Source: Arthrobacter sp. B3I4
GTDB taxonomy: Bacteria; Actinomycetota; Actinomycetes; Actinomycetales; Micrococcaceae
DNA: 64,000 nt
Assembly: GCF_030816855.1 (NCBI RefSeq)
Contig: NZ_JAUSYK010000001.1
Location: 1,364,001-1,428,000, forward strand
Reading direction: 5' to 3'
Shown here: in pieces, positions 1 to 64,000 of the stretch
How positions within the stretch are numbered: the stretch's first letter is position 1
Layout of the letters: each line of letters starts with the position of its first letter
Notes under the pieces: model-generated
What the model saw: only the letters and a program-made list of their open reading frames with translations
What the model was told of the DNA's origin: nothing
Database searches by the model: none
Position numbers and translations under genes: made by a program

Positions 1-612
1 ATCGCGGCCGGCCGTTTCGCCGACGAAATCGTGCCCGTCACCGTGAAGACACGCAAGGCCGAAACGGTCGTGGACACCGACGAAGGGCCCCGCGCCGGGA
101 CCACCATGGACGTGCTCGCCAACCTGCGTCCCGTCGTCGCCGGCGGCTCGGTGGTCACCGCCGGGAACTCCTCCACGCTGAACGACGGCGCCTCCGCGAT
201 CATCGTCGCCTCGGAAGCCGCCATCCAGAAACTCGGCCTCACCCCGCGCGCCCGGATCATCGACGGCGCCTCCGCCGGCTGCGAACCGGAGATTATGGGC
301 ATCGGGCCGGTCCCGGCCACCCAGAAGGTACTGGCCCGGACCGGGCTCGGCGTCGGGGACCTCGGCGCCGTCGAGCTCAACGAAGCGTTCGCGACCCAGT
401 CCCTGGCCACCATGCGGCGGCTCGGCCTGGACCCGGAGATCGTGAACCGCGACGGCGGCGCGATCTCCCTCGGACACCCGCTCGGCTCGTCAGGGTCACG
501 GCTGGCCATCACCCTGCTGGGCCGGATGGAGCGCGAGGACGCCAGAATCGGCCTCGCCACCATGTGCATCGGCGTCGGGCAGGGCACCGCAATGCTGCTG
601 GAGCGCGTCTGA
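1..612 (+). CDS. 3-oxoadipyl-CoA/acetyl-CoA acyltransferase (thiolase), C-terminal part
   Basis: The frame is open from the first base, so the gene begins outside the window and about 203 C-terminal residues are seen. Thiolase C-terminal features are present: LNEAFA, the catalytic-His motif GHPLG and the catalytic-Cys motif CIGVGQG near the end. Thiolases cleave a 3-oxoacyl-CoA with CoA. Its stop overlaps the start of a PaaF-like hydratase (TGATG), and a PaaH-like dehydrogenase follows, so the likely role is the last step of phenylacetate degradation (3-oxoadipyl-CoA to succinyl-CoA and acetyl-CoA; PaaJ/PcaF type). The family is certain; substrate is inferred from neighbours. Confidence 0.9.
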   Translation: MAAGRFADEIVPVTVKTRKAETVVDTDEGPRAGTTMDVLANLRPVVAGGSVVTAGNSSTLNDGASAIIVASEAAIQKLGLTPRARIIDGASAGCEPEIMGIGPVPATQKVLARTGLGVGDLGAVELNEAFATQSLATMRRLGLDPEIVNRDGGAISLGHPLGSSGSRLAITLLGRMEREDARIGLATMCIGVGQGTAMLLERV

Positions 613-1475
613 TGGCGGACCAGCCCGGCGGACTCGACGCCGAGGGATTCGGAACACTGCTGGTGGAAGAACGTGCGGACCGGCTGGTGGTGCGCCTCAA
701 CCGCCCCGAGGTCCGGAACGCCATCGACCAGCAGATGGTCGACGAACTGCACCGCGTCTGCGCGTACCTCGAACAAACGCCAAAGGTGCTCATTCTTGCC
801 GGTGCCGACGGCGTGTTCGCCTCCGGTGCCGACATCGCCCAGCTGCGCGAGCGACGGCGCGATGACGCACTGCAGGGGATCAACTCGACCATCTTCGTCC
901 GCATCGCGAAGCTGCCGATGCCCGTTATCGCCGCTCTGGATGGTTTCTGCCTCGGCGGCGGCGCCGAGCTCGCCTACGCGGCCGACTTCCGGATCGGCAC
1001 GCCCGGTATCCGGATCGGCAACCCCGAGACCGGCCTGGGCATCCTGGCTGCTGCCGGGGCCAGTTGGCGGCTCAAGGAACTGGTGGGGGAGCCGGTAGCC
1101 AAGGAAATCCTGCTGGCCGGCGCGGTGCTCCGTGCCGACCGGGCCCTCGCCGTCGGCCTTGTCACCGAGATCCACGAACCCGCGCAGCTGATCGACGCCG
1201 CCCACGCCCTGGCTGACCGGATCGGCCGGCAGGATCCTCTCGCTGTCCGCATCACCAAGTCCGTGTTCCACGCCCCGGCCGAGTCGCACCCGCTGATTGA
1301 CCAGCTGGCGCAGGGCATCCTCTTTGAATCCCAGGCCAAGTTCGACCGCATGCAGGCCTTCCTGGACCGGAAGACCGACAAGAAAACGGACAAAAAGGCA
1401 GCAGAAAAGGCCGACAACGCAACTGACAGCAAGTCAGCTAGTACGCCAGAGCAGAACCCGGACCGGAAGAAGTAG
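612..1475 (+). CDS. enoyl-CoA hydratase/isomerase, PaaF-like
   Basis: Crotonase-fold protein of 287 residues. Both oxyanion-hole segments are visible (ASGADIAQL near residue 70; GFCLGGGAELAYAADF near residue 105). The ATG at 612 overlaps the thiolase stop, which fixes the start and implies translational coupling. It probably hydrates 2,3-dehydroadipyl-CoA in the lower phenylacetate pathway. The last ~35 residues form a lysine- and aspartate-rich tail (RKTDKKTDKKAAEK) not expected in the core fold and probably disordered. The PaaF assignment rests on the thiolase and dehydrogenase on either side; a general fatty-acid hydratase is the alternative. Confidence 0.85.
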   Translation: MADQPGGLDAEGFGTLLVEERADRLVVRLNRPEVRNAIDQQMVDELHRVCAYLEQTPKVLILAGADGVFASGADIAQLRERRRDDALQGINSTIFVRIAKLPMPVIAALDGFCLGGGAELAYAADFRIGTPGIRIGNPETGLGILAAAGASWRLKELVGEPVAKEILLAGAVLRADRALAVGLVTEIHEPAQLIDAAHALADRIGRQDPLAVRITKSVFHAPAESHPLIDQLAQGILFESQAKFDRMQAFLDRKTDKKTDKKAAEKADNATDSKSASTPEQNPDRKK

Positions 1476-1477
1476 AC

Positions 1478-2365
1478 ATGAGCAACCCCGAACTCCCCGC
1501 GAACAGTCCCGGCGCCGCCCTTCCCGACTCCGTCGGGGTGCTCGGCGGCGGCCGGATGGGCGCCGGTATCGCCCACGCCTTCCTCATCAACGGTGCCAGC
1601 GTCCTCGTCGTGGAACGCGACGAACAGTCAGCGGAGGCAGCCCGTGAGCGCGTGGAGTCCGCGGCGGCCAAGAGCATTGAGCGGGGTGCCACCGACGGTA
1701 ACCTCGACGAAATGGTTTCCCGGCTGGCCGTGACCGTGGATTACGACGACTTCAAAGACCGGCAGCTGGTGATCGAGGCCGTGCCCGAGGATTGGAACCT
1801 CAAAGTGGCCTCCCTGCGCGGCATCGAGGATCGGCTGGCGCCGGACGCGTACCTTGCCTCCAACACCTCGTCACTGTCGGTCAACGGCCTGGCGCGCGAG
1901 CTGAGGCGGCCGCAAAACTTCCTGGGTTTGCACTTCTTCAACCCGGTCCCGGCGTCCACATTGATCGAGGTAGTGCTCGGCGAGCAGACGTCCGAGGCCC
2001 TCGCCTGGGCTGCTCGCGGCTGGGTTGAAGCGCTGGGCAAGACCGCCGTCGTCGTCAATGACGCCCCAGGTTTCGCCTCGTCGCGGCTGGGCGTTGCTAT
2101 CGCCCTTGAAGCGATGCGCATGGTGGAGGAAGGCGTCGCCTCGGCTGAGGACATCGACAACGCCATGGTCCTGGGCTACAAACACCCCACCGGCCCGCTG
2201 CGCACCACCGACATTGTTGGCCTGGACGTCCGGCTGGGCATCGCCGAATACCTGGCCTCCACGCTGGGCGAACGCTTCGCGCCGCCACAGATCCTCCGCG
2301 ACAAGGTGGCACGCGGTGAACTGGGACGCAAGACCGGCAAAGGCTTCTTCAACTGGGAAAAGTGA
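1478..2365 (+). CDS. 3-hydroxyacyl-CoA dehydrogenase, PaaH/FadB2 type
   Basis: Protein of 295 residues, the usual length for single-domain 3-hydroxyacyl-CoA dehydrogenases. An NAD-binding Rossmann motif GVLGGGRMGAGIA lies near residue 20, and HFFNPVP with the following dimerisation domain matches the family. It oxidises 3-hydroxyacyl-CoA with NAD+. It starts 2 bases after the hydratase stop, so it is the third gene of the thiolase-hydratase-dehydrogenase operon and most likely converts 3-hydroxyadipyl-CoA to 3-oxoadipyl-CoA. A 3-hydroxybutyryl-CoA dehydrogenase role cannot be excluded from sequence alone. Confidence 0.9.
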   Translation: MSNPELPANSPGAALPDSVGVLGGGRMGAGIAHAFLINGASVLVVERDEQSAEAARERVESAAAKSIERGATDGNLDEMVSRLAVTVDYDDFKDRQLVIEAVPEDWNLKVASLRGIEDRLAPDAYLASNTSSLSVNGLARELRRPQNFLGLHFFNPVPASTLIEVVLGEQTSEALAWAARGWVEALGKTAVVVNDAPGFASSRLGVAIALEAMRMVEEGVASAEDIDNAMVLGYKHPTGPLRTTDIVGLDVRLGIAEYLASTLGERFAPPQILRDKVARGELGRKTGKGFFNWEK

Positions 2366-2375
2366 GCCGGGCAGG

Positions 2376-2609
2376 CTAGTCGAGGATCCCGACGATGTAC
2401 CCGATGAAGTAGAGCGCCACTAGGAGCACTCCGCCGGCGATCATGATGATCCACAGGTACTGCATAAAGCCCCGGCCCTCGGGTATCTTTGGTCCCTGCG
2501 GCCCCACTGAGGTCCCCTCTGCCGGAGGTGTTTCGCCGGGCGGGACGCCCCCGCCCGGTTCAAGGCCGGTGACGTTGTTCTCGAGGGGATCCGGATTTTG
2601 GGATGTCAC
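2376..2609 (-). CDS. small single-span membrane protein, unknown function
   Basis: 77-residue protein with a GTG start preceded by AGGAG at a good distance. The first ~48 residues are polar and rich in Pro, Gly and Glu. The C-terminal third is one hydrophobic membrane segment (YLWIIMIAGGVLLVALYFIG). No enzymatic motif is visible. It ends 10 bases from the convergent dehydrogenase stop and lies downstream of the SRPBCC gene on the same strand, with a 27-base gap, so the two may be cotranscribed. Function unknown. Confidence 0.75.
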   Translation of the reverse strand: MTSQNPDPLENNVTGLEPGGGVPPGETPPAEGTSVGPQGPKIPEGRGFMQYLWIIMIAGGVLLVALYFIGYIVGILD

Positions 2610-2636
2610 AGTCTGCTCCTGTTCAACTCAGCGCCG

Positions 2637-3077
2637 CTAGAGCGATGCCTGGGAGTCGAGCGTCTTCTTCATGCCGTCCATCGCGGGGCCGGCCAGGGAG
2701 TTGAACGCGGGCCGGGCAATCGGTTCGGCGATTTTCCGCCAGCCCCTGAGCGTGAATTCGGCGGTGTAGTCCACTTTGGATCCCGAGCCATCCGGCGACA
2801 CGTCGATGGTGTCCACGGAGATGACCGCCTTGTTCTCGCCCCGCAGGGTGATGCGGCTGGCAGTCAGTTCGATGACCTCGTACGTCAGTGCCTGGCGCTT
2901 TCCGCGGAACTCGGCTTCGGCGTGGTAGCGGTGGCCGACGGCCACGGGCCCATCCGACAGCTTGTTAACCAAAGGTGTCCCGGGGTCCCACTCCGGCGTG
3001 TGCTCAAACGTCGAGAGGTAGGCGAAGGCCCTGGCGGGGTCAAGGGCGGAACGGACCGTGCCGTGAACTGTGATCAT
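2637..3077 (-). CDS. SRPBCC (START/polyketide cyclase-like) family protein
   Basis: 146-residue protein with the pattern of SRPBCC ligand-binding proteins: an opening beta strand (VHGTVRSALDP), FAYLSTFEHTPEWDPGT early in the fold, alternating hydrophobic strands, and a long C-terminal amphipathic helix. Such proteins bind hydrophobic ligands in a helix-grip cavity; members act as cyclases, carriers or toxin-like proteins. There is no signal peptide, so it is cytoplasmic. ATG start at 3077. Specific ligand not deducible. Confidence 0.8.
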   Translation of the reverse strand: MITVHGTVRSALDPARAFAYLSTFEHTPEWDPGTPLVNKLSDGPVAVGHRYHAEAEFRGKRQALTYEVIELTASRITLRGENKAVISVDTIDVSPDGSGSKVDYTAEFTLRGWRKIAEPIARPAFNSLAGPAMDGMKKTLDSQASL

Positions 3078-3196
3078 TACCCCAGCGTACAGAGGTCCCC
3101 GGCAACGGCGTCGGGATGGACCGCAATTTCCCGGGCAGCATTGGAGCGCGGTGACGTTCGTCCGGTGCCCCGGATGCCTGGGCCTAGGATGTTGAC

Positions 3197-3820
3197 GTGA
3201 CTTTCCCTGACCGCACCGCGTTCGCTCCCATCACGCTCACCGGCAGTCGTGTCGTTTTGGAACCGCTCAGCCAGACCCACCACGACGGCCTGGTGGAGGC
3301 GGTGCGCGACGGCGAACTCTGGAAGCTCTGGTACACGTCTGTCCCCGCCCCTGAAGCCATGGCCGCCGAGATCGACCGGCGGCTGGCCCTGCAGCGGAGC
3401 GGCTCGATGCTGGCGTTCACCACCAGGCTGATTGACCCGGCCACCGGCCGCCCCGGCAAGGTCATCGGCATGACCACCTACATGAACATCGACGCCGCGA
3501 CGCCCCGGGTTGAGATCGGTTCCACCTGGAACGCCGCCTCCGCGCACGGGTCCGGCAGCAACGCGGACTCCAAGCTGCTGCTGCTCCGGCACGCCTTCGA
3601 AACGCTCGGCTGCCCCGCCGTCGAGTTCCGCACGCACTGGCTAAACCACCAGTCCCGCGAGGCGATCGCGCGGCTGGGCGCGAAACAGGACGGCGTGCTG
3701 CGCAGTCATATGCGGACGGCCGACGGCGTGTTGCGTGACACTGTGGTGTTTTCGATCCTGGAGCACGAGTGGCCGATGGTCCGCAGCGGCCTGGAGGCCC
3801 GGCTGGCCAGGCGGCGCTAG
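3197..3820 (+). CDS. GNAT family N-acetyltransferase (RimJ/RimL-like)
   Basis: 207-residue protein with a GTG start. It opens with the RimJ/L-type phrase ITLTGSRVVLEPLSQTHHDGL, continues with MTTYMNIDAATPRVEIGSTW, and has the helix around LLRHAFETLGCPAVEFRTHW that forms the acetyl-CoA site. It likely transfers an acetyl group from acetyl-CoA to an amine, either a protein N-terminus or a small molecule; the substrate is unknown. Its stop overlaps the stop of the convergent lipase-like gene by 2 bases. Confidence 0.85.
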   Translation: MTFPDRTAFAPITLTGSRVVLEPLSQTHHDGLVEAVRDGELWKLWYTSVPAPEAMAAEIDRRLALQRSGSMLAFTTRLIDPATGRPGKVIGMTTYMNIDAATPRVEIGSTWNAASAHGSGSNADSKLLLLRHAFETLGCPAVEFRTHWLNHQSREAIARLGAKQDGVLRSHMRTADGVLRDTVVFSILEHEWPMVRSGLEARLARRR

Positions 3821-4653
3821 GACGCCCGGTAAGCTCCGGCGGCCTTCAACGCGCTGTAGTAGGCCTCGTACCCGGCGGCGTTCGGGTGGAAGTTGTCGGG
3901 ACTGGCGGGGTTGGCAAGGTCCAGATTGATCCACGGGTTTGCGGAGTTGATGCCGTGGCCGAGGAACGCTCCGCGGACGTCGACGTACTGTGCGCCGGTG
4001 GCCTTGGCGGCAGCTGCAATGGTCGCATTCAGGCCGTCCGCCAACGCTGTAGCCCGGTAGATAAACAGCGACGTCGGATCGGTCTGACCGGGGGCAATTG
4101 GATCGTAAAGGTAGGGGTATCCGGTCACGACAATGCGGGCGTTAGGCGCTGCTGCCTGCACGCTCTGAATCATCGCGGCCACGTCGCCGGCGAGTTTCCC
4201 GCTGGCGATCTGGGCAGCAGCGGCATTGCTGGCTTTGTCACAGTCCGGCGCGGCGGCGGGATTGAACATCGCGGTAACGCACTTGGTGACGATTGTTCCG
4301 AACCCGAGGTTGTTGCCGCCTGCGGTGATGGTCACCAGTTCCGTGCTGGGGTTCAGTTTTTTCAACTGGGTTTGGACGACATCACCGGTGGTGTTGCCGC
4401 TACAGGCAGCTTTGGTGACGAGTTTGATGGCCTTCGTCTCGGCAGCGAGTTCGGAATAGCTGTTCTCACTGCGGTAGCAGGAGTCCAGGTACGCTCCCGC
4501 TCCCTGACCGGCGGCGTAGGAGTCTCCCAGCGCGATGTATTTGGTCTTGTCCACCGCCTGCGCCGGCGCTGCTGCCAGACTGGCCGCCATTGCGAAGGTA
4601 GCGAGACCGGCTGCCAGCGCAGCCCGCCGACGTCGTAGGCTCAGATTTCCCAT
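3817..4653 (-). CDS. secreted SGNH/GDSL-family esterase or lipase
   Basis: 278 residues with a twin-arginine-free Sec-type signal peptide (basic RRRR then AALAAGLATFAMAASLAAA, cleavage after AQA near residue 33). The catalytic serine block is GDSYAAG (residues 43-49). The GGNNLGF block and a C-terminal DNFHPNAAGY block carrying the Asp/His pair follow. This matches the exported SGNH hydrolases of actinobacteria related to Streptomyces lipases. Predicted to hydrolyse esters outside the cell. Four cysteines suggest disulfides. Monocistronic, convergent with the acetyltransferase gene. Confidence 0.9.
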   Translation of the reverse strand: MGNLSLRRRRAALAAGLATFAMAASLAAAPAQAVDKTKYIALGDSYAAGQGAGAYLDSCYRSENSYSELAAETKAIKLVTKAACSGNTTGDVVQTQLKKLNPSTELVTITAGGNNLGFGTIVTKCVTAMFNPAAAPDCDKASNAAAAQIASGKLAGDVAAMIQSVQAAAPNARIVVTGYPYLYDPIAPGQTDPTSLFIYRATALADGLNATIAAAAKATGAQYVDVRGAFLGHGINSANPWINLDLANPASPDNFHPNAAGYEAYYSALKAAGAYRAS

Positions 4654-4910
4654 GGTGTTCCCCTCAGTAGCACGCGGGTTCAGCGGGCCTTGCCAGGGTG
4701 CGGTATCAGTCCCGGGGCGTCAGGCGAGCCGAAAGAAGCCCGGCGGCGACCGGGTCCACCGCCACCCTACCCGAGCCGGTGGCGCCGGCAGGCAGCGTTG
4801 ATACTCCCTTGTGGAGAACTTTCGCCAATCCAGCGTCTTGGGGGCACAGTGCCAGAACGCTGCGGGAAACGGCTCGCAGCCGGGCCAAGGCGAGGCGCTA
4901 AAGTAACCGG

Positions 4911-7736
4911 GTGAAGACTCCTAGATACGCGCTGGTTACGCGGATGGCGGCAGCTGCTACCGTTGCACTCGCCGGAACGTCCCTGGCCGTTCCCGCGCTA
5001 GCCGACGCCGGGCCCTCCCAGCCCGCCGTCGCCGTCGCTCCGATGCCGGACTCGCCAGCGTCGAGCGGCCCCCCGTCGGCGACGACCCCGACGTCACTGG
5101 AGTCCTCACCCACTGTCCCGGCCGTCAGCCAAGCAGGGCTTGCCGAGGCGACACTTCGCGATCTGGGCATGACGTTGGAGCAGTTCAACGCCGCGGGGGA
5201 ACTGGCTAGGCGCGCGGCCGACGCCGTCCCCTCCCTGCACGGACTGCCCGGCTTTGTGGGGATCAGCCTGAAGGACGGCAAGATCGTCGTCCAGGGCACC
5301 GGCGCAGAACTTGGGGCCCGGATTGACGAGTTGAACGCCGCCGGCTCGACCGCTGACTTTGTGCTCGCACCGGCCGCCGCAGTTGCGCCTCCCAAAGAGT
5401 TGTCCGCCGCCGAACTTATCGCCTCGAGCACGGACCAGCTTTTCGAGGCCTACGTCCGGGAAGTCGGTCCGGCCGGCCTCCAGGCAGTGGCGTACGCCAA
5501 CGGGCACTTTGTGATCCGCGCCGGTGGCACCAATGCTTCCGAGGGCACGTCTCCGCAAGCTCTGAACCCGCTGGTGCTGCTCGCGCCTACACCGCCATCC
5601 ACGCCGTCCCAAGTTGTGCCGTCCCAGGTTCCGGTGCCGGGCAAGATTTCGGCTGCGGAATTCGTGTCCCGTTACAAGAACGTCGAACTGGAACATGGCG
5701 CACCGGTCAAGACCGAACATGACCTCTTCGGGGGACAGGGGTACGTCATCCCTGGTAATGGATGGGCTGGAGCCTGTTCCCTTGGTTTCAGCGCGTTCAG
5801 CCCCACGGGCGAACCGGAATTCCTTACGGCCGGACACTGTGCCGGCGACGGATCAACCACTGATGTGCCTCTGGAAGAGCCGACGTCCTCTCCTGCAGCG
5901 GGTGGTGCCCCGCTGGGCAGCCCGGTCATAGCCGCCGGTGCACTCGGCAGCTTTGGATTCAGCCAGTTCGGCGGACCGGGCAACACTCCCATTACTGGGA
6001 CCGCGGCCAACCCCGGCAACGTAGGGACCGACATCGCGATCATCAAGGGGCTTGTGCTGGGCATGAACACGCAGCCCGCCGCCACGAAGTGGGATGTTGT
6101 GGGCAACCCGGAGCCGACCTCGGTCAAGATCATCGGTGAGCTGGCTCCGTTCCCGGGGCAGGCCGTGTGCCGGTCGGGGCGCACTACCGGCTGGAAGTGC
6201 GGCACCGTCGACTCCGTCGGCATCTGGGCCATGCCCGGGCCGACGAATGACCTGCGCGCGGTCCGCGCCTTCGACTCCACAACCGTAAAGTCAGACGGTG
6301 GGGACTCAGGCGGACCCTGGATCAGCGGCAACTTCGCGGTGGGCACCCACACCGGGGCAGAGACGCAAGGCTACGGAGCAGGACGGGTCCAACTCCGCGC
6401 CATTGCAGCCACACTCGTGGATGCGATGAAGCAGATTCCCGGCGTCAAGCTCCAGCTCTTCCTCAACAAGCCCGAACTTTCCGGAACTCCGAGTGAAAGC
6501 ACGGTATTTTCAAACACCGTCGTTCGTGGGCGCGTTCTGGCTGCCCCCGCGTCGGCGGTTGCCACCGGCTCCACTGTGCACCTGGTCCGCTCCAGCCAGG
6601 GCACGGTCCAGGAGACTCTCGATGTTCCGGTGGACGGCACCGGCAACTGGTCGTTCAGGGCCCCGGCGTCGGAAGGATCATTCCAGTTCAAGGCGGAGAC
6701 TCGAAACGGGTTCAGCAACTCGGGGACCGTGGCTTTCAACTTGAACGTCTCTGAATTGGCCGCCCCGGCAATTACCGCCCCTGCCGGCGGAGCCACAGTT
6801 GCGGCCCTAAACCGAATAGAGGGAAAAGGAACCCCCGGTAACGTCGTAAAGCTTTCCGGAGACGTGACTGGCTCGGCCGCGGTGCAGGCTGACGGCTCCT
6901 GGACTGTCGTACTCAAAGAACCTCAGGTTTACGGCAAGATTTCCGTTGTTGCCGTCCAGACCGCGCGCGGTCATGCAGACAGTGCTCCCACAACCGCGGA
7001 ATTCGTTGTGGTGCCGCCGGCACCGATCCTGACAACCACGGTGGACGGCGTTTCGTTCCGACAGGACTCACTGCCGGAAACCTTGACCGGGACTGGAGTC
7101 GACGGCGCGGAGGTAATCCTCGCTGTGGACGGGCAGCCTATTGTGGTCCAGAAAGGCGGGTCCGGGGTGGGCGCGAAGTCGGTGTATGCATCCCTGGTCC
7201 CGTTCGTCGCGGTGACCAGCGGCCGCTGGAGTGCCCCCTTCCCGGCCGGTCTGGCTGTGGGGTCCCATACCCTCGCCGTTTCGCAATCAGTTGAGGGCGT
7301 TATCTCATCGGCTGTCACAGCGCGGTTTTCTATTCGCGCACCGGTTGCCGCTGCGAGCGGACCGGTATCCGCAACGCCTGCAGCCGGAGCGCTGTCACGG
7401 CCCGCCTCGGCTGTCCAGGCGCAGGCGGCGCGGGCCAAGAACTGGCCGGGCCCGCCGCTGTTGGTCGACACGGGCGCCGACCGAGTGCTTCCGGCAGCCG
7501 CCTCTCCGGCGGCCCCAGTTGCCAGCCCGACGGCCGCAACTGCCTCAGCGGCTCCGGCTGCGCCTGCCGTGGTTGCCCCACCGACGATTGCGGCTCGGGC
7601 GCAGAATCAGCCGGACCCGCTGCTACCGCCCAGTACCGGAGCCGGAGGAGTTCTTCCTGCCACCGCTCTGGCAGCAGGGGCGTTGCTGCTAGGCGGCGTT
7701 CTTATCGCATTCCGCCGGCGCCGGTCGGTGAACTGA
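4911..7736 (+). CDS. secreted trypsin-like serine protease with Ig-like repeats and a cell-wall-anchor-like C-terminus
   Basis: 941 residues with a GTG start. The signal peptide runs MAAAATVALAGTSLAVPALADA. A pro-region (~35-240) of alpha-lytic-protease style precedes the S1 domain. The catalytic triad is visible: His in LTAGHC (~307), Asp in GTDIAI (~373), Ser in GDSGGPW (~463). Three Ig-like or bacterial adhesin-type repeats follow (~510-790), then an Ala/Pro-rich stretch. The end holds an LPPSTG motif, a hydrophobic span (ALAAGALLLGGVLIAF) and RRRR. This resembles a sortase signal but has one extra residue compared with LPxTG. Likely a surface or secreted endopeptidase. Monocistronic. Confidence 0.88.
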   Translation: MKTPRYALVTRMAAAATVALAGTSLAVPALADAGPSQPAVAVAPMPDSPASSGPPSATTPTSLESSPTVPAVSQAGLAEATLRDLGMTLEQFNAAGELARRAADAVPSLHGLPGFVGISLKDGKIVVQGTGAELGARIDELNAAGSTADFVLAPAAAVAPPKELSAAELIASSTDQLFEAYVREVGPAGLQAVAYANGHFVIRAGGTNASEGTSPQALNPLVLLAPTPPSTPSQVVPSQVPVPGKISAAEFVSRYKNVELEHGAPVKTEHDLFGGQGYVIPGNGWAGACSLGFSAFSPTGEPEFLTAGHCAGDGSTTDVPLEEPTSSPAAGGAPLGSPVIAAGALGSFGFSQFGGPGNTPITGTAANPGNVGTDIAIIKGLVLGMNTQPAATKWDVVGNPEPTSVKIIGELAPFPGQAVCRSGRTTGWKCGTVDSVGIWAMPGPTNDLRAVRAFDSTTVKSDGGDSGGPWISGNFAVGTHTGAETQGYGAGRVQLRAIAATLVDAMKQIPGVKLQLFLNKPELSGTPSESTVFSNTVVRGRVLAAPASAVATGSTVHLVRSSQGTVQETLDVPVDGTGNWSFRAPASEGSFQFKAETRNGFSNSGTVAFNLNVSELAAPAITAPAGGATVAALNRIEGKGTPGNVVKLSGDVTGSAAVQADGSWTVVLKEPQVYGKISVVAVQTARGHADSAPTTAEFVVVPPAPILTTTVDGVSFRQDSLPETLTGTGVDGAEVILAVDGQPIVVQKGGSGVGAKSVYASLVPFVAVTSGRWSAPFPAGLAVGSHTLAVSQSVEGVISSAVTARFSIRAPVAAASGPVSATPAAGALSRPASAVQAQAARAKNWPGPPLLVDTGADRVLPAAASPAAPVASPTAATASAAPAAPAVVAPPTIAARAQNQPDPLLPPSTGAGGVLPATALAAGALLLGGVLIAFRRRRSVN

Positions 7737-7798
7737 GTTCCGGCCGCCGCTGAAGCTCGCCCTGGATGAAACGCGAGGGAGCTTAAAAGTAGGCGGGA

Positions 7799-7820
7799 GG
7801 AGGGGCCGGCCGGCCCCTCC
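7799..7820. terminator. bidirectional terminator-like palindrome between convergent genes
   Basis: A perfect 22-base GC-only palindrome (GGAGGGGCCGG and its complement) lies between the stop of the serine protease gene and the stop of the convergent GH55 gene. It has no T-tract, so it would work as an RNA hairpin or transcript 3' end stabiliser in either direction. Confidence 0.6.
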
Positions 7821-7833
7821 GCCTGTCCGTGTC

Positions 7834-9798
7834 CTAGCCGAAATTGGCCACGTAGCTGGGTACACCCACCGCGTCTGTCGTTACCGGTGCCCCGGTGTCG
7901 TTGATGACGTGGTCCAAGGTCCCGGCGCCGAGGTTGACGGTCAGCAGACCGTGCAGCTTCACGCCCGGCGTGACCGGGACTTCGAACCCCCGGGTGGCGT
8001 GGATCGTGGGGTCGACGTTGTTGTAGACGTAGCTGCCGCCGCCCCAGAGTTCGTGGGTCTTGACCGCGTCGGCCACCTTGTACCCCGCCCAGCCGAGCAC
8101 GCCGTGGTGTTGCCAGGCGGCCTGGTTGGGTGCGTCGTAGGGCAGCTCGTTCTGGAAGAAAACCGTCCGGCCGTGCTCGCCGTTCCAGACGGTGTTGTAC
8201 TTCTGATAGTGCTCCACGAACAGGCCGGTAGCGGTCACATGGTCACCGTTGACGACCACGCCGTAGTCGGCCGTGTTGGTGTCCCAGCCGACGCCGTTGC
8301 CATGGTCCGCGCGCCAGGCCCAGATGTGGTCGAGGAGCACGTTGTCGCTGTTGACTTCCAGGCTGAGCGCCGCCTTGCCAACGTGGGGGCCGCCGATGCG
8401 GAAGAACACATCGTGAAGGGCGGTGGGGTTGGTGGCATCACTGTGCTTGCTGGCCTTGTCGGCAGCCGCGTTGCGTTCGGCAGTGCCGGCATTGGCGGGC
8501 TTGACCGTTTTGCCGATCCGCATCAGCGCGGGCGAGTTCACGGATCCGGCGTCGACGGTGATTCCGGCGATCTGGACGCCCGGGGCGTCCGCGACGGTCA
8601 GTGGTACAGCCCCGCCGACGGCGGTGAGGGTCGTCATGCCGAGGCCGAGGACGACGGCGTCGGCGCGCTTTACCTCGATGCTGCTGTCGACGTCGTAGAC
8701 CCCCGGGGTGAACAGCAGGTTCTTGCCGCGCGCCAGCTGGGAGTTGATGGTTTTGACTGAATCGGACGGGCGGGCCACGAAGAAGTCGGACAGCGGAATG
8801 CTGTGGCCCGGCGTCGGACCGTTTTCCCAGGTGGTGCCGGTGCAGTTCTGGCGGAGGGCAGGAACGAAGACGCTGTACTGGCCGGCCTCGTCGATGGTCA
8901 GGTAGGGCTTCTCACGGCTGACCGGGGTTGTTGCCAGAGTGGTGTACGGCGGGTTCGGGAAGGACTGCGCCGGTGCCCCGTTCACTCCGGAGAAGACCTG
9001 GTTCCACACGCCATTGGACCAGCCGCCGATGCTGCTGTCCCGGACGTAATACTGCTGCTGCGAGCCGTTGACGACGGTGCCGGTCTTCGAGTCGGAGATG
9101 AAGCCGCCGCTGGCATACTGCGGTCCGGCGGTGCAGTAGTCCATCAGCGAGAGATTCCCGCCGGTGACACTGACGCGGCGCATCGGCGAGGCCTGGGAAG
9201 CGGCCCAGAAATTCGCCGAGCTGCGGCAGCCCTCGAGCCCGGTGACATTGATCGAAAGGTTGGAAACGGATCGCCAGAAGTTGTTCAAGGCTATGCAGTT
9301 GTCTGCGGTAAGGCAGCGGTTGTAGGCGTCGACGTGGCCGTTGATCACAACGTCCGTGGGGGAGGCGCCCAGCCCTGCCACCTCGGTGGAGTAGCCGACC
9401 TGAACGATCAGGGGCTTCTCGGCGCTCCCGTAGGTGCCGGGTTTAAAGAGCAGGGAGTAGCGGTCGGTTCCCATCTCATCATCGACCTGCTCGGCCGCGA
9501 TGGCGTCCACCGTCGCCTGGATCTCCGCCACCGGCATGCCGGGGTCGAAAACCCGTACGTTGGGACCGAGATCGGGGGCGGCCCCCGGCTTCGGCGCGGC
9601 CGGCGCAGGTGCCGTGGGCTGCGCCGCCGGCGCGGCCCCCGCGGGCTGGGCGGTTGCGGGGGTGACTCCCGCGCCGGCGCCCAGGACGCCCAGCAGGACG
9701 GCGACGGCGCCGGTGGCGAGCCGGTGGGGGAGCCGATAAGGCGTCCTGGCCTGCGGATGCGCGGCCGCACGGACAGCGCTGAAGTGGGCAAGCGGCAT
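7834..9798 (-). CDS. secreted glycoside hydrolase family 55-type beta-1,3-glucanase
   Basis: 654 residues. The N-terminal signal peptide (ATGAVAVLLGVLGAGAGV, cleavage near TAQPA) is followed by an Ala/Pro linker and a right-handed beta-helix protein. Key blocks are GLFVEHYQKYNTVWNGEHG and TVFFQNELPYD (~525-560), recognised from the GH55 family; homologues are often mislabelled adenylyl cyclase or coagulation factor 5/8 protein. Predicted to release short laminari-oligosaccharides from beta-1,3-glucan outside the cell. It is divergent from a sugar ABC importer and GH1 beta-glucosidase with CebR-type boxes between, which supports a joint beta-glucan pathway. The exact product length cannot be read. 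Confidence 0.82.
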   Translation of the reverse strand: MPLAHFSAVRAAAHPQARTPYRLPHRLATGAVAVLLGVLGAGAGVTPATAQPAGAAPAAQPTAPAPAAPKPGAAPDLGPNVRVFDPGMPVAEIQATVDAIAAEQVDDEMGTDRYSLLFKPGTYGSAEKPLIVQVGYSTEVAGLGASPTDVVINGHVDAYNRCLTADNCIALNNFWRSVSNLSINVTGLEGCRSSANFWAASQASPMRRVSVTGGNLSLMDYCTAGPQYASGGFISDSKTGTVVNGSQQQYYVRDSSIGGWSNGVWNQVFSGVNGAPAQSFPNPPYTTLATTPVSREKPYLTIDEAGQYSVFVPALRQNCTGTTWENGPTPGHSIPLSDFFVARPSDSVKTINSQLARGKNLLFTPGVYDVDSSIEVKRADAVVLGLGMTTLTAVGGAVPLTVADAPGVQIAGITVDAGSVNSPALMRIGKTVKPANAGTAERNAAADKASKHSDATNPTALHDVFFRIGGPHVGKAALSLEVNSDNVLLDHIWAWRADHGNGVGWDTNTADYGVVVNGDHVTATGLFVEHYQKYNTVWNGEHGRTVFFQNELPYDAPNQAAWQHHGVLGWAGYKVADAVKTHELWGGGSYVYNNVDPTIHATRGFEVPVTPGVKLHGLLTVNLGAGTLDHVINDTGAPVTTDAVGVPSYVANFG

Positions 9799-9905
9799 TG
9801 CTGGTCCTACTCTCTGTGAGGTCCGGCTTTCAGACCGGTTGCGAGGGCAGCGGCAGTCTGGAAAGAGGACTTACAAGCGACGGGAGTCCGGTATGGACGG
9901 CGCCG

Positions 9906-9919
9906 TGGGAGCGCTCCCG
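9906..9919. promoter_or_regulatory. CebR/CelR-type operator, upstream of GH55
   Basis: TGGGAGCGCTCCCG matches 13 of 14 bases of the actinobacterial cellobiose-regulator operator TGGGAGCGCTCCCA. It lies about 110 bases upstream of the GH55 start. The LacI-family regulator encoded at 14860-15909 is the probable binder. Confidence 0.75.
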
Positions 9920-10017
9920 TCGGGGAAGCGTAGCACTGCACCCAGGCCCGGGCAACAGCTTCATCGGCCTTCGGAGCGCGTGCTTGACAGGGGTAAGTGA
10001 CGTAGGACACCATTCTG

Positions 10018-10031
10018 TGAGAGCGCTCCCA
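10018..10031. promoter_or_regulatory. CebR/CelR-type operator, upstream of the ABC importer operon
   Basis: TGAGAGCGCTCCCA matches 13 of 14 bases of TGGGAGCGCTCCCA. It lies 28 bases after a TTGACA hexamer and 92 bases before the binding-protein start, a position suited to blocking transcription until a beta-glucoside inducer is present. Confidence 0.75.
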
Positions 10032-10039
10032 CCAGGAAG

Positions 10040-10053
10040 CAGGAGCGCTTCCC
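10040..10053. promoter_or_regulatory. weak third AGCGCT box
   Basis: CAGGAGCGCTTCCC keeps the AGCGCT core and matches 10 of 14 bases of the CebR-type operator. It is centred 22 bases (two helical turns) from the stronger box at 10018-10031, so it may be an auxiliary site. Lower certainty than the other two. Confidence 0.4.
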
Positions 10054-10122
10054 ATCCCCACTCTGGACGGCGCCTAGCCCTGCACCTGATGCGGCGCCTC
10101 CATTCCGACAAGGAGTCCCAAC

Positions 10123-11415
10123 GTGAACCACCCCCGCAAAATCACGGCACTCTCGGCGGCAGCCGCGGCCCTGGCCCTGGCCCTTAGCGCCTGCGGAACA
10201 GAGGCTCCCAAGGGCGCCGCCGGCGCTGGCGAAACCGGCAAGGAGCCAGTGACCCTGACTGTCGCAACCTTCAACGAATTCGGCTACGAGGACTGCTCAA
10301 GGAATATGAGTCGCTCAACCCCAATGTGAAGGTCCAGCACAAGAAGGCCGCAACTACGAACGAGGCGCGGGACAACTTGACCACGCGACTGGCGGCCAAG
10401 TCAGGCCTGTCGGATGTCGAAGCCATCGAGGTCGACTGGCTTTCCGAACTGAAGCAGTACCCGGACCAGTTCGTAGACCTCAAGGACCCGGCAGTAGAAG
10501 GCCGCTGGCTGGACTGGAAGACGGAGGCGGCCACCACAGAGGACGGCCAGCTCATCGGTTACGGCACGGACTCGGGTCCCGAGGCGGTCTGCTACAACTC
10601 GGCGCTGCTCAAGGCCGCCGGTATGCCCACGGACCGGGAATCGGTCGCCAAAATGCTCGGCACCACGTGGGATAGCTACTTCGACGCCGGCAAGAAGTTC
10701 GTCGCGGCCAAGACCGGGCCCGCCTGGTTCGACTCCGCCGGGGCCATTTACCAGGGTATGAGCAACCAGTTGGAGAAGGCCTACGAGAACGAGGACGGCA
10801 CCGTCATCGCCGCCGAGAACCCTGCCGTCAAGGACGTCTACACCAAGGTTCTGGACGCCTCGACCAAGGATAATCTCTCGGCACACCTGCCCCAGTGGAG
10901 CAACGACTGGGTCGCCGGTTTCCAGTCCCAGAAGTTCGCCACCACCCTCTGCCCGGGCTGGATGCTCGGCGTGATCGAGGGTAACCGCCGCCGGCGTTAA
11001 GGGCTGGGATGTTGCCAACGTCTTCCCCGGCGGCGGTGGAAACTGGGGCGGCTCCTACCTGACCGTCCCAGCCCAGGGCAAGCACCAGGCCGAAGCCAAG
11101 AAGCTCGCCGCCTGGCTGACCGCTCCTGAGCAGCAGGTCAAGGCGTTCAAGGCCAAGGGCACGTTCCCCAGCCAGGTCGAAGCACTGAAGAGCGAGGCCC
11201 TGCTGGGCCAAAGCAACGCGTTCTTCAACAATGCACCCACCGGCAAGATCTTCGCCGAGCGGGCCCAGGCGGTAGGTGCCACGCCGTTCAAGGGACCGAA
11301 GTTCTTTGCCATCAACGACGCCATGCAGCAAGCCCTGACCCGGGTGGACGTGGATAAGTCCGACGACCCCGCGTCATCTTGGGCGAAGTTCCTCACCGCT
11401 GTGAAGTCCCTCTAG
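10123..11415 (+). pseudogene. carbohydrate ABC transporter substrate-binding lipoprotein, with two frameshifts
   Basis: A GTG start opens a lipoprotein signal (LALALSAC lipobox). The frame breaks twice. A base appears missing near 10291-10297 (restoring it reads YEDLLKEYESLNPNV into MKVQHKK), and a base appears extra near 10984-10987, after which the frame reads AAGVKGWDVANVFPGG through to the stop at 11413-11415. The shifts cancel, and the reconstructed ~430-residue protein is a normal extracellular binding protein family 1 member. It heads the importer operon and probably binds beta-glucosides. Either the gene is broken or both indels are sequence errors; two compensating indels in an otherwise intact operon favour error. 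Confidence 0.8.
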
Positions 11416-11418
11416 GCG

Positions 11419-12408
11419 ATGTCGATAACGGACCGGGTGAGGCCGCAGGGCCACCTCTCCGGCGGCCCAAGCACGAGGGACCGGAAGATCCGGCGCCTCG
11501 CGTTTTCGCAGCGGGTGTCGCAGTGGGACGTCAAGTTTTCACCGTACCTCTACATTTCGCCGTTCTTCGTCCTGTTTGCCCTGACCGGGTTGTTTCCGCT
11601 GCTCTACACCGGCTGGGTGTCACTGCACAACTGGAACCTCATCGGCGGCCAGGGCAAGTTCGTCGGACTGGATAACTTCGGATTTGTCCTCAGCCAGCCG
11701 TACTTCTGGAACGCGGTCGGAAACACGCTGAGCATCTTCCTGCTCTCGTCGGTGCCGCAGGTGGTGCTGGCGCTGCTCATCGCAGCAGTGCTGGACGCCA
11801 ACCTGCGGGCGACGACGTTCTGGCGGATGGGAGTGCTGGTGCCGTTCGTCGTCGCTCCCGTGGCGGTCGGGCTGATCTTCAACAACCTGTTCGCGGACCA
11901 GTTCGGACTGGTCAACGAGTTGCTGGCAGGCTTCGGCCTCGACCCGGTCCGCTGGCACTCCGACCAGCTCGCCAGCCACCTCGCGATCGCCACCATGGTC
12001 AACTTCCGCTGGATCGGTTACAACGCACTGATCTTCCTGGCCGCGATGCAGGCGATTCCCCGCGAGGTGTTCGAGGCGGCCACCATTGACGGGGCCGGCC
12101 GCGTCCGCCAGTTCATCTCGGTGACAGTGCCCATGCTCCGCCCCACCGTGATTTTCGTGGCCATCACCTCCACTATCGGCGGGCTGCAGATCTTTGACGA
12201 GCCCCGGGTGTTCGACCAGTCCGGACTCGGCGGCGCCGACCGGCAGTGGCAGACCCTCACCATGTACATCTGGGAGCTCGGCTGGGGCCAGCGCAACTTC
12301 GGCAGGGCTTCCGCGGTGGCGTGGCTGCTGTTCCTGATGATTGTGCTGATCGCCGTCCTGAACTTCCTTCTCACCCGCCGCATCGCCAGCCAGGGAGGCC
12401 GTAAATGA
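11419..12408 (+). CDS. carbohydrate ABC transporter permease (MalF/CebF-like)
   Basis: 329 residues with six predicted membrane spans and the binding-protein-dependent permease loop EVFEAATIDGAGRVRQFISV, which docks the ATPase. The first ~40 residues are a basic cytoplasmic tail. It starts 3 bases after the binding-protein stop and overlaps the next permease by 4 bases. It forms the inner-membrane channel with that permease. The CebR-type boxes upstream suggest a beta-glucoside substrate (cellobiose, laminaribiose or gentiobiose). Confidence 0.92.
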   Translation: MSITDRVRPQGHLSGGPSTRDRKIRRLAFSQRVSQWDVKFSPYLYISPFFVLFALTGLFPLLYTGWVSLHNWNLIGGQGKFVGLDNFGFVLSQPYFWNAVGNTLSIFLLSSVPQVVLALLIAAVLDANLRATTFWRMGVLVPFVVAPVAVGLIFNNLFADQFGLVNELLAGFGLDPVRWHSDQLASHLAIATMVNFRWIGYNALIFLAAMQAIPREVFEAATIDGAGRVRQFISVTVPMLRPTVIFVAITSTIGGLQIFDEPRVFDQSGLGGADRQWQTLTMYIWELGWGQRNFGRASAVAWLLFLMIVLIAVLNFLLTRRIASQGGRK

Positions 12409-13349
12409 GTTCCGTCCCGATGATCCGGCAAACCGCAGGTAAGGGCGCCGCGAAAGCGGCGGCCAACCGGTTGAACCCGCCGAACCGGCTGAACCGGCCG
12501 GCGCGGCGCGCCCGGGACCAGGGCCGTTCCGGAAGCGCGCGTCGTCCCGGGCGGCTGAGCTACGGCTTCCTGGCCGCCGTGCTGCTGGCGTCCCTGTTTC
12601 CGCTCTACTGGTCCTTCCTGGTGGGCAGCCACGACAGCACTGCGCTGAGCCGCGGTGTTCCGCTGCTTCCGGGCGGAAACTTCCTCTCCAATGCTGCGAA
12701 AGTCTTCGACAGCATCCCGTTTTGGAAGGCCATGGGCAACAGCATCCTGGTCTCTACGGTCACGGCGGCCTCGGTGGTGGTTTTTTCCACCCTCGCCGGG
12801 TTCGCGTTCGCGAAACTGCGCTTCCGGGGAAGTAGATGGCTTCTGGTCTTCGTGATCGCTACCATGGCGGTCCCCACCCAGCTGGGTGTGGTCCCGCTGT
12901 TCATCGTGATGGCCAAGCTGGGTTGGACCGGATCCCTCTGGGCGGTCATCATTCCCGGCGTCGTTACGGCCTTCGGAGTCTTCTGGATGACCCAGTACCT
13001 TCGGGATGCCCTGCCGGATGAACTCATCGAAGCCGTCCGGATAGACGGCGCCTCCATGATCCAGGCATTCTGGTACGTGGGTTTCCCCGCAGCGCGGCCG
13101 GCCGCTGCGATGCTGGCGCTGTTCACTTTCGTGGCAACGTGGACGAACTTCTTCTGGCTGTTTATTGTGCTGGACCCCTCCAACCCGACCCTGCCGGTGG
13201 CGCTGCAGCTGCTGCAGGCGGCACACTTTGTGGACTACTCGGTGGTGTTGGCCGGCGCTGTCCTGGCCACCATCCCGCTATTACTGCTCTTCATTGCGGC
13301 AGGTCGCCAACTCGTTTCAGGAATTATGCAAGGAGCAGTCAAAGGATGA
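12405..13349 (+). CDS. carbohydrate ABC transporter permease (MalG/CebG-like)
   Basis: 314 residues with an unusual Arg/Asn/Pro-rich N-terminal tail (~45 residues), then six spans. The EAA loop is visible (DELIEAVRIDGASMIQAFWY). It overlaps the preceding permease stop (ATGA) and is itself overlapped by the beta-glucosidase start, so the operon is tightly coupled. It is the second half of the CUT1-type channel. No ATPase gene lies in the operon, so a shared MsiK/MalK-type ATPase elsewhere in the genome is expected. Confidence 0.92.
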   Translation: MSSVPMIRQTAGKGAAKAAANRLNPPNRLNRPARRARDQGRSGSARRPGRLSYGFLAAVLLASLFPLYWSFLVGSHDSTALSRGVPLLPGGNFLSNAAKVFDSIPFWKAMGNSILVSTVTAASVVVFSTLAGFAFAKLRFRGSRWLLVFVIATMAVPTQLGVVPLFIVMAKLGWTGSLWAVIIPGVVTAFGVFWMTQYLRDALPDELIEAVRIDGASMIQAFWYVGFPAARPAAAMLALFTFVATWTNFFWLFIVLDPSNPTLPVALQLLQAAHFVDYSVVLAGAVLATIPLLLLFIAAGRQLVSGIMQGAVKG

Positions 13350-14788
13350 GCACCACCCCGATTACTTTCCCCGAAGGCTTCCTTTGGGGCGCGGCTACGG
13401 CTGCCTACCAGATCGAAGGAGCCGCCCACACCGGCGGCCGGGAGGACTCGATCTGGGATACCTTCGCCCGGATCCCGGGCGCCGTGGCGGACGCCCACAA
13501 CGGTGACGTGGCCTGTGACCATTACAACCGCTCGGGCCAGGACGTCGAGCTGATGAAATCGCTGAATCTTAAGGCGTACCGGTTTTCGACGTCGTGGGCC
13601 CGCTGCATGCCCGACGGCTGGACCCCCAACCCCGAGGGAATCGCATTTTATTCGCGTCTCGTGGATGAACTGCTCGCCGCGGGCATCACCCCCTGGCTGA
13701 CGTTGTACCACTGGGACCTCCCGCAGGCGCTGGAGGATGAGGGCGGCTGGGCGAACCGTGAGACTGCCCGGTTGTTCGCCGACTACGCTGCCGTGATGCA
13801 CGAAGCTCTGGGCGACCGGGTCCGGATCTGGACCACGCTCAATGAACCGTGGTGCTCGGCTTTCCTTGGCTACGCCGCGGGAGTCCACGCTCCCGGGCGG
13901 CAGGAACCGGCCGCCGCGCTCGCCGCTGCCCACCATCTTTTGCTCGGACACGGACTCGCTGTTCAGGAGCTGCGCCGGCGTGATCCCGCGGCGAGCCTGG
14001 GAATTACGCTGAATCTCACCGTCGCGGATCCGGCGGACCCCGGCGCGGCGGACGACCGGGACGCAGCCCGGCGGATCGACGGGTTGCACAACCGCATCTT
14101 CCTCGATCCCATCTTCCGCGGCACCTACCCTGCAGACGTGCTGGAGGACGTCGCCGGCCTCGGTTTCGACAGTGTGGTGCAAGACGGCGACCTGGACGTC
14201 ATTTCGGCGCCCCTGGATCTGCTCGGCGTCAACTACTACCAGGGAGAGGCCCTGACCAAGACGGTACCGGCGGGCGAGGCTCCGACCAGCGAGGCTCCGG
14301 CCGCCGCGGCGCCGGAGGAAGCCGGCAGGCCGACGGCGTCACCGTTCGTTGCCGCCGACGGGGTGCACTCGGTACCGCGGGGACTGCCGGTGACGGGCAT
14401 GGGCTGGGAGGTGCAGCCCGAGGGCCTGACCCGGCTGCTGACCCGGCTGCAGCGGGAGTACACAGGCCCGGCGGGCATCCCGATCTACATGACGGAGAAC
14501 GGTGCCGCGTACCCGGACGTCCCCGACGCCGACGGCTTCGTCGACGACCGGGAGAGGCTGGCGTTCTTTGAGGCGCATCTGCGCGCGGTCCGCGATGCGA
14601 TCGACGGCGGGGCGGACGTCCGCGGCTACCTCGCCTGGTCGCTGCTGGACAACTTCGAATGGGCCTATGGCTACCACCAGCGCTTCGGCCTGGTCCGGGT
14701 GGACTACGACACCCTGGAACGGACACCCAAGGCGAGCGGTCTGTGGTTCGCCAAGGTGGCGGCGGCGAACGCCCTGCCCGCGGACTAG
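13346..14788 (+). CDS. glycoside hydrolase family 1 beta-glucosidase
   Basis: 480 residues, a typical GH1 length. The ATG at 13346 overlaps the permease stop, has AGGAG upstream and opens with the GH1 phrase FPEGFLWGAATAAYQIEGA. The acid/base Glu is in LNEPW (~165) and the nucleophile Glu in YMTENG (~384). There is no signal peptide, so it is intracellular. It hydrolyses imported beta-linked disaccharides to glucose. A Pro/Ala/Glu-rich insertion (~310-335) lies between the two catalytic parts. Last enzyme of the importer operon. Confidence 0.93.
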   Translation: MSTTPITFPEGFLWGAATAAYQIEGAAHTGGREDSIWDTFARIPGAVADAHNGDVACDHYNRSGQDVELMKSLNLKAYRFSTSWARCMPDGWTPNPEGIAFYSRLVDELLAAGITPWLTLYHWDLPQALEDEGGWANRETARLFADYAAVMHEALGDRVRIWTTLNEPWCSAFLGYAAGVHAPGRQEPAAALAAAHHLLLGHGLAVQELRRRDPAASLGITLNLTVADPADPGAADDRDAARRIDGLHNRIFLDPIFRGTYPADVLEDVAGLGFDSVVQDGDLDVISAPLDLLGVNYYQGEALTKTVPAGEAPTSEAPAAAAPEEAGRPTASPFVAADGVHSVPRGLPVTGMGWEVQPEGLTRLLTRLQREYTGPAGIPIYMTENGAAYPDVPDADGFVDDRERLAFFEAHLRAVRDAIDGGADVRGYLAWSLLDNFEWAYGYHQRFGLVRVDYDTLERTPKASGLWFAKVAAANALPAD

Positions 14789-14859
14789 CAGTCCGGTCCG
14801 GCAGTCCGGCCAAACAGTCCGGCCCGGGTGAGCTCGGAGGATGTCGTATTCTCAAAGTG

Positions 14860-15909
14860 ATGAGCGAACAGAACCTCCGGACTCTCCGGGCCGGACCGGC
14901 CGGACACAGTCCCACCCTTGAAGACCTTGCGACGGCGGCCGGGGTGTCCCGCTCCACCGCCTCGAGGGCCATCAATGGCGGGTCCCGTGTCAGCCCGGAG
15001 GCGCTGGCTGCTGTCAACGCGGCGGTTATTGAGCTGGGCTACACCCCCAACCGGGCCGCCCGGAGCCTGGTTACCCGCCGGACGTCGTCAATCGCCCTGG
15101 TGATCAACGAACCCGATGCCCGCGTCATGATGGACCCGTTCTTTGCCGCCGTCATCACCGGCGTGACCGAGGCGCTGCGGGAAACCGAAATGCAATTGGT
15201 CCTGCTGATGTCCCGGGCCGGGGGCGACCCTTCCCGGACGCTGCGGTACCTGCGCGGCGGCCACGTTGACGGAGCAATTATCGTTTCGCACCACAAGGCA
15301 GACGGCTGGACTGAAGAACTTGCCGCCTCGGGATTGCCCACCGTTTTTATTGGAAGGCCCTGGGACACCCGGCTGGGCATCCACTACGTGGACGTGGACA
15401 GCTTCGACGGCGCCCGGCAGGCCGCGCTTCACCTGGCAGCGGCCGGCCGCACACGGCTGGGGACCATCACCGGACCGCTCGACATGACGGCTGCCGCGGA
15501 CCGGCTCAGGGGCTGGCAAGCCGGCCTCAGCGAAGCCGGGCTGCCGGCCGGACCGGTCGCGCACGGAGACTTCACTCCTGCCGGCGGCACCGAAGCGGCC
15601 GAACGCCTCCTGAGCCAGGACAGCCGTCTGGACGGCATCTTTGCCGCTTCCGACCTGATGGCCCGCGGCGCCATCACCGCCCTGCTGGCCTCGGGGCGCG
15701 CAGTACCTGGCGACGTCGCCGTCGTCGGCTTCGATGACCACCTGACGGCGCCGGGCGAACTGCCGCTGACCACGGTCAACCAGCCGACGGTGGAAATGGC
15801 CGCCCAAGCAGGCCGTCTTCTGCTCGACGACATCGAGAACCCGGGGACCAGCCGGGAGCCGGTCATCTTCCCTGCGCGACTGGTCGTGAGGGCGAGCAGC
15901 CTGCCGTAG
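14860..15909 (+). CDS. LacI-family transcriptional regulator, probable CebR/CelR-type repressor
   Basis: 349 residues. The N-terminal helix-turn-helix is LEDLATAAGVSRSTASRAIN (~22-41), followed by the hinge RVSPEALAAVNAA and a periplasmic-binding-protein-like effector domain. The ATG at 14860 gives a short polar extension before the helix-turn-helix. It lies 71 bases after the beta-glucosidase on the same strand. The boxes at 9906 and 10018 match the known CebR/CelR operator, so it probably represses GH55 and the importer operon until a beta-glucoside inducer binds. The exact inducer is unknown. Confidence 0.88.
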   Translation: MSEQNLRTLRAGPAGHSPTLEDLATAAGVSRSTASRAINGGSRVSPEALAAVNAAVIELGYTPNRAARSLVTRRTSSIALVINEPDARVMMDPFFAAVITGVTEALRETEMQLVLLMSRAGGDPSRTLRYLRGGHVDGAIIVSHHKADGWTEELAASGLPTVFIGRPWDTRLGIHYVDVDSFDGARQAALHLAAAGRTRLGTITGPLDMTAAADRLRGWQAGLSEAGLPAGPVAHGDFTPAGGTEAAERLLSQDSRLDGIFAASDLMARGAITALLASGRAVPGDVAVVGFDDHLTAPGELPLTTVNQPTVEMAAQAGRLLLDDIENPGTSREPVIFPARLVVRASSLP

Positions 15910-15945
15910 CCCGGGCGGAGCCGCCGAGGCGCAGGGTGGCGTTGC

Positions 15946-16362
15946 CTAGCCCTTGCGGTCCAGCAGCAGGTTGGTGATCCGCATGGTGCACAGCCGGTCA
16001 CCGAGCGCATTGCTGATGACCACCTCGTGGGTGGTAACGGTGCCGCCCAGGTGAATGGGGGTGGCGGTGATGGTTACGAGTCCTTCCCGGGCTGACTTGT
16101 GGTGCGTCGCCGAGACGTCCACACCAACCGCCGTCTTGCCCAGTGTGCTGGCGTGGATCACTGCCGCCCAGGAACCCACCGCCTCTCCCACAGCCAGTGA
16201 GGCGCCGCCATGCAACAGTCCGAAGGACTGCCGGTTGCCCTCCACCGGCATGGTGGCCACAACGCGGTCTACGGACTGCTCGACGATCTTGACGCCCATC
16301 TTCTCGTCGAGCTCGCCCAACGTGATCTTCCACAGCTCGGCATCGCGGGGCTCGGGGGTCAT
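15946..16362 (-). CDS. hotdog-fold thioesterase (PaaI/4HBT family)
   Basis: 138 residues from the ATG at 16362, chosen because GAGGAGACACA precedes it; an upstream ATG at 16386 is possible. The hotdog helix GGASLAVGEAVGSWAAV and the motif NRQSFGLLHGG (catalytic region) are visible, and VGVDVSATHHKSAREG is the second conserved strand. It hydrolyses acyl- or aroyl-CoA. It is divergent from paaZ and shares the putative PaaR operator, suggesting a clearance role for dead-end CoA esters in phenylacetate metabolism. A second PaaI-type gene lies at 24784. Confidence 0.87.
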   Translation of the reverse strand: MTPEPRDAELWKITLGELDEKMGVKIVEQSVDRVVATMPVEGNRQSFGLLHGGASLAVGEAVGSWAAVIHASTLGKTAVGVDVSATHHKSAREGLVTITATPIHLGGTVTTHEVVISNALGDRLCTMRITNLLLDRKG

Positions 16363-16468
16363 TGTGTCTCCTCTGGTGTGGTGCACAGGGCATGCCGCCT
16401 GTCACGGGCCGGTCCGGCCTGCTGTTCCTAGTGTGCCGCAGGACTCATTCATGTACTCTAGACATATT

Positions 16469-16482
16469 ACCGAACGGACGGT
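16469..16482. promoter_or_regulatory. PaaR-type operator upstream of paaZ
   Basis: ACCGAACGGACGGT fits the palindromic core ACCGNNCGNNCGGT that I recall for the corynebacterial TetR-type PaaR. It continues into CAGT on the right as in the longer motif. It lies between the divergent thioesterase gene and paaZ, 53 bases before the paaZ start. Confidence 0.7.
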
Positions 16483-16534
16483 CAGTAATGTGCTGGCCAT
16501 GCCGATCTTGCCCCGTTGGAAGGACCCGTCAACG

Positions 16535-18647
16535 ATGACCACCACTGCAACAGCTCCGGAACCCACTGTGGGCACCGTCGAAATCGTTCCCAGCTTCGTC
16601 CGGAACTCGTGGTGGACACCCGACGCCGGTGCTGCCGCCGGCGCCGCCATGGTCCTGGACGCCAGCACCGGGGAGCTGCTGGCCAAGGTGAGCACCGAGG
16701 GTCTGGACCTGGCCGCCGTCGTCGATTACGGCCGCACCACCGGGCAGTCCGAACTGGGCAAGCTGACCTTCCACCAGCGTGCCCTCAAGCTCAAGGAACT
16801 GGCGCAGTATCTCAACGGCCGCCGCGAGGAGTTTTACGCGCTGTCCGCCCAGACGGGTGCCACCAAGGTCGACTCGCTGATCGACATCGACGGCGGCATC
16901 GGCGTGCTCTTCACCTTCGGCTCCAAGGGCCGGCGTGAACTGCCAAACTCGCAGGTCGTCGTGGACGGGCCGATGGAGGTGCTCTCCCGGGACGGCTCGT
17001 TTGCCGGCGAGCACATCTACACCCGGATTCCCGGCGTCGCCGTCCAGATCAACGCCTTCAACTTCCCGGTCTGGGGCATGCTCGAGAAGCTCGCCCCGGC
17101 CTTCATCGCCGGTGTGCCCACCATCGTCAAGCCCGCCACCCCGACCGGTTACGTCGCGGCCGCCGTCGTGAAGGCGATCGATGAATCCGGCATCCTGCCC
17201 GAGGGTTCGCTGCAGCTCGTCTCCGGCTCCGTCCGGACCCTGCTGGACCACCTCGACTACCGCGACCTCGTGGCCTTCACCGGCTCCGCCTCCACCGCCA
17301 ACACGCTCAAGTCGCACCCCAACGTTGTTACCGGCGGAGTCCGCTTCACCTCCGAAACCGACTCCCTCAACGCCGCGATCCTGGGCCCCGACGCCGTCAA
17401 GGGAACGCCGGAATTCGACGCTTTCATTAAGTCCCTCGTGACCGAGATGACCGCCAAGGCCGGCCAGAAATGCACGTCCATTCGCCGCGCCATCGTGCCG
17501 CAGGAGCTGGTGTCCGACGTCGTCGCTGCGGTGGGGGAGCGGATCAGGGAGCGGGTCGTCCTTGGTGACCCCCGCGCGGAGGGCGTCACCATGGGAGCTC
17601 TTGCCTCCCGGGAGCAGCTCGCCGATGTGCGCGCCGCCGTCCAGGCCATGCTCGACGCCGGTGGTGAACTCGCGTACGGCTCCCTCGATTCGCCGCAGGT
17701 CACCAGCGCGGACGGCAGCGTCGGCGTCGTCGAGGACGGCGCCTTCATGTCCCCCGTGCTGCTGAGCTGGGCCGACCCCGAAGCCGAGGAGGTCCACTCG
17801 CTGGAAGCCTTCGGCCCCGTCTCCTCGGTGATTGGCTACACGGACCTGGCTGACGCTGTCCGCCTCGCCGCCCGCGGCGGCGGGTCGCTGGTCGCCTCGG
17901 TCTGCACCAACGACGCCGACGTCGCCCGTGAACTTGTCACCGGCATCGCGGCGCACCACGGCCGGGTCCTCATGCTCAACCGCGAGGATGCCCGCAGTTC
18001 CACCGGGCACGGCTCCCCGGTGCCGCACCTGGTTCACGGCGGTCCGGGCCGGGCCGGCGGGGGCGAGGAACTGGGCGGCATCCGCTCAGTCATGCACCAC
18101 ATGCAGCGCACCGCCATCCAGGGCTCACCCAATATGCTGACGGCCGTCACCGGAGTTTGGCACACCGGCGCGGACCGCAACTTCACCCTAGAAACCGAGG
18201 GCCAGCACCCGTTCCGCAAGCCCCTGGCCACGCTGCACATCGGCGACGCGATCCGGTCGGACCTGCGGGAGGTCTCGCTGGAGGAGATCACCAGGTTCGC
18301 CAACTCCACCGGCGACACGTTCTACGCCCACACCAACCAGGAAGCGGCGGAAGCCAACCCGTTCTTCCCCGGCATCGTGGCGCACGGTTACCTGCTTTTG
18401 GCCTGGGGTGCCGGACTGTTCGTGGAACCCGCGCCGGGCCCGGTTCTGGCCAACTACGGCCTGGAGAACCTGCGCTTTATCACCCGCGGTCGCCGCCGGC
18501 GATTCCATCCGGGTCACCCTCACGGCCAAGAAGATCACCCCGCGCGAAACCGACGAGTACGGCGAGGTGGCCTGGGACGCCGTCCTGACCAATCAGAACG
18601 ACGAAATCGTGGCCACCTACGACGTCTTGACCCTCGTGGAGAAGTAA
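16535..18647 (+). pseudogene. paaZ: PaaZ: oxepin-CoA hydrolase / 3-oxo-5,6-dehydrosuberyl-CoA semialdehyde dehydrogenase, frameshifted
   Basis: About 704 codons from the ATG at 16535. Residues ~1-530 are an aldehyde dehydrogenase (FTGSASTANT, catalytic Cys in AGQKCTSIRR). Residues ~540-700 are a MaoC-like hydratase (GDTFYAHTN, FFPGIVAHGY). Together they open the oxepin-CoA ring and oxidise the aldehyde. One extra base near 18487-18489 shifts the frame: without it, NLRFITPVAAGDSIRV continues to VLTLVEK and the stop at 18645-18647. As written, the last ~50 residues are replaced by an Arg/His-rich tail ending at 18700. This is a real lesion or a sequencing error in a GC-rich stretch. Confidence 0.88.
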
Positions 18648-18674
18648 CCCGCCGGTCGTCTTACGGGCTGCGCG

Positions 18675-20051
18675 TTACTTGGGCTGCGCAGCCGAGTTGA
18701 GGACGTGGTTGCGGGCCCTAGCGGTGGCCGCGGCTATCATCCGCTCCAGCGGCCCGCGTCCCTTCGCTTTCTGCCAGACGACGGCGAACACGAGGGCGGC
18801 GGCCACCTGGAGACCCCAGGCCAGATACGGCTCATCTGCCAAAAATCCGGTGGCAAGGATCAACAGGTGCGCTGAGTACAGGGTCAGGGTCATGCTGCCT
18901 GCGGCTGCCAAGGGCGTCAAGAGACCGCCGACACCGCGGGCGGCCAGCAGCACGGCCCCAATGGCGGCCAGGGACGTTCCGATGGTGAGGAGAATATCCA
19001 GGGGCGTGGTGGAGTGCGGTGCCGCGATCGCCAGCCACCACCAGGAACTCGTCGGCAGGCTGGGGTCGGGACCCCAGATCAGCGCGTCGCTGATCGCCTC
19101 GTGCGAGAGCGAAGGGGTTGCATCCTCGATGGCCTTCAATCCGCCCAATGGGCCCAGCGCAAGAACTGAAAGCAGCCAGGCGGCTACAGCGAGGGCGGCC
19201 CCGCCGGCCAGCAGCCGACTCTGGGTCCGGACTGCCGTGAGGTCCAAGCGCCCCACGGCCAGGCCGGCGCAGATATACGCCATCCACGGCAGCGCCGGGT
19301 AGACGCCGGTGAGGAGCGTCTGGCTGAAAAACACGGCAGGATCGCCGAAGGCCGTGGCGAAGGTGGGGTCGTAGCCCGGCTCGGGAAGACGGTCTCGGAG
19401 GGCCTGCATCAAGACAGGGCCGACCAGAGCGAAGGCAAGGGCCGTTACGGCCACCTTGCCGGAGGAGAGCCCCAGCAAGGGGATTGCCAGAATGAACATC
19501 ACCCCGTAATAAGCCAAAATGATGTAGGCAGGCATATCGACATTCGCGATGGCTAGGCCGATCCCCAGGATCAGCACGCCGCGGACGGCAAGGGCAGCCC
19601 TGGCCGCGGTCAGGGTGAGTCCGCGCAGCGGACGGCGTCCACCGGAGCTGAAGGCCAGGGAGACGCCGGCCAGCACCGCGAAGAGTGCCGCGGATTTGCC
19701 GGCGAACAGCAACCAGCTCAGCGTAGGTTCGAACCGGTCGGTCCAGGCGGGCAGCAGGTGGATGCCCATCATCCCGATCAGCGCGATGCCACGGACGGCG
19801 TCCACACCTATGAGTCGCCGCTTGGCCTGAGTCCCGGCGGTTGCCCGGCCCACGGGATCTGTACCTGCCGGGGTACCGGGTTCCTGTCCAGAGGGCGCCT
19901 GTCCACTGGTAGCTCGTTCGTGCGTAGGCCGGTCACTGGGAGCCCGGTCATTGGGCCCTGACGCGGGCGGGGCCGGCGTGGCCGGTTCCGGAGCGGTGGG
20001 GTCCGGGGCGGATAATCCACTTCCAACGCCTGAGCGATCAGGTGCATCCAT
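18675..20051 (-). CDS. multi-span membrane protein, heparan-alpha-glucosaminide N-acetyltransferase-like (DUF1624/DUF418 type)
   Basis: 458 residues from the ATG at 20051, which has GGGGGAG upstream; a start at 20105 would add 18 Arg-rich residues. The first ~80 residues are a Pro/Ser/Thr-rich disordered segment. Then RRLIGVDAVRGIALIGMMGI marks the first span of the acyltransferase-like membrane family, followed by about ten spans. Relatives move acyl groups across the membrane onto sugars or envelope polymers; the acceptor here is unknown. Monocistronic; the stop lies 28 bases from the convergent paaZ stop. Confidence 0.82.
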   Translation of the reverse strand: MDAPDRSGVGSGLSAPDPTAPEPATPAPPASGPNDRAPSDRPTHERATSGQAPSGQEPGTPAGTDPVGRATAGTQAKRRLIGVDAVRGIALIGMMGIHLLPAWTDRFEPTLSWLLFAGKSAALFAVLAGVSLAFSSGGRRPLRGLTLTAARAALAVRGVLILGIGLAIANVDMPAYIILAYYGVMFILAIPLLGLSSGKVAVTALAFALVGPVLMQALRDRLPEPGYDPTFATAFGDPAVFFSQTLLTGVYPALPWMAYICAGLAVGRLDLTAVRTQSRLLAGGAALAVAAWLLSVLALGPLGGLKAIEDATPSLSHEAISDALIWGPDPSLPTSSWWWLAIAAPHSTTPLDILLTIGTSLAAIGAVLLAARGVGGLLTPLAAAGSMTLTLYSAHLLILATGFLADEPYLAWGLQVAAALVFAVVWQKAKGRGPLERMIAAATARARNHVLNSAAQPK

Positions 20052-20694
20052 AAAGCGTCTCCCCCGAAGATGGGACCTGCGCCTCGCGTGTAATAAGCGA
20101 CGCACGGCCCAGCAAACCAGTGTTTGCTATGCATCCTCTTTGGCGCACCTGTGGATTCGCTGTGGTGCCGCAGTTCGTTCGTGGCTACGGCCGGGCCGCG
20201 CCGTCGTTGCCCGGGACCGCCGCATAGCCGCGCCACCTGTTCTTGTCCGGTTCGGGCAGGTCTTCCCAAGGCAGGGCCGGCGGCATCCAGAGACCGGCCA
20301 GAGCGGTTGACCGTTCCTCATACAGCTTTCGGCCGGGATCGGTTGTCGCCCTGCCATGCCGTGCACGTTCGGGGTGTGTTTGAGTGACCGCCGCTTCGGG
20401 GCCCGGGCAAGGGATGGCGGGATTGGATTCCAGAACGCGCATTTTCTGTCCTCGACTCGGGTCGGTCCTGTTGGGGGCAGTTCAATCCTGGGGCGGGGGG
20501 CTGTGAGGCAGGCCGTGGCTTGCTGTGGCGCGGCTGTGCATCGGCCGCTGCGCGCTTGCGTCTGTAGTTGCTGATTCCGTTAGCGCCTACCGGCCTGGCG
20601 CGGGCGCCGGTGCGCCGGATTGCTGAGCGCTCTCACTGGGCAGGCTCCTTGTCTCCGGTTCCGGCGTAAAATTTCAAGGGTAGGAGGTGGCGAA
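20052..20694. other. 643-base interval with one small candidate gene
   Basis: Between the membrane acyltransferase-like gene and the VOC protein gene. The only supported content is the small minus-strand frame at 20185-20442. The rest (20443-20694) is GC-rich, with no recognisable gene, tRNA or repeat copy. GGAGGT at 20683-20688 is the strong ribosome binding site of the following VOC gene. Confidence 0.5.
20185..20442 (-). CDS. small hypothetical protein
   Basis: 85-residue frame on the minus strand. The ATG is preceded by GAGGAC at a correct distance, which supports translation. The N-terminal half is Pro/Arg-rich and low in structure. The C-terminal half (LYEERSTALAGL, PWEDLPEPDKNRWRGYA) looks like a folded helical motif with a Trp-containing WEDLPE signature seen in small actinobacterial proteins of unknown function. 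No function can be assigned. It may be spurious. Confidence 0.5.
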   Translation of the reverse strand: MRVLESNPAIPCPGPEAAVTQTHPERARHGRATTDPGRKLYEERSTALAGLWMPPALPWEDLPEPDKNRWRGYAAVPGNDGAARP

Positions 20695-21102
20695 ATGTCC
20701 CTAGTACTCAACAAAGCCACAACAGTCCTGCCGGTCGATGATGCGGCGCGTGCCCGGCATTTCTATGCGGACACACTGGGTCTCCCGCATCGTGGTGTGG
20801 CCGAGGACGGAAGCGAAATGTTCGGCTCAGAGGGCGGCCCTTTGCTGCAGCTGATGCCCGTGAAGGATGGAAAGCATTCGGAGCACACCACCCTGAGTTT
20901 TGAAGTCAGTGAAATTGAAAGCACGGTTCGGGAGATGGAAGCCCGGGGCGTCAGGTTCCAGGACTACGATCTCCCGGAGCTCAAAACCGAGAATCACATC
21001 TGCACAACGGACTCCGAGAAGTGCGCCTGGTTCATGGACACTGAGCACAACGTTCTCTGTGTGCACGAAAACCTCACCACGGCGGCCGATTACCAGCTCT
21101 GA
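20695..21102 (+). CDS. VOC superfamily (glyoxalase/dioxygenase-like) protein
   Basis: 135 residues. The ATG at 20695 follows AGGAGGTGG, an almost ideal ribosome binding site. The single beta-alpha-beta-beta-beta module pair is evident: VLPVDDAARARHFYADTLGL opens the first half and HTTLSFEVSEIESTVREMEA the second. A Glu/His pattern of metal ligands is plausible but not certain. Such proteins are lyases, dioxygenases, isomerases or resistance binders; the substrate is unknown. Followed by a strong bidirectional terminator. Confidence 0.85.
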   Translation: MSLVLNKATTVLPVDDAARARHFYADTLGLPHRGVAEDGSEMFGSEGGPLLQLMPVKDGKHSEHTTLSFEVSEIESTVREMEARGVRFQDYDLPELKTENHICTTDSEKCAWFMDTEHNVLCVHENLTTAADYQL

Positions 21103-21120
21103 TCCTCGACCGCCACAAAA

Positions 21121-21147
21121 ACAGCGCCCCCTGTTGGGGGCGCTGTT
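21121..21147. terminator. bidirectional intrinsic terminator
   Basis: Perfect 11-base stem ACAGCGCCCCC/GGGGGCGCTGT with a TGTT loop, preceded by a run of five A on the left and followed by TTT. It serves the VOC gene (plus) and the convergent small acidic protein gene (minus). Confidence 0.85.
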
Positions 21148-21216
21148 TCAGTTTGCGGTCGGAAGCCGCGCGGCCCGTCAGGACCTCGCGCGGCACCGTC
21201 GGGCTTCCGCAGCCGA

Positions 21217-21522
21217 TCAGGCCTCGGCGCCGCCGTGCAAGCCGTCGTCGCTACTGTCATCCTCGCGGCCGGTGCCGCGGCCGGACTCACTGCGGTCGGA
21301 GAGGTCCATGTTGCCGCGTGCCTCGTCCATGGTGGGGCCGCCGGCGGGAACGCTGTACGTCTCGGGGCGTATGCCGTGCGCCTGTTCCTCGATCAGGGCC
21401 TGCTCTTCACTGAAACGGATCACGTTTGCTTCGTCCCCGGCATCGCCGGGAATGTCCTCGCGAAGCTTCGATGGATCCGGAACGATGAATCCTGCGTCAG
21501 GTTCTTCCTTGGGGTGGCTCAT
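21217..21522 (-). CDS. small acidic hypothetical protein
   Basis: 101 residues from the ATG at 21522, chosen for its GGAAGGAAG ribosome binding site; the frame extends 21 codons further upstream. The protein is rich in Glu, Asp, Ser and Gly, has no hydrophobic span and is probably disordered (MSHPKEEPDAGFIVPDP at the start, a Ser/Asp/Gly-rich end). No domain is recognised. The terminator at 21121 lies downstream. Function unknown. The 299 bases upstream of it, to 21821, hold nothing recognisable. Confidence 0.65.
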   Translation of the reverse strand: MSHPKEEPDAGFIVPDPSKLREDIPGDAGDEANVIRFSEEQALIEEQAHGIRPETYSVPAGGPTMDEARGNMDLSDRSESGRGTGREDDSSDDGLHGGAEA

Positions 21523-21821
21523 GGTTCTTCCTTCCTCGCTGAGATGGCTTTCTACCACCGTAGTCCCGGGCGCCAGGAATACCAAGCACGCTTATTATTT
21601 CGTTTGGCGGGCGCTGGCTCGCGCGTGCTGGCCGTTGGACGTCTTCAGGCAGCCCTCATCCCGCGGCACGGCGACCGGCCCGGCTGGTTTGGCTGGAAAG
21701 TACGACGCCGTTCCGGGGGGACTTTGCCACGGAGGCGCCGACAGCCAGCAGCGATTGTCCGGGAGGGGTAGTCAATGTGCCCCCGGCCGGCCGGCCGCCC
21801 CGGGCCGCCCGGTGCCCGCAT

Positions 21822-22655
21822 TCAGGACCAGGGTGTGACGGGGCGGGGCTGCAAGGCGCCGTTGACCGTCAAGTCGACGCGTTCATTGAAGAAACTGATA
21901 AGGCCATGGATTTGGGCGGCGTCGCGGAACCGCCGGTCATAGCTCCACGCAATGTTGTCGCCCTGGTCCGAGCCGGTGTAGCTCCAGTACCGGGCCATGC
22001 CCTTGTACGGGCACACTGTCCGCTTCCGGCTCTCCTGCAGGAGGTCCAGCCTGACGTCCGACGGCGGCAGGTAATACCGGACGGGCAGCATGGTTTCGTA
22101 GAGAAGCTGCGCCGCCGTCGTGTGGGCCAGCGTCACGCCGTCCAGCGCGACCTCCACGTCCGCCGATGACGCGCGGACGTCCACCCGGTGAAACGGATCC
22201 CGGGGATGGCCGATGATTTCTTCATCATCCTCAAGCCATTGGAAGGCGGCGAAATCCAGTACCACGTAGCCGGCCAGGTCCGGGTCCTCAAGCCGGAAGG
22301 CGGCGCGGGGGACAGCGCCGGACGGCATTGCGACGTCGAACTCCTCCCCGGCGGCGGTATGCCCCGCGAAAGCCGTTCCGGGGTCCAGGAGTCCGGGGGA
22401 TCCTCCGGACCGGAGCCTGAAAGCGTGCTCCTCGACGGCAGCTGCCGGCAGCGCCGGCGGGACGAGTGCGGCCAGCAGGTCCTGCTCTGGCACGGCGTAA
22501 ACCGGGGTGACCCGCCGCGGCTCCCAGAGGAGGTAGGCGCTGCGCGTATCGACGACGGCGTTGCCGCTGAAGCTCGCGCGGACCCTCTTGGTTGTGGGCT
22601 CGTACCGCAGCTGGGGGAACGCGCCCGTCAGCAGCCGGGACAACTTGGTGGCCAT
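21822..22655 (-). CDS. DUF427 domain protein (tandem)
   Basis: 277 residues with two related halves. Each half has the DUF427 pattern of a nucleation strand pair and a Tyr/Trp-rich C-terminal block: YLLWEPRRVTPVYAVPE in the first half; TVCPYKGMARYWSY and NIAWSYDRR in the second. DUF427 proteins are small cytoplasmic beta-barrel-like proteins of unknown activity that are widespread in actinobacteria. The start at 22655 opens with MATKLSRLLTGAFPQLRYEP. It lies 66 bases from the TetR stop on the same strand. Confidence 0.82.
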   Translation of the reverse strand: MATKLSRLLTGAFPQLRYEPTTKRVRASFSGNAVVDTRSAYLLWEPRRVTPVYAVPEQDLLAALVPPALPAAAVEEHAFRLRSGGSPGLLDPGTAFAGHTAAGEEFDVAMPSGAVPRAAFRLEDPDLAGYVVLDFAAFQWLEDDEEIIGHPRDPFHRVDVRASSADVEVALDGVTLAHTTAAQLLYETMLPVRYYLPPSDVRLDLLQESRKRTVCPYKGMARYWSYTGSDQGDNIAWSYDRRFRDAAQIHGLISFFNERVDLTVNGALQPRPVTPWS

Positions 22656-22721
22656 CTATCCAGCGTGGCGCGGCGCACCGAGCGGGTCAATAGGTTCAAG
22701 AAGACGAGCCGGAAGAAGATC

Positions 22722-23321
22722 CTAGCGGGGGACGTGCAGGCCGTTGAACGCCATGGTGATCACGTCGTCGGCCAGTTTCTCAGGCGAGAGGGATCCGCCC
22801 GGTTTGTACCATTCGACGATTGAGTTGATGGTTCCGAACAGCAACCGGGTGACGGTGCGGGGGTCGATGTCCTGCCGCAGCGAACCTTCATCCCGGGCCG
22901 CCGAAATCAGGGCGGCGACCTTGTGGTCAAAGGTGCGACGCCGTTCCAAAGCGTTGCGTTCGATTTCGGTGTTGCCGCGCAGCCGGAGCAGCAGGGTGAC
23001 GAACGGGAGCCGCTCCACCAGGACCGAAATCGTTTCGCGGAGCACAAACTCCAGACGCGCGTCCGCCGACCCGTTCTTGGCTTCCGGGCGGTCCAGGACC
23101 GCTTCCAGGCCGCCGAGGGCCTCTTCCAGCGCCAGCTTGAGCAGGTCGCCCTTGGAAGGCACGTGGTGGTAGATCGCTGACTTGGAGATGCCGAGGTTCT
23201 CGGCAAGGATGCCCATGGACGTGGCGTCGTAGCCGTGGCGGTTGAAGACGTCGACAGCAATCAACAGGACCGACTGCTGGTCATAGCCGGGGCGGCCGCG
23301 CTTGGTGGTGGTGGTGGGCAT
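22722..23321 (-). CDS. TetR-family regulator of phenylacetate catabolism, PaaR-like
   Basis: 199 residues from the ATG at 23321 (MPTTTTKRGRPGYDQ); an upstream ATG at 23360 would overlap the presumed operator. The helix-turn-helix is GILAENLGISKSAIYHHV (~35-53), followed by a helical ligand domain matching the KstR2/PaaR subgroup. It lies downstream of the paaI-paaK pair on the same strand. The ACCG/CGGT-type palindromes before paaZ, paaA and the gene itself suggest that it represses the regulon and is relieved by phenylacetyl-CoA. The effector is inferred from the family. Confidence 0.82.
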   Translation of the reverse strand: MPTTTTKRGRPGYDQQSVLLIAVDVFNRHGYDATSMGILAENLGISKSAIYHHVPSKGDLLKLALEEALGGLEAVLDRPEAKNGSADARLEFVLRETISVLVERLPFVTLLLRLRGNTEIERNALERRRTFDHKVAALISAARDEGSLRQDIDPRTVTRLLFGTINSIVEWYKPGGSLSPEKLADDVITMAFNGLHVPR

Positions 23322-23335
23322 ACTCGCTAGTTTCT

Positions 23336-23349
23336 CATGAACGGTCGGT
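23336..23349. promoter_or_regulatory. PaaR-like half-site upstream of the TetR gene
   Basis: Read on the minus strand, ACCGACCGTTCATG keeps the left half and centre of ACCGNNCGNNCGGT and departs at three of ten fixed positions. It lies 15 bases before the TetR start, consistent with weak autoregulation. Confidence 0.4.
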
Positions 23350-23431
23350 CGGCCCGGCAAGAGCGGCCCGGCAGAAGCGCCCAGGAGGACGCGTCTGCCG
23401 GGCCGGCCAGCGCCGCGGGCGGCGGAACGGA

Positions 23432-24769
23432 TCAGGCCTTGGGGCGCAGGTCGTAGATGCGGCGCAGCTTGCCGTTGGAGCGCTCCAGGGAGCCGGGCTC
23501 GACGACGTCGACGCTGCAGGAGGAGCCGACGTGGATCTTGATCTGGTGCTGCAGCAACTTCGCCGCATTCGCGCTGCCCTCCGCCGTGACGGCGTCGCGG
23601 CGTTCGATCTTGACCGTCAGCTGGTCCATCCGCTGCCCCTCCGGGCGGGTGAGTTCCAACTGGAAGTGCGGGCTCAGCTCGGGAATCCGCAGCGCAATCT
23701 CCTCGATCTGGGAGGGGAACAGGTTCACGCCGCGCAGGATGATCATGTCGTCGCTGCGGCCGGTGATGCGTCCCATCCGGCGGTGCGCCGGTCGGGCGGT
23801 GCCGGGCAGCAGCCGGGTGAGGTCCTTGGTGCGGTACCGGATGATCGGCAGCGCTTCCTTGGTCAGCGAGGTGAAGACCAGCTCGCCGGGCTCGCCGTCG
23901 CCCAACACGACGGAGGTGTCGAACGGGTCAATGATCTCCGGGCGGAAGTGGTCCTCCCAGATGTGGCTGCCGTCCTGGGTTTCGACCGCTTCTCCGGCCA
24001 CGCCGGGGCCCATGACCTCGGAGAGGCCATAGATGTCGCAGGCCTTGAGGTTCATGGTGACCTCGAGCTCGTGCCGCATTTCCTCGGTCCAGGGCTCTGC
24101 ACCGAGCACTGCGTACTTCAGCGAGGTGGACGCCGGGTCGATGCCCTGCTTGATCATGGCATCGGCGATGGTGAGCAGATAGGTCGGCGTGGCCAGGATG
24201 GCGTCCGGTTCGAAGTCCTGGATGAGCTGAATCTGGCGTTCGGTCTGGCCGCCGGAGATCGGGATGACGGTGCAGCCCAGCGCCTCGGCCCCGGCGTGGG
24301 CCCCCATGCCGCCGGTGAACAGACCATAGCCGTAGGCGTTGTGGACCTTCATGCCGGGACGGACACCGGAGGCGCGCAGCGAGCGGGCCACCAGCTTGGC
24401 CCAGTCGGCGAGGTCCTGCTTGGTGTAGCCCACCACGGTGGCGCGGCCGGTGGTCCCGGAGCTGGCATGGATCCGGGCCACTTCCTGCTGCGGCACGGCG
24501 AACATGCCGAACGGGTACTCCAGCCGGAGGTCTTCCTTTGTGGTGTAGGGGAACTTCCCCAGGTCGGAGAGCTCGCGAAGGTCGGTGGGGTGGACCCCCG
24601 CCTCGTCGAACTTGCGCTTGTACAACGGGACACGGTCGTAGGCGTAGGCCACGGTGTGCTGGAGGCGGCTGAGCTGCAGGGCCTCGAGCTCGTCGCGGGA
24701 GATGGTTTCTTCGCGGTCCAGGACAGCGTCGCTGGGGGCGAGGGCAGATTCAGCGGTGGGGGTGGTCAT
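23432..24769 (-). CDS. paaK: phenylacetate-CoA ligase
   Basis: 445 residues, typical of PaaK. The P-loop of the adenylate-forming family is ASSGTTGRATVVGYT. LSEVMGPG and the C-terminal phrase DDMIILRGVNLFPSQIEE are highly characteristic of PaaK rather than other AMP-forming ligases. It converts phenylacetate, ATP and CoA to phenylacetyl-CoA, the first step of the pathway, in the cytoplasm. It lies 14 bases downstream of paaI on the same strand and upstream of the PaaR-like gene. Confidence 0.95.
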   Translation of the reverse strand: MTTPTAESALAPSDAVLDREETISRDELEALQLSRLQHTVAYAYDRVPLYKRKFDEAGVHPTDLRELSDLGKFPYTTKEDLRLEYPFGMFAVPQQEVARIHASSGTTGRATVVGYTKQDLADWAKLVARSLRASGVRPGMKVHNAYGYGLFTGGMGAHAGAEALGCTVIPISGGQTERQIQLIQDFEPDAILATPTYLLTIADAMIKQGIDPASTSLKYAVLGAEPWTEEMRHELEVTMNLKACDIYGLSEVMGPGVAGEAVETQDGSHIWEDHFRPEIIDPFDTSVVLGDGEPGELVFTSLTKEALPIIRYRTKDLTRLLPGTARPAHRRMGRITGRSDDMIILRGVNLFPSQIEEIALRIPELSPHFQLELTRPEGQRMDQLTVKIERRDAVTAEGSANAAKLLQHQIKIHVGSSCSVDVVEPGSLERSNGKLRRIYDLRPKA

Positions 24770-24783
24770 CGGGGTCCCTATTT

Positions 24784-25314
24784 CTATTTCTTGGAGATGG
24801 TGCGGCTGCGGCCGCGGAACTCGGCGACGAGTTCGCCAGGGGGGACATCGGCGGGGAGCCCGCCCGGGAGCGTGGGGGCGGGTGCGCCGGCGGGGGAGGC
24901 TGCGGGAGATGCCCCCGTGGCTTCCGTGGCGGCGGGGTCCGCCGCGTAGATCTGGATGTCGTACAGGCCGCTGCGGCCGGTGCTCGCGCGCCGGTTGGCG
25001 ACGGCGGTAAGGACCTGGCCCTGGAAGGCGGGCTTGATGAAGTTGATGTCGACGCCGGACGCCACGGTGATGCTGCCTTCGTCAGCCAGGCCCGGGTTGG
25101 CCGGGTTGCAGGCGAGAGCAAAGGCCGTGTCGCCGAAGGCGAAGATCATGCCGCCGTGCGCCATGCCAAAACCGTTGAGCATTTCCTGGCGGAGCGGCAT
25201 CCGGATGGTGGCATGGCCGTCGTCGAGCGCCAAGACCTCGATGCCCATCCACTCGGAGGCGTAGTCGTCTTTCAGGATGGGGTGGGTGTCCCCGGAAATC
25301 GTCAGTCCAGCCAT
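24784..25314 (-). CDS. paaI: hydroxyphenylacetyl-CoA thioesterase PaaI
   Basis: 176 residues of hotdog fold. MLNGFGMAHGGMIFAFGDTAFALACN is the family hallmark in spread form: the Asn/His/Gly of NGFGMAHGG and the catalytic Asp of FGDTAFALA. It hydrolyses ring-hydroxylated phenylacetyl-CoA and related dead-end esters, releasing CoA. A ~35-residue Ala/Pro/Gly-rich insert separates YDIQIYA from the final strand GELVAEFRGRSRTI, which is unusual since E. coli PaaI is ~140 residues. Cotranscribed with paaK; a palindrome lies just upstream. Confidence 0.92.
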   Translation of the reverse strand: MAGLTISGDTHPILKDDYASEWMGIEVLALDDGHATIRMPLRQEMLNGFGMAHGGMIFAFGDTAFALACNPANPGLADEGSITVASGVDINFIKPAFQGQVLTAVANRRASTGRSGLYDIQIYAADPAATEATGASPAASPAGAPAPTLPGGLPADVPPGELVAEFRGRSRTISKK

Positions 25315-25336
25315 GCGTCATTGCCTCCAGCTTTAT

Positions 25337-25358
25337 TTACCGAATGTTCATTAGGTAA
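25337..25358. promoter_or_regulatory. palindromic operator upstream of paaI-paaK
   Basis: TTACCGAATG and CATTAGGTAA form an inverted repeat (9 of 10 pairs) around a TT centre, 23 bases before the paaI start. The ACCGAATG half resembles the paaZ operator half ACCGAACG, so the PaaR-like TetR or a related acyl-CoA-sensing TetR is the likely binder. It also lies upstream of pta, which reads the other way. Confidence 0.55.
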
Positions 25359-25405
25359 TCCCATCCAGGTGCCCGCTGTCAAGGGGTGTAAGTATGCTGG
25401 GACAC

Positions 25406-27553
25406 ATGGCCAAAGGAATATATGTCAGCGCGACGACCCCGGGATCCGGTAAATCGCTCATAGCCTTGGGCCTCGCGGATACCCTGCACCGGCATGCGGA
25501 CCGCATCGGCTTTTTCAAGCCCGTCGTGCACGGCAGCGCCGCCGCGGACCCGATGGTCACGCTGATGAAGTCCCGCTTTGACCTTGACGATGACCGCTGC
25601 CGCAGCGGCCTGACCTTCGAAGAGGTCCGCGGACTGCTCGCCGAGGGAAAGCGCGAGGAGATCGACTCCCGCTGCGTCGAAATCTTCGCCGAGATGTCCC
25701 GGCATTGCGACGTGGTGATCATCGAGGGCACGGACCTGACCGGCCAGGACGCCGCCGTCGAGTTCGACCTCAACGCCCGGCTGGCCAACAACCTTTCGGC
25801 GCCGGTGGTCGCCGTCGTCGGAGCGAAAGGCCGCACCGTCGCCGAAACCGCGGACGCCGTCGAAGTGGCCCGCAAGGAACTCCTCGCCGAGCGTTGCGCC
25901 CTGCTGGCCATCATGGTCAACCGCGCCGATCCCGACGAGCTGGAGCGCATCGCCGCGGCCGTTCGGCCGGGGGCCTCCGGCCGTCCGGTCTACGTATTCC
26001 CCGAACTGGAGGACATCGCCCGGCCCACCACGGGGGAAGTCGCCGCCGCTTTGGGCATCGGCCAGGTGGCAGGGCTGCCGGACCTGGAACGCGACGTGCA
26101 CTCGGTCAAGGTTGCTGCCATGAACGTTGCCAACTTTCTGCACGTGCTCGACGACGGCGCGCTGGTGATCGTGCCGGGCGACCGGGCCGACGTGCTGGTG
26201 GCGTGCCTGGCGTCGTCGTTCTCGCCGGAGTTCCCGGTGCCGTCGGCGCTGATCCTGACCGGCGGCCTGGCGCCGGATCCCACCATCTACTCGCTGCTGG
26301 CCCAGGCGCCCTTTCCGATCTTCGCGGCTCCGGATGACACCTATGTGACCGCCAAACGCGTCTCCGAGGTGCGCAGTGAAATCTGGTCCGGCCACCGGCG
26401 CAAGGTGGCCTCCGCGCTGGGTCTGTGGTCCAAACGGGTGGACGAGGCGGAACTGCTGGAACGGCTGCACCTGCCCCGGCCGGAGCGGATGACGCCGCTG
26501 CGCTTCCTGCACGATCTGATCGAACGGGCCCGGTCGCAGCGCCGTCACATCGTGCTGCCCGAGGGCAAGGACATCCGGATTCTGCGCGCCGCGGAGATCC
26601 TGCACCGCCGCGATGTCTGCGAGCTCACCCTGCTGGGGCGCGAGGCCGAAGTCCGCGAGCTGGCAGCCACCCAGGGCATTGACCTGACCGGCATCCACAT
26701 CGTTGACCCGGCCACCTCGGAACTGCGCCAAGGCTTCGCGCGGAAATACGCGGAGCTCCGCGCGCACAAGGGTGTGGACCTGGCGAAGGCGCTTGAGGTG
26801 CTGCAGGACGAAAGCTACTTCGGCACCATGATGGTCCAGCTCGGCGTCGTGGACGGCATGGTCTCCGGAGCCGCGCACACCACGGCGCACACCATCCGGC
26901 CGGCCCTGGAGTTTGTGAAGACCCGCGAGGGCGTCAAAATCGTCTCCTCGGTGTTCCTCATGCTGATGCCGGACCGGGTGCTGGTCTACGGTGACTGCGC
27001 CGTGAACCCCGAGCCCAACGTCGAACAGCTCGCCGACATCGCCCTGGCCTCTGCGGAAACGGCGGCCCAGTTCGGCGTTGAGCCGCGCGTGGCGATGCTC
27101 TCGTACTCCACCGGCGGCTCCGGCGCGGGTGAAGCAGTCGACGCCGTCCGGCAGGCCACCGAACTGGTGCGCGCACGCCGGCCGGACCTCGCGGTGGAGG
27201 GACCGATCCAGTACGACGCCGCCGTCGACGCTGCCATTGCCGAGTCGAAAATGCCTGGCTCGTCGGTGGCCGGCCAGGCGACGGTGTTCATCTTCCCGGA
27301 CCTGAACACCGGCAACAACACCTACAAGGCGGTCCAGCAGTCCTCCGGCGCGGTCGCCGTCGGGCCGGTCCTGCAGGGCCTCCGCAAACCGGTCAATGAC
27401 CTGTCCCGCGGCTGCACGGTCGACGACATCCTGAACACCGTAGCGATCACCGCGATCCAGGCCCAGGTAGTTCCGCCACAGGCGGCGCCGGTACCATTCC
27501 CGGCCGCCGCAGCCCAGACCGCACCCGTTTTGTCCGTCGAAGCCAAGGCTTAG
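25406..27553 (+). CDS. pta: phosphate acetyltransferase
   Basis: 715 residues from the ATG at 25406 (MAKGIYVSAT); an ATG at 25394 would add four residues. It is the long three-domain form. An N-terminal P-loop dethiobiotin-synthase-like domain (TTPGSGKSLIALGL) is followed by a DRTGG domain (~210-320) and the catalytic PTA domain (~370-690; FPDLNTGNNTYKAVQ, STGGSGAGEAV). It interconverts acetyl-CoA and acetyl phosphate. Followed 8 bases later by ackA, forming the acetate overflow/activation operon. Confidence 0.95.
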   Translation: MAKGIYVSATTPGSGKSLIALGLADTLHRHADRIGFFKPVVHGSAAADPMVTLMKSRFDLDDDRCRSGLTFEEVRGLLAEGKREEIDSRCVEIFAEMSRHCDVVIIEGTDLTGQDAAVEFDLNARLANNLSAPVVAVVGAKGRTVAETADAVEVARKELLAERCALLAIMVNRADPDELERIAAAVRPGASGRPVYVFPELEDIARPTTGEVAAALGIGQVAGLPDLERDVHSVKVAAMNVANFLHVLDDGALVIVPGDRADVLVACLASSFSPEFPVPSALILTGGLAPDPTIYSLLAQAPFPIFAAPDDTYVTAKRVSEVRSEIWSGHRRKVASALGLWSKRVDEAELLERLHLPRPERMTPLRFLHDLIERARSQRRHIVLPEGKDIRILRAAEILHRRDVCELTLLGREAEVRELAATQGIDLTGIHIVDPATSELRQGFARKYAELRAHKGVDLAKALEVLQDESYFGTMMVQLGVVDGMVSGAAHTTAHTIRPALEFVKTREGVKIVSSVFLMLMPDRVLVYGDCAVNPEPNVEQLADIALASAETAAQFGVEPRVAMLSYSTGGSGAGEAVDAVRQATELVRARRPDLAVEGPIQYDAAVDAAIAESKMPGSSVAGQATVFIFPDLNTGNNTYKAVQQSSGAVAVGPVLQGLRKPVNDLSRGCTVDDILNTVAITAIQAQVVPPQAAPVPFPAAAAQTAPVLSVEAKA

Positions 27554-27561
27554 GAGGCCCC

Positions 27562-28731
27562 ATGCTCGTGCTCGTCATCAACTCCGGCTCGTCCTCACTG
27601 AAGTACCAGGTCCGTGACGTGGAGGCCGGCAGCGTCCTGGCCGAGGGGCTGGTGGAGAAGATCGGGATGGGCAACGGCGGCGACGGCGACGGCGAGATCG
27701 TGGGTCCGCGCGACCACGCGGAGGCGCTGGAACAGGTGGATGGCGCCATCCACGAGGCGCTGGGCAGCCGGACGCTCGATGCGGTGGGCCACCGGGTCGT
27801 GCACGGCGGCGAGCGCTTCTCCGAACCGGTGCTGATCAACAACGAGATCACCCGCGCGATCGAGCGGCTGAACCCGCTCGCGCCGCTGCACAACCCGGCC
27901 AACGTGCTCGGCATCCGCGCCATCACCAAAAAGTGGCCCCAGCTGCCCCAGGTCGCCGTCTTCGACACCGCCTTCCACCGCACCCTGCCCGAGCACGCCT
28001 GGCGCTACGCCGTGCCGGACGAGCTCTACACAAACCACGGCATCCGGCGCTACGGCTTCCACGGGACGTCGAATGAATACGTGGCGCACCGCTCCGCGGT
28101 GCTGCTGGATCTGCCGCCGGAGGAGTTCGACGCCGTGATCGCCCACCTGGGCAACGGCGCCTCCGTCACCGCCATCCGCGGCGGCAAATCCATCGACACC
28201 TCCATGGGGTTCACGCCGCTCGAGGGCCTCGTGATGGGCACCCGTTCCGGTGACCTGGACCCCTCCATCCTGGTGTTCCTGGGCCGGGCCGGTTGGTCCG
28301 CCGAGGACATTGACTCCATGCTCAACCGGCAGTCCGGGCTCAAGGGCCTGGCGGGGAACAATGACATGCGCTCGGTGGTGGAGGCAGCCGAGGCGGGGGA
28401 TGCCCGGTCGGCCATGGCGCTCGCGGTCGCGTCCTACCGGCTGGCGAAGTACATCGGCGGGTACCACGTGGCCGTGGGCGGCGCGAAGGCCCTGGTCTTC
28501 ACCGCCGGGATCGGTGAAAACTCGCACCAGTTCCGCAGCCTGGTTGCCGAACGGCTGGGCGCCCTCGGCGTGGAACTCGACACTGTGCTGAACCGCCAGC
28601 AATCCAAGGAACCCCGGGTCATTTCGACGCCGGAATCGGCCCTGCCGGTGCTGGTGGTCCCCACCGATGAGGAGCTGGCGATCGCGGAGGCGACCGCCGC
28701 CGTCGTCGCTGATGCATCCGTTGCTCCATAA
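27562..28731 (+). CDS. ackA: acetate kinase
   Basis: 389 residues, standard length. All ASKHA landmarks are present: VINSGSSSLKYQV, GHRVVHGGE, FDTAFHRTLP, RYGFHGTSNEYV and FTAGIGENS. It transfers phosphate between acetyl phosphate and ADP, completing the Pta-AckA pathway. The final codons and stop (Ala-Pro-stop) lie inside a dispersed palindromic repeat (28721-28780), so the repeat probably forms the 3' end of the pta-ackA transcript. Confidence 0.96.
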   Translation: MLVLVINSGSSSLKYQVRDVEAGSVLAEGLVEKIGMGNGGDGDGEIVGPRDHAEALEQVDGAIHEALGSRTLDAVGHRVVHGGERFSEPVLINNEITRAIERLNPLAPLHNPANVLGIRAITKKWPQLPQVAVFDTAFHRTLPEHAWRYAVPDELYTNHGIRRYGFHGTSNEYVAHRSAVLLDLPPEEFDAVIAHLGNGASVTAIRGGKSIDTSMGFTPLEGLVMGTRSGDLDPSILVFLGRAGWSAEDIDSMLNRQSGLKGLAGNNDMRSVVEAAEAGDARSAMALAVASYRLAKYIGGYHVAVGGAKALVFTAGIGENSHQFRSLVAERLGALGVELDTVLNRQQSKEPRVISTPESALPVLVVPTDEELAIAEATAAVVADASVAP

Positions 28732-28780
28732 CGGCCGTTTACCCGCTCCAAAACGGTCTTTACCGAGCAAGGGATGGGTA
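28721..28780. repeat. dispersed palindromic repeat, family A copy 1
   Basis: Arms at 28721-28740 and 28751-28770 pair at 16 of 20 positions (outer TTGCTC/GAGCAA exact) around a 10-base loop. It ends with GAGCAAGGGATGGG, the right-end signature shared with copies at 33258-33324 and 60626-60682. It contains the ackA stop codon. Confidence 0.75.
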
Positions 28781-28791
28781 GCGTGGGGGTT

Positions 28792-29379
28792 ATGACCGTA
28801 CAGAACCTTCCCCTGCGACTGCCCCTGCGGACGGATCGGCTGGTGCTGCGCCGCTTCGAGGCCGGGGACCTCGACGCCTTCCACGCCTACCACTCCCTGC
28901 CTGAGACCGCCCGGTTCCTGCCGAGGGAAGCCAAAAGCTACACCCAGTCGATGGAATCCGTCGGCAAATACGCCAACTTCGTCTTCGAGAAGGAAGGCGA
29001 CTGGATCTGCCTGGCGATCGAAGCGGCGGACGCGCCCGGGCTGCTCGGCGAAGTGGTGCTGAAGTGGCTGCCCGGCTGCGGCCAAGCCGAAATCGGCTGG
29101 AGCCTCGCTCCGGAGGCCCGCGGGAAAGGGTACGCGGCCGAGGCGGCGTCCGAGGTGCTGAGGCTCGGCTTCGAGGAGCTCGGCTTCCACCGGATCAACG
29201 CCAAACTCGACGCCCTCAATACCGCGTCCGCCGCACTGTGCGAGCGTCTCGGCATGCGCCTGGAATCCACCCAGGTGGACAAGTGGCACTACAAGGGTCA
29301 GTGGGCCACTGAGGTCGTTTATGCGCTGCTCGCCGAGGAGTGGCAAGGCCGACGGCGGACCACGGACTCAACGGTTTGA
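28792..29379 (+). CDS. GNAT family N-acetyltransferase (RimJ/RimL-like)
   Basis: 195 residues from the ATG at 28792 (MTVQNLPLRL), preferred over a start 18 bases upstream because GGGGG is close. Typical RimJ/L phrases are LRTDRLVLRRFEAGDLDAF at the start, the acetyl-CoA loop EARGKGYAAEAASEV, and ELGFHRINAKLDALNTAS. It transfers acetyl from acetyl-CoA to an unknown amine. It sits between a family A repeat and a family B palindrome; probably monocistronic. Confidence 0.88.
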   Translation: MTVQNLPLRLPLRTDRLVLRRFEAGDLDAFHAYHSLPETARFLPREAKSYTQSMESVGKYANFVFEKEGDWICLAIEAADAPGLLGEVVLKWLPGCGQAEIGWSLAPEARGKGYAAEAASEVLRLGFEELGFHRINAKLDALNTASAALCERLGMRLESTQVDKWHYKGQWATEVVYALLAEEWQGRRRTTDSTV

Positions 29380-29380
29380 C

Positions 29381-29424
29381 GAAGGTGGCCGCTATTGGGA
29401 TTCCATAGCGGCCATCTTTGGCAA
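29381..29424. repeat. palindromic repeat, family B copy 1
   Basis: GGCCGCTAT (29387-29395) pairs exactly with ATAGCGGCC (29405-29413) around a short loop, with weaker outer pairing to GCCATCTTTGGC. The core TTCCATAGCGGCCAT is identical in copy 2 at 29753-29797. It begins 2 bases after the acetyltransferase stop and may act as a terminator. Confidence 0.7.
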
Positions 29425-29752
29425 CTGAGCGTCTGAACCGGTCCGGCCGTGCTGGCTGCCGTTCCCGGCGGGTATTCACTGGGCCCGGGGTGGGAGCCGG
29501 GGCCCGACGCTCCTGCCCAGTTACTGGTGTCCGCACCGCCTCTGTCGGCGGCCAATCCGTGAAATTCCGCGGAATCTCCGGGACCCGTCCGGGCGCGGTG
29601 CCGGGTAACTGGGCTGGAGCGCGCGATGATCCGGCGGGCGTGGCTACACGGACACCCCGACGCCGGGCATGCCACCCAGGTGCGAGCTAGGGTTCCCGCC
29701 GCGCGGGCCCTCCCGGGATCTGCTGCCGTTGGACCGCCGAAGAGTTGTCGAT

Positions 29753-29797
29753 TAGCCAAGAATGGCCGCTACGGGGGTTCCATAGCGGCCATTCTTG
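29753..29797. repeat. palindromic repeat, family B copy 2
   Basis: Perfect 17-base arms, GCCAAGAATGGCCGCTA (29753-29769) and its complement (29781-29797), around an 11-base loop. It shares TTCCATAGCGGCCAT with copy 1. It lies about 100 bases beyond the M50 protease stop and could end that minus-strand transcript. Confidence 0.8.
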
Positions 29798-29898
29798 GCG
29801 AACGGGCGACCTTGCCGTGGCGGGACGCAGCAGCTTCCGGGCAGGCCGGCGGAACGGTCGAACGGTCGACCTTGCCTCGGCAGGATGCCCTGGATGCC

Positions 29899-32355
29899 CT
29901 ACGGCGCCGGCGGGGCCGTTGTCGCAGGAGCGGCCGACGTCGGTACAGGCGCTGGTTCGGTGGCGCCACCGGTGGGCTGGCCGGCGTCCGGAGTAACCGT
30001 TGGTGCCAACGTGGGCTCCGGCGCGGGCGCGGCGGGTTCGCCTGGCACCGGCGGTGCTGTCGTCCCGGCTTCCTCCGAGGCAGGCGGCAGGGTGGCGCCG
30101 GGGGACGCGGCTGGTGCGGGAGACTGCGTAGCGCCCGGGGAGGCCGTTGGCGTGGGGACGCCCGACCCGCCCGGAGTGGCGCTGGGATCGGTCCGGACGA
30201 TCTCCATGATTTGTTCCTTGAAGGCCTCCAACTTGCCCTCGATCTCGGCGAGCGGGACGTTCTGCAGGCTCCGGCCATATTCGGCGATCTGCTGCCACAA
30301 CGCGTTGAGCCGGGTCATGCCGTCGGCGCTGAGCGGGCCGTCCAGGGTGAGGACCAACTGGCTGGCCAGTGCGTAGGTGAGGCAGCCAAGGCAGTTGTAG
30401 TTGGCGGCGGTCGAGAGGTTCTCCGGAACAACGACGTCGGCCTGCCCCACAATGAGCACCACCTGGAACCCCACCGCAATGGCGGCGCAGTCCGTGCAGC
30501 TTGCGAACGCGTTCGCCTCGTTGCGGTTGCGGACGTCTTCCCCGTCCTCGGCCCACACAAGGGCGAACGCCACGTCGTAGACCACGGAGCCGTCGGTGGT
30601 GTTGACCGCAAGCGACTGGTTGCCGCCCTCCTCAGGTGCCGGCGGCATATCGAAAGGGAACACCCAGGACGGCGCCGCCGTCGTGGTGCCCGAGCCGCCG
30701 GACCCGCCCGAACCGTCGGAGGTCCCCGACCCGCCGGACCCGCCAGAACCGGACGTCTGACCAGCTGCGTCGCGGGGGACCAGCACCATGCTCAGCTGCG
30801 GCGCCTCGCGGGTGGGTTTCTTCGAACCGGCGGGCCACAGCGCCGTGGTCCGGCCGGCCTGACCCTGCTTGAGATGGCGCCCGGAAACAGCCGGGAAAAC
30901 CGCCGTGGTGACGTCGCTGAGCGTGCCGCGCTCGTAGGGTTGCACGGGCCGGTAGCTCTCCGCGCCGGGCCACCACGCCCAGGCAAGGCCCGCGATGACG
31001 GCTCCGACCGCAGCCATCGCGACAGCGCGCTGTATCGTCTTGCCCCGGGTCTTTTGCCACAAGTTGGTGATGAGCTGACGGCCGGTGCGCAGCAGGATGT
31101 ACAAGATGCCGAGGACCGGCAGCGCTATGCAGAGGACGGCCAGCACGCGCACGGCAGCGTCGGCAAAGTCCCCCGCGCCCACGCTGTGGGAGAGCATGGC
31201 TTGCTGCTTCCAGCCGCTGGCCCAGGCTGTGCCGAGGATCCGCGGCAGCGCCAGCACCATGCTGACGATGCTGAAGGCCAGCAACGGCACCGTGATCAGC
31301 ACCCACGCAGTAACGACGGCGCGTGCCCAGGGCTTCAGCAGCTGCGCCTCGGGATCGGTACGGCGCCAGGGGATCAGGGCGAGCAAGGTCGGTTTGATCC
31401 GCTGGAACAGGTCAGGGACGCCGGTTGCGTCGGCCAGGATGTGGTACCCGTCGAAGCGGACCATGGGCAGCAGTTGCCGGACCATCTGAAGAATCTGGGT
31501 GACCACCACCAGCAGCAACGCGTCAAAGCCGGTGGCCCACCAGATGCCCATGATGGCGACGGCGACGATCGCGTTGAAGTACAGCCCGCCCAGGTCGGTG
31601 CGGATGCGGCCGGCCCGGCCCAGCCGGTAGGAGTCGGTGACGTCGGTGTAGAACGCCGGCCACATCAGGTACAGCCCCGTGCCCATGGCGCCGGGGGTTG
31701 CCCCGCCGCGACGGGCGGCGGCGGCATGCCCGAATTCGTGGAAGCCTGCCGACAGCACCGTGACCAACAGGATCAGCAGCACCAGGCCGGGGTTGGCGAA
31801 GGCGTCGTGCGTGGCCGAAGCCAGCCCCTTGACCATCAGCACCCACCAGCAGGCGGCGAGGAAAGCGGCCGTCACGGCGACGACGAGCAGCGGATTGAAC
31901 AGTGCAACGAACGGTGCGGTCAGTTTCCGCGTACGTTCCGGGTCCGTCACGGTGTACCGGAACCGCATCCCCAAGAGCGGATTCGATTTCTTGACTTCCG
32001 GCTGGGAACCGTCGGCGAGCCGCAGGACGCCCAACGGGAGCAGCTGCGTGTCGATGAGTGTCTGTACGTTCGCCGCGCTGACCTGCTTACCGGAAGCGTT
32101 ACCGGCATGCTGCGCGATCTCTTCGAGGCTGCGGCTGCCGTCCACGGCCTCAAGCACCTGGTAAAGCAGGGGCGTCAGCTGGAGCGTTTGTCCGTCGGCG
32201 CGGCGGACCAGGGACGGGGCCTGCTTGTAGCCGGAGCCCTTCGTCTGGCCGATCAGTTGGACGCCGTCGGCCAAGGCAGGGGGCGGCAAGGTGCCCGGGG
32301 CAGCAGAGGCCGGCGGGCCGTCCTGCGCGGACGGCCCGCCTTGCACGGTAGTCAT
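29899..32355 (-). CDS. membrane M50-type zinc metalloprotease with PqqD-like N-terminal domain and CxxC C-terminal domain
   Basis: 818 residues from the ATG at 32355, 7 bases after the upstream gene's stop. Residues ~1-35 are disordered. Residues ~42-118 look like a PqqD/RRE winged helix (LTPLLYQVLEAVDGSRSLEE). Around seven spans follow (~149-462) with the zinc motif HEFGH (206-210) and the third-ligand motif VRFDGYHILAD (~300). The outer C-terminal part has a Gly/Ser linker, then a domain with paired SCTDC and NCLGC cysteines, then a Pro/Thr/Ala tail. It resembles proteins annotated putative peptide zinc metalloprotease (YydH-like). It probably cleaves or exports its operon partner; this is inferred. 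Confidence 0.83.
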   Translation of the reverse strand: MTTVQGGPSAQDGPPASAAPGTLPPPALADGVQLIGQTKGSGYKQAPSLVRRADGQTLQLTPLLYQVLEAVDGSRSLEEIAQHAGNASGKQVSAANVQTLIDTQLLPLGVLRLADGSQPEVKKSNPLLGMRFRYTVTDPERTRKLTAPFVALFNPLLVVAVTAAFLAACWWVLMVKGLASATHDAFANPGLVLLILLVTVLSAGFHEFGHAAAARRGGATPGAMGTGLYLMWPAFYTDVTDSYRLGRAGRIRTDLGGLYFNAIVAVAIMGIWWATGFDALLLVVVTQILQMVRQLLPMVRFDGYHILADATGVPDLFQRIKPTLLALIPWRRTDPEAQLLKPWARAVVTAWVLITVPLLAFSIVSMVLALPRILGTAWASGWKQQAMLSHSVGAGDFADAAVRVLAVLCIALPVLGILYILLRTGRQLITNLWQKTRGKTIQRAVAMAAVGAVIAGLAWAWWPGAESYRPVQPYERGTLSDVTTAVFPAVSGRHLKQGQAGRTTALWPAGSKKPTREAPQLSMVLVPRDAAGQTSGSGGSGGSGTSDGSGGSGGSGTTTAAPSWVFPFDMPPAPEEGGNQSLAVNTTDGSVVYDVAFALVWAEDGEDVRNRNEANAFASCTDCAAIAVGFQVVLIVGQADVVVPENLSTAANYNCLGCLTYALASQLVLTLDGPLSADGMTRLNALWQQIAEYGRSLQNVPLAEIEGKLEAFKEQIMEIVRTDPSATPGGSGVPTPTASPGATQSPAPAASPGATLPPASEEAGTTAPPVPGEPAAPAPEPTLAPTVTPDAGQPTGGATEPAPVPTSAAPATTAPPAP

Positions 32356-32362
32356 CGAGTAG

Positions 32363-33145
32363 TTACTGCTGGATGTTCGACTGCTGGTCGGCCGAGGCCG
32401 TGGCCTCGCCCTCGATGTTCTGCGTGATGATCGCGTCCTGCTGCGACACGGCGTAGGCGTTGCTGTCGATGGACCCGATGTTGGCTGCCACCGCCGCATC
32501 GATCGGGGCGGCAACGTTGGCGTTGGCCGCCACTGCGCCGTTGATCGGCGCGGTAATTCCGGCGTTGGCGTCGAGGTTGACGTCGACGTTGAGGAGGTTG
32601 CCGTTGAGTGCCCCGGCGGCGTCGGTCGGCAGTGCGCCGAGATCGGGCGCCGTGCCGTCCGGGAGAACGTCCGTGGCACCGCCGACGACGCCGTCCACCG
32701 CCCCGTCCAGCGTTCCTCCCGGCAGGGTGCCGCCGGCGTCGACGGTCGCCCCGGAAGCATCCGCCAGAGTGCCGTCGGCGGTGCCGGCGTCACCTGCGGC
32801 GGCAGGAGCGCCGGAGTCTGCGGCCTGATCGATGCCGCTGTCCTGAAGGGAGGTGGCGTTCGCGTCGGCCGTGATGCCCTGGTTGATGATGACGCCCTGG
32901 TCGGAGAGGGCCTGAGCCTCCGAGCCGGCGGAGAGGATATTGGCGGAAGCCGCAGCGTCGATCGGCGCAGCCACGTTGGCGTTCGCCGCGACGGCAAGGT
33001 CGATCGGCGCGGCCGCATCGATGCCCAGGTTCAGGTCGGCGTTCAGGTCCAGTACGGAGGCGACTTCCTTGGCGGGCAGGGCGGTGGCACCCTCGACCAT
33101 CAGTTCCTCGTCGGACAATCCGTTCATGGTTTGGTCAGTACTCAC
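32363..33145 (-). CDS. acidic two-repeat protein with leader-like N-terminus, putative substrate of the adjacent M50 protease
   Basis: 260 residues from the GTG at 33145, preceded by GGAG at 6 bases; a GTG at 33166 would add 7 residues. The start MSTDQTMNGLSDEELMVEGA resembles a RiPP-type leader helix (LSDEEL). Two diverged repeats (~33-104 and ~185-258) share AVAANANVAAPIDAA and flank a Gly/Asp/Ala-rich linker. There is no Cys, Trp or Phe, very few basic residues and no signal peptide. Function unknown. Coupling to the PqqD-M50 gene suggests that it is recognised and processed by it. Confidence 0.75.
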   Translation of the reverse strand: MSTDQTMNGLSDEELMVEGATALPAKEVASVLDLNADLNLGIDAAAPIDLAVAANANVAAPIDAAASANILSAGSEAQALSDQGVIINQGITADANATSLQDSGIDQAADSGAPAAAGDAGTADGTLADASGATVDAGGTLPGGTLDGAVDGVVGGATDVLPDGTAPDLGALPTDAAGALNGNLLNVDVNLDANAGITAPINGAVAANANVAAPIDAAVAANIGSIDSNAYAVSQQDAIITQNIEGEATASADQQSNIQQ

Positions 33146-33257
33146 GAATGACTCCAGTTCCGGCACGGTTGCTGCTGCCCCCGATGAGCAGTTCCTCCAT
33201 CGATGTGCCTAATGCAGGTCAATAGTAAGCATGATGATCTTTGTTTGGCACTACCAG

Positions 33258-33324
33258 CCCATCGGGTACTCCGTTACGGCCGGTTTTGAGGTCCGAAAAC
33301 GACCGTAACGGAGCAATCGATGGG
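33258..33324. repeat. dispersed palindromic repeat, family A copy 2
   Basis: The longest copy: 30-base arms (33258-33287 and 33295-33324) pair at 24 of 30 positions, including the exact 11-base block CTCCGTTACGG/CCGTAACGGAG, around a 7-base loop. It ends GAGCAATCGATGGG. It lies between the ptrB stop and the upstream region of the two-repeat protein gene. Confidence 0.8.
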
Positions 33325-33335
33325 GGCGGGGAGCG

Positions 33336-35612
33336 CTACTTCAGGCCCGCGCCGGGGAGGAGTTCGACGGCGCCCAGGGAGTCGGCGACGAACGCGTAGT
33401 CCCAGGCCCGTTCCTTCCACTGCACGTACCGGCCCGAGGCGCCGCCGTGGCCACCGTCCATTTCGATCTTCATCACGATCGGCTCGCTGCCGGTGTTCAG
33501 TTCACGCAGCCGCTGCACCCACTTGGCCGGCTCCACGTAAAGCACCCGCGTGTCATTGAACGAGGTCACCGCGGCGATCTTGGGATACGCCGCGGCCCGG
33601 ACGTTCTCATACGGCGTGTACGACTTCATGTACCGGTAGACGTCCGGGTCCGTGATCGGGTTGCCCCATTCCTCCCATTCCAGCGCGGAGAGCGGCAGTT
33701 CCGGATCCAGAATCGTGGTCAGGGCATCAACGAAGGGCACGGCCGCGACGATCGCGGCGTACTTCTCCGGGGCCAGGTTGGCGACGGCGCCCATCAGCAA
33801 GCCGCCGGCGGAACCGCCCATCGCCGCGATCCGGCCCGGGTCCACCCAGCCGGAACCGGCGAGCCAGTCGGTGGCCGCGATGAAGTCCGTGAAGGTGTTT
33901 TTCTTGTGCAGTTTCTTGCCGTCGTCGTACCAGTGCCGGCCAAGTTCACCGCCGCCGCGGATGTGCGCGATCACGAAGACAATGCCGCGGTCCAGCAGCG
34001 AGAGCCGGGGGATCCCGAAGCCCGGATCCATGCTCAGTTCGTAGGAGCCGTAGCCGTACACCAGCCCGGCCGCCGTCGAGTCCTGCGGCACGGAGGCGTG
34101 CCGCAGCACCGAGAGCGGAATGCGGGTGCCGTCGGAGGCCACCGCCCACTCACGGGTCGCGACGTAATCGGCGGCGGAGTAGCCGCCCAGCACCGGGCTT
34201 TCCTTGCGCAGCAGCAGTTCGCCCGCCGGAAGCTCCGCCGTCGGCAGGACAAAGTCGTAGACCCGCGACGGCGTGAAGTAGGAGGTGTAGCCCATCCGGA
34301 TCACCGGAGCGTCGTAGTCGGAGCCGGCGACCCCCGCCGTGTACAGCTCCTCCTCGAAGGCCGGCTCGACGGCGGCGCCCTGGCTATCGGTGCCCAGTCC
34401 CGCCAGCGGGAGAACCTGGACGCGTTCGATCGTGTCTTTGCGGATGGAGAGCACCAGATGCGTGGAGGTGACGCCGGCGCCGTTGATGCGCACCTCGTCT
34501 GAGTGCGCGACGACGGTGCGCCAGTGCTGCTCGGCGACGGGTTTGGCCAGCTCGGCCGGGTCCACGAGCGAAACCATCGAGTTGATGGCGTCCTTGTTGT
34601 GGGTCAGCAGGATGGTTTCGGTGGGAACTCCGGAGGCGTCGGCCAGCAGGAAGGGTTCGGCCTCGTAGAGGATGCGCTCGTCGCGGGAGATGACGGTCGT
34701 GAGCCCGGCGTCGGGCGCGTCGAACCGCAGCAGCCGGGTCTCGCTGAACTCGGAGCATCCGATGCCAAGGACCAGGTGGCGGCGGTCAGCGGATAGCTCG
34801 AAGCCCAGCCACATGGCGACGTCGTCTTCCTGGTAAATCACCTCATCCTCGGTGACCGGGGTGCCCAGCACGTGCGCTTTCACCTGGTACGGGCGCCACG
34901 AGGCGTCCACCACGGTGTAGAAGATCCGGGTTCCGTCCGGGGAGAAGGAGATGCCGTAGAAGACGTTCTCAATCACATCGGGGAGCAGCTCGCCGGTGCG
35001 GAGGTCCTTGATGCGCAGGGTGAAGCGTTCATCGCCGGCGTTGTCCACAGCGTAGGCGTAAAGATTCCCGTCAACCGTGACAGCGGAGCCGCCGACGGCG
35101 AAGAACGGCTTGCCCTCGGCTTCTATGTTGCCGTCCAGGAGCACTTCCTCGCCGGGGATCGGGACGCCAACCTCGACGGCGGGGGGCGTCCAGTCGGCGA
35201 CCCGGTCAGCGCTGTCCTGGGCGCGGACGCGGCACTGTATGCCGTACTCCTTGCCTTCGACCGAGCGGGTGTAGTACCACCAGCCGTCCTTGCGGTTGGG
35301 TACGGAAAGGTCCGTCTCCTGGGTGCGGCCCTTGATCTCCTCGAAGATCGCCTGGCGCAGCGGCTCCTGGCCTGCGGTGACGACCTCCTGGTAGGCGTTT
35401 TCGGCCTTCAGCAGGTCCACGACCTCGGCGGATTCCTTATCCCGCAGCCACTCGTAGCTGTCCTCGAAGACATCACCGTGGTGCGTGCGAAGGAGCGGGA
35501 CCTTCCTGGCGACGGGGGGCCGCGGGGAGAGCTGCCCGGCAGCGGAGGGGCCGGTGGAGGGGCCGGCAGTGGACGGTCCGGTGGAAGAACCAGTGGCGTT
35601 GGTCTGCGTCAT
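33336..35612 (-). CDS. ptrB: oligopeptidase B-type S9 family serine peptidase
   Basis: 758 residues. The first ~30 residues are Ser/Thr/Pro-rich. Then come the S9A phrase HHGDVFEDSYEWLRDKE, a beta-propeller, and the catalytic alpha/beta-hydrolase domain. Landmarks are GGSAGGLLMGA with the nucleophilic Ser (~602), FNDTRVLYVEPAKW with the Asp, and DGGHGG with the His. There is no signal peptide, so it is cytoplasmic. It cleaves short peptides, in the family after basic residues. It opens with an ATG and ends 12 bases from repeat A2. Confidence 0.9.
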   Translation of the reverse strand: MTQTNATGSSTGPSTAGPSTGPSAAGQLSPRPPVARKVPLLRTHHGDVFEDSYEWLRDKESAEVVDLLKAENAYQEVVTAGQEPLRQAIFEEIKGRTQETDLSVPNRKDGWWYYTRSVEGKEYGIQCRVRAQDSADRVADWTPPAVEVGVPIPGEEVLLDGNIEAEGKPFFAVGGSAVTVDGNLYAYAVDNAGDERFTLRIKDLRTGELLPDVIENVFYGISFSPDGTRIFYTVVDASWRPYQVKAHVLGTPVTEDEVIYQEDDVAMWLGFELSADRRHLVLGIGCSEFSETRLLRFDAPDAGLTTVISRDERILYEAEPFLLADASGVPTETILLTHNKDAINSMVSLVDPAELAKPVAEQHWRTVVAHSDEVRINGAGVTSTHLVLSIRKDTIERVQVLPLAGLGTDSQGAAVEPAFEEELYTAGVAGSDYDAPVIRMGYTSYFTPSRVYDFVLPTAELPAGELLLRKESPVLGGYSAADYVATREWAVASDGTRIPLSVLRHASVPQDSTAAGLVYGYGSYELSMDPGFGIPRLSLLDRGIVFVIAHIRGGGELGRHWYDDGKKLHKKNTFTDFIAATDWLAGSGWVDPGRIAAMGGSAGGLLMGAVANLAPEKYAAIVAAVPFVDALTTILDPELPLSALEWEEWGNPITDPDVYRYMKSYTPYENVRAAAYPKIAAVTSFNDTRVLYVEPAKWVQRLRELNTGSEPIVMKIEMDGGHGGASGRYVQWKERAWDYAFVADSLGAVELLPGAGLK

Positions 35613-35680
35613 GTCCCCAATCTACCGGGCACCGCCGTCACCGGAGGGTGCAGCGACACAGGAGCCAAACAGCGCAAGCC

Positions 35681-36754
35681 CTAGTTGCCGCCGACGTTGT
35701 GGGAGGTGACATATTCCACCAGGGTCCCGGAGGCCAGCGCGGCCGCCACCTCGGCGGTCGCCGCCTGGTTCTGCACGACGATCGACTGTCCGTCCGGGCT
35801 GGTGCCGATGCCCGCCGTCGGAAGTGAGAAGAACGAACCGTTCCCGGGCGGCACGGAGCGAAGGCTGAAGGCCAGCCGCTGCAGGGTTTCCGGGGTCAGT
35901 CCTGGCGTCACCGAAACATGCGGCAGCACCCCGGCGGCCAGGGCGCGCGCCGCCGCCGGGTCCGTCAGGTACCCGCCGCCCAGCGCCTTGCCCAGCACGG
36001 CCTTGAGGAATGTCTGCTGGTTCCTCACCCGCTGGTAGTCGCCGTCGGCGAAGGCCTTGCGCTCGCGGACGAAGTCAAGCGCTAGTTCTCCGTTGAGGTG
36101 GTTGATCCCCGGCGGGAAGTAATGTCCCGATTCAAGGGTCGAGGTGAATGGCGTTTTGACGTCCACGTCGATGCCGTTCAGGGCGTCGGTCAGCCCCACG
36201 AACCCCGGGAAGTCCAGCAGCACGGTGTGTTGGATTGGCTGACCGAGGAGGGTGCCGACCGTGGTGGTCATCAGGGGGATGCCGCCCAGTTCCAGGGCGG
36301 AGTTGACTTTCCCGGGGCCATGGCCGGGGATGTCCACCCACAGGTCCCGCATCACAGAGATGCCGTAGATGCTCTTCCGGTCTGCCGGCAGGTGGAGAAA
36401 GACCAGGACATCGCCACGCTGGTCCGATCCGGCTCCGGCGGCTGCCGGGCCCCGGGCGTCCACCCGGCTGTCGCTGCCGATCAGCAGGATGTTCAAGTCC
36501 GTCGGCGCCGGTTCCGGCGTCGGGGTGGGCGTGGCGCTCGGGGTCGGAGTTGGGGTCGGCGTGGGTGCGGAGGGGGAGGGCGCCGGGGTCGAAGTCTCGG
36601 TGCGCGGCCGGTTCAAGAGGAAGGCCGCAGCGGCGACGGCGATGACCACCAGGCCGGCTACGGCGGCAATAACGAGCTTGCGCCTGCGGCTCCAGCCCGC
36701 ACCCCCTGGCGCGGACGGCCGATCTGGGCCGCGCTCCGGCGGTTGGTGTGCCAT
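35681..36754 (-). CDS. LytR-CpsA-Psr (LCP) family protein
   Basis: 357 residues. A short cytoplasmic basic segment is followed by one N-terminal membrane span (LVIAAVAGLVVIAVAAAAFL), a Pro/Thr-rich linker and the LCP domain. Recognisable LCP blocks are LNILLIGSDSR, VMRDLWVDIPGHG, NSALELGG and HLNGELALDFVRERKAF, with the Arg/Asp residues that bind polyprenyl phosphate. LCP enzymes attach glycopolymers to peptidoglycan outside the membrane. The substrate polymer is unknown. Monocistronic. Confidence 0.9.
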   Translation of the reverse strand: MAHQPPERGPDRPSAPGGAGWSRRRKLVIAAVAGLVVIAVAAAAFLLNRPRTETSTPAPSPSAPTPTPTPTPSATPTPTPEPAPTDLNILLIGSDSRVDARGPAAAGAGSDQRGDVLVFLHLPADRKSIYGISVMRDLWVDIPGHGPGKVNSALELGGIPLMTTTVGTLLGQPIQHTVLLDFPGFVGLTDALNGIDVDVKTPFTSTLESGHYFPPGINHLNGELALDFVRERKAFADGDYQRVRNQQTFLKAVLGKALGGGYLTDPAAARALAAGVLPHVSVTPGLTPETLQRLAFSLRSVPPGNGSFFSLPTAGIGTSPDGQSIVVQNQAATAEVAAALASGTLVEYVTSHNVGGN

Positions 36755-36917
36755 GTCGTTCCCTCATGGTCCGTGCAGCTTCTGGCACCTGACCGGGGGA
36801 GTTGCGGCGGACGATTGCGTGAACCAGAGAATATCACCCGGGCTCAGAGACGGCAGAGCAGATCGGGCCGCGGCGGCTTCGGGTGCTTGACTCCCTCCGA
36901 CGCTTCCGCATATCCTG

Positions 36918-36931
36918 AACGAACGGTCGGT
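36918..36931. promoter_or_regulatory. PaaR-type operator upstream of paaABCDE
   Basis: AACGAACGGTCGGT fits ACCGNNCGNNCGGT with one mismatch and resembles the paaZ box. It lies 31 bases before the paaA start, where a bound repressor would block transcription. AGGAG at about 36953 is the ribosome binding site of paaA. Confidence 0.65.
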
Positions 36932-36962
36932 AATTATTTATCGAAAATGCATAGGAGCAACC

Positions 36963-38006
36963 ATGGCATCGCAGACCCTGCAGTCAGTGCCCGCCGAGCC
37001 ATCGCCGGCACGGCATGAAACACGGCACGAAATGAGCCCCGAGGACGCGGCCCGCCGTGACGCCGAGGGACAGGCATATTTCGACAAGGTCATGGCCGAG
37101 GATTCGCGCATCGAACCCCGTGACTGGATGCCCCCGGCCTACCGTAAGACGCTGCTGCGCCAGATTTCGCAGCACGCCCACTCGGAAATCATCGGCATGC
37201 AGCCGGAAGCCAACTGGATCTCCCGCGCCCCGAGCCTCAAACGCAAGTCCATCCTGATGGCCAAGGTCCAGGACGAGGCCGGCCACGGCCTTTACCTTTA
37301 TTCCGCGGCCGAGACGCTCGGCCAGCCGCGTGATCAGATGATGCAGGACCTGATGGCTGGCAAGGCCAAGTACTCGTCCATCTTCAACTACCCGGCTCGG
37401 ACCTGGGCGGACATGGGTGCCATCGGCTGGATGGTCGACGGCGCCGCTATCGCCAACCAGGTGCCGCTCTGCCGTGCCTCGTTCGGCCCCTATGGCCGTG
37501 CCATGGTCCGGGTCTGCAAGGAAGAGTCGTTCCACCAGCGCCAGGGTTTCGAAATCCTGCTCGAGCTCTCCAACGGCACCCCCGAACAGAAGCAGATGGC
37601 GCAGGACGCCGTGAACCGCTGGTACGCCCCGGCCCTGATGATGTTCGGCCCGCCGGATGATGATTCGCCCAACTCCAAGCAGTCAATGGCCTGGAACATC
37701 AAACGCTTCAGCAACGACGAGCTCCGCAACCGCTTCGTCGGCATGATGATGGAACAGGTCAAAGTCCTGGGCCTCACGCTGCCTGACAAGGACATCCGCT
37801 TCAACGAGGACACCAAGAAGTGGGAGCACGGTCCGCTGGACTGGGAAGAATTCCACGAAGTCATCGCCGGCCGCGGCCAGTGCAACGCCCAGCGCCTCGA
37901 ACGCCGCCGCGAAGCCCACGAGAACGGCGCCTGGGTGCGCGAAGCCGCCGCGGCCTACGCCGAAAAGCAGGCCAAGAAATCAGCAGAGAAGGTGTCCGCA
38001 GCATGA
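36963..38006 (+). CDS. paaA: phenylacetyl-CoA 1,2-epoxidase catalytic subunit PaaA
   Basis: 347 residues. The ferritin-like di-iron subunit is recognised by [33 protein letters not shown] (Glu and His ligands), [20 protein letters not shown] and [12 protein letters not shown]. With PaaC it forms the complex that inserts one oxygen atom of O2 into the ring of phenylacetyl-CoA. The ATG at 36963 follows AGGAG. Overlaps paaB (ATGA). First gene of the paaABCDE-paaG operon; a PaaR-type box precedes it. Confidence 0.97.
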
Positions 38007-38308
38007 CCACCCCCGAACCGCACTCCGGCAACGTCTGGCCCATCTGGGAAGTCTTCGTCCGCTCCAGCCGGGGACTCTCGCACGTCCACGCCGGGTCCCT
38101 GCACGCGCCCGACGCCGCGATGGCCCTGCGCAACGCCCGGGACCTCTACACCCGCCGCAACGAGGGTGTCTCCATCTGGGTGGTTCCCGCCGATGCGATC
38201 GCCTCATCGGACCCCGACGCCAAGGGTGCCTTCTTCGAGTCGCCGCAAGGCAAGGACTACCGGCACGCGACTTACTACACCAAGAGCGAGGGCGTGAAGC
38301 ACCTGTGA
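38003..38308 (+). CDS. paaB: phenylacetyl-CoA epoxidase subunit PaaB
   Basis: 101 residues from the ATG at 38003 overlapping the paaA stop. Small PaaB-family protein: [20 protein letters not shown] and [16 protein letters not shown] are typical. It bridges PaaAC dimers in the monooxygenase complex rather than binding metal. It overlaps paaC, whose GTG starts at 38305. Translational coupling along the operon keeps subunits in step. Confidence 0.96.
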
Positions 38309-39240
38309 GCACCCCCGAAACGACAGAAACGGCCGCCCTCGCGGAAGAAACCGCCGGCCACGGCGACATCTCCGTCGGTGTCGCCGGGAGCAGCAACAGC
38401 GGCGAAGCAACGGCCAGCGCCACCCGCATCACCCCGGGCAACGCACTGCGTCCGGAGGACATCGCCCTGGCAGTGAGCCGCGGCACCGCCAAGCCCAGCG
38501 AAGACGCCGCCGAGCTTGCCCTGCGCCTGGGCGATGACGCCCTGATCCTGGCCCAGCGGCTGGGCCACTGGATCTCCCGTGCACCCGAGCTCGAAGAAGA
38601 CATCGCCCTGGGCAACATCGCCCTGGACCAGCTGGGCCATGCCCGGTCCTTCCTCAGCTACGCCGGGGGACTGGACGGCCGGAGCGAGGATGACCTGGCC
38701 TACTTCCGCCGCGAGCACGAGTTCCGGTCGGTGGAGCTGTTCGAGCAGCCCAACGGCGACTTCGCTGTCACCATCGCCCGGCAGTTCGTGGTGAGCTACT
38801 ACCAGTTCGAGCTTTACCGGCGGCTGGCGCAGTCCACCGACGCCACGCTCGCCGGGATCGCGGCGAAAGCGGTCAAGGAAGTGGATTACCACCGCGACCA
38901 CAGTGCGCAGTGGGTGCTCCGCCTGGCCCATGGCACGGAGGAGTCCCGCACCAGAATGATCCACGGCTTCAAAGTCATCTGGCCCTACGTCGACGAACTG
39001 TTCCGCGACGATGAGCTCACCGCCCGGCTCAGCGAGTCCGGCGTCGCCGTCCAGCCCTCCAGCCTGCGCGCCGACTTCGACCGGCTCACCGGCGAGGTGC
39101 TCGCCGAAGCGGAACTCGACGTCCCGCAGGTCCCCGCTGCCCCCGGCGGTGGCCGCCGCGGGTTCCACTCCGAGCATCTGGGCTACCTGCTCGCCGAGAT
39201 GCAGGTCCTGGCCCGCGAGTTCCCCGGAGCGAGCTGGTAA
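38305..39240 (+). CDS. paaC: phenylacetyl-CoA epoxidase structural subunit PaaC
   Basis: 311 residues with a GTG start overlapping paaB. Its first ~50 residues are a polar Thr/Glu/Ala-rich extension absent from shorter PaaC proteins; the ferritin-like core begins near GDDALILAQRLGHWI. LDQLGHAR, EFRSVELFEQPNGDFA and VDYHRDHSAQWVLRLAHGT are PaaC hallmarks. It is the non-catalytic partner of PaaA and binds the CoA part of the substrate. Followed 2 bases later by paaD. Confidence 0.96.
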   Translation: MSTPETTETAALAEETAGHGDISVGVAGSSNSGEATASATRITPGNALRPEDIALAVSRGTAKPSEDAAELALRLGDDALILAQRLGHWISRAPELEEDIALGNIALDQLGHARSFLSYAGGLDGRSEDDLAYFRREHEFRSVELFEQPNGDFAVTIARQFVVSYYQFELYRRLAQSTDATLAGIAAKAVKEVDYHRDHSAQWVLRLAHGTEESRTRMIHGFKVIWPYVDELFRDDELTARLSESGVAVQPSSLRADFDRLTGEVLAEAELDVPQVPAAPGGGRRGFHSEHLGYLLAEMQVLAREFPGASW

Positions 39241-39242
39241 CC

Positions 39243-39833
39243 ATGCCGGAGATGTACGTCAGCCATCCCACCGCCGCCGCGGTCGCCGGCGAGAACCCGC
39301 CCCGGGAACAGAAGACCGCGGAACAGAAGGCCTGGGACCTCGCCGCCACGGTCTGCGACCCGGAAATTCCCGTCCTCACCATCGAAGACCTGGGCATCCT
39401 GCGCGGCGTCAAGGTGACGAAGGAACCCGACACGGCCGACGGCGGCATGGTCCCGGCCGTGCAGGTTACCATCACGCCCACATACTCCGGGTGCCCGGCG
39501 ATGGATGCCATCCGTGACGACCTCACCACGGCGTTCAACAACGCAGGCTACCCGCGCGTCGACGTCGAGCTGGTACTGTCGCCGGCCTGGACCACGGACT
39601 GGATGAGCGAGTCCGGCAAGGCCAAGCTGCAGCAGTACGGCATCGCGCCGCCGTCGGGTCATTCCGCGGCCGCCCGGCATGCCGGTCCGATCCGCCTGAG
39701 CCTCGCCGTCAAATGCCCGCAGTGTTCATCGTTGAACACCAAGGAACTCACCCGCTTCGGTTCCACCTCCTGCAAGGCCCTCTACGTCTGCCAGGACTGC
39801 AAGGAACCGTTCGACTATTTCAAAGTTTTGTAA
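39243..39833 (+). CDS. paaD: phenylacetate degradation protein PaaD (MIP18/DUF59 family)
   Basis: 196 residues. The DUF59 domain is clear (VCDPEIPVLTIEDLGILRGV; TPTYSGCPAMDAI). A C-terminal four-Cys zinc-ribbon-like block follows (CPQCSSLNT, then CQDCKEPFDYFKVL). PaaD helps mature the iron centres of the epoxidase, probably the PaaE cluster, and is essential in the pathway. A ~25-residue N-terminal extension precedes the domain. Located 15 bases before paaE in the same operon. Confidence 0.96.
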   Translation: MPEMYVSHPTAAAVAGENPPREQKTAEQKAWDLAATVCDPEIPVLTIEDLGILRGVKVTKEPDTADGGMVPAVQVTITPTYSGCPAMDAIRDDLTTAFNNAGYPRVDVELVLSPAWTTDWMSESGKAKLQQYGIAPPSGHSAAARHAGPIRLSLAVKCPQCSSLNTKELTRFGSTSCKALYVCQDCKEPFDYFKVL

Positions 39834-39848
39834 GGAACAGGTGCCCCC

Positions 39849-41069
39849 ATGACTGTTGTCCGCCAGACCGCCGCTGAGACGGCCGCCGCGACCGGCCGCC
39901 GTCGTGCGTCCTTCCACCCCCTGGTTGTGGACGAGGTCCGCCGCCTTACCGACGACGCGATCGAGGTCACCTTCGGCGTTCCGCCCGAACTGGCCGGGCA
40001 ATTCGACTACCTCCCGGGCCAGTACGTCGCCCTTCGCACCACCCTGCCGGACGAAAACGGTGAACCGCACGAGGTGCGCCGCAGCTACTCCATCTGCGCA
40101 GAGCCGCGAAGCTTCGCGGACGGCAGCAGCGAAATCCGGGTCGCAATCAAGAAGGACCTCGGCGGGCTCTTTTCCACTTGGGCCAACGCCGAACTCAAAG
40201 CCGGCGACGTGCTGGACGTCATGAGCCCGATGGGCGCCTTCGTGTCCAAGCACGGCCGCGACGGCAAAGAGCAGAACCTGATGAACTCCATGAACCACCC
40301 GGAAGAACTGGCGGGGGAGCCGGGCAGTTTTGTCGCCATCGCCGCCGGGTCCGGCATCACCCCGGTGATCGCGATCGCCCGGACGCTGCTCGCGGCGCAC
40401 CCGGAGACCCGCTTCGACCTGGTGTACGCCAACAAGGCCGCCATGGACGTGATGTTCCTGGAGGAACTCGCCGACCTCAAAGACAAGTACCCGTCCCGCC
40501 TCGCCCTGCACCACGTGCTCTCCCGCGAACAGCGGATCGCCCCGCTGCTCAGCGGCCGGATCGACGCCGACAAGCTGCAGGCGCTGCTGGGGACCGCAAT
40601 CCACAGCGACGACGTCGACGAATGGTTCCTCTGCGGGCCGTTCGAACTCGTCCAGCTGTGCCGGGACACGCTCGCCGCGCGCGGCGTGAAGCCCGAACAC
40701 GTCCGCTTCGAACTGTTCACCTCCGGCAAGCCGGACCGCCCGGAAGGCAACATCGGCCGCCCGGTGGTCACCGACGACTCCCAGGCCACCTACAAGATCA
40801 CCTTCAAGCTCGACGGCCTGCAGGGCGAAGTGGCGAGCCCCACCCACGCCCGCGAATCGATCCTCAACGCAGCCCTCCGGGTCCGCCCGGATGTCCCGTT
40901 CGCGTGCGCCGGCGGCGTCTGCGGCACCTGCCGCGCCAAGGTCGTCTCCGGTTCCGTCACGATGGATGAGAACTATGCGCTGGAGCAGGATGAACTGGAC
41001 AGGGGCTACGTGCTGACCTGCCAGTCCCATCCCACCACGCCGGAAGTCTCCGTCGACTTCGACGTCTAG
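39849..41069 (+). CDS. paaE: phenylacetyl-CoA epoxidase reductase PaaE
   Basis: 406 residues. An FAD-binding domain (DYLPGQYVALRT, RRSYSICAEP) is followed by an NADPH-binding domain (GSGITPVIAIARTLL) and a C-terminal plant-type 2Fe-2S ferredoxin domain (CAGGVCGTCRAKV near 352, distal Cys in TCQSHP). It passes electrons from NADPH to the PaaAC di-iron site. In-operon position after paaD is the classic order. Confidence 0.96.
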   Translation: MTVVRQTAAETAAATGRRRASFHPLVVDEVRRLTDDAIEVTFGVPPELAGQFDYLPGQYVALRTTLPDENGEPHEVRRSYSICAEPRSFADGSSEIRVAIKKDLGGLFSTWANAELKAGDVLDVMSPMGAFVSKHGRDGKEQNLMNSMNHPEELAGEPGSFVAIAAGSGITPVIAIARTLLAAHPETRFDLVYANKAAMDVMFLEELADLKDKYPSRLALHHVLSREQRIAPLLSGRIDADKLQALLGTAIHSDDVDEWFLCGPFELVQLCRDTLAARGVKPEHVRFELFTSGKPDRPEGNIGRPVVTDDSQATYKITFKLDGLQGEVASPTHARESILNAALRVRPDVPFACAGGVCGTCRAKVVSGSVTMDENYALEQDELDRGYVLTCQSHPTTPEVSVDFDV

Positions 41070-41131
41070 GCCGTTCCGACGCCCGCCTTCTCAGCCCCGC
41101 CATCTCAGCCCCGCCGAATCCTAGGAGCCGC

Positions 41132-41911
41132 ATGATTTCCCTGACCATTGCCGACGGCGTTGCCGAGGTCGTCCTGGACGCGCCGCAGAAGCTGAACTCG
41201 CTGGACGAGCAGGCGCTGCGGGATCTGGGGCAGGCGTACGACGACGCCGCCGACGCCGCCTCGCGCGGTGAGGTGCGAGCGCTGCTGCTGCGCGGTGAAG
41301 GCCGGGCGTTCTGCGCCGGCCGGGACATCGCCGGGGTGACCCCGGAAAGCGACGACGCCCAGGCCTACCTCGGCGGGCTGGTCCAGCCGCTGCTGCAGAA
41401 GATGAGTGCCTTCCCCGCGCCCACCTTCGCGGCCGCGCAGGGCGCCTGCCTGGGCGTGGGGCTGGGTCTGCTGCTGGCCACCGACGTGGTGTACGTCGCG
41501 GAGAACGCGAAGTTCGGTTCCCCGTTCGCCAAGCTGGGGGCCACCCTGGACTCCGGCGGGCACTGGTACTTCACCGAGCGGCTGGGCATGCACCGGACCC
41601 TGGACCTGATCTACACCGCCGACCTGATGAGCGGCGCCGAGGCCGTGGCGCAGGGCCTGTTCAGCCGTGCCATGCCGGCGGGGGAGCTGCTGGAAACCAC
41701 CCGCGGCATCGTCGCACGGGTCGCTACCGGCGCCACCGGGGCATTCAACGCCAGCAAGGAACTGGTGGCGCACATCCGCGACCAGCGCCTCGGCCTCTGG
41801 GCATCCATGGAAGAGGAAAACACCGAGCAGGCGCGGCTCTGCAAAACCGAGGACTATGCCGAGGGCTTCCTCGCGTTCCAGGAAAAGCGGACGCCCGTTT
41901 TCAAAGGCTGA
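41132..41911 (+). CDS. paaG: enoyl-CoA hydratase/isomerase, PaaG-like
   Basis: 259 residues, crotonase fold. The oxyanion-hole segments are GRAFCAGRDIAGV and GACLGVGLGLLLATDVVY, and FGSPFAKLGATLDSGG corresponds to the PaaG active-site Asp region. PaaG isomerises the ring 1,2-epoxide of phenylacetyl-CoA to oxepin-CoA. It lies 62 bases after paaE on the same strand, supporting the PaaG role over a second PaaF. It ends 84 bases before galU. Confidence 0.9.
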   Translation: MISLTIADGVAEVVLDAPQKLNSLDEQALRDLGQAYDDAADAASRGEVRALLLRGEGRAFCAGRDIAGVTPESDDAQAYLGGLVQPLLQKMSAFPAPTFAAAQGACLGVGLGLLLATDVVYVAENAKFGSPFAKLGATLDSGGHWYFTERLGMHRTLDLIYTADLMSGAEAVAQGLFSRAMPAGELLETTRGIVARVATGATGAFNASKELVAHIRDQRLGLWASMEEENTEQARLCKTEDYAEGFLAFQEKRTPVFKG

Positions 41912-41995
41912 AAGCGGCCGAAGGCTCCGGTAGCCTGCGGGTCACGTCCTGACCGGAGCATTCTCAATTTCCCCGGGTGCTTGTAAGGTTCGGTT

Positions 41996-42886
41996 ATGAA
42001 ACCGGGGAAACTTGTGACCAAAGCAGTCATACCGGCTGCCGGGCTGGGCACACGGTTCCTGCCCGCCACGAAGGCGATGCCCAAGGAGATGCTGCCGGTC
42101 GTGGACCAGCCGGCCATCCAGTACGTGGTGGAGGAAGCCGTCAGGGCGGGCCTCACTGACCTCCTGATGATCACCGGCCGGCAGAAGCGTGCGCTGGAGG
42201 ACCACTTCGACCGGGAACCGAACCTCGAGCGGACGCTGGAGGACAAGGGCGATCTTGACCACCTCGAGGCCGTCCAGCACGCCTCTGACCTGGGACCGCT
42301 GCACTTCGTCCGCCAAGGCGAGCCCAAGGGCCTGGGACACGCCGTGCTGTGCGCCCGCCAGCATGTAGGCGACGAGCCGTTCGCCGTCCTGCTCGGCGAT
42401 GACCTCATCGACGAGCGCGACGAACTCCTGAGCACCATGATCGAGGTCCAGTCCCGCACCGGAGGCTCCGTCGTCGCGCTGATCGAAGTGGAACCGGCGC
42501 AGATCAGTGCTTACGGCTGCGCGGACGTCACCGCTATCGACGGCGAAAACTACGTTCGGGTCAACGGGCTGGTGGAGAAGCCCTCAGTCGCGGACGCGCC
42601 GTCGAACCTGGCCGTCATCGGCCGGTATGTGCTCCACCCCGCGGTCTTCGACATCCTGGAGCGCACGCAACCGGGCCGCGGCGGCGAAATCCAGCTCACC
42701 GATGCGCTGCAGACACTCGCAATGTCGGACGGCGAGGGCGGTGGCGTCTACGGCGTCGTCTTCGAAGGCCGCCGCTATGACACTGGGGACAAGCTCAGCT
42801 ATCTGAAGGCCGTCATTTCCCTCGCGTCGGAGCGCGTCGAGTTCGGTGAAGAACTGAAAAGCTGGTTGAAAGCCTTCATCAACTGA
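41996..42886 (+). CDS. galU: UTP-glucose-1-phosphate uridylyltransferase
   Basis: 296 residues. The nucleotidyl-transferase signature VIPAAGLGTRFLPATKAMPK is exact for GalU, followed by DHFDREPNLERTL, FVRQGEPKGLGHAVLCAR and VNGLVEKPS. It makes UDP-glucose from UTP and glucose-1-phosphate for cell-envelope glycans. It starts with ATG, ends 9 bases from the stop of the convergent AsnC gene, and has no functional link with the paa operon to its left. Confidence 0.95.
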   Translation: MKPGKLVTKAVIPAAGLGTRFLPATKAMPKEMLPVVDQPAIQYVVEEAVRAGLTDLLMITGRQKRALEDHFDREPNLERTLEDKGDLDHLEAVQHASDLGPLHFVRQGEPKGLGHAVLCARQHVGDEPFAVLLGDDLIDERDELLSTMIEVQSRTGGSVVALIEVEPAQISAYGCADVTAIDGENYVRVNGLVEKPSVADAPSNLAVIGRYVLHPAVFDILERTQPGRGGEIQLTDALQTLAMSDGEGGGVYGVVFEGRRYDTGDKLSYLKAVISLASERVEFGEELKSWLKAFIN

Positions 42887-42895
42887 GGTGGGTTT

Positions 42896-43357
42896 TTACC
42901 GGGTGTCGAGGTCCTCGAACACCAGGAACGTCTGCGTATCCAGGACGCCCGGCATTGACTGGAGCTGGTCGAAAATCACTCTACGCAGATCGACGTTGTC
43001 CACGGCCCGGACCAGCAGGATGACATCGAAGTCACCGCCGACCAGGGCAATGTGGTGCACCTCCGGGATCGCCCGCAGCAGCTCCCGCAGCTCCCGCCAG
43101 GAATGCTGGCGCACCTTGAGGGTCACGTAGGCGGAGGACTTCAGGCCGGCCTTGATCGGATCCACCAGCGCGGTGAACTTCGTCAGGACGCCTTCTCCGG
43201 TTAGCCTGGCGATCCGGGTGTAGGCGTGGGCGCGGGAGATGTGAACGTTCTCGGCCACCTGGGTCACGGACATCCGCCCGTCCCGGGTCAGTTCCGCAAT
43301 GATGCTCCGGTCCACGCTGTCCAGCGGTACCGGTTGCCCAGGCTCGGTCTCTGCCAT
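42896..43357 (-). CDS. Lrp/AsnC-family regulator, probable regulator of the bkd operon
   Basis: 153 residues. The N-terminal winged helix includes LDSVDRSIIAELTRDGRMSV and the recognition helix VAENVHISRAHAYTRIARL. The C-terminal RAM domain has YVTLKVRQHS and the effector-binding region VGGDFDVILLVRAVDN. It is divergent from the branched-chain 2-oxoacid dehydrogenase operon with 159 bases between, the arrangement seen for BkdR in other bacteria. Branched-chain amino acids are the likely effectors, by analogy. Confidence 0.88.
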   Translation of the reverse strand: MAETEPGQPVPLDSVDRSIIAELTRDGRMSVTQVAENVHISRAHAYTRIARLTGEGVLTKFTALVDPIKAGLKSSAYVTLKVRQHSWRELRELLRAIPEVHHIALVGGDFDVILLVRAVDNVDLRRVIFDQLQSMPGVLDTQTFLVFEDLDTR

Positions 43358-43516
43358 TTGTCTACGACTCCCGCCGGTAAGCTAGCTCACACTTACATTC
43401 CGTCTTCAAGATTAGGGCAAAAATCGGGACCTCTCCACGATTTGGCGCGAGGGTGGATACGAAACGGCGCCCGGGACCATACTGGGAACGAATAGTGGCT
43501 ACCGAAGGACGGACCA

Positions 43517-44755
43517 ATGACGATCTCCGCAGACTCCACTGCGCAACAGCCGGGCGACGCCGTTCAGGAGCCCGCCGCAGGGCAGACGGCTCCCAATGGC
43601 ACAGCAGATGCTGCCAGCGAGGCGGTGCGTAAGTTTGGCATCACGGTTGAGGACTACATGCTGCCCGCGCGGCACCCGATCCAGATCGTCGGCCCGGACG
43701 GCACCCCCAATGCGCACACAGAGCAGGGTGCCCAGCCCGGGCACGAGTACAGCCTCCCCGGAGACCCGGAACTGATGGCTGCCTACGAACAGCTCGTCGT
43801 CGGGCGCCGAGTTAACGACCAAAACTCTGCCCTGGTCCGGCAGGGACGGATGGCCGTCTACCCCTCCAGCCACGGCCAGGAGGCCTGCCAGGTGGCGGCG
43901 GCACTCTGCCTGTCCGACGGCGACTGGCTGTTCCCCACCTACCGTGACTCGGTGGCCGTGATGGCCCGCGGCGTGGACCCGGTGCAGACCATGACGCTGT
44001 TCCGCGGCGACTGGCACGGCGGCTACGACCCGGCCAAGCACCACGTCGGCATCCAGTGCACACCGCTGACCACCCAGCTGCTCCACGCCGTCGGCGTGGC
44101 CCACGCAGCCAAGCTGCGCGGCGAGGACACCGTTGTCCTGGCCATGTGCGGCGACGGCGCCACCAGCGAGGGCGACTTCCACGAGGCGCTGAACTTCGCC
44201 GCGGTGTTCCACCTGCCCGTCGTCTTCTTTGTCCAGAACAACCAGTACGCCATCTCGGTGCCACTGGCCCACCAATCCGTTGCACCGTCGCTGGCGCACA
44301 AAGCGGTCGGCTACGGCATGGCCGGTGAACGCGTGGACGGCAACGACGTCGTCGCGCTCCTCGCGGTGCTTGGCCGGGCAGTGAAGCTGGCCCGCGAGGG
44401 GTCCGGGCCGCTGCTGGTGGAGGCGCACACTTACCGCATGCAGGCCCACACCAACGCCGACGACGCCACCCGCTACCGGCAGGACAGCGAAGTGGCCGAA
44501 TGGGTGGCCAAGGATCCGCTCAGCCGCATGAAGACCTACCTCACCGACCGCGGGCTGCTCGACGACGACGGCGCGGCCCGGATCGCGGGCAAGGCGGAAA
44601 CGGTCGCCACCCAGCTGCGCGAGGGCCTCGGCGAAGACGTCCCGGTGGATCCGCAGGAGCTGTTCAAATACGTCTTCTCAACACCGACGCCGCAACTGAA
44701 GGAACAATCCGCCCTGCTCGCCGATGAGCTCTCCCGGGAAGAGGCCGCGAAATGA
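43517..44755 (+). CDS. branched-chain 2-oxoacid dehydrogenase E1 alpha subunit
   Basis: 412 residues. The thiamine-diphosphate motif is GDGATSEGDFHEALNFAA ending in NNQYAIS. An N-terminal ~55-residue polar extension precedes the BCKD-type phrase YMLPARHPIQIVGPDG. The catalytic His loop (YRMQAHTNADDATRY) matches branched-chain rather than pyruvate E1. It decarboxylates branched-chain 2-oxoacids onto E2 lipoate. It overlaps the E1 beta start (ATGA). Pyruvate as substrate is less likely but not excluded. Confidence 0.92.
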   Translation: MTISADSTAQQPGDAVQEPAAGQTAPNGTADAASEAVRKFGITVEDYMLPARHPIQIVGPDGTPNAHTEQGAQPGHEYSLPGDPELMAAYEQLVVGRRVNDQNSALVRQGRMAVYPSSHGQEACQVAAALCLSDGDWLFPTYRDSVAVMARGVDPVQTMTLFRGDWHGGYDPAKHHVGIQCTPLTTQLLHAVGVAHAAKLRGEDTVVLAMCGDGATSEGDFHEALNFAAVFHLPVVFFVQNNQYAISVPLAHQSVAPSLAHKAVGYGMAGERVDGNDVVALLAVLGRAVKLAREGSGPLLVEAHTYRMQAHTNADDATRYRQDSEVAEWVAKDPLSRMKTYLTDRGLLDDDGAARIAGKAETVATQLREGLGEDVPVDPQELFKYVFSTPTPQLKEQSALLADELSREEAAK

Positions 44756-45864
44756 GCCCCACCGTCACCACCTCCTCCGAGGCGAACGGCAATGTCAGTG
44801 CCGCCACGGCGCGCGCAGCGGCCAAGGCGGCTGCGGAAGCCGAGAAGACCGGCCCGCAGCCCGTCACTCTGGCCAAGGCGCTCAACACCGCCATGGCCGA
44901 CGCCATGCACGCCGATGAATCGGTCCTGGTCTTCGGCGAGGACGTCGGCATGCTCGGCGGTGTCTTCCGGATCACCGACGGGCTCACCAAGACCTTCGGC
45001 AAGAGCCGCTGCTTCGACACCCCGTTGGCCGAATCCGGCATCGTGGGCATGGCCGTGGGCATGGCGATGAACGGCATGCGCCCGGTCATCGAGATGCAGT
45101 TCGACGCCTTCGCCTACCCGGCCTTCGAACAGATCGTCAGCCACGTCGCCAAGATGCACAACCGCACCAAGGGCACCGTGAAGCTGCCCATCGTCATCCG
45201 GGTCCCGTACGCCGGCGGCATCGGCGGGGTGGAACACCACTGCGACTCCTCGGAGGCCTATTACGCCCACACGGCAGGGCTTAAGGTCTTTACCCCGGCA
45301 ACCGTGGCCGACGGCTACCGGATGCTCCGCGAGGCCATCGACTCTGATGACCCGGTGATGTTCATGGAACCCAAGAAGCTCTACTGGTCCAAGGACCAGG
45401 TGGACCTGGAGGCGCTCCGCGCAGAGCACGCAGCGAACACCGAACGCGGCACGTCCTCCGAAGGCCGTGCCGCCGTCGCCCGCCCCGGCACCGACGCCAC
45501 CCTGATCGCCTACGGGCCTTCCGTCCCGACGGCGCTGGCCGCCGCAGCCGCTGCCGCGGAGGAAGGCCGCTCGCTGGAAGTGATCGACGTCCGCTCGATC
45601 GTGCCGTTCGACGACGAGACGGTCTGCGCCTCCGTCCGCAAAACCGGCCGCGCCGTCGTCATCGCCGAAGCCCACGGCTTCGCCTCCGTGGCCTCCGAAA
45701 TCGTGGCCCGGGTCCAGGAACGCTGCTTCCACCACCTCGCGGCCCCGATCCGCCGCGTCACCGGCTTCGACGTGCCGTATCCGGCGCCCAAACTCGAGCA
45801 CTACTACCTGCCCGGCGTGGACCGCATCCTCGACGCCGTCGACGACCTCCAGTGGGAAGACTGA
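44752..45864 (+). CDS. branched-chain 2-oxoacid dehydrogenase E1 beta subunit
   Basis: 370 residues. Transketolase pyrimidine and C-terminal domains are visible: LVFGEDVGMLGGVFRITDGL, DTPLAESGIVGMAVGMAMNG, PYAGGIGGVEHHCDSSEAYY and VIDVRSIVPFDDETV. A ~40-residue Ala/Thr-rich leader comes first and is probably flexible. It pairs with the alpha subunit to form the E1 heterotetramer. 2 bases separate it from the E2 gene. Confidence 0.94.
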   Translation: MSPTVTTSSEANGNVSAATARAAAKAAAEAEKTGPQPVTLAKALNTAMADAMHADESVLVFGEDVGMLGGVFRITDGLTKTFGKSRCFDTPLAESGIVGMAVGMAMNGMRPVIEMQFDAFAYPAFEQIVSHVAKMHNRTKGTVKLPIVIRVPYAGGIGGVEHHCDSSEAYYAHTAGLKVFTPATVADGYRMLREAIDSDDPVMFMEPKKLYWSKDQVDLEALRAEHAANTERGTSSEGRAAVARPGTDATLIAYGPSVPTALAAAAAAAEEGRSLEVIDVRSIVPFDDETVCASVRKTGRAVVIAEAHGFASVASEIVARVQERCFHHLAAPIRRVTGFDVPYPAPKLEHYYLPGVDRILDAVDDLQWED

Positions 45865-45866
45865 CC

Positions 45867-47324
45867 ATGAGCGAACCCAAAGTATTCCTCCTGCCCGACC
45901 TCGGCGAGGGCCTCACTGAAGCCGAACTTGTGAACTGGCTGGTCGCCGTCGGCGACGAAATCCGGGTCGACCAACCGATCGCCGAGGTGGAGACGGCTAA
46001 GTCCATGGTCGAGGTCCCGTCCCCGTACGCCGGCACCGTCGCCGTGCTGCACGGAGAACCGGGCCAGACCCTCGACGTCGGCAAGCCGCTGATCTCGGTG
46101 ACTCCGGCTGGGGGTGCCACCTTGCCTGCTGCTGATCCGTCGCCTGAGCCGTCAACTGCTGTTGCTGAGTCGTCCGACGCTGTTGCCGCTGAGGTTTACC
46201 GCGAGGAGGAGAAGGCTGGATCCGGGAATGTTTTGATCGGGTACGGGACTCCGGGTGGGCATGGGGTTGCCCGGCGGTCCCGGGCACCCAAGCGTGCCGT
46301 GTCGGCTGAGCCTGTGGCTCAGGTGTCCGACGCTGAGAAGGCTGCCGATGAGCTGCTGCTGATGCGGACCCGGGTGCCGGGGAAGCTGGGAGCTGTCATT
46401 TCGCCGCTGGTTCGCCGGATGGCGAAGGACCACGGCGTCGATCTGGGGGAGCTGCAGGGCTCGGGTACCAGCGGGCTGATTATGCGCCGCGACGTCGAGG
46501 CGGCGATCAAGCCTGCCGGGGTTGTTGAGGCCACGGTTTCCTCCCCGGTCGAAGCGCCGGTCCAGCCGGGTCCGGCTGCCGGGGACACCGACGCCCGCAC
46601 CGGCCTGGGCGTTACGGGCCGCACCCCGGTCCGGGGCGTCCGGAAGGCTGTGGCCGCCAACATGAGCCGCAGCCGGTCCGAGATTCCCGAAGCCACCGTG
46701 TGGGTGGATGTGGATGCCACGGCACTGGTGGAGCTGCGGGCCGCCCTGAAGAAGGCCGACCCGCGCTCCACCCCCGGGCTGCTGGCGTTCATCGCCCGCT
46801 TTGTCACCGCCGGGCTAAAGAAGTTCCCGGAACTCAACACCCGGATCGTCACCACCGAGGACACCGCCGCCGGGGCCAGCCAGGAAATCGTGGCCTTCGA
46901 CGGCGTCAATCTCGGTTTCGCGGCGCAGACGGACCGCGGGCTGATGGTTCCCTCAATACGCAACGCTGACAGGCTCACCGCCCGGGAACTGGACGCGGAG
47001 ATCCGGCGCCTGACCGCCGTCGTCCGCGACGGCAAAGCGACGCCCGCGGAACTGGGCAGCGGCACCTTTACGCTGAACAACTACGGCGTCTTCGGCGTCG
47101 ACGGCTCCGCCGCCATCATTAACCACCCCGAGGTGGGAATCCTCGGTGTCGGCCGGATCATCGACAAGCCCTGGGTGGTCGACGGCGAACTCGCCGTCCG
47201 CAAGGTCACCGAACTGACGCTCACCTTCGACCACCGGGTGTGCGACGGCGGAACCGCCGGAGGATTCCTGCGATACGTGGCCGACGCGATCGAGAACCCG
47301 GGATCCGCGCTGGCCGACATGTAG
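45867..47324 (+). CDS. dihydrolipoamide acyltransferase (E2) of the branched-chain 2-oxoacid dehydrogenase complex
   Basis: 485 residues from the ATG at 45867. One lipoyl domain comes first (lipoylated Lys in VETAKSMVEV, ~46). A linker and the peripheral-subunit-binding domain follow (ISPLVRRMAKDHGVDL, ~180). The catalytic domain ends in DHRVCDGG, which carries the active-site His and Asp. It takes the acyl group from E1 and gives it to CoA. No E3 gene follows, so E3 is supplied from elsewhere. The 46110-46400 stretch has a different, less GC3-biased codon use over the linker region. Confidence 0.94.
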   Translation: MSEPKVFLLPDLGEGLTEAELVNWLVAVGDEIRVDQPIAEVETAKSMVEVPSPYAGTVAVLHGEPGQTLDVGKPLISVTPAGGATLPAADPSPEPSTAVAESSDAVAAEVYREEEKAGSGNVLIGYGTPGGHGVARRSRAPKRAVSAEPVAQVSDAEKAADELLLMRTRVPGKLGAVISPLVRRMAKDHGVDLGELQGSGTSGLIMRRDVEAAIKPAGVVEATVSSPVEAPVQPGPAAGDTDARTGLGVTGRTPVRGVRKAVAANMSRSRSEIPEATVWVDVDATALVELRAALKKADPRSTPGLLAFIARFVTAGLKKFPELNTRIVTTEDTAAGASQEIVAFDGVNLGFAAQTDRGLMVPSIRNADRLTARELDAEIRRLTAVVRDGKATPAELGSGTFTLNNYGVFGVDGSAAIINHPEVGILGVGRIIDKPWVVDGELAVRKVTELTLTFDHRVCDGGTAGGFLRYVADAIENPGSALADM

Positions 47325-47352
47325 GCCCAGGAAAGGCCGCCAGACCGCGCCC

Positions 47353-47381
47353 GGGCCCACGGCCACGTCGGCCGTGGGCCC
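47353..47381. terminator. bidirectional terminator-like hairpin
   Basis: Exact 12-base stem GGGCCCACGGCC / GGCCGTGGGCCC with the loop ACGTC, between the E2 stop and the convergent LysR stop (its last base is the first of the LysR stop triplet). No T-tract. Confidence 0.7.
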
Positions 47382-48313
47382 TAATGCTGGCCCGCAGTCG
47401 AGGCGTCCTGCCCGGCGCGGGCCTTGGCCAGCAGGGTCCGGGCCGCCATCTGGGCCATCTTCCGCGTCGCCGGCGACAGGTAGGCGCCCTCGCGTTGAAT
47501 CAGTGCGATCGTGTCGAACAACGGCTCCGCAAAGGGAACGGTGTGGACGTTTCTGGGAAAACCCTGCCCCTTCACAATGGCCTCAGAAACGAACGTGTCG
47601 GCAGCCCCCGCTGCCACCAGCCCCAGGGCGGTGTCCACGTGCTCAACCTCGATCGCCGGGTCGACCTTCAATCCTCTGAGGTGTGCCCGCTCCAGAATCT
47701 GACGCCGGGTGGGGTCGCGCCACCCGGCGAAGGCGTCGTAGAGCACCAGCTTGGACTCCACAAGCTCCTCGATCGTCATGGGACCCCGGGCGGCATCGCG
47801 GGTGGCCGATACGAAAAAGACCTGGTCCCGGAACAGCGGCTTGACCGCCAGCCCGGTCTCAGACACCGGCAGAACGATCAGGCCTGCCTCGATTTCCCCC
47901 GACGCGACGGATTCCGCTACGGCCACCGAGTTCAGTCCCACTAGCCGCACTCTGACCTTGGGATACCGGCGGTGGAAGCGCTGCACCAGGTCGGCCAGGT
48001 CGTAGTACGCGCCGTAGCGCAGCACACCGAACGTGCAGACGCCTCCTTCCAAGGCTGACATCGACCGTAGGGCCTCCGTGCCGTTATCGAAGGAGGTGAC
48101 GGACTGCAACGCGTGCACCTGCAATTCCACAGCCGCAGCGGTGGGGATGAGCCGCCGGCCCCCGCGGATGAAGAGGTTGTGGTCGAGTTCGTGCTCCAGC
48201 CGGATGATCAGCTCGGACACGGCGGCTTGGCTTGTCTTCAGCTTTCCGGCCGCGGCCGTGAAGGAACCGAGTTCATAGGCGGCTAAGAAGGCCCGAAGTT
48301 GCGCGAGTGTCAT
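47381..48313 (-). CDS. LysR-family transcriptional regulator
   Basis: 310 residues. The N-terminal helix-turn-helix is AYELGSFTAAAGKLKTSQAA, followed by the linker helix LIIRLEHELDHNLFIRGGR and a two-lobed effector domain (GVLRYGAYYDLADLVQRFH). Divergent from the histidinol-dehydrogenase-like/ABC operon with 139 bases between, so it is the probable local activator. The inducer is unknown. Confidence 0.9.
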   Translation of the reverse strand: MTLAQLRAFLAAYELGSFTAAAGKLKTSQAAVSELIIRLEHELDHNLFIRGGRRLIPTAAAVELQVHALQSVTSFDNGTEALRSMSALEGGVCTFGVLRYGAYYDLADLVQRFHRRYPKVRVRLVGLNSVAVAESVASGEIEAGLIVLPVSETGLAVKPLFRDQVFFVSATRDAARGPMTIEELVESKLVLYDAFAGWRDPTRRQILERAHLRGLKVDPAIEVEHVDTALGLVAAGAADTFVSEAIVKGQGFPRNVHTVPFAEPLFDTIALIQREGAYLSPATRKMAQMAARTLLAKARAGQDASTAGQH

Positions 48314-48452
48314 GGTCCACCCTGGCTCTCAGAAGAGGCTCGGCCGAAGTCCCGAAAGCGGTTTCGGCCAGCGGAAGCATAGGGCAAACCTGTGCCTGAC
48401 ACCGGTCTGGCCCCCGTTGTGCGATGTTAAGGCCGTCAGTAGCTTTTAGTCC

Positions 48453-49772
48453 ATGCACCTCAGTGAACATGACGCATCTCGCCTCCGGGGCAGTTTTGTG
48501 ACGCTTAAAGGACCTGAAGTGGACGAAGTCCCGGCCCAGCGACTTCCAGAGGTCGTCGCGACCGTTTCCGCCATGCTCGCCGAGATCGAAACCAACGGCA
48601 TGGACGCGGTTCTTAAGTACGCCAAAGAGCTGGACCGGTGGCAGGGAGGGCCGGTCGAAATCAGCCAGGAGCAGCTGGCCAAAACCGGTGACTCGCTCTC
48701 CGGCGAGCTGCGGGAGGCGCTGATGGCAAGCGCCGAGCGGACCCGGCTTTTCGCTATCGAGCAGCGCGAGCACCTGACCGATTTCGAGGTGGAGCTCATC
48801 CCAGGGGTCTTCACCGGACAAAAGTATGTTCCGGTGTCGCAGGTGGGAGCCTACCTTCCGGCGGGCCGGTTCCCGATCCTGGCCAGCGCGTTCATGACAG
48901 TGGGGGTCGCGAAGGCTGCGGGCGTCCAGAATGTCCTGGCCTGCAGCCCGCCCACCGCTCAGGGACGGCCGGACGACGGCGTGCTGTACGCCGCCTACCT
49001 CGCAGGGGTGGACCGGGCGTTTGCGCTCGGCGGTGTGCAGGCGGTCGCCGCCATGGCTTTCGGGCTGCTGGACGAACAACCCGCGGACATCCTTGTCGGC
49101 GCTGGAAACGCCTATGTCACCGAGGCCAAGCGGCAGCTGTTCGGACGCGTCGGCATTGACCTGTTGGCGGGACCGTCCGAGGTTGCGGTGATCGCCGACG
49201 AATCCGCTGATGCTGAGCTCGTCGCTGCTGACCTCCTCGGCCAGGCCGAGCACGGCCCGCAGTCGCCGGCGTCGCTGGTGACCACTTCGCGCCAACTGGG
49301 AGAAGAAGTCATCCGCCACATCAACAGGCAACTGCGGGCGCTGGCCACCAGGGAGATTGCCGGAGCGGCGTGGCGCGATTACGGCACCGTCTATGTCGCC
49401 GACAGCCGGGAAACTGCCGTTCGCATCATGGACCTGCTCGCGCCGGAACATCTGGAGATCCAGACTTCCGACGACAGCTACTACCACGAAAACTTGCAGA
49501 ACTACGGGTCCATCTTCTTAGGTCCCTGGTCCACGGTGGCCTACTCGGACAAAGGATCCTCCGGGACGAACCACGTGCTTCCAACCGGAGGGGGTGCCCG
49601 GTCCTCGGCGGGGCTGTCCGTGTCCCGGTTCCTCAAGCCCTTAACTTTTCAGCGCGTCGAAAAAAATGCCACCCCGCGCCTGGCCAACTACGTCACCACG
49701 ATCTCGGACACGGAAGGAATGGCGGCCCACAAAGCGACCGCCGTCCTCCGCCTTGAGCGCTTTAACAGGTAG
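48453..49772 (+). CDS. histidinol dehydrogenase-family oxidoreductase, probably not for histidine synthesis
   Basis: 439 residues, the usual HisD length. Zinc and catalytic residues are conserved: QAEH (~262), EH in APEHLEI, NHVLPTGG and the late His in GMAAHKAT. QVGAYLPAGRFPILASAFMT resembles HisD paralogues such as the sulfopropanediol dehydrogenase HpsN. It lies in an operon with an amino-acid-type ABC importer and a LysR regulator rather than his genes. It likely oxidises an imported alcohol or amino alcohol with NAD+ twice. Substrate unknown. Confidence 0.85.
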   Translation: MHLSEHDASRLRGSFVTLKGPEVDEVPAQRLPEVVATVSAMLAEIETNGMDAVLKYAKELDRWQGGPVEISQEQLAKTGDSLSGELREALMASAERTRLFAIEQREHLTDFEVELIPGVFTGQKYVPVSQVGAYLPAGRFPILASAFMTVGVAKAAGVQNVLACSPPTAQGRPDDGVLYAAYLAGVDRAFALGGVQAVAAMAFGLLDEQPADILVGAGNAYVTEAKRQLFGRVGIDLLAGPSEVAVIADESADAELVAADLLGQAEHGPQSPASLVTTSRQLGEEVIRHINRQLRALATREIAGAAWRDYGTVYVADSRETAVRIMDLLAPEHLEIQTSDDSYYHENLQNYGSIFLGPWSTVAYSDKGSSGTNHVLPTGGGARSSAGLSVSRFLKPLTFQRVEKNATPRLANYVTTISDTEGMAAHKATAVLRLERFNR

Positions 49773-49798
49773 AAATCCATCTCTAGCAAAGGCACCTC

Positions 49799-50620
49799 AT
49801 GATGACTAGAAAGTTCCTCCGCAAGCGTTTCGCTGCACTGGTGCCCATGGGCGTCGCCGTGGCCCTCGCCATGACAGCCTGTGGTTCAGGGGGTGGTAGT
49901 TCAGGCGGTGGCGGGGCCAGCGGCGGCGACCAGAAGACCATCACAATCGCCACTTCCAACGACGCGCCCTTCTCCTTTACCGAGCAGGGCTCCGGCGAAC
50001 TCAAAGGCATTGACGGGGAGATGATCAACGCCATCGCGCAGGCCAAGGGCTGGAAGATCAAGGTCTTCACCTCGGAGTATGCGACGTTGATCGCCGCACT
50101 CAACGCAAAGAAGGCCGATGCGATCGTCGACGCCATGTACATCACCGACGAACGGAAGAAACAGATCAACTTCACGGACCCTTGGTACACCGAGGGGGAA
50201 GCCATGGTGGTCCCGGCCGATTCAACGCTGGCGTCCCGTGACGACGTGAAAGGGAAGGTTCTCGGCGCTCAGACCGGCACCGTGTTCAAGGACCTGGTTG
50301 ACAGCCTCGGCGGCAGCCAGGTGAAGCTGTTCGACTCCCAGGCTGCCCTGCTCGCCGCCGTCGAAAACAAGCAAGTCGACGCGGTGTTCACCGACAGTGC
50401 TGTTATCGGTTACAGCCTGGTCCAGAAGCCGAACCCGAAGCTGAAAGTCGTCACTCCTTACAAGCCCTTCTACCCGGGCATCATCGGCGCCGGTGTGCGT
50501 AAAGACGACACGCAACTGCTTCAGGATCTGAATTCCGGTCTTGCGGACCTGAAGAAGACGCCCAAATACGTCGAGATCCTCAAGAAGTACGGGTTGACGG
50601 AAGACAACGCCATCAAGTGA
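49799..50620 (+). CDS. polar amino acid-type ABC transporter substrate-binding lipoprotein
   Basis: 273 residues. A lipoprotein signal with lipobox (VALAMTACGSGGG) and a Gly/Ser linker precede a family 3 solute-binding domain: TIATSNDAPFSFTEQGSG, LKGIDGEMINAIAQAKGW, INFTDPWYTEG and VLGAQTGTVFKDLVDSLGG. It captures a small polar solute outside the membrane for the permease-ATPase that follow. It lies 26 bases after the HisD-like gene. Two adjacent ATG codons at the start; the first is taken. Confidence 0.93.
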   Translation: MMTRKFLRKRFAALVPMGVAVALAMTACGSGGGSSGGGGASGGDQKTITIATSNDAPFSFTEQGSGELKGIDGEMINAIAQAKGWKIKVFTSEYATLIAALNAKKADAIVDAMYITDERKKQINFTDPWYTEGEAMVVPADSTLASRDDVKGKVLGAQTGTVFKDLVDSLGGSQVKLFDSQAALLAAVENKQVDAVFTDSAVIGYSLVQKPNPKLKVVTPYKPFYPGIIGAGVRKDDTQLLQDLNSGLADLKKTPKYVEILKKYGLTEDNAIK

Positions 50621-50636
50621 GTACCGGACTCTTCAG

Positions 50637-50680
50637 GGACCGGCGGGCATGAGGCTCGCAGCCGCCATGCCGGCCGGTCC
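50637..50680 (+). other. stem-loop between binding-protein and permease genes
   Basis: 15-base arms at 50637-50651 and 50666-50680 pair with one mismatch around a 14-base loop. It lies inside an operon (SBP stop 50620, permease start 50709). Such hairpins often protect the binding-protein mRNA and lower downstream expression so that the soluble protein is in excess. Confidence 0.65.
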
Positions 50681-50708
50681 GTGCCCGACCCGAGCGTAGG
50701 GATATCCA

Positions 50709-51362
50709 GTGGACTTCATTACTAACACCCTGGCGGTGTTCCCGGCCCTCCTGCAGGCCGTTCCCGTCGTCGTCCAACTCGCGCTCGGGGCCATGGCGAT
50801 GGCCCTCGTGCTGGGTCTCCTGGTGGCCCTGGCCCGTATCTCCTCGAGCAAAATCCTCCGCGGCATTGCCACGTTCTACCTTGAGGTGATTCGCGGTACT
50901 CCGCTGCTGGTGCAGCTCGTCTATATCTTCTTTGTCCTTCCCAGCATCGGCGTGAGTATCGAACCCGTGCCGGCCGGCATCCTGGGCCTGGGCCTCAACT
51001 ACGCCGCATACCTCTCGGAAGTTTTCCGGTCGGCGATCCTCTCCGTGGAACATGGCCAGACCGAAGCGGCCTTGTCCCTCGGCTATACACCGAGCAGAAC
51101 CCTGTGGAAGGTGGTAATTCCGCAGTCCTTCGTGGTCTCCATGGGGCCCATCGGCAACTACTTCATCGCCATGATCAAGGACACCGCACTGACATCGGTG
51201 ATCGCCGTAACCGAGATCCTGAAGACCGCCAACATCCTCAACAGCCAGACCTTCCAAACCACCGCCATCTATACGGCGGCAGCGGTTCTTTATCTCATCA
51301 TCAGCCTTCCACTCTCGCGCGTTGTGGTTGTGCTGGAACGAAAGGCACGGGCCAGTGGCTGA
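50709..51362 (+). CDS. amino acid ABC transporter permease (HisM/GlnP type)
   Basis: 217 residues with about five spans and the typical EAA loop ([20 protein letters not shown]) that contacts the ATPase. [20 protein letters not shown] is the hallmark of the His/Glu/Gln/Arg permease family. GTG start at 50709. It would act as a homodimer, since only one permease gene is present. Overlaps the ATPase gene start by 8 bases. Confidence 0.93.
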
Positions 51363-52191
51363 GGAAACAATTATCGACGTCCGGGACGTCCACAAAACGT
51401 TTGTCTCCCAGACAAAGCCGGGCCTGTGGCGGAGGCTTCTCGGCAAGCCCCACGTGCAAAAACGGGTGGAGGTCCTCAAGGGCGTAGACCTCGTAGTCCA
51501 CCGTGGCGAGACGATCGCGATTCTGGGGTCCAGCGGGTCCGGCAAAAGCACCCTGCTGCGCTGCATCAACAAGCTTGAAACCATCGATGCCGGCCGCATC
51601 TACGTCAACGGCCACCTGATCGGCTACGAGGAGCGTGGCGGTGAACTGTTCGACGAGAAAGCGTCCATCACGGCCCAGAAACGAACCGACATCGGGTTTG
51701 TCTTCCAGCACTTCAACCTGTTCCTGAACAAAACGGCACTGGGCAATGTCATGGCGCCGTTGCGGGACGTAAAGAAACTCTCTGCGGCGGACGCCAGGAA
51801 GGTCGCCGTTCCCAACCTCGAAATGGTGGGCCTCGGGGACAAGATGGATAACTTTCCCAGCAAGCTTTCCGGAGGCCAGAAACAACGCGTCGCCATCGCC
51901 CGTGCGCTCGCGATGGAGCCCAGCGTCATGCTCTTTGACGAGCCAACCTCGGCCCTGGACCCGGAGCTGGTGGGTGAGGTCCTGTCCGTCATCAAGAAGA
52001 TAGCCCAGCAGGGAACCACCATGGTGATCGTCACGCACGAGATGCAGTTCGCGCGGGACATCGCCGACCGCATCGTCGTCATGGACCAGGGCGTCATCGT
52101 GGAAGAAGGTCCACCCAGCCAAATCTTCACCACTCCGCAGCACCCGAAAACGCGGGCGCTGCTGAGCCGCTCGGGAATCCTGCCGGCATAA
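51355..52191 (+). CDS. amino acid ABC transporter ATP-binding protein
   Basis: 278 residues from the GTG at 51355, inside the permease stop region. Walker A is [11 protein letters not shown], the Q-loop is VFQHFNLF, the signature is [15 protein letters not shown] and Walker B is [13 protein letters not shown] ~28-residue insert ([19 protein letters not shown]) interrupts the first strands and is unusual for the GlnQ group. It powers the importer for the solute oxidised by the HisD-like enzyme, by inference. Confidence 0.94.
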
Positions 52192-52323
52192 CAGGGGACC
52201 AATGGGTGACCGCGACGCCGTACCGGTGCCGTTACCGGGGATTCACTGGTCCCGGTAGGTAGAATCGAGGCCTGAACATCGCACCAAGGACGGCGGCCAA
52301 GCGCGCCGGAATACGGAGATTTC

Positions 52324-53139
52324 ATGTCACGATGGCTCGAAGTCGGCCAGGGCAACTATGTGCTGACCACCCAAGGCTCCCTGCTCAATACCGGGCTGAT
52401 TGTGGGCACCGAGCGGGCCATGGTGATCGACACCGGCGGCGGGCCTCGACAGGGCCGGGAGATCCTCGCCGCCGTGCGGGAAAAGACGCAGCTGCCGCTC
52501 GTGGTCGTCAACACGCACGCCCACTATGACCACTTCTTCGGCAACGCCGTGTTCGCCGACGACGGCGTGACGGAATTCTGGGGGCATGAAAACTGCGCGG
52601 CGGAGATCGAGGAGAACGGGGACGGCCAGCGGCGGCTCGTGACGGCGGACGAGCCCGAGATGGCCGCCGGTGAAGGCGACGGGGTGGACCTCGTGGTACC
52701 CAACGCCATCGTCAGGGACCAACCCGTCCTGGTGGATCTGGGCGGCCAGAGCGCCACCTTGTTCTATCTCGGACGCGGCCACACTGACGGTGATCTGCTG
52801 GTGGGAACCGGCACCACCTTGTACGCCGGCGACCTGGTGGAACAGGGGGCGCACCCGTCCTTCGAGGACTCCTTCCCGGAGGAATGGGCCGGTGCCCTGC
52901 GGCATATTTCCGCACTGCGGCACCGCTACGAATTTCTGATCCCCGGCCACGGGGAACCCTGCAGCGACCAGTTCGTCAAGACCATGGCCAGCACCATGAA
53001 CACTGCGGTCCGGCAGGCCACCCAGGCAACCCGGGAAACCCCGGACGACGCCACCAAGGCCATCCCGATCCTGCCCTATGGGCCGGAGCAGTCCCGGTGG
53101 TTTATCCGGCGCCTGCAGGAGACCCGCGCGCATCAGTAA
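52324..53139 (+). CDS. MBL-fold metallo-hydrolase
   Basis: 271 residues of the metallo-beta-lactamase superfamily. The zinc motif HAHYDH (NTHAHYDHFFG, ~62) and the later GRGHTDGD and PGHGEP blocks give the remaining metal ligands. MVIDTGGGPRQGREILAAVR is the opening strand-helix. Relatives are glyoxalase II, lactonase, arylsulfatase-like and quinol-binding proteins. It has no signal peptide. Substrate unknown. Separate from the preceding ABC operon by 132 bases. Confidence 0.88.
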   Translation: MSRWLEVGQGNYVLTTQGSLLNTGLIVGTERAMVIDTGGGPRQGREILAAVREKTQLPLVVVNTHAHYDHFFGNAVFADDGVTEFWGHENCAAEIEENGDGQRRLVTADEPEMAAGEGDGVDLVVPNAIVRDQPVLVDLGGQSATLFYLGRGHTDGDLLVGTGTTLYAGDLVEQGAHPSFEDSFPEEWAGALRHISALRHRYEFLIPGHGEPCSDQFVKTMASTMNTAVRQATQATRETPDDATKAIPILPYGPEQSRWFIRRLQETRAHQ

Positions 53140-53306
53140 GCATGGTCAGGACTGGCGGCGGAACCGCGGCCCACTCCCGCGCGGACGCAGTGCAGAAGTG
53201 GCCAAAGATAAGGGTGCTCCCTACTGCGCCTAGACTTGGTCCTTGAAAGAAGTTCCATCAAGCGCCGCAGCGTGCTCCGCTGTGAGTCCTGGGGGAGAAC
53301 CAACAC

Positions 53307-54668
53307 ATGCCCGAACCGGTGGAAGACAACGCAGCTGCCACTGCTGAACACTCAGGACAGCCTGAACTCCGCCGCCGCCGCGACTTGCGTCGCGTCGACG
53401 GCGAGGACCCGGCTGCCCGGACAGGAACCATGCCGGTCATCAACCCGCGCAGCGTCCCGGCGGACGCTGCCGAACCGCCCGCCCGCCCCACACAACGCAG
53501 CAGTTCCTGGGCGCAGGCCGCCGAAGCCGCCGACGAGCGGTTCGGCAACCCCGCCACCGGCACCACGCCGGTGATCAGCCAGGTGCCGGCCGCGCCCCCG
53601 CAGCCCGCCGCTGCGCCGGCCTCGGAGCAGCCCGCCCGCCCGGACCGCCCGGCTGCCCCCGGATCGGCGCCCTCGGTCCCGGCCCTGCCTACCCGGTCCG
53701 CCCGGTCGGCGACCCGGGCCGCGGCCCTCAGCGCGCCGGCACCGGATTTCATCAGCTCACCGGGGCTGTTCGTCCGGGAGCAAAAGCCGCGCCCGGTCGG
53801 CGGCCTTCGGGGCGCGCTCTACAAAATGACGGGCGGCAGCCTGAACCTCGGCCCCAGCGCCCGGCAGCGCGAAGAGGACGAGCTGGCCCGCCGGATCTCC
53901 CGGCAGCTCCAGGGCAGCTACAACACCGCCGTGTTGAGTCTCAAGGGCGGCATCGGTAAGACTTCCACCACCGTCGGCGTCGGCCTGACGCTGGCCGAAT
54001 ACCGGGGCGATCCGCCGTGCGCCATCGACGCGAACCCGGATTCCGGGGACCTGGTGGAGCGCGCCCTCGGGGAGGGGATTTACCAGCAGCAGGCTCCGAG
54101 GACCATCAGCGACCTGCTGAAGAACGTTGACTCCATCGACTCGCTGACCGCGCTGGCCCGCTACATGCACCACGCGGGCCGGCTGCACCTGATCGCCGGA
54201 GAACAGGATCCGGAGGTGTCCGATTCGCTCACCGCGGAAGAGTACCTGCGCATCCGCAAGCTAATTTCGGGCTACTACTCCGTGGCCCTCACCGACTGCG
54301 GCACCGGCGTCACGCACAACGCCATGAGTGGAATTCTGCAATCCGCGGACAACCTCATTATCGCCGCAGGCTATGCCGTCAGCGGGGCCAAACGGGCCCG
54401 CAGCACCCTGCACTGGCTCGCAAGCCATGGTTACGAGGACCTGGCGCGCAACGCCGTCGTCGTCATCACCGACAAAGATGAAGTCTCCTCCCGGGTGGAC
54501 AAGGACGCCATCGAGGACCACCTCGCCGGCATCTGCCGCCAGCTGATCGCCGTCCCGCACGACCGCGGGGTGGCCGACGGCGACCTCGTCACGCTCGACG
54601 CGTTGCGGCCGGAGACCCGGCGGGCGTACCGCGAAATTGCCGCCGCAATCGTCGATGGCTACGTTTAG
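53307..54668 (+). CDS. ParA/MinD-like ATPase with long disordered N-terminus
   Basis: 453 residues; the ATG follows GGGGGAG. Residues ~1-165 are Pro/Ala/Arg-rich and unstructured. A deviant Walker A LKGGIGKTSTTVG (~212) opens the MinD/ParA domain, with AIDANPDSGDLVERAL and DCGTGVTHNAMSGIL following. The architecture resembles actinobacterial EspI-like ATPases linked to type VII secretion and septum-associated proteins. No ESX genes are in view, so the role is uncertain. Followed 15 bases later by the GAF-ANTAR gene. Confidence 0.85.
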   Translation: MPEPVEDNAAATAEHSGQPELRRRRDLRRVDGEDPAARTGTMPVINPRSVPADAAEPPARPTQRSSSWAQAAEAADERFGNPATGTTPVISQVPAAPPQPAAAPASEQPARPDRPAAPGSAPSVPALPTRSARSATRAAALSAPAPDFISSPGLFVREQKPRPVGGLRGALYKMTGGSLNLGPSARQREEDELARRISRQLQGSYNTAVLSLKGGIGKTSTTVGVGLTLAEYRGDPPCAIDANPDSGDLVERALGEGIYQQQAPRTISDLLKNVDSIDSLTALARYMHHAGRLHLIAGEQDPEVSDSLTAEEYLRIRKLISGYYSVALTDCGTGVTHNAMSGILQSADNLIIAAGYAVSGAKRARSTLHWLASHGYEDLARNAVVVITDKDEVSSRVDKDAIEDHLAGICRQLIAVPHDRGVADGDLVTLDALRPETRRAYREIAAAIVDGYV

Positions 54669-54683
54669 GCGCTACCTTTAGGG

Positions 54684-55418
54684 ATGAGCAATTACACCGC
54701 GGACGACGCTGCCCTTCAGCTGCAAGACCTCATTATGGGCACAGACAGCGTCGAAGACTTCCTTGCCCGCCTGGCGAAATTCTCTGCAGCGACCCTGAGC
54801 CACTCCATCGGGCAGGACATCGAATGCGGTGTGACGCTCCAGCGCCGGAAGAAATCCACCACCGTGGCCGGCAGCAGCGATGACGCCGTGATGCTGGACC
54901 GGATCGAACACCTCATGGGTGACGGGCCCTGCATCGAGGCCCTCCGAACCCAGGCGGTCGTGCTCCTTGCCGATGTCGGCACAGACCCGCGCTGGCCGAA
55001 ATACCAGGCCGAACTCGCCACCCACGGCTGCCGTACCACCCTGGGCGTTCCGCTGGTCATCGGCGACGGCTCCGCCGCGGCGCTGAACTTCTTTGCCTTC
55101 GCACCCGGGGTGTTCACCCCCGACGTCGTGGCCGAAGCCGCTGGGTTCGCCGATCTCGCCGGGCGGGCCCTACGCCTGGCGGTGCGGATCGGCACCGCCC
55201 AGACACGCGCCGAAGACCTGCAGGCGGCCATGGAACACCGCACCACCATCGACCTGGCCTGCGGAGTCGTGATGGCGCAGAACCGGTGCTCGCAGGACGA
55301 AGCCATGCGCATCCTTACCAGGGTTTCCAGCAACCGGAACCAGAAGCTCCGGGTGGTGGCCGGGGATATCCTCGCCAACCTCACCGCCGGGGAAGTCCGC
55401 ACCCACTTCGACGCCTGA
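54684..55418 (+). CDS. GAF and ANTAR domain RNA-binding regulator
   Basis: 244 residues. The GAF domain (~25-155; GDGPCIEALRTQAVVLLAD, VPLVIGDGSAAALNFFA) is followed by a C-terminal ANTAR domain (~175-235; IDLACGVVMAQNRCSQDEA, MRILTRVSS). ANTAR proteins prevent termination by binding paired RNA hairpins in the leaders of target genes. It lies 15 bases after the ParA/MinD gene, so the two are probably cotranscribed. The ligand of the GAF domain and the RNA targets are unknown. Confidence 0.92.
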   Translation: MSNYTADDAALQLQDLIMGTDSVEDFLARLAKFSAATLSHSIGQDIECGVTLQRRKKSTTVAGSSDDAVMLDRIEHLMGDGPCIEALRTQAVVLLADVGTDPRWPKYQAELATHGCRTTLGVPLVIGDGSAAALNFFAFAPGVFTPDVVAEAAGFADLAGRALRLAVRIGTAQTRAEDLQAAMEHRTTIDLACGVVMAQNRCSQDEAMRILTRVSSNRNQKLRVVAGDILANLTAGEVRTHFDA

Positions 55419-55514
55419 TCCTTCCGGCGGCTGCTGCTGGCGCCGGCTTTCCCGGCCCGACGTTCCCGGCCCGGCCTGCTCCGGCGCTCCCCGCCCGGCC
55501 CTAGGATAAAGGGG

Positions 55515-56729
55515 ATGACCACCACAGACACGGCTGCCTTCAGCCTCCGCAGTATCGCCGTCCCCGCCTTCGGCCCGGCGCTGCTGTTCAGCATCGGCGA
55601 GGGCGCCATCCTTCCTGTGGTGGCCCTGTCCGCCCGCGACCTCGGTGCCTCCGTGGCCGTCGCCGCGCTGATCGTCACCCTGATCGGCCTGGGCTCGTGG
55701 TTCTTCAACCTCCCTGCCTCGGTCATCACCCTGAAGTTCGGCGAACGCTGGGCGATCGTAGGCGCGGCAGCCGCGAGCGCCGTCGCCCTGGCCGCCGCGG
55801 CAGTGGCTCCGCTGATACCGGGGGGGATCTGGCTGCTGGCCGCGGCGATGGTCGTCGTCGGCATGGCCGCGAGCGTCTTCAGCCTGGCCCGGCAGAAGTA
55901 CTTGACCGAAGCCGTGCCGGTCGCCCTCCGAGCGCGGGCACTGTCCACGCTGGGCGGAGTGAACCGGATCGGCATCTTCATCGGTCCCTTCATCGGTGCG
56001 GCCGCGATGCATTTCGCCGGGCTGTCCGGCGCGTACTGGGTGGGCGTTGTCGGCATGGCTGCGGCCGCCGTCGTCTCCATCCGCATCCCTGACCTCGTGG
56101 CCAGGCCGACGGCAGACGGCGGCGTGCCCGTCCAGCAGGCCACGTTGCGCAGCGTCGCCGTCTCCCACGCCGGGGTGTTCCTGAGTCTGGGCATGGGGGT
56201 GCTGCTGCTGAGCGCGCTGCGGGCTTCCCGGCAGGTGGTGATCCCGCTCTGGGCGGATCACCTCGGGATGGACGCGACGCAGGCGTCCCTGATTTACGGG
56301 CTCTCCGGCGCCATCGACATGCTCGTGTTCTACCCGGCCGGCAGGCTGATGGACCGCAGGGGCAGGCAGTGGGTGGCCATCCCGTCAAACCTCATCATGG
56401 GCGCGGCCATGCTGCTGATCCCGCTCAGCACCGGCTTTGTCGGCTTGTTGCTCGCCGCCCTCCTGATCGGGTTCGGCAACGGCATCAGCTCCGGGTTGAA
56501 CATGACCCTGGGTGCGGACTTCTCGCCAGACAACGGCCGCAGCCAGTTCTTAGGGCTCTGGCGGTTCCTGGCCGACGCCGGGGCCACCGGCGGCCCGGTG
56601 CTGCTCTCCGGCGTCACTGCCGCCGCCTCGCTAGGTGCCGGGGTAGCCGCCACCGGGGTGCTGGGGTTTGCCGCCGCCGTCGTCTTCGCGGTCACCATTC
56701 CCCGCCTTAGGCACCGCCGCAACTACTGA
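55515..56729 (+). CDS. MFS transporter
   Basis: 404 residues with about twelve hydrophobic spans and an MFS-type intracellular loop (FNLPASVITLKFGERWAIVG) between spans 2 and 3, and DRRGRQWVAIPS in the second half. Likely a drug or metabolite exporter; substrate unknown. Its last 99 bases overlap the 3' end of the convergent flavin monooxygenase gene. ATG at 55515 preceded by GGATAAAGGGG. Confidence 0.9.
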   Translation: MTTTDTAAFSLRSIAVPAFGPALLFSIGEGAILPVVALSARDLGASVAVAALIVTLIGLGSWFFNLPASVITLKFGERWAIVGAAAASAVALAAAAVAPLIPGGIWLLAAAMVVVGMAASVFSLARQKYLTEAVPVALRARALSTLGGVNRIGIFIGPFIGAAAMHFAGLSGAYWVGVVGMAAAAVVSIRIPDLVARPTADGGVPVQQATLRSVAVSHAGVFLSLGMGVLLLSALRASRQVVIPLWADHLGMDATQASLIYGLSGAIDMLVFYPAGRLMDRRGRQWVAIPSNLIMGAAMLLIPLSTGFVGLLLAALLIGFGNGISSGLNMTLGADFSPDNGRSQFLGLWRFLADAGATGGPVLLSGVTAAASLGAGVAATGVLGFAAAVVFAVTIPRLRHRRNY

Positions 56730-57797
56730 GCCGGCGCCGGTACGTCCTGCGAGATGCCGGACCACGTAAGCCGCGTCCCGGCCCACCCCGCCGATGAGGC
56801 CTGAAGTGAGGGCGTACTGGAAGGGCATGCCGACGAAGTACAACCCCGGTATCCGGGGGACAACGCCTCTTTTGGTCTCTGGCCAGCCCCATGGCGTCAA
56901 CTCCAGCCCTTCGATCCAATCCAGGTCCGGGCGGTACCCAGTGGCCCAGATAACGGTCCGCACGGACGCGGGCCCGCCGCCATCGACCATGGGCCGACCC
57001 CCAGTTGTGCCAGACAACCGCGGAACGCGAACCACGCCGGCCGCGTCGAGGTCCTTCGGAGAAATCCGGATAAGGGGCGCTCCACGCTTGTGGAACTCCG
57101 ATGCCACCTTGCGCCCAACGGGCGTGCGAAGCGTCAGGACTGAGTGGAGGAAGCTCCAATACACCCCGCCGGCATAGCGGAGCAGCAGGTCCGGAATGTG
57201 CGGGGTGGGCCGGCCTGAAAGCAGCACCCGGTGCGTCGCGGAGAGCTCCAGGGCGATCTCGGATCCTGAGGTTCCCGCTCCCACCACAAGCACCTCACCG
57301 TCTGGCACGTCGTCCGGGCCGCGGTAATTGGAGCTGTGAAGCTGTCGAATGGCGGGCTCCAGCCCGACCGCAGTCGCAGGAATCCGGGGGAGTGCGTTGG
57401 CGCCGGTGGCCACGATCACGTTGGCCGCCCGCACACTGCCTTTCGAGGTGCTCAGGGCAAATTCGTCCCCCGCCGAGGCGACTGCCTCCACCCGGATGCC
57501 GGTCCGAACCGGCAGGCCGAAATGCGCGACGTAGCTCTCGAGGTAGTCCGCGAAGTCGTTCTTGCCCGGGTACGTATTACGCGCCGCCGGGTAGGTGAGC
57601 CCAGGGAGTGCGTCGTGCTGCGCAGGGGTAAACAGGCGCAGGGATTCCCAGCGGTGGCGCCAGGACTCGCCGACCCGCGGGCCGGCCTCGAGGATCTCAA
57701 AGCGCTGACCAGTCCTGTTGAGCTGGTAACCGGCGGCAAGGCCGGCCGCACCTGCGCCGACAACCACGGCATCGAGACTTTCGCTGGACTGGTTCAT
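56631..57797 (-). CDS. flavin-containing monooxygenase-like NAD(P)H-dependent oxidoreductase
   Basis: 388 residues. An FAD Rossmann motif (VVVGAGAAGLAAGYQL, ~10) is followed by a second NADP-binding Rossmann motif (VVGAGTSGSEIALEL, ~172) and the IWATGYRPDLDWI motif of group B flavoprotein monooxygenases. It may oxygenate a substrate or act as a putative trk-type flavoprotein. The last ~30 residues are Gly/Asp-rich and lie wholly inside the antisense MFS gene, so the true C-terminus may be shorter in function. Divergent from a TetR gene over a clear operator. Confidence 0.88.
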   Translation of the reverse strand: MNQSSESLDAVVVGAGAAGLAAGYQLNRTGQRFEILEAGPRVGESWRHRWESLRLFTPAQHDALPGLTYPAARNTYPGKNDFADYLESYVAHFGLPVRTGIRVEAVASAGDEFALSTSKGSVRAANVIVATGANALPRIPATAVGLEPAIRQLHSSNYRGPDDVPDGEVLVVGAGTSGSEIALELSATHRVLLSGRPTPHIPDLLLRYAGGVYWSFLHSVLTLRTPVGRKVASEFHKRGAPLIRISPKDLDAAGVVRVPRLSGTTGGRPMVDGGGPASVRTVIWATGYRPDLDWIEGLELTPWGWPETKRGVVPRIPGLYFVGMPFQYALTSGLIGGVGRDAAYVVRHLAGRTGAGSVVAAVPKAGNGDREDDGGGKPQHPGGGYPGT

Positions 57798-57827
57798 CGT
57801 GGGCTCCTAGTAGTCTGCCCCCCAGTA

Positions 57828-57846
57828 ATTAGAATACCGTTCTAAT
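57828..57846. promoter_or_regulatory. TetR operator between monooxygenase and TetR genes
   Basis: ATTAGAA and TTCTAAT form an exact 7-base inverted repeat around TACCG, extended outward by AGT/ACT. It sits in the 72-base gap between the two divergent genes, the usual place for a TetR operator controlling both. Confidence 0.75.
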
Positions 57847-57869
57847 GACTGGAGCGGTAGTCTACCTTT

Positions 57870-58484
57870 ATGGAAAGGACCACGAGGCGGGCGGTTCAGG
57901 CGGCCGCCACCCGGGCCGCCGTCGTCCAAGCAGCGGGACGACTGTTCGCCGCTGATGGGTACGTCCGCACGACGGTGGACGCGGTCGCCGCCGAAAGCGG
58001 CGTCGCCGTCCAGACCATCTACAACTCGGTGGGAAACAAGGCGGCGCTCCTCTCCGCAGTGCTCGACGAAGCCGCGGCAGGGCCGGGCGCGCGGGCCAGC
58101 GTGCTGGAACTCATGCGAGAGCGAACTCGGAACGCCGCCGACCTTCCCGCCCTGATCGCCGTGCTCGCAGACTGGTTCGTCGAAGTGCACCCGCGTACCG
58201 CCGGTATTAACGCGGTCATTGCCCGGGCAGCGGCTCTCGACGACGCCGCCGCGCGTCTGGAGAAGGAACGCGGGCAACAGCGGTTGCGGCGCTACGAGGA
58301 GGCCGCAGCGGCAGCAAGGGCGCGCGGCGGGCTCAGTTCCGGAATGACCGACGCCGAGGGGGCTGCCGCCATCTGGTCGCTCGGGCACCCGCAGGTCTAC
58401 CGTGCCATGGTGCAGGACACCGGCTGGCCGGTGCCGGCCTACCGTGACTGGATGGCCGCAGCCCTTGCCGCCGTCCTTGCCTAA
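57870..58484 (+). CDS. TetR-family transcriptional regulator
   Basis: 204 residues. The helix-turn-helix (TVDAVAAESGVAVQTIYNSV, ~30-49) is followed by an all-helical ligand domain. It starts 24 bases after the palindrome at 57828, so it likely represses itself and the divergent monooxygenase until a substrate-like ligand binds. The ligand is unknown. Ends 45 bases from the convergent PAP2 gene. Confidence 0.9.
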   Translation: MERTTRRAVQAAATRAAVVQAAGRLFAADGYVRTTVDAVAAESGVAVQTIYNSVGNKAALLSAVLDEAAAGPGARASVLELMRERTRNAADLPALIAVLADWFVEVHPRTAGINAVIARAAALDDAAARLEKERGQQRLRRYEEAAAAARARGGLSSGMTDAEGAAAIWSLGHPQVYRAMVQDTGWPVPAYRDWMAAALAAVLA

Positions 58485-58529
58485 CGGCACCGGCCTCAGG
58501 CGCCTCTCCCAGGGAAGCGCTACCGGGAG

Positions 58530-59489
58530 CTACCGGCGCCGTCGGGCGGCGTGGCCGAACAACCACACGCCGGCAACGGTGGCCAGGTAGCCGGTAATGA
58601 CGATGAGCGAGGTGCCGGCCCAGAAGTAGTTCGTCGTGCTGCCCTCCTGCCAGGGTCCCGGCGCAATCTTCAGCAGCGAGTACGCGGCCACAGCAGCGGA
58701 GGCAAGGCCCGCCAGCACCGGGAGGGCAACCCACAGCCGGGCGGACGCCCAGTGCCGGTTGTAGCCCTCCCAGACATTCCAGCGCTGGCCGGAGCGCATA
58801 ATCAGCCAGCCCGCGGGGAGAGTGAATGCTCCCACCATAAGGAAGGCGGCCACGACGTCGGCGGGACGGTGCCACTGATTGATGAGCGTTGACACCCCAG
58901 TGGCGACGGCGAAGCTGCCACCCAGGAAGCCGGCCAGCGGACGCCAGCGCGGTGAGACCATCAGGAAGACCGCCGCCGCGGCAGACGCAGCCAGGGTGGT
59001 GTGGCCGGAGGGAAGGGAGTTGAGTTCCAGGGTTTCAATTCCGCGGAACGGCCGGTCCGGGACGAGGTTCTTCAGGAGCTGGGTGGCAATGTTCGCCCCG
59101 GCAGCGGCCGCGACGGCGATCCCGGCCGCAGCCCAGCGGCGCTTAACCACGGTGACAACGGCGACCACCAGTGTGCCGATCAGCAGGGACAGCGCTGGCA
59201 GCCCGTCGAGGAGCTCGGTAGCGGCCTTGCCCGCGGTGCCATACATCCCAACGGCCTCCACCAGCGCCGATTCATCAATGAACTGGCCCGTGGTGGTGCG
59301 CACGAAGAAGTAATAGGTGGCAGCGACGCCCACAATGCAGCCGAGGGTGCCCAGCAGGAAAAGCAGACCGGAGGCCCAGCCCGGTCCGCGAGGGCCCGAA
59401 ACCGGGCTCGCTGCGGCGCGGCCCCGGGGGTTCCGGTCCGGTGGCGCCTGTCGGGTGCTGCGTTCTTCTTGCCGAGAATTCATCGTCAT
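58530..59489 (-). CDS. PAP2-family membrane phosphatase
   Basis: 319 residues from the ATG at 59489. About 45 disordered Pro/Arg-rich residues precede six or seven spans. The three phosphatase motifs are present: KNLVPDRPFRG, PSGHTTLAAS, and STLINQWHRPADV with the catalytic His. It dephosphorylates a lipid or undecaprenyl pyrophosphate at the outer membrane face. The open frame continues to 60707, but that part is antisense to menC and is not coding. Divergent from menC. Confidence 0.9.
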   Translation of the reverse strand: MTMNSRQEERSTRQAPPDRNPRGRAAASPVSGPRGPGWASGLLFLLGTLGCIVGVAATYYFFVRTTTGQFIDESALVEAVGMYGTAGKAATELLDGLPALSLLIGTLVVAVVTVVKRRWAAAGIAVAAAAGANIATQLLKNLVPDRPFRGIETLELNSLPSGHTTLAASAAAAVFLMVSPRWRPLAGFLGGSFAVATGVSTLINQWHRPADVVAAFLMVGAFTLPAGWLIMRSGQRWNVWEGYNRHWASARLWVALPVLAGLASAAVAAYSLLKIAPGPWQEGSTTNYFWAGTSLIVITGYLATVAGVWLFGHAARRRR

Positions 59490-59594
59490 ACAGGGTCCCA
59501 CAGAACACTGCGAGCCTGCTGAAGGGCCCGCGGCTTCGGTCCGTCTGCCACTGGTCATCCGATACCGCCTGTGCGCCGCAGGTAGAGTGAATCC

Positions 59595-60635
59595 ATGCCA
59601 CCCAGTGTCCGTCCTTTGCTCCCGATGCTCCCGACCGGGGCGCTTCCTGGCATTCAGGAAATCCTGGACACAGCCCGCGTGGTCAGCCTGCCGATGCGGG
59701 TAAAGTTCCGCGGCATCACCCGGCGCGAGGCCCTGCTGCTGGAGGGCCCGCTGGGCTGGGGCGAGTTCTGCCCGTTTCCCGAGTACGGCGACGCTGAGGC
59801 TTCCCGCTGGCTGGCCGCCGCCGTCGAGGCCGGCTGGCAAGGCTTCCCCGAGCCCCGGCGCTCGGTGATCCCGGTCAACGCCACCGTTCCCGCTGTCGCC
59901 GCGGACCGGGTCCCGGAGGTACTGGCACGTTTCGGCCGGGTGGATGCCGTCAAGGTCAAGGTTGCCGAGGCCGGACAGACGCTCGACGACGACGCCGCCC
60001 GCGTCGCCGCGGTGCGCCGAGCCCTGCCGGACGCTGCGATCAGGGTCGACGCCAACGGCGGCTGGGACGTTCCGGCGGCCGTGGAGGCGCTGACCCGGCT
60101 CGCCGCCGTCGGACTCGAGTATGCCGAACAGCCCGTGCCGGACATTACCGGTCTGGCCGAAGTCCGGCGCCTGCTGCGCGCCGCCCGCGTGCCGGTGCTG
60201 ATTGCCGCGGACGAAAGCGTCCGCAAGGAGGACGACCCGCTCAAGGTGGCCCGGGCCGGCGCCGCCGACCTCATCGTCGTGAAGGTGGCGCCGCTGGGCG
60301 GAGTGCGCCGCGCCCTGGACATCGTGGCGCAAGCCGGCCTGCCCGCCGTCGTCAGCTCCGCGCTGGACACCTCCGTGGGCATCCGCGCCGGGCTGGCGCT
60401 CGCCGCGGCCCTGCCGGACCTGCCCTACGCCTGCGGGCTGGGCACCGTGTCCCTGTTGGCCGCCGACGTCACCCGCGACTCCCTGGTGCCCGACGACGGC
60501 GCGATCCGGCTCCGCTCCCTGACCGCCGACCCGGAGCTGCTCGCCGAGCACGCCGCCCCTGGCGAACGCCGCGACTGGTGGCTGGACCGGCTGCGGCGGG
60601 TCCACGCCGTCCTCGCCGCATCGACTGCTCCGTAA
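59595..60635 (+). CDS. menC: o-succinylbenzoate synthase
   Basis: 346 residues of the enolase superfamily. Acid-base Lys in VKVKVAE, metal-binding Asp in RVDANGGWD, Glu in EYAEQPV, Asp in AADESV and the second Lys in VVKVAPLGG are all present. It dehydrates SHCHC to o-succinylbenzoate in menaquinone synthesis. Here it is apart from other men genes. The last codons and stop (Ala-Pro-stop) overlap repeat A3. Confidence 0.92.
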   Translation: MPPSVRPLLPMLPTGALPGIQEILDTARVVSLPMRVKFRGITRREALLLEGPLGWGEFCPFPEYGDAEASRWLAAAVEAGWQGFPEPRRSVIPVNATVPAVAADRVPEVLARFGRVDAVKVKVAEAGQTLDDDAARVAAVRRALPDAAIRVDANGGWDVPAAVEALTRLAAVGLEYAEQPVPDITGLAEVRRLLRAARVPVLIAADESVRKEDDPLKVARAGAADLIVVKVAPLGGVRRALDIVAQAGLPAVVSSALDTSVGIRAGLALAAALPDLPYACGLGTVSLLAADVTRDSLVPDDGAIRLRSLTADPELLAEHAAPGERRDWWLDRLRRVHAVLAASTAP

Positions 60636-60682
60636 CGGCCCCTCTGGACGCCGAGAACGGTGTTTACGGAGCAATGGATGGG
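60626..60682. repeat. dispersed palindromic repeat, family A copy 3
   Basis: Left arm TGCTCCGTAACGGCC (60626-60640) pairs with the right arm around 60656-60673; the outer 10 bases (TGCTCCGTAA/TTACGGAGCA) are exact except for spacing inside. It ends GAGCAATGGATGGG. It contains the menC stop codon, as copy 1 contains that of ackA. Confidence 0.75.
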
Positions 60683-60794
60683 TTTGAGCGGCATTCCTGG
60701 CGTTCACCCGGTCTTCATCTGGGGGACCGCTGTGCGTCGTCCGGCGCTGTCAGGGTGGCGGGGAAGCATCCCTCTGCCTTGGAAGGTCTCACCC

Positions 60795-62873
60795 ATGTCT
60801 GTCTCCTCCGGACGCAAGTTCTCCCTGTTGCCCATGTTGGGCCACACCAAGGGCAAGCGCAGCCCTGTGACCTGCGCCCTCAAGTGCGACAACGCCTGCT
60901 CAGGTGAGGTCTGCAACAGCAGCTCCAACGGCTACTTCCGTGACATCGCCTCCGCCACCATGTCCCGCCGCACCGCCCTCGGGTTCGGCGCCGCCGGTGC
61001 GCTCGCCGTCGTCTTCGGCAACGCCGTGACCTCAGCGGAACCGGCAGCCGCGGGCGGCGCGGGCCTGTCCGCCGCAGCGAAGACCGGCTTTGGCAAGTCC
61101 AAGCTGAAGTTCACCGCGATCGCCCCGGTCGATGCCGCCGTCGACGCATTCAGCGTCCCGGCAGGCTTTGCCTGGCATCCGGTTATCCGCTGGGGCGACC
61201 CGCTCTTCAGTGACTCGCCTGCCTTCGACGTGGACCGGCAGAGCGCCGCCGCGCAGGCCCGCCAGTTCGGCTACAACAACGACTACACCGACATCCTGCC
61301 GCTGGACGGCAAGGACCGCCGGGCCGTGCTCTTCACGAACCACGAATACACGAACGAAGACATCATGTTTCCGGCCGGCTTCGACCCCGCGGAAACCCGG
61401 GCCATCGGCCGCGCCGCGCACGGCCTCACCGTCGTCGAACTGGAACGCAAGAACAAGAACAAGCCGTGGAATTACGTCCAGGGCGCGGCGCTGAACCGCC
61501 GCTTCCTGACCGACACCAGCTACGAACTGACCGGCCCGGCCGCAGGATCCGCCCTGGTCAGCACCGTCGCCGATCCGTCCGGCCGGACGATCAAGGGCAC
61601 GCTGGGCAACTGCTCCGGCGGCACCACCCCTTGGGGCACCATCCTCTCCGGTGAGGAAAACTTCAACGGCTACTTCGTCTCGGCCGGAACCTCCGCCGCG
61701 GACAGGCGCTACGGCCTGACGAGCAAGCCCACCGCCCGGCAGTGGGAGCTTGATGACCCCCGCTTCGATACCCGCAACCCCGGCTACGCCAACGAAAGCA
61801 ATCGCTTCGGCTGGATCGTGGAGGTGGATCCGTTCGACCCGACCTCGACGCCGCTGAAGCACTCCGCGATGGGGCGCTTCAAGCACGAGGGTGCCAACGT
61901 CATCGTGGCAGCGTCCGGACACGTCGTCGCCTACATGGGCGACGATGAGCGCTTCGACTACCTTTACAAGTTCGTCTCCGCCGGCAAGTACCGTGAGGGC
62001 GACCGGAAGCACAACATGACGCTGCTCTCCGAGGGTGACCTGTACGTCGCCAAGTTCACCGGCGACTCGCCCGCGGCGGACATCGACGGTTCCGGCAAGC
62101 TGCCCGCCGACGGCGCGTTCGACGGCGCCGGGGAATGGCTCGCGCTGACGGCGGGCGGCCGGTCCATGGTTCCCGGCATGTCGGTCGAGGAGGTCCTGGT
62201 CTACACGCGGCTCGCCGCGGACAAGGTCGGCCCCACCAAAATGGACCGCTGCGAGGACGTCCAGCCCAGCCTGCACACCGGCAAGGTCTACGTGGCCTGC
62301 ACCAACAACACGGACCGCGGCAAGACCGGCAAGGAAGGCGCCACCGAGGTCAACCCGCGCACCCTGAACCGCGACGGCCACATCGTGGAAATCACCGAGG
62401 CCGGCGACCAGACCTCCACCAGGTTCAACTGGAACCTGCTGATGGTTTGCGGTGATCCGGCCAGGAACGCCTCGACCTACTTCGCAGGCTTCCCGGCCGA
62501 CAAGGTCTCGCCGATCTCCTGCCCGGACAACGTGGCGTTCGACTCGGTGGGCAACCTGTGGATCTCCACGGACGGAGCCCCCTCGAGCACCGGCTACGCG
62601 GACGGGCTGTTCAAAGTCACGCTGGACGGGCCGGAGCGGGGCCGCGTGGAGCAGTTCCTCGCCGTGCCGCGCGACGCCGAAACCTGCGGGCCGGTCATCC
62701 ACGATGAGGACCGGCACGTCTTCGTCGCGGTCCAGCACCCGGGCGAGGAGGGCTCCTTCGAGGCCCCGCACTCGGCCTTCCCTGACTACGTGCGCGCCGG
62801 GGCGACGCCGAAGCCGGGGCAGGCCCGCATCCCGCGCCCGTCCGTAGTCCAGGTCTTCCGCGCCGGCGACTAA
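60795..62873 (+). CDS. phoX: PhoX-family alkaline phosphatase
   Basis: 692 residues from the ATG at 60795, with GGAAGG 8 bases upstream. A conserved Cys cluster (CALKCDNACSGEVC, ~24-37) comes before the Tat motif SRRTALGF (~56) and a hydrophobic stretch. The mature part has the PhoX/DUF839 blocks FTNHEYTNEDIMFP, GEENFNGYF and EGANVIVAASGHVVAYMGDD. It cleaves phosphate esters outside the cell with Ca/Fe cofactors. Usually induced by phosphate starvation; no Pho box was sought in detail. Confidence 0.9.
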   Translation: MSVSSGRKFSLLPMLGHTKGKRSPVTCALKCDNACSGEVCNSSSNGYFRDIASATMSRRTALGFGAAGALAVVFGNAVTSAEPAAAGGAGLSAAAKTGFGKSKLKFTAIAPVDAAVDAFSVPAGFAWHPVIRWGDPLFSDSPAFDVDRQSAAAQARQFGYNNDYTDILPLDGKDRRAVLFTNHEYTNEDIMFPAGFDPAETRAIGRAAHGLTVVELERKNKNKPWNYVQGAALNRRFLTDTSYELTGPAAGSALVSTVADPSGRTIKGTLGNCSGGTTPWGTILSGEENFNGYFVSAGTSAADRRYGLTSKPTARQWELDDPRFDTRNPGYANESNRFGWIVEVDPFDPTSTPLKHSAMGRFKHEGANVIVAASGHVVAYMGDDERFDYLYKFVSAGKYREGDRKHNMTLLSEGDLYVAKFTGDSPAADIDGSGKLPADGAFDGAGEWLALTAGGRSMVPGMSVEEVLVYTRLAADKVGPTKMDRCEDVQPSLHTGKVYVACTNNTDRGKTGKEGATEVNPRTLNRDGHIVEITEAGDQTSTRFNWNLLMVCGDPARNASTYFAGFPADKVSPISCPDNVAFDSVGNLWISTDGAPSSTGYADGLFKVTLDGPERGRVEQFLAVPRDAETCGPVIHDEDRHVFVAVQHPGEEGSFEAPHSAFPDYVRAGATPKPGQARIPRPSVVQVFRAGD

Positions 62874-62888
62874 CCCGTCTCCTTTCCT

Positions 62889-63000
62889 GACGCTCTCGCA
62901 GATTTGGCGGCTTCCGGATCGACGCTCCCGCACATCTCGCCGCCGGACGGTGAGAGGTGCGGAGCGTTTCCGTTGTGGCGGCAGGAGCTGAGGGAGCGTC
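62889..63000. repeat. two-plus-two cluster of a ~24-base repeat
   Basis: Two direct copies (62889-62910 and 62921-62944), both beginning GACGCTC and ending in a GGCGG/GCCGCC block. Two inverted copies follow (62949-62969 and 62977-63000, the last ending GGGAGCGTC). They fill the gap between phoX and argS and could fold into long hairpins. Confidence 0.6.
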
Positions 63001-63031
63001 GGGGGTGGGCGGAACTGATAATTTGAACAGT

Positions 63032-64000
63032 GTGAATAATCCGGCTGAAATGGTTGTCCCCAGAGTCCAGGAAGCTATCGCGTCCGCGTTCGGCGAGGAG
63101 TACCGCCACACGGATCCGGTGATCAGGCCCTCGCAGTTCGCGGACATCCAGATCAACGCGGCCATGGCGCTCGCCCGGAAGGTCGGGCTGCCGCCTCGCG
63201 ACGCCGCAGCCAAGATTGTGGAGGCCCTGGACCTCGACGGCGTCTGCAGCCTCGTGGAGATCTCCGGCCCCGGCTTCATCAACCTGACGTTCGACGGCAC
63301 TTGGATCGAGGAACTGCTGAATGCGCCCGAGGCTGCCGGTGCCCAGCCGGGGCCGCTGCACCGCGTCGTCGTCGACTATTCCTCCCCGAACGTGGCCAAG
63401 GAAATGCACGTCGGGCACCTGCGCACCACTGTTGTCGGCGACAGCATCGTGCGGGTCCTCGAGGCGACCGGCCACACCGTCATCCGGCAAAACCACATCG
63501 GCGACTGGGGCACCCCGTTCGGCATGCTGATCGAGCACTGGCTTGAGGTGGGGGAGGACTCGCCCGAGGCAGCCCTGCTGGTCGATGACCCCAGCGCGTT
63601 CTACCAGGCAGCGCGCGCCAAGTTCGATGCCTCCGCCGAGGACCCGGACGGTTTCGCCACCCGGGCCAGGCTGCGCGTGGTGGCGCTGCAGGGCGGGGAC
63701 CCGGAAACCTTCGCCGTATGGGAGCGGCTCGTGGCCCAGTCCAAACGTTACTTCAACGCGATCTACACCATGCTCGGGATCAGCCTCACCGACGACCACA
63801 TCGCCGGCGAAAGCTCCTACGACGCGCATCTGGCACAGCTGTGCCAGGAGCTGGAGGAACGCGGCATCGCCCGGATCAGCGAAGGCGCGCTCTGCACCTT
63901 CCCGGCCGGTTTCACCGGACGCGACGGTGACCCGCTGCCGCTGATCATCCGCAAGTCCGACGGCGGCTACGGCTACGGCACCACCGACCTGGCCACCATC
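63032..64000 (+). CDS. argS: arginyl-tRNA synthetase, N-terminal part
   Basis: Runs off the right edge; 323 residues are seen from the GTG at 63032 (an ATG at 63050 is an alternative). An N-terminal Add-1 domain (~1-95) is followed by the class I catalytic core with the HIGH-type motif HVGHLRTT (~125), NHIGDWGTPFGM, and YGYGTTDLATI at the edge. It charges tRNA-Arg. The frame is open to the last base. Confidence 0.95.
   Translation, partial: MNNPAEMVVPRVQEAIASAFGEEYRHTDPVIRPSQFADIQINAAMALARKVGLPPRDAAAKIVEALDLDGVCSLVEISGPGFINLTFDGTWIEELLNAPEAAGAQPGPLHRVVVDYSSPNVAKEMHVGHLRTTVVGDSIVRVLEATGHTVIRQNHIGDWGTPFGMLIEHWLEVGEDSPEAALLVDDPSAFYQAARAKFDASAEDPDGFATRARLRVVALQGGDPETFAVWERLVAQSKRYFNAIYTMLGISLTDDHIAGESSYDAHLAQLCQELEERGIARISEGALCTFPAGFTGRDGDPLPLIIRKSDGGYGYGTTDLATI

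Follow-up and report, generated by a model that had tools for sequence, protein, structure and literature searches.

Two adjacent genes in the 64,000-nucleotide stretch of Arthrobacter sp. B3I4 DNA analysed here (the window) may well specify a leader-guided unit for maturation and export, in which an RRE-like domain would bind the leader of a repeat protein, a site-2-protease (S2P) core would cut it, and the repeat protein would be released as an unmodified surface product. We put the probability of this reading at roughly 55%.

A gene pair encoding a two-repeat protein and a membrane protease

The pair lies on the minus strand, where a gene for a 260-amino-acid protein (33145..32363) is followed, after a gap of 7 nt, by a gene for an 818-amino-acid membrane protein (32355..29899). 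Our analysis confirmed the initial annotation of this region (29899-33145, minus strand) as an acidic two-repeat protein encoded 7 nt before an RRE(PqqD-like)-M50 protease. The features are as follows.

33336..35612, minus strand (the same as the pair): oligopeptidase B-like S9 peptidase gene, flanking the pair on one side
32363..33145, minus strand: two-repeat acidic substrate (putative precursor), 260 amino acids, GTG start; no Cys, N-terminus without a strongly hydrophobic stretch
33053..33145, minus strand: leader, with an acidic LSDEEL stretch and LPAKEVAS (33056-33079); putative end drawn at residue 31
32825..33052, minus strand: repeat 1, residues 32-107, from internal alignment; hairpin predicted at low confidence (82-106)
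32588..32824, minus strand: low-complexity linker, residues 108-186; length and sequence vary in the alignment
32366..32587, minus strand: repeat 2, residues 187-260, from internal alignment; hairpin predicted at low confidence (235-259)
29899..32355, minus strand: RRE-M50 membrane protease, 818 amino acids; NCBIfam daptide_HExxH E 4.6e-33, 114.9 bits (cut-off 300), and YydH/LiaK E 1e-8, 35.1 bits (cut-off 225)
32011..32292, minus strand: PqqD/RRE-like N-terminal domain, residues 22-115, from the structure model
30970..31887, minus strand: site-2-protease-like transmembrane region, residues 157-462, from hydropathy and NCBIfam alignments
31726..31740, minus strand: HEFGH zinc-binding/catalytic motif, residues 206-210
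31444..31455, minus strand: FDGY third-ligand motif, residues 301-304
30181..30678, minus strand: CxxC...CxxC domain fused to the protease tail, residues 560-725 (Cys 620, 623, 655 and 658, all invariant in 20/20 relatives), with free-standing homologues
29902..30180, minus strand: variable Pro/Ala/Thr-rich C-terminal tail of the protease

Convergent pta, ackA and GNAT genes flank the pair on the side away from the S9 peptidase gene, and LCP and paa genes also lie in the neighbourhood. The genome itself holds one clear copy each of the repeat protein and the protease, the second-best matches having E values of only 1.5 and 0.07. Searches for sigma-70 promoters, Rfam families and defence systems returned no match, phage records held no match for the system, and plasmid copies of the two-repeat protein were not found. 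The sole PHROGs match (phrog_26112, protease residues 532-558, E 0.0018) covers a Gly/Ser stretch and was taken as low complexity.

The 260-amino-acid protein is rich in acidic residues (28 Asp and 7 Glu, with 1 Lys and no Arg), and its lack of Cys indicates that it is not a disulfide substrate. Hydropathy over 19 residues peaks at 1.25, so that no transmembrane segment is clear. The two repeats align to each other with a score of 177, compared with a maximum of 72 after shuffling, and leader residues L23, P24, K26, E27, V28, A29 and S30 are invariant in 20/20 aligned relatives. Pfam and NCBIfam searches up to E 10 yielded no families, and no curlin domain, and the structure model is poor (mean pLDDT 48.5). 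Among 7994 candidates scored, 3458 homologues were recovered at E<=1e-3; the label "peptidoglycan-binding protein" found among them was set aside, since these searches gave it no domain support.

The 818-amino-acid protein combines an HExxH motif, a distal DG ligand and a multi-pass membrane region (approximately seven hydrophobic segments), the features by which M50/site-2 proteases are recognized. The HEFGH motif and residues D302 and G303 are invariant in 20/20 aligned relatives; among 42 wider loci HExxH is present in all and [RK][FL]DGY in 39, the exceptions being L103, L104 and the truncated L109. Pfam PF02163 scores 9.8 bits, below its cut-off of 27.2. The N-terminal domain models as a winged helix of RRE type, with the order β-β-β-α-α-α, so that the assignment of a PqqD/RRE fold in the initial annotation withstood structure prediction, and no curated PqqD/RRE profile exceeds its cut-off there (PF05402, no match; ApyI, 16 bits vs 200). 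Beyond residues 21-120 and some of the membrane region, the model of the protease is poor, and its matches to ABC transporters in structure comparison, which involve long helices only, were set aside.

The protease and its upstream partner are linked across genomes

Scanning genomes with the protease returned 50 loci, one in a record labelled Microbacterium and the others in records titled Arthrobacter or Pseudarthrobacter. The expectation that the pair would recur in other genomes was borne out, as the repeat protein is encoded directly upstream of the protease in all 50. The intergenic gap is 6-8 nt in 44 loci, 33-36 nt in five, and 389 nt in L037, a locus with a disrupted protease N-terminus. 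The repeat proteins are 213-264 amino acids long, with LPxKEVAS and a C-terminal Gln in 50/50 and Cys in 0/50, and their body is nearly invariant across this genus group. Genes for the S9 peptidase (38 loci), ackA (37), pta (28) and GNAT (27) often flank the pair within the group, and at 0 of 57 loci outside it, though there the protease and a precursor usually remain together. The 50/50 pairing, the conserved gap and the persistence of the pair beyond its flanking genes rule out chance adjacency.

At E<=1e-15 the protease core is found in 61 of 101 genomes of the genus; identity is at least 73% in 55 of these, and the rest have only a second type or a weak match. At the same threshold, a 320-residue core is found in 37 of 197 genomes at class level and 20 of 198 at phylum level, counts that include the window's own genome, share some genomes and contain a few weak or partial matches. 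The repeat protein itself was found at the order level in 4 of 99 genomes, its own included. For comparison of loci we assembled set 1, comprising 40 stretches (39 of the 42 class-scan places, with the window's own and two fragments left out, plus one from the order-level repeat-protein scan) and two plasmid loci, and set 2, comprising 34 stretches (all 18 new phylum-scan places and 16 of the 67 genus-scan places).

One leader type precedes six kinds of precursor body

From set 1 we derived a leader rule: a start codon, at least four acidic residues in the 18 before [LV]Px[KR], and 28-330 residues after it. The rule matched 50 times in 69,902 bp upstream of the protease, compared with 2 times in 875,026 bp elsewhere; one of the 50 (L118, -1218) is seemingly spurious. 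In set 2 it matched 19 times in 58,552 bp upstream (6 of these from the window's own genus, 4 of which are of its own type), compared with 3 times in 576,106 bp elsewhere. Where at least 600 bp of upstream sequence was available, the rule identified a leader ORF in 29 of 39 set-1 and 12 of 34 set-2 loci; looser motifs, and in set 1 inspection, raised these to 38 of 39 and 24 of 34, the ORFs added by inspection being weaker evidence than rule matches as they were found after looking. The one set-1 locus of the 39 without a leader ORF, L131, has 29% identity and perhaps belongs to another family. A leader ORF was not found in ten set-2 loci (L153, L154, L158, L160, L162, L163, L164, L165, L168 and L176). 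In L152 the leader carries L[EQ]DRE in place of LPxRE.

Upstream ORFs share a leader type, an acidic stretch followed by LPx[RK], and fall into six kinds. Kind A is the two-repeat protein (LPxKEVxS). Kind B precursors are mostly about 68-105 amino acids long, occur three in tandem in 10 of 13 loci and carry ELPDREQMSLVNANxAAPVNAAVAANVLSDNSVAYANAxQ. The other kinds carry LLPGREALG (C), LLPERAVLS-like (D, with a Gly/His-rich body containing Cys), LLPSRETL-like (E) and LLPERTTLA-like (F) motifs, and loci of types other than the window's encode one to four precursors in parallel. By hhalign, kind B is matched by kind A repeat 1 with its leader (E 1.2e-14) and by repeat 2 (E 4e-12). Because its repeats align with kind B in this way, the two-repeat protein resembles a larger version of the approximately 70-amino-acid peptides, for which three consecutive genes are common; L150 encodes a longer B-like body with a second repeat. 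Relatedness of the kind C body to A or B was not found by hhalign (6-11%). One precursor of about 78 amino acids has 7,730 homologues at E<=1e-3, and the names among the best 120 are all "hypothetical protein". A link to the Streptomyces spore proteins SapC/D/E was dropped: the kind D precursor matched only its own plasmid, and among the 20 of 56 records listed for the kind D protease no close plasmid relative other than L055 appeared.

In a tree of 62 protease cores (14 of the 76 loci, to which no kind was assigned, were left out), the six precursor kinds form six clades. Seven labels require six changes, the minimum, compared with a mean of 36.7 after shuffling; the labels were assigned from the precursors and not from the proteases, and near-copies ease clustering. 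Support is full for A, C, D, E and F and 80/96 for B, and three rows labelled "other" do not form one group. The initial annotation had proposed that the PqqD-like domain recognizes the repeat protein. Judged by sequence, this predicted recognition of the leader is now well supported, because a single leader type goes with this one protease family, with bodies of six kinds behind it.

A CxxC domain is a third component in several types

Type A proteases, from the genus group and beyond, supplied the CxxC tails for a profile with which we searched both sets. In set 1 the domain is fused to the protease in 12 loci, all of type A (which follows from the construction of the profile), and is encoded by a separate ORF in 18 others. 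The separate ORF is on the strand of the protease and ends 0.6-1.4 kb past its stop in 16 of the 18; in L110 and L112 the only copy is on the opposite strand, and both strands of L107 carry one. Judged by eye, most of these separate proteins have a signal-like N-terminal stretch. In set 2 (34 loci, E<=1e-3) the domain is fused in 7 and separate in 2. A CxxC partner was not found in 12 of the 42 set-1 loci (types D and F, L114, L131, and L099, which is cut by a contig end) or in 25 of the 34 set-2 loci, at least three of which (L151, L152 and L156) end at the protease. That the domain is fused in some types and separate in others shows it to be part of the system in types A, B and C and in some of type E.

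Two ideas about the domain were discarded: an NCBIfam match of a CxxC protein to "Bindosome_BasB" (E 0.021, 14.8 bits vs 230) was taken as chance, and literature under that word deals, in the portions available, with archaeal and type IV pilus-like surface structures; a nucleator homologous to the precursor bodies is unsupported by hhalign (probabilities 0.8-13%). Other C-termini also occur. The last domain of type E proteases is a MinD/ParA-like ATPase (KGGxxKTT in 13/13), recognized by Pfam as CbiA in L119 (3.3e-10, above cut-off) and as AAA_31 in L167 (0.0095, below cut-off), and the L161 protease ends in DUF3105 (E 2.6e-39).

In order to find further shared components, we compared all ORFs of at least 110 amino acids from the 42 set-1 stretches against each other. 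Among the 25 most widely shared clusters, those shared over lineages were the protease, the CxxC protein and the precursors; no RiPP enzyme, immunity or ABC-transport gene was common across lineages, several stretches being cut by contig ends. Judged by eye, the remaining clusters resemble opposite-strand or out-of-frame shadows, apart from a regulator-like cluster that spans four lineages and an aldehyde dehydrogenase-like one that spans three, at scattered positions. Of the hallmarks of RiPP loci, then, a leader is present, and a shared modifying enzyme was not found among ORFs of at least 110 amino acids in the 42 stretches. The description of the pair as a minimal two-gene system in the initial annotation is incomplete as regards the CxxC domain, a third part that other types encode as a separate, secreted-looking protein.

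Alternative roles for the system

Tandem precursors of about 70 amino acids with a common leader (three in 10/13 type B loci) and with bodies that diversify behind it would also suit a RiPP-like antimicrobial system, with the small bodies secreted as bioactive peptides and the two-repeat protein exported as a double peptide that is then cut again. MpaP and EpeP, in the available parts of their descriptions, serve secreted peptides (PMC10036551, PMC10885120). We nevertheless consider this unlikely for the window protein, which is 260 amino acids long with a long linker and whose body, unlike rapidly changing toxins, hardly varies across the genus group; moreover, modifying, immunity and ABC-transport genes in common were not found in the set-1 stretches.

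Regulated intramembrane proteolysis is the classical function of M50/S2P enzymes, and here the repeat protein would be a cytoplasmic or membrane-bound regulator destroyed or activated by the protease, with the CxxC domain, if outside, as a possible sensor of the signal. Such a role is quite unlikely, however, for a substrate with neither a clear transmembrane segment (best 19-residue hydropathy 1.25) nor a Pfam or NCBIfam domain; the RRE-like domain of the protease also argues against it, as do the one to four parallel small precursors per locus elsewhere, which are unlike a single regulator. We regard as very improbable that the M50 domain is a leader-gated carrier that does not cut, the leader being removed elsewhere. 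A shared exporter was not found in the set-1 stretches, and EpeP is proposed, in the accessible part of PMC10885120, to export as well as to cleave, but the retention of HExxH in 42/42 and of the third ligand in 39/42 wider loci favours catalysis.

A model for leader-guided maturation

Our preferred reading remains leader-guided maturation and export. From the computed pairing, leader conservation, RRE-like fold model, catalytic residues, match of type to clade, and split or fused CxxC domain, we infer the following route. In the cytoplasm, the RRE of the protease would bind the two-repeat protein by its acidic LPxKExxS leader, the step that sequence comparison supports well. The S2P core would then cut the leader at or in the membrane, as the intact active site and the related leader peptidases suggest, and the repeat part would be released outside, the protease being the only conserved membrane component. 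The CxxC domain, thought to lie outside the cell, may act there as a receiver or assembly factor; the MinD/ParA-like ATPase end of type E proteases is hard to reconcile with a C-terminus that lies outside in every member of the family. The product would be an unmodified, β-prone Ala/Asn/Gln repeat protein, probably structural or self-assembling at the cell surface and not a modified antibiotic, which is the weakest step. Its β-rich assembly is speculative, suggested by the two low-confidence hairpins and the alternating A/N/Q pattern; the poor substrate model and the absence of a curlin or other Pfam domain lend it no support. Elsewhere in the phylum, the same machine would handle short peptides with other bodies.

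A broader version of this model, which we hold to be unlikely, is a modification-free secretion route across the Actinomycetota, in which one RRE-site-2-protease recognizes a common LPx[RK] leader and also delivers β-forming repeat peptides to the surface, with the fused or separate CxxC domain, outside, as receiver or nucleator. If true, this route would parallel curli-type assembly of extracellular fibres in function only. A membrane protease that seemingly recognizes a short tag, accompanied by tagged neighbours across much of one phylum, points to an uncharacterised maturation route for small repeat proteins. RRE-protease fusions are known from daptides, a peptide antibiotic-type pathway; the related architecture described here pairs with a large substrate family that lacks shared modifying enzymes and includes protein-sized repeats, and would extend leader recognition beyond RiPP chemistry. 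The two-gene set allows direct tests of leader binding, intramembrane cleavage and export.

Comparison with known systems

By sequence, the nearest known proteases are the daptide protease MpaP and the epipeptide protease EpeP/YydH; by curated cut-offs the window protease is neither a daptide nor an epipeptide protease. MpaP is an RRE-site-2-protease fusion said, in the part of PMC10036551 at hand, to remove the daptide leader. Like MpaP/DapP (NF041824), the window protease has an N-terminal RRE and a site-2-protease core (residues 44-370 align, E 4.6e-33), and in both systems precursors with a leader motif lie nearby. However, it reaches 114.9 bits against a cut-off of 300 and has an extra CxxC tail, none of the seven neighbouring genes scanned corresponds to the daptide genes mpaB/C/D/M (L057 serving as a contrast), the leader motif is LPx[RK] where daptides have ELExMEAP, and the relatives of the substrate end in Gln (50/50) where daptide precursors end in Thr.

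Epipeptide loci carry a radical-SAM partner and an ABC transporter, neither of which was seen beside the window pair. The window protease resembles EpeP/YydH/LiaK (NF058609) in its M50 core (E 1e-8) and in its predicted leader removal with little other machinery, but scores 35.1 bits against a cut-off of 225 and has an RRE-like domain. EpeP sufficed for the production of epipeptide and has been proposed to act in both cleavage and export, though some production persisted after its deletion (PMC10885120, partial text).

In the TMcin system, according to the accessible part of PMC13252029, leader removal is carried out at the membrane by the S2P-clan protease TmcP, aided by helper proteins; TmcP belongs to PF11667, however, and the TMcin precursor has a transmembrane helix and a disulfide, whereas the window substrate has neither.

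Curli-type amyloid subunits resemble the window substrate in having Q/N/A-spaced repeats; its predicted β-hairpins are modelled at low confidence, and it has no Pfam match at E<=10. Among the open-licence papers listed, no title or abstract beginning described the pair or its leader, and the available portions of papers on RRE-Finder, structure-based RREs and further daptides (PMC7470986, PMC12710340, PMC12338566) contained nothing on RRE-M50 fusions like this one. Leader processing by RRE-site-2-proteases is known; we regard this variant of it as new, and the substrate family with which it is paired as large and unnamed.

Variation in protease architecture and precursor form

A second type of RRE-M50 protease, type E, is encoded at loci L119, L124, L126 and L166-L175 in genomes of the genus Arthrobacter and in others. 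These proteases carry a MinD/ParA-like ATPase domain at the C-terminus, with the motif KGGxxKTT at 13 of 13 loci, and short precursors lie upstream of the protease at 12 of the 13. It is possible that this ATPase domain serves as the energy source for export. A different C-terminal domain was found at one further locus:

L161, 1081-2859, + strand: RRE-M50 protease with C-terminal DUF3105 domain (2.6e-39)

Upstream of this gene is a precursor of the leader type (an acidic stretch followed by LPx[RK]).

Type D precursors, three at L113 and two at L056 (on an 82-kb linear Streptomyces plasmid), are Gly/His- or Gly-rich and contain Cys. At L150, a 188-residue open frame upstream of the protease comprises two B-type repeats together with Asn/Asp/Phe-rich spacers, and may be an independent way of arriving at a substrate with several repeats.

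Hairpins beside the window protease gene

The GNAT and protease genes of the window converge, and the stretch that separates them contains a near-perfect hairpin twice; the copies are 80% alike over 46 nt and are possibly a bidirectional terminator or REP-like element:

29376-29424: hairpin, copy 1
29752-29802: hairpin, copy 2

Daptide cluster on a Streptomyces plasmid

According to its annotation, the daptide cluster on a plasmid of Streptomyces sp. NBC_01351 (L057) has mpaP, the daptide RRE-site-2-protease gene, adjoining a lanthionine synthetase gene of class III and one of YcaO-like type; together these perhaps constitute a hybrid pathway.
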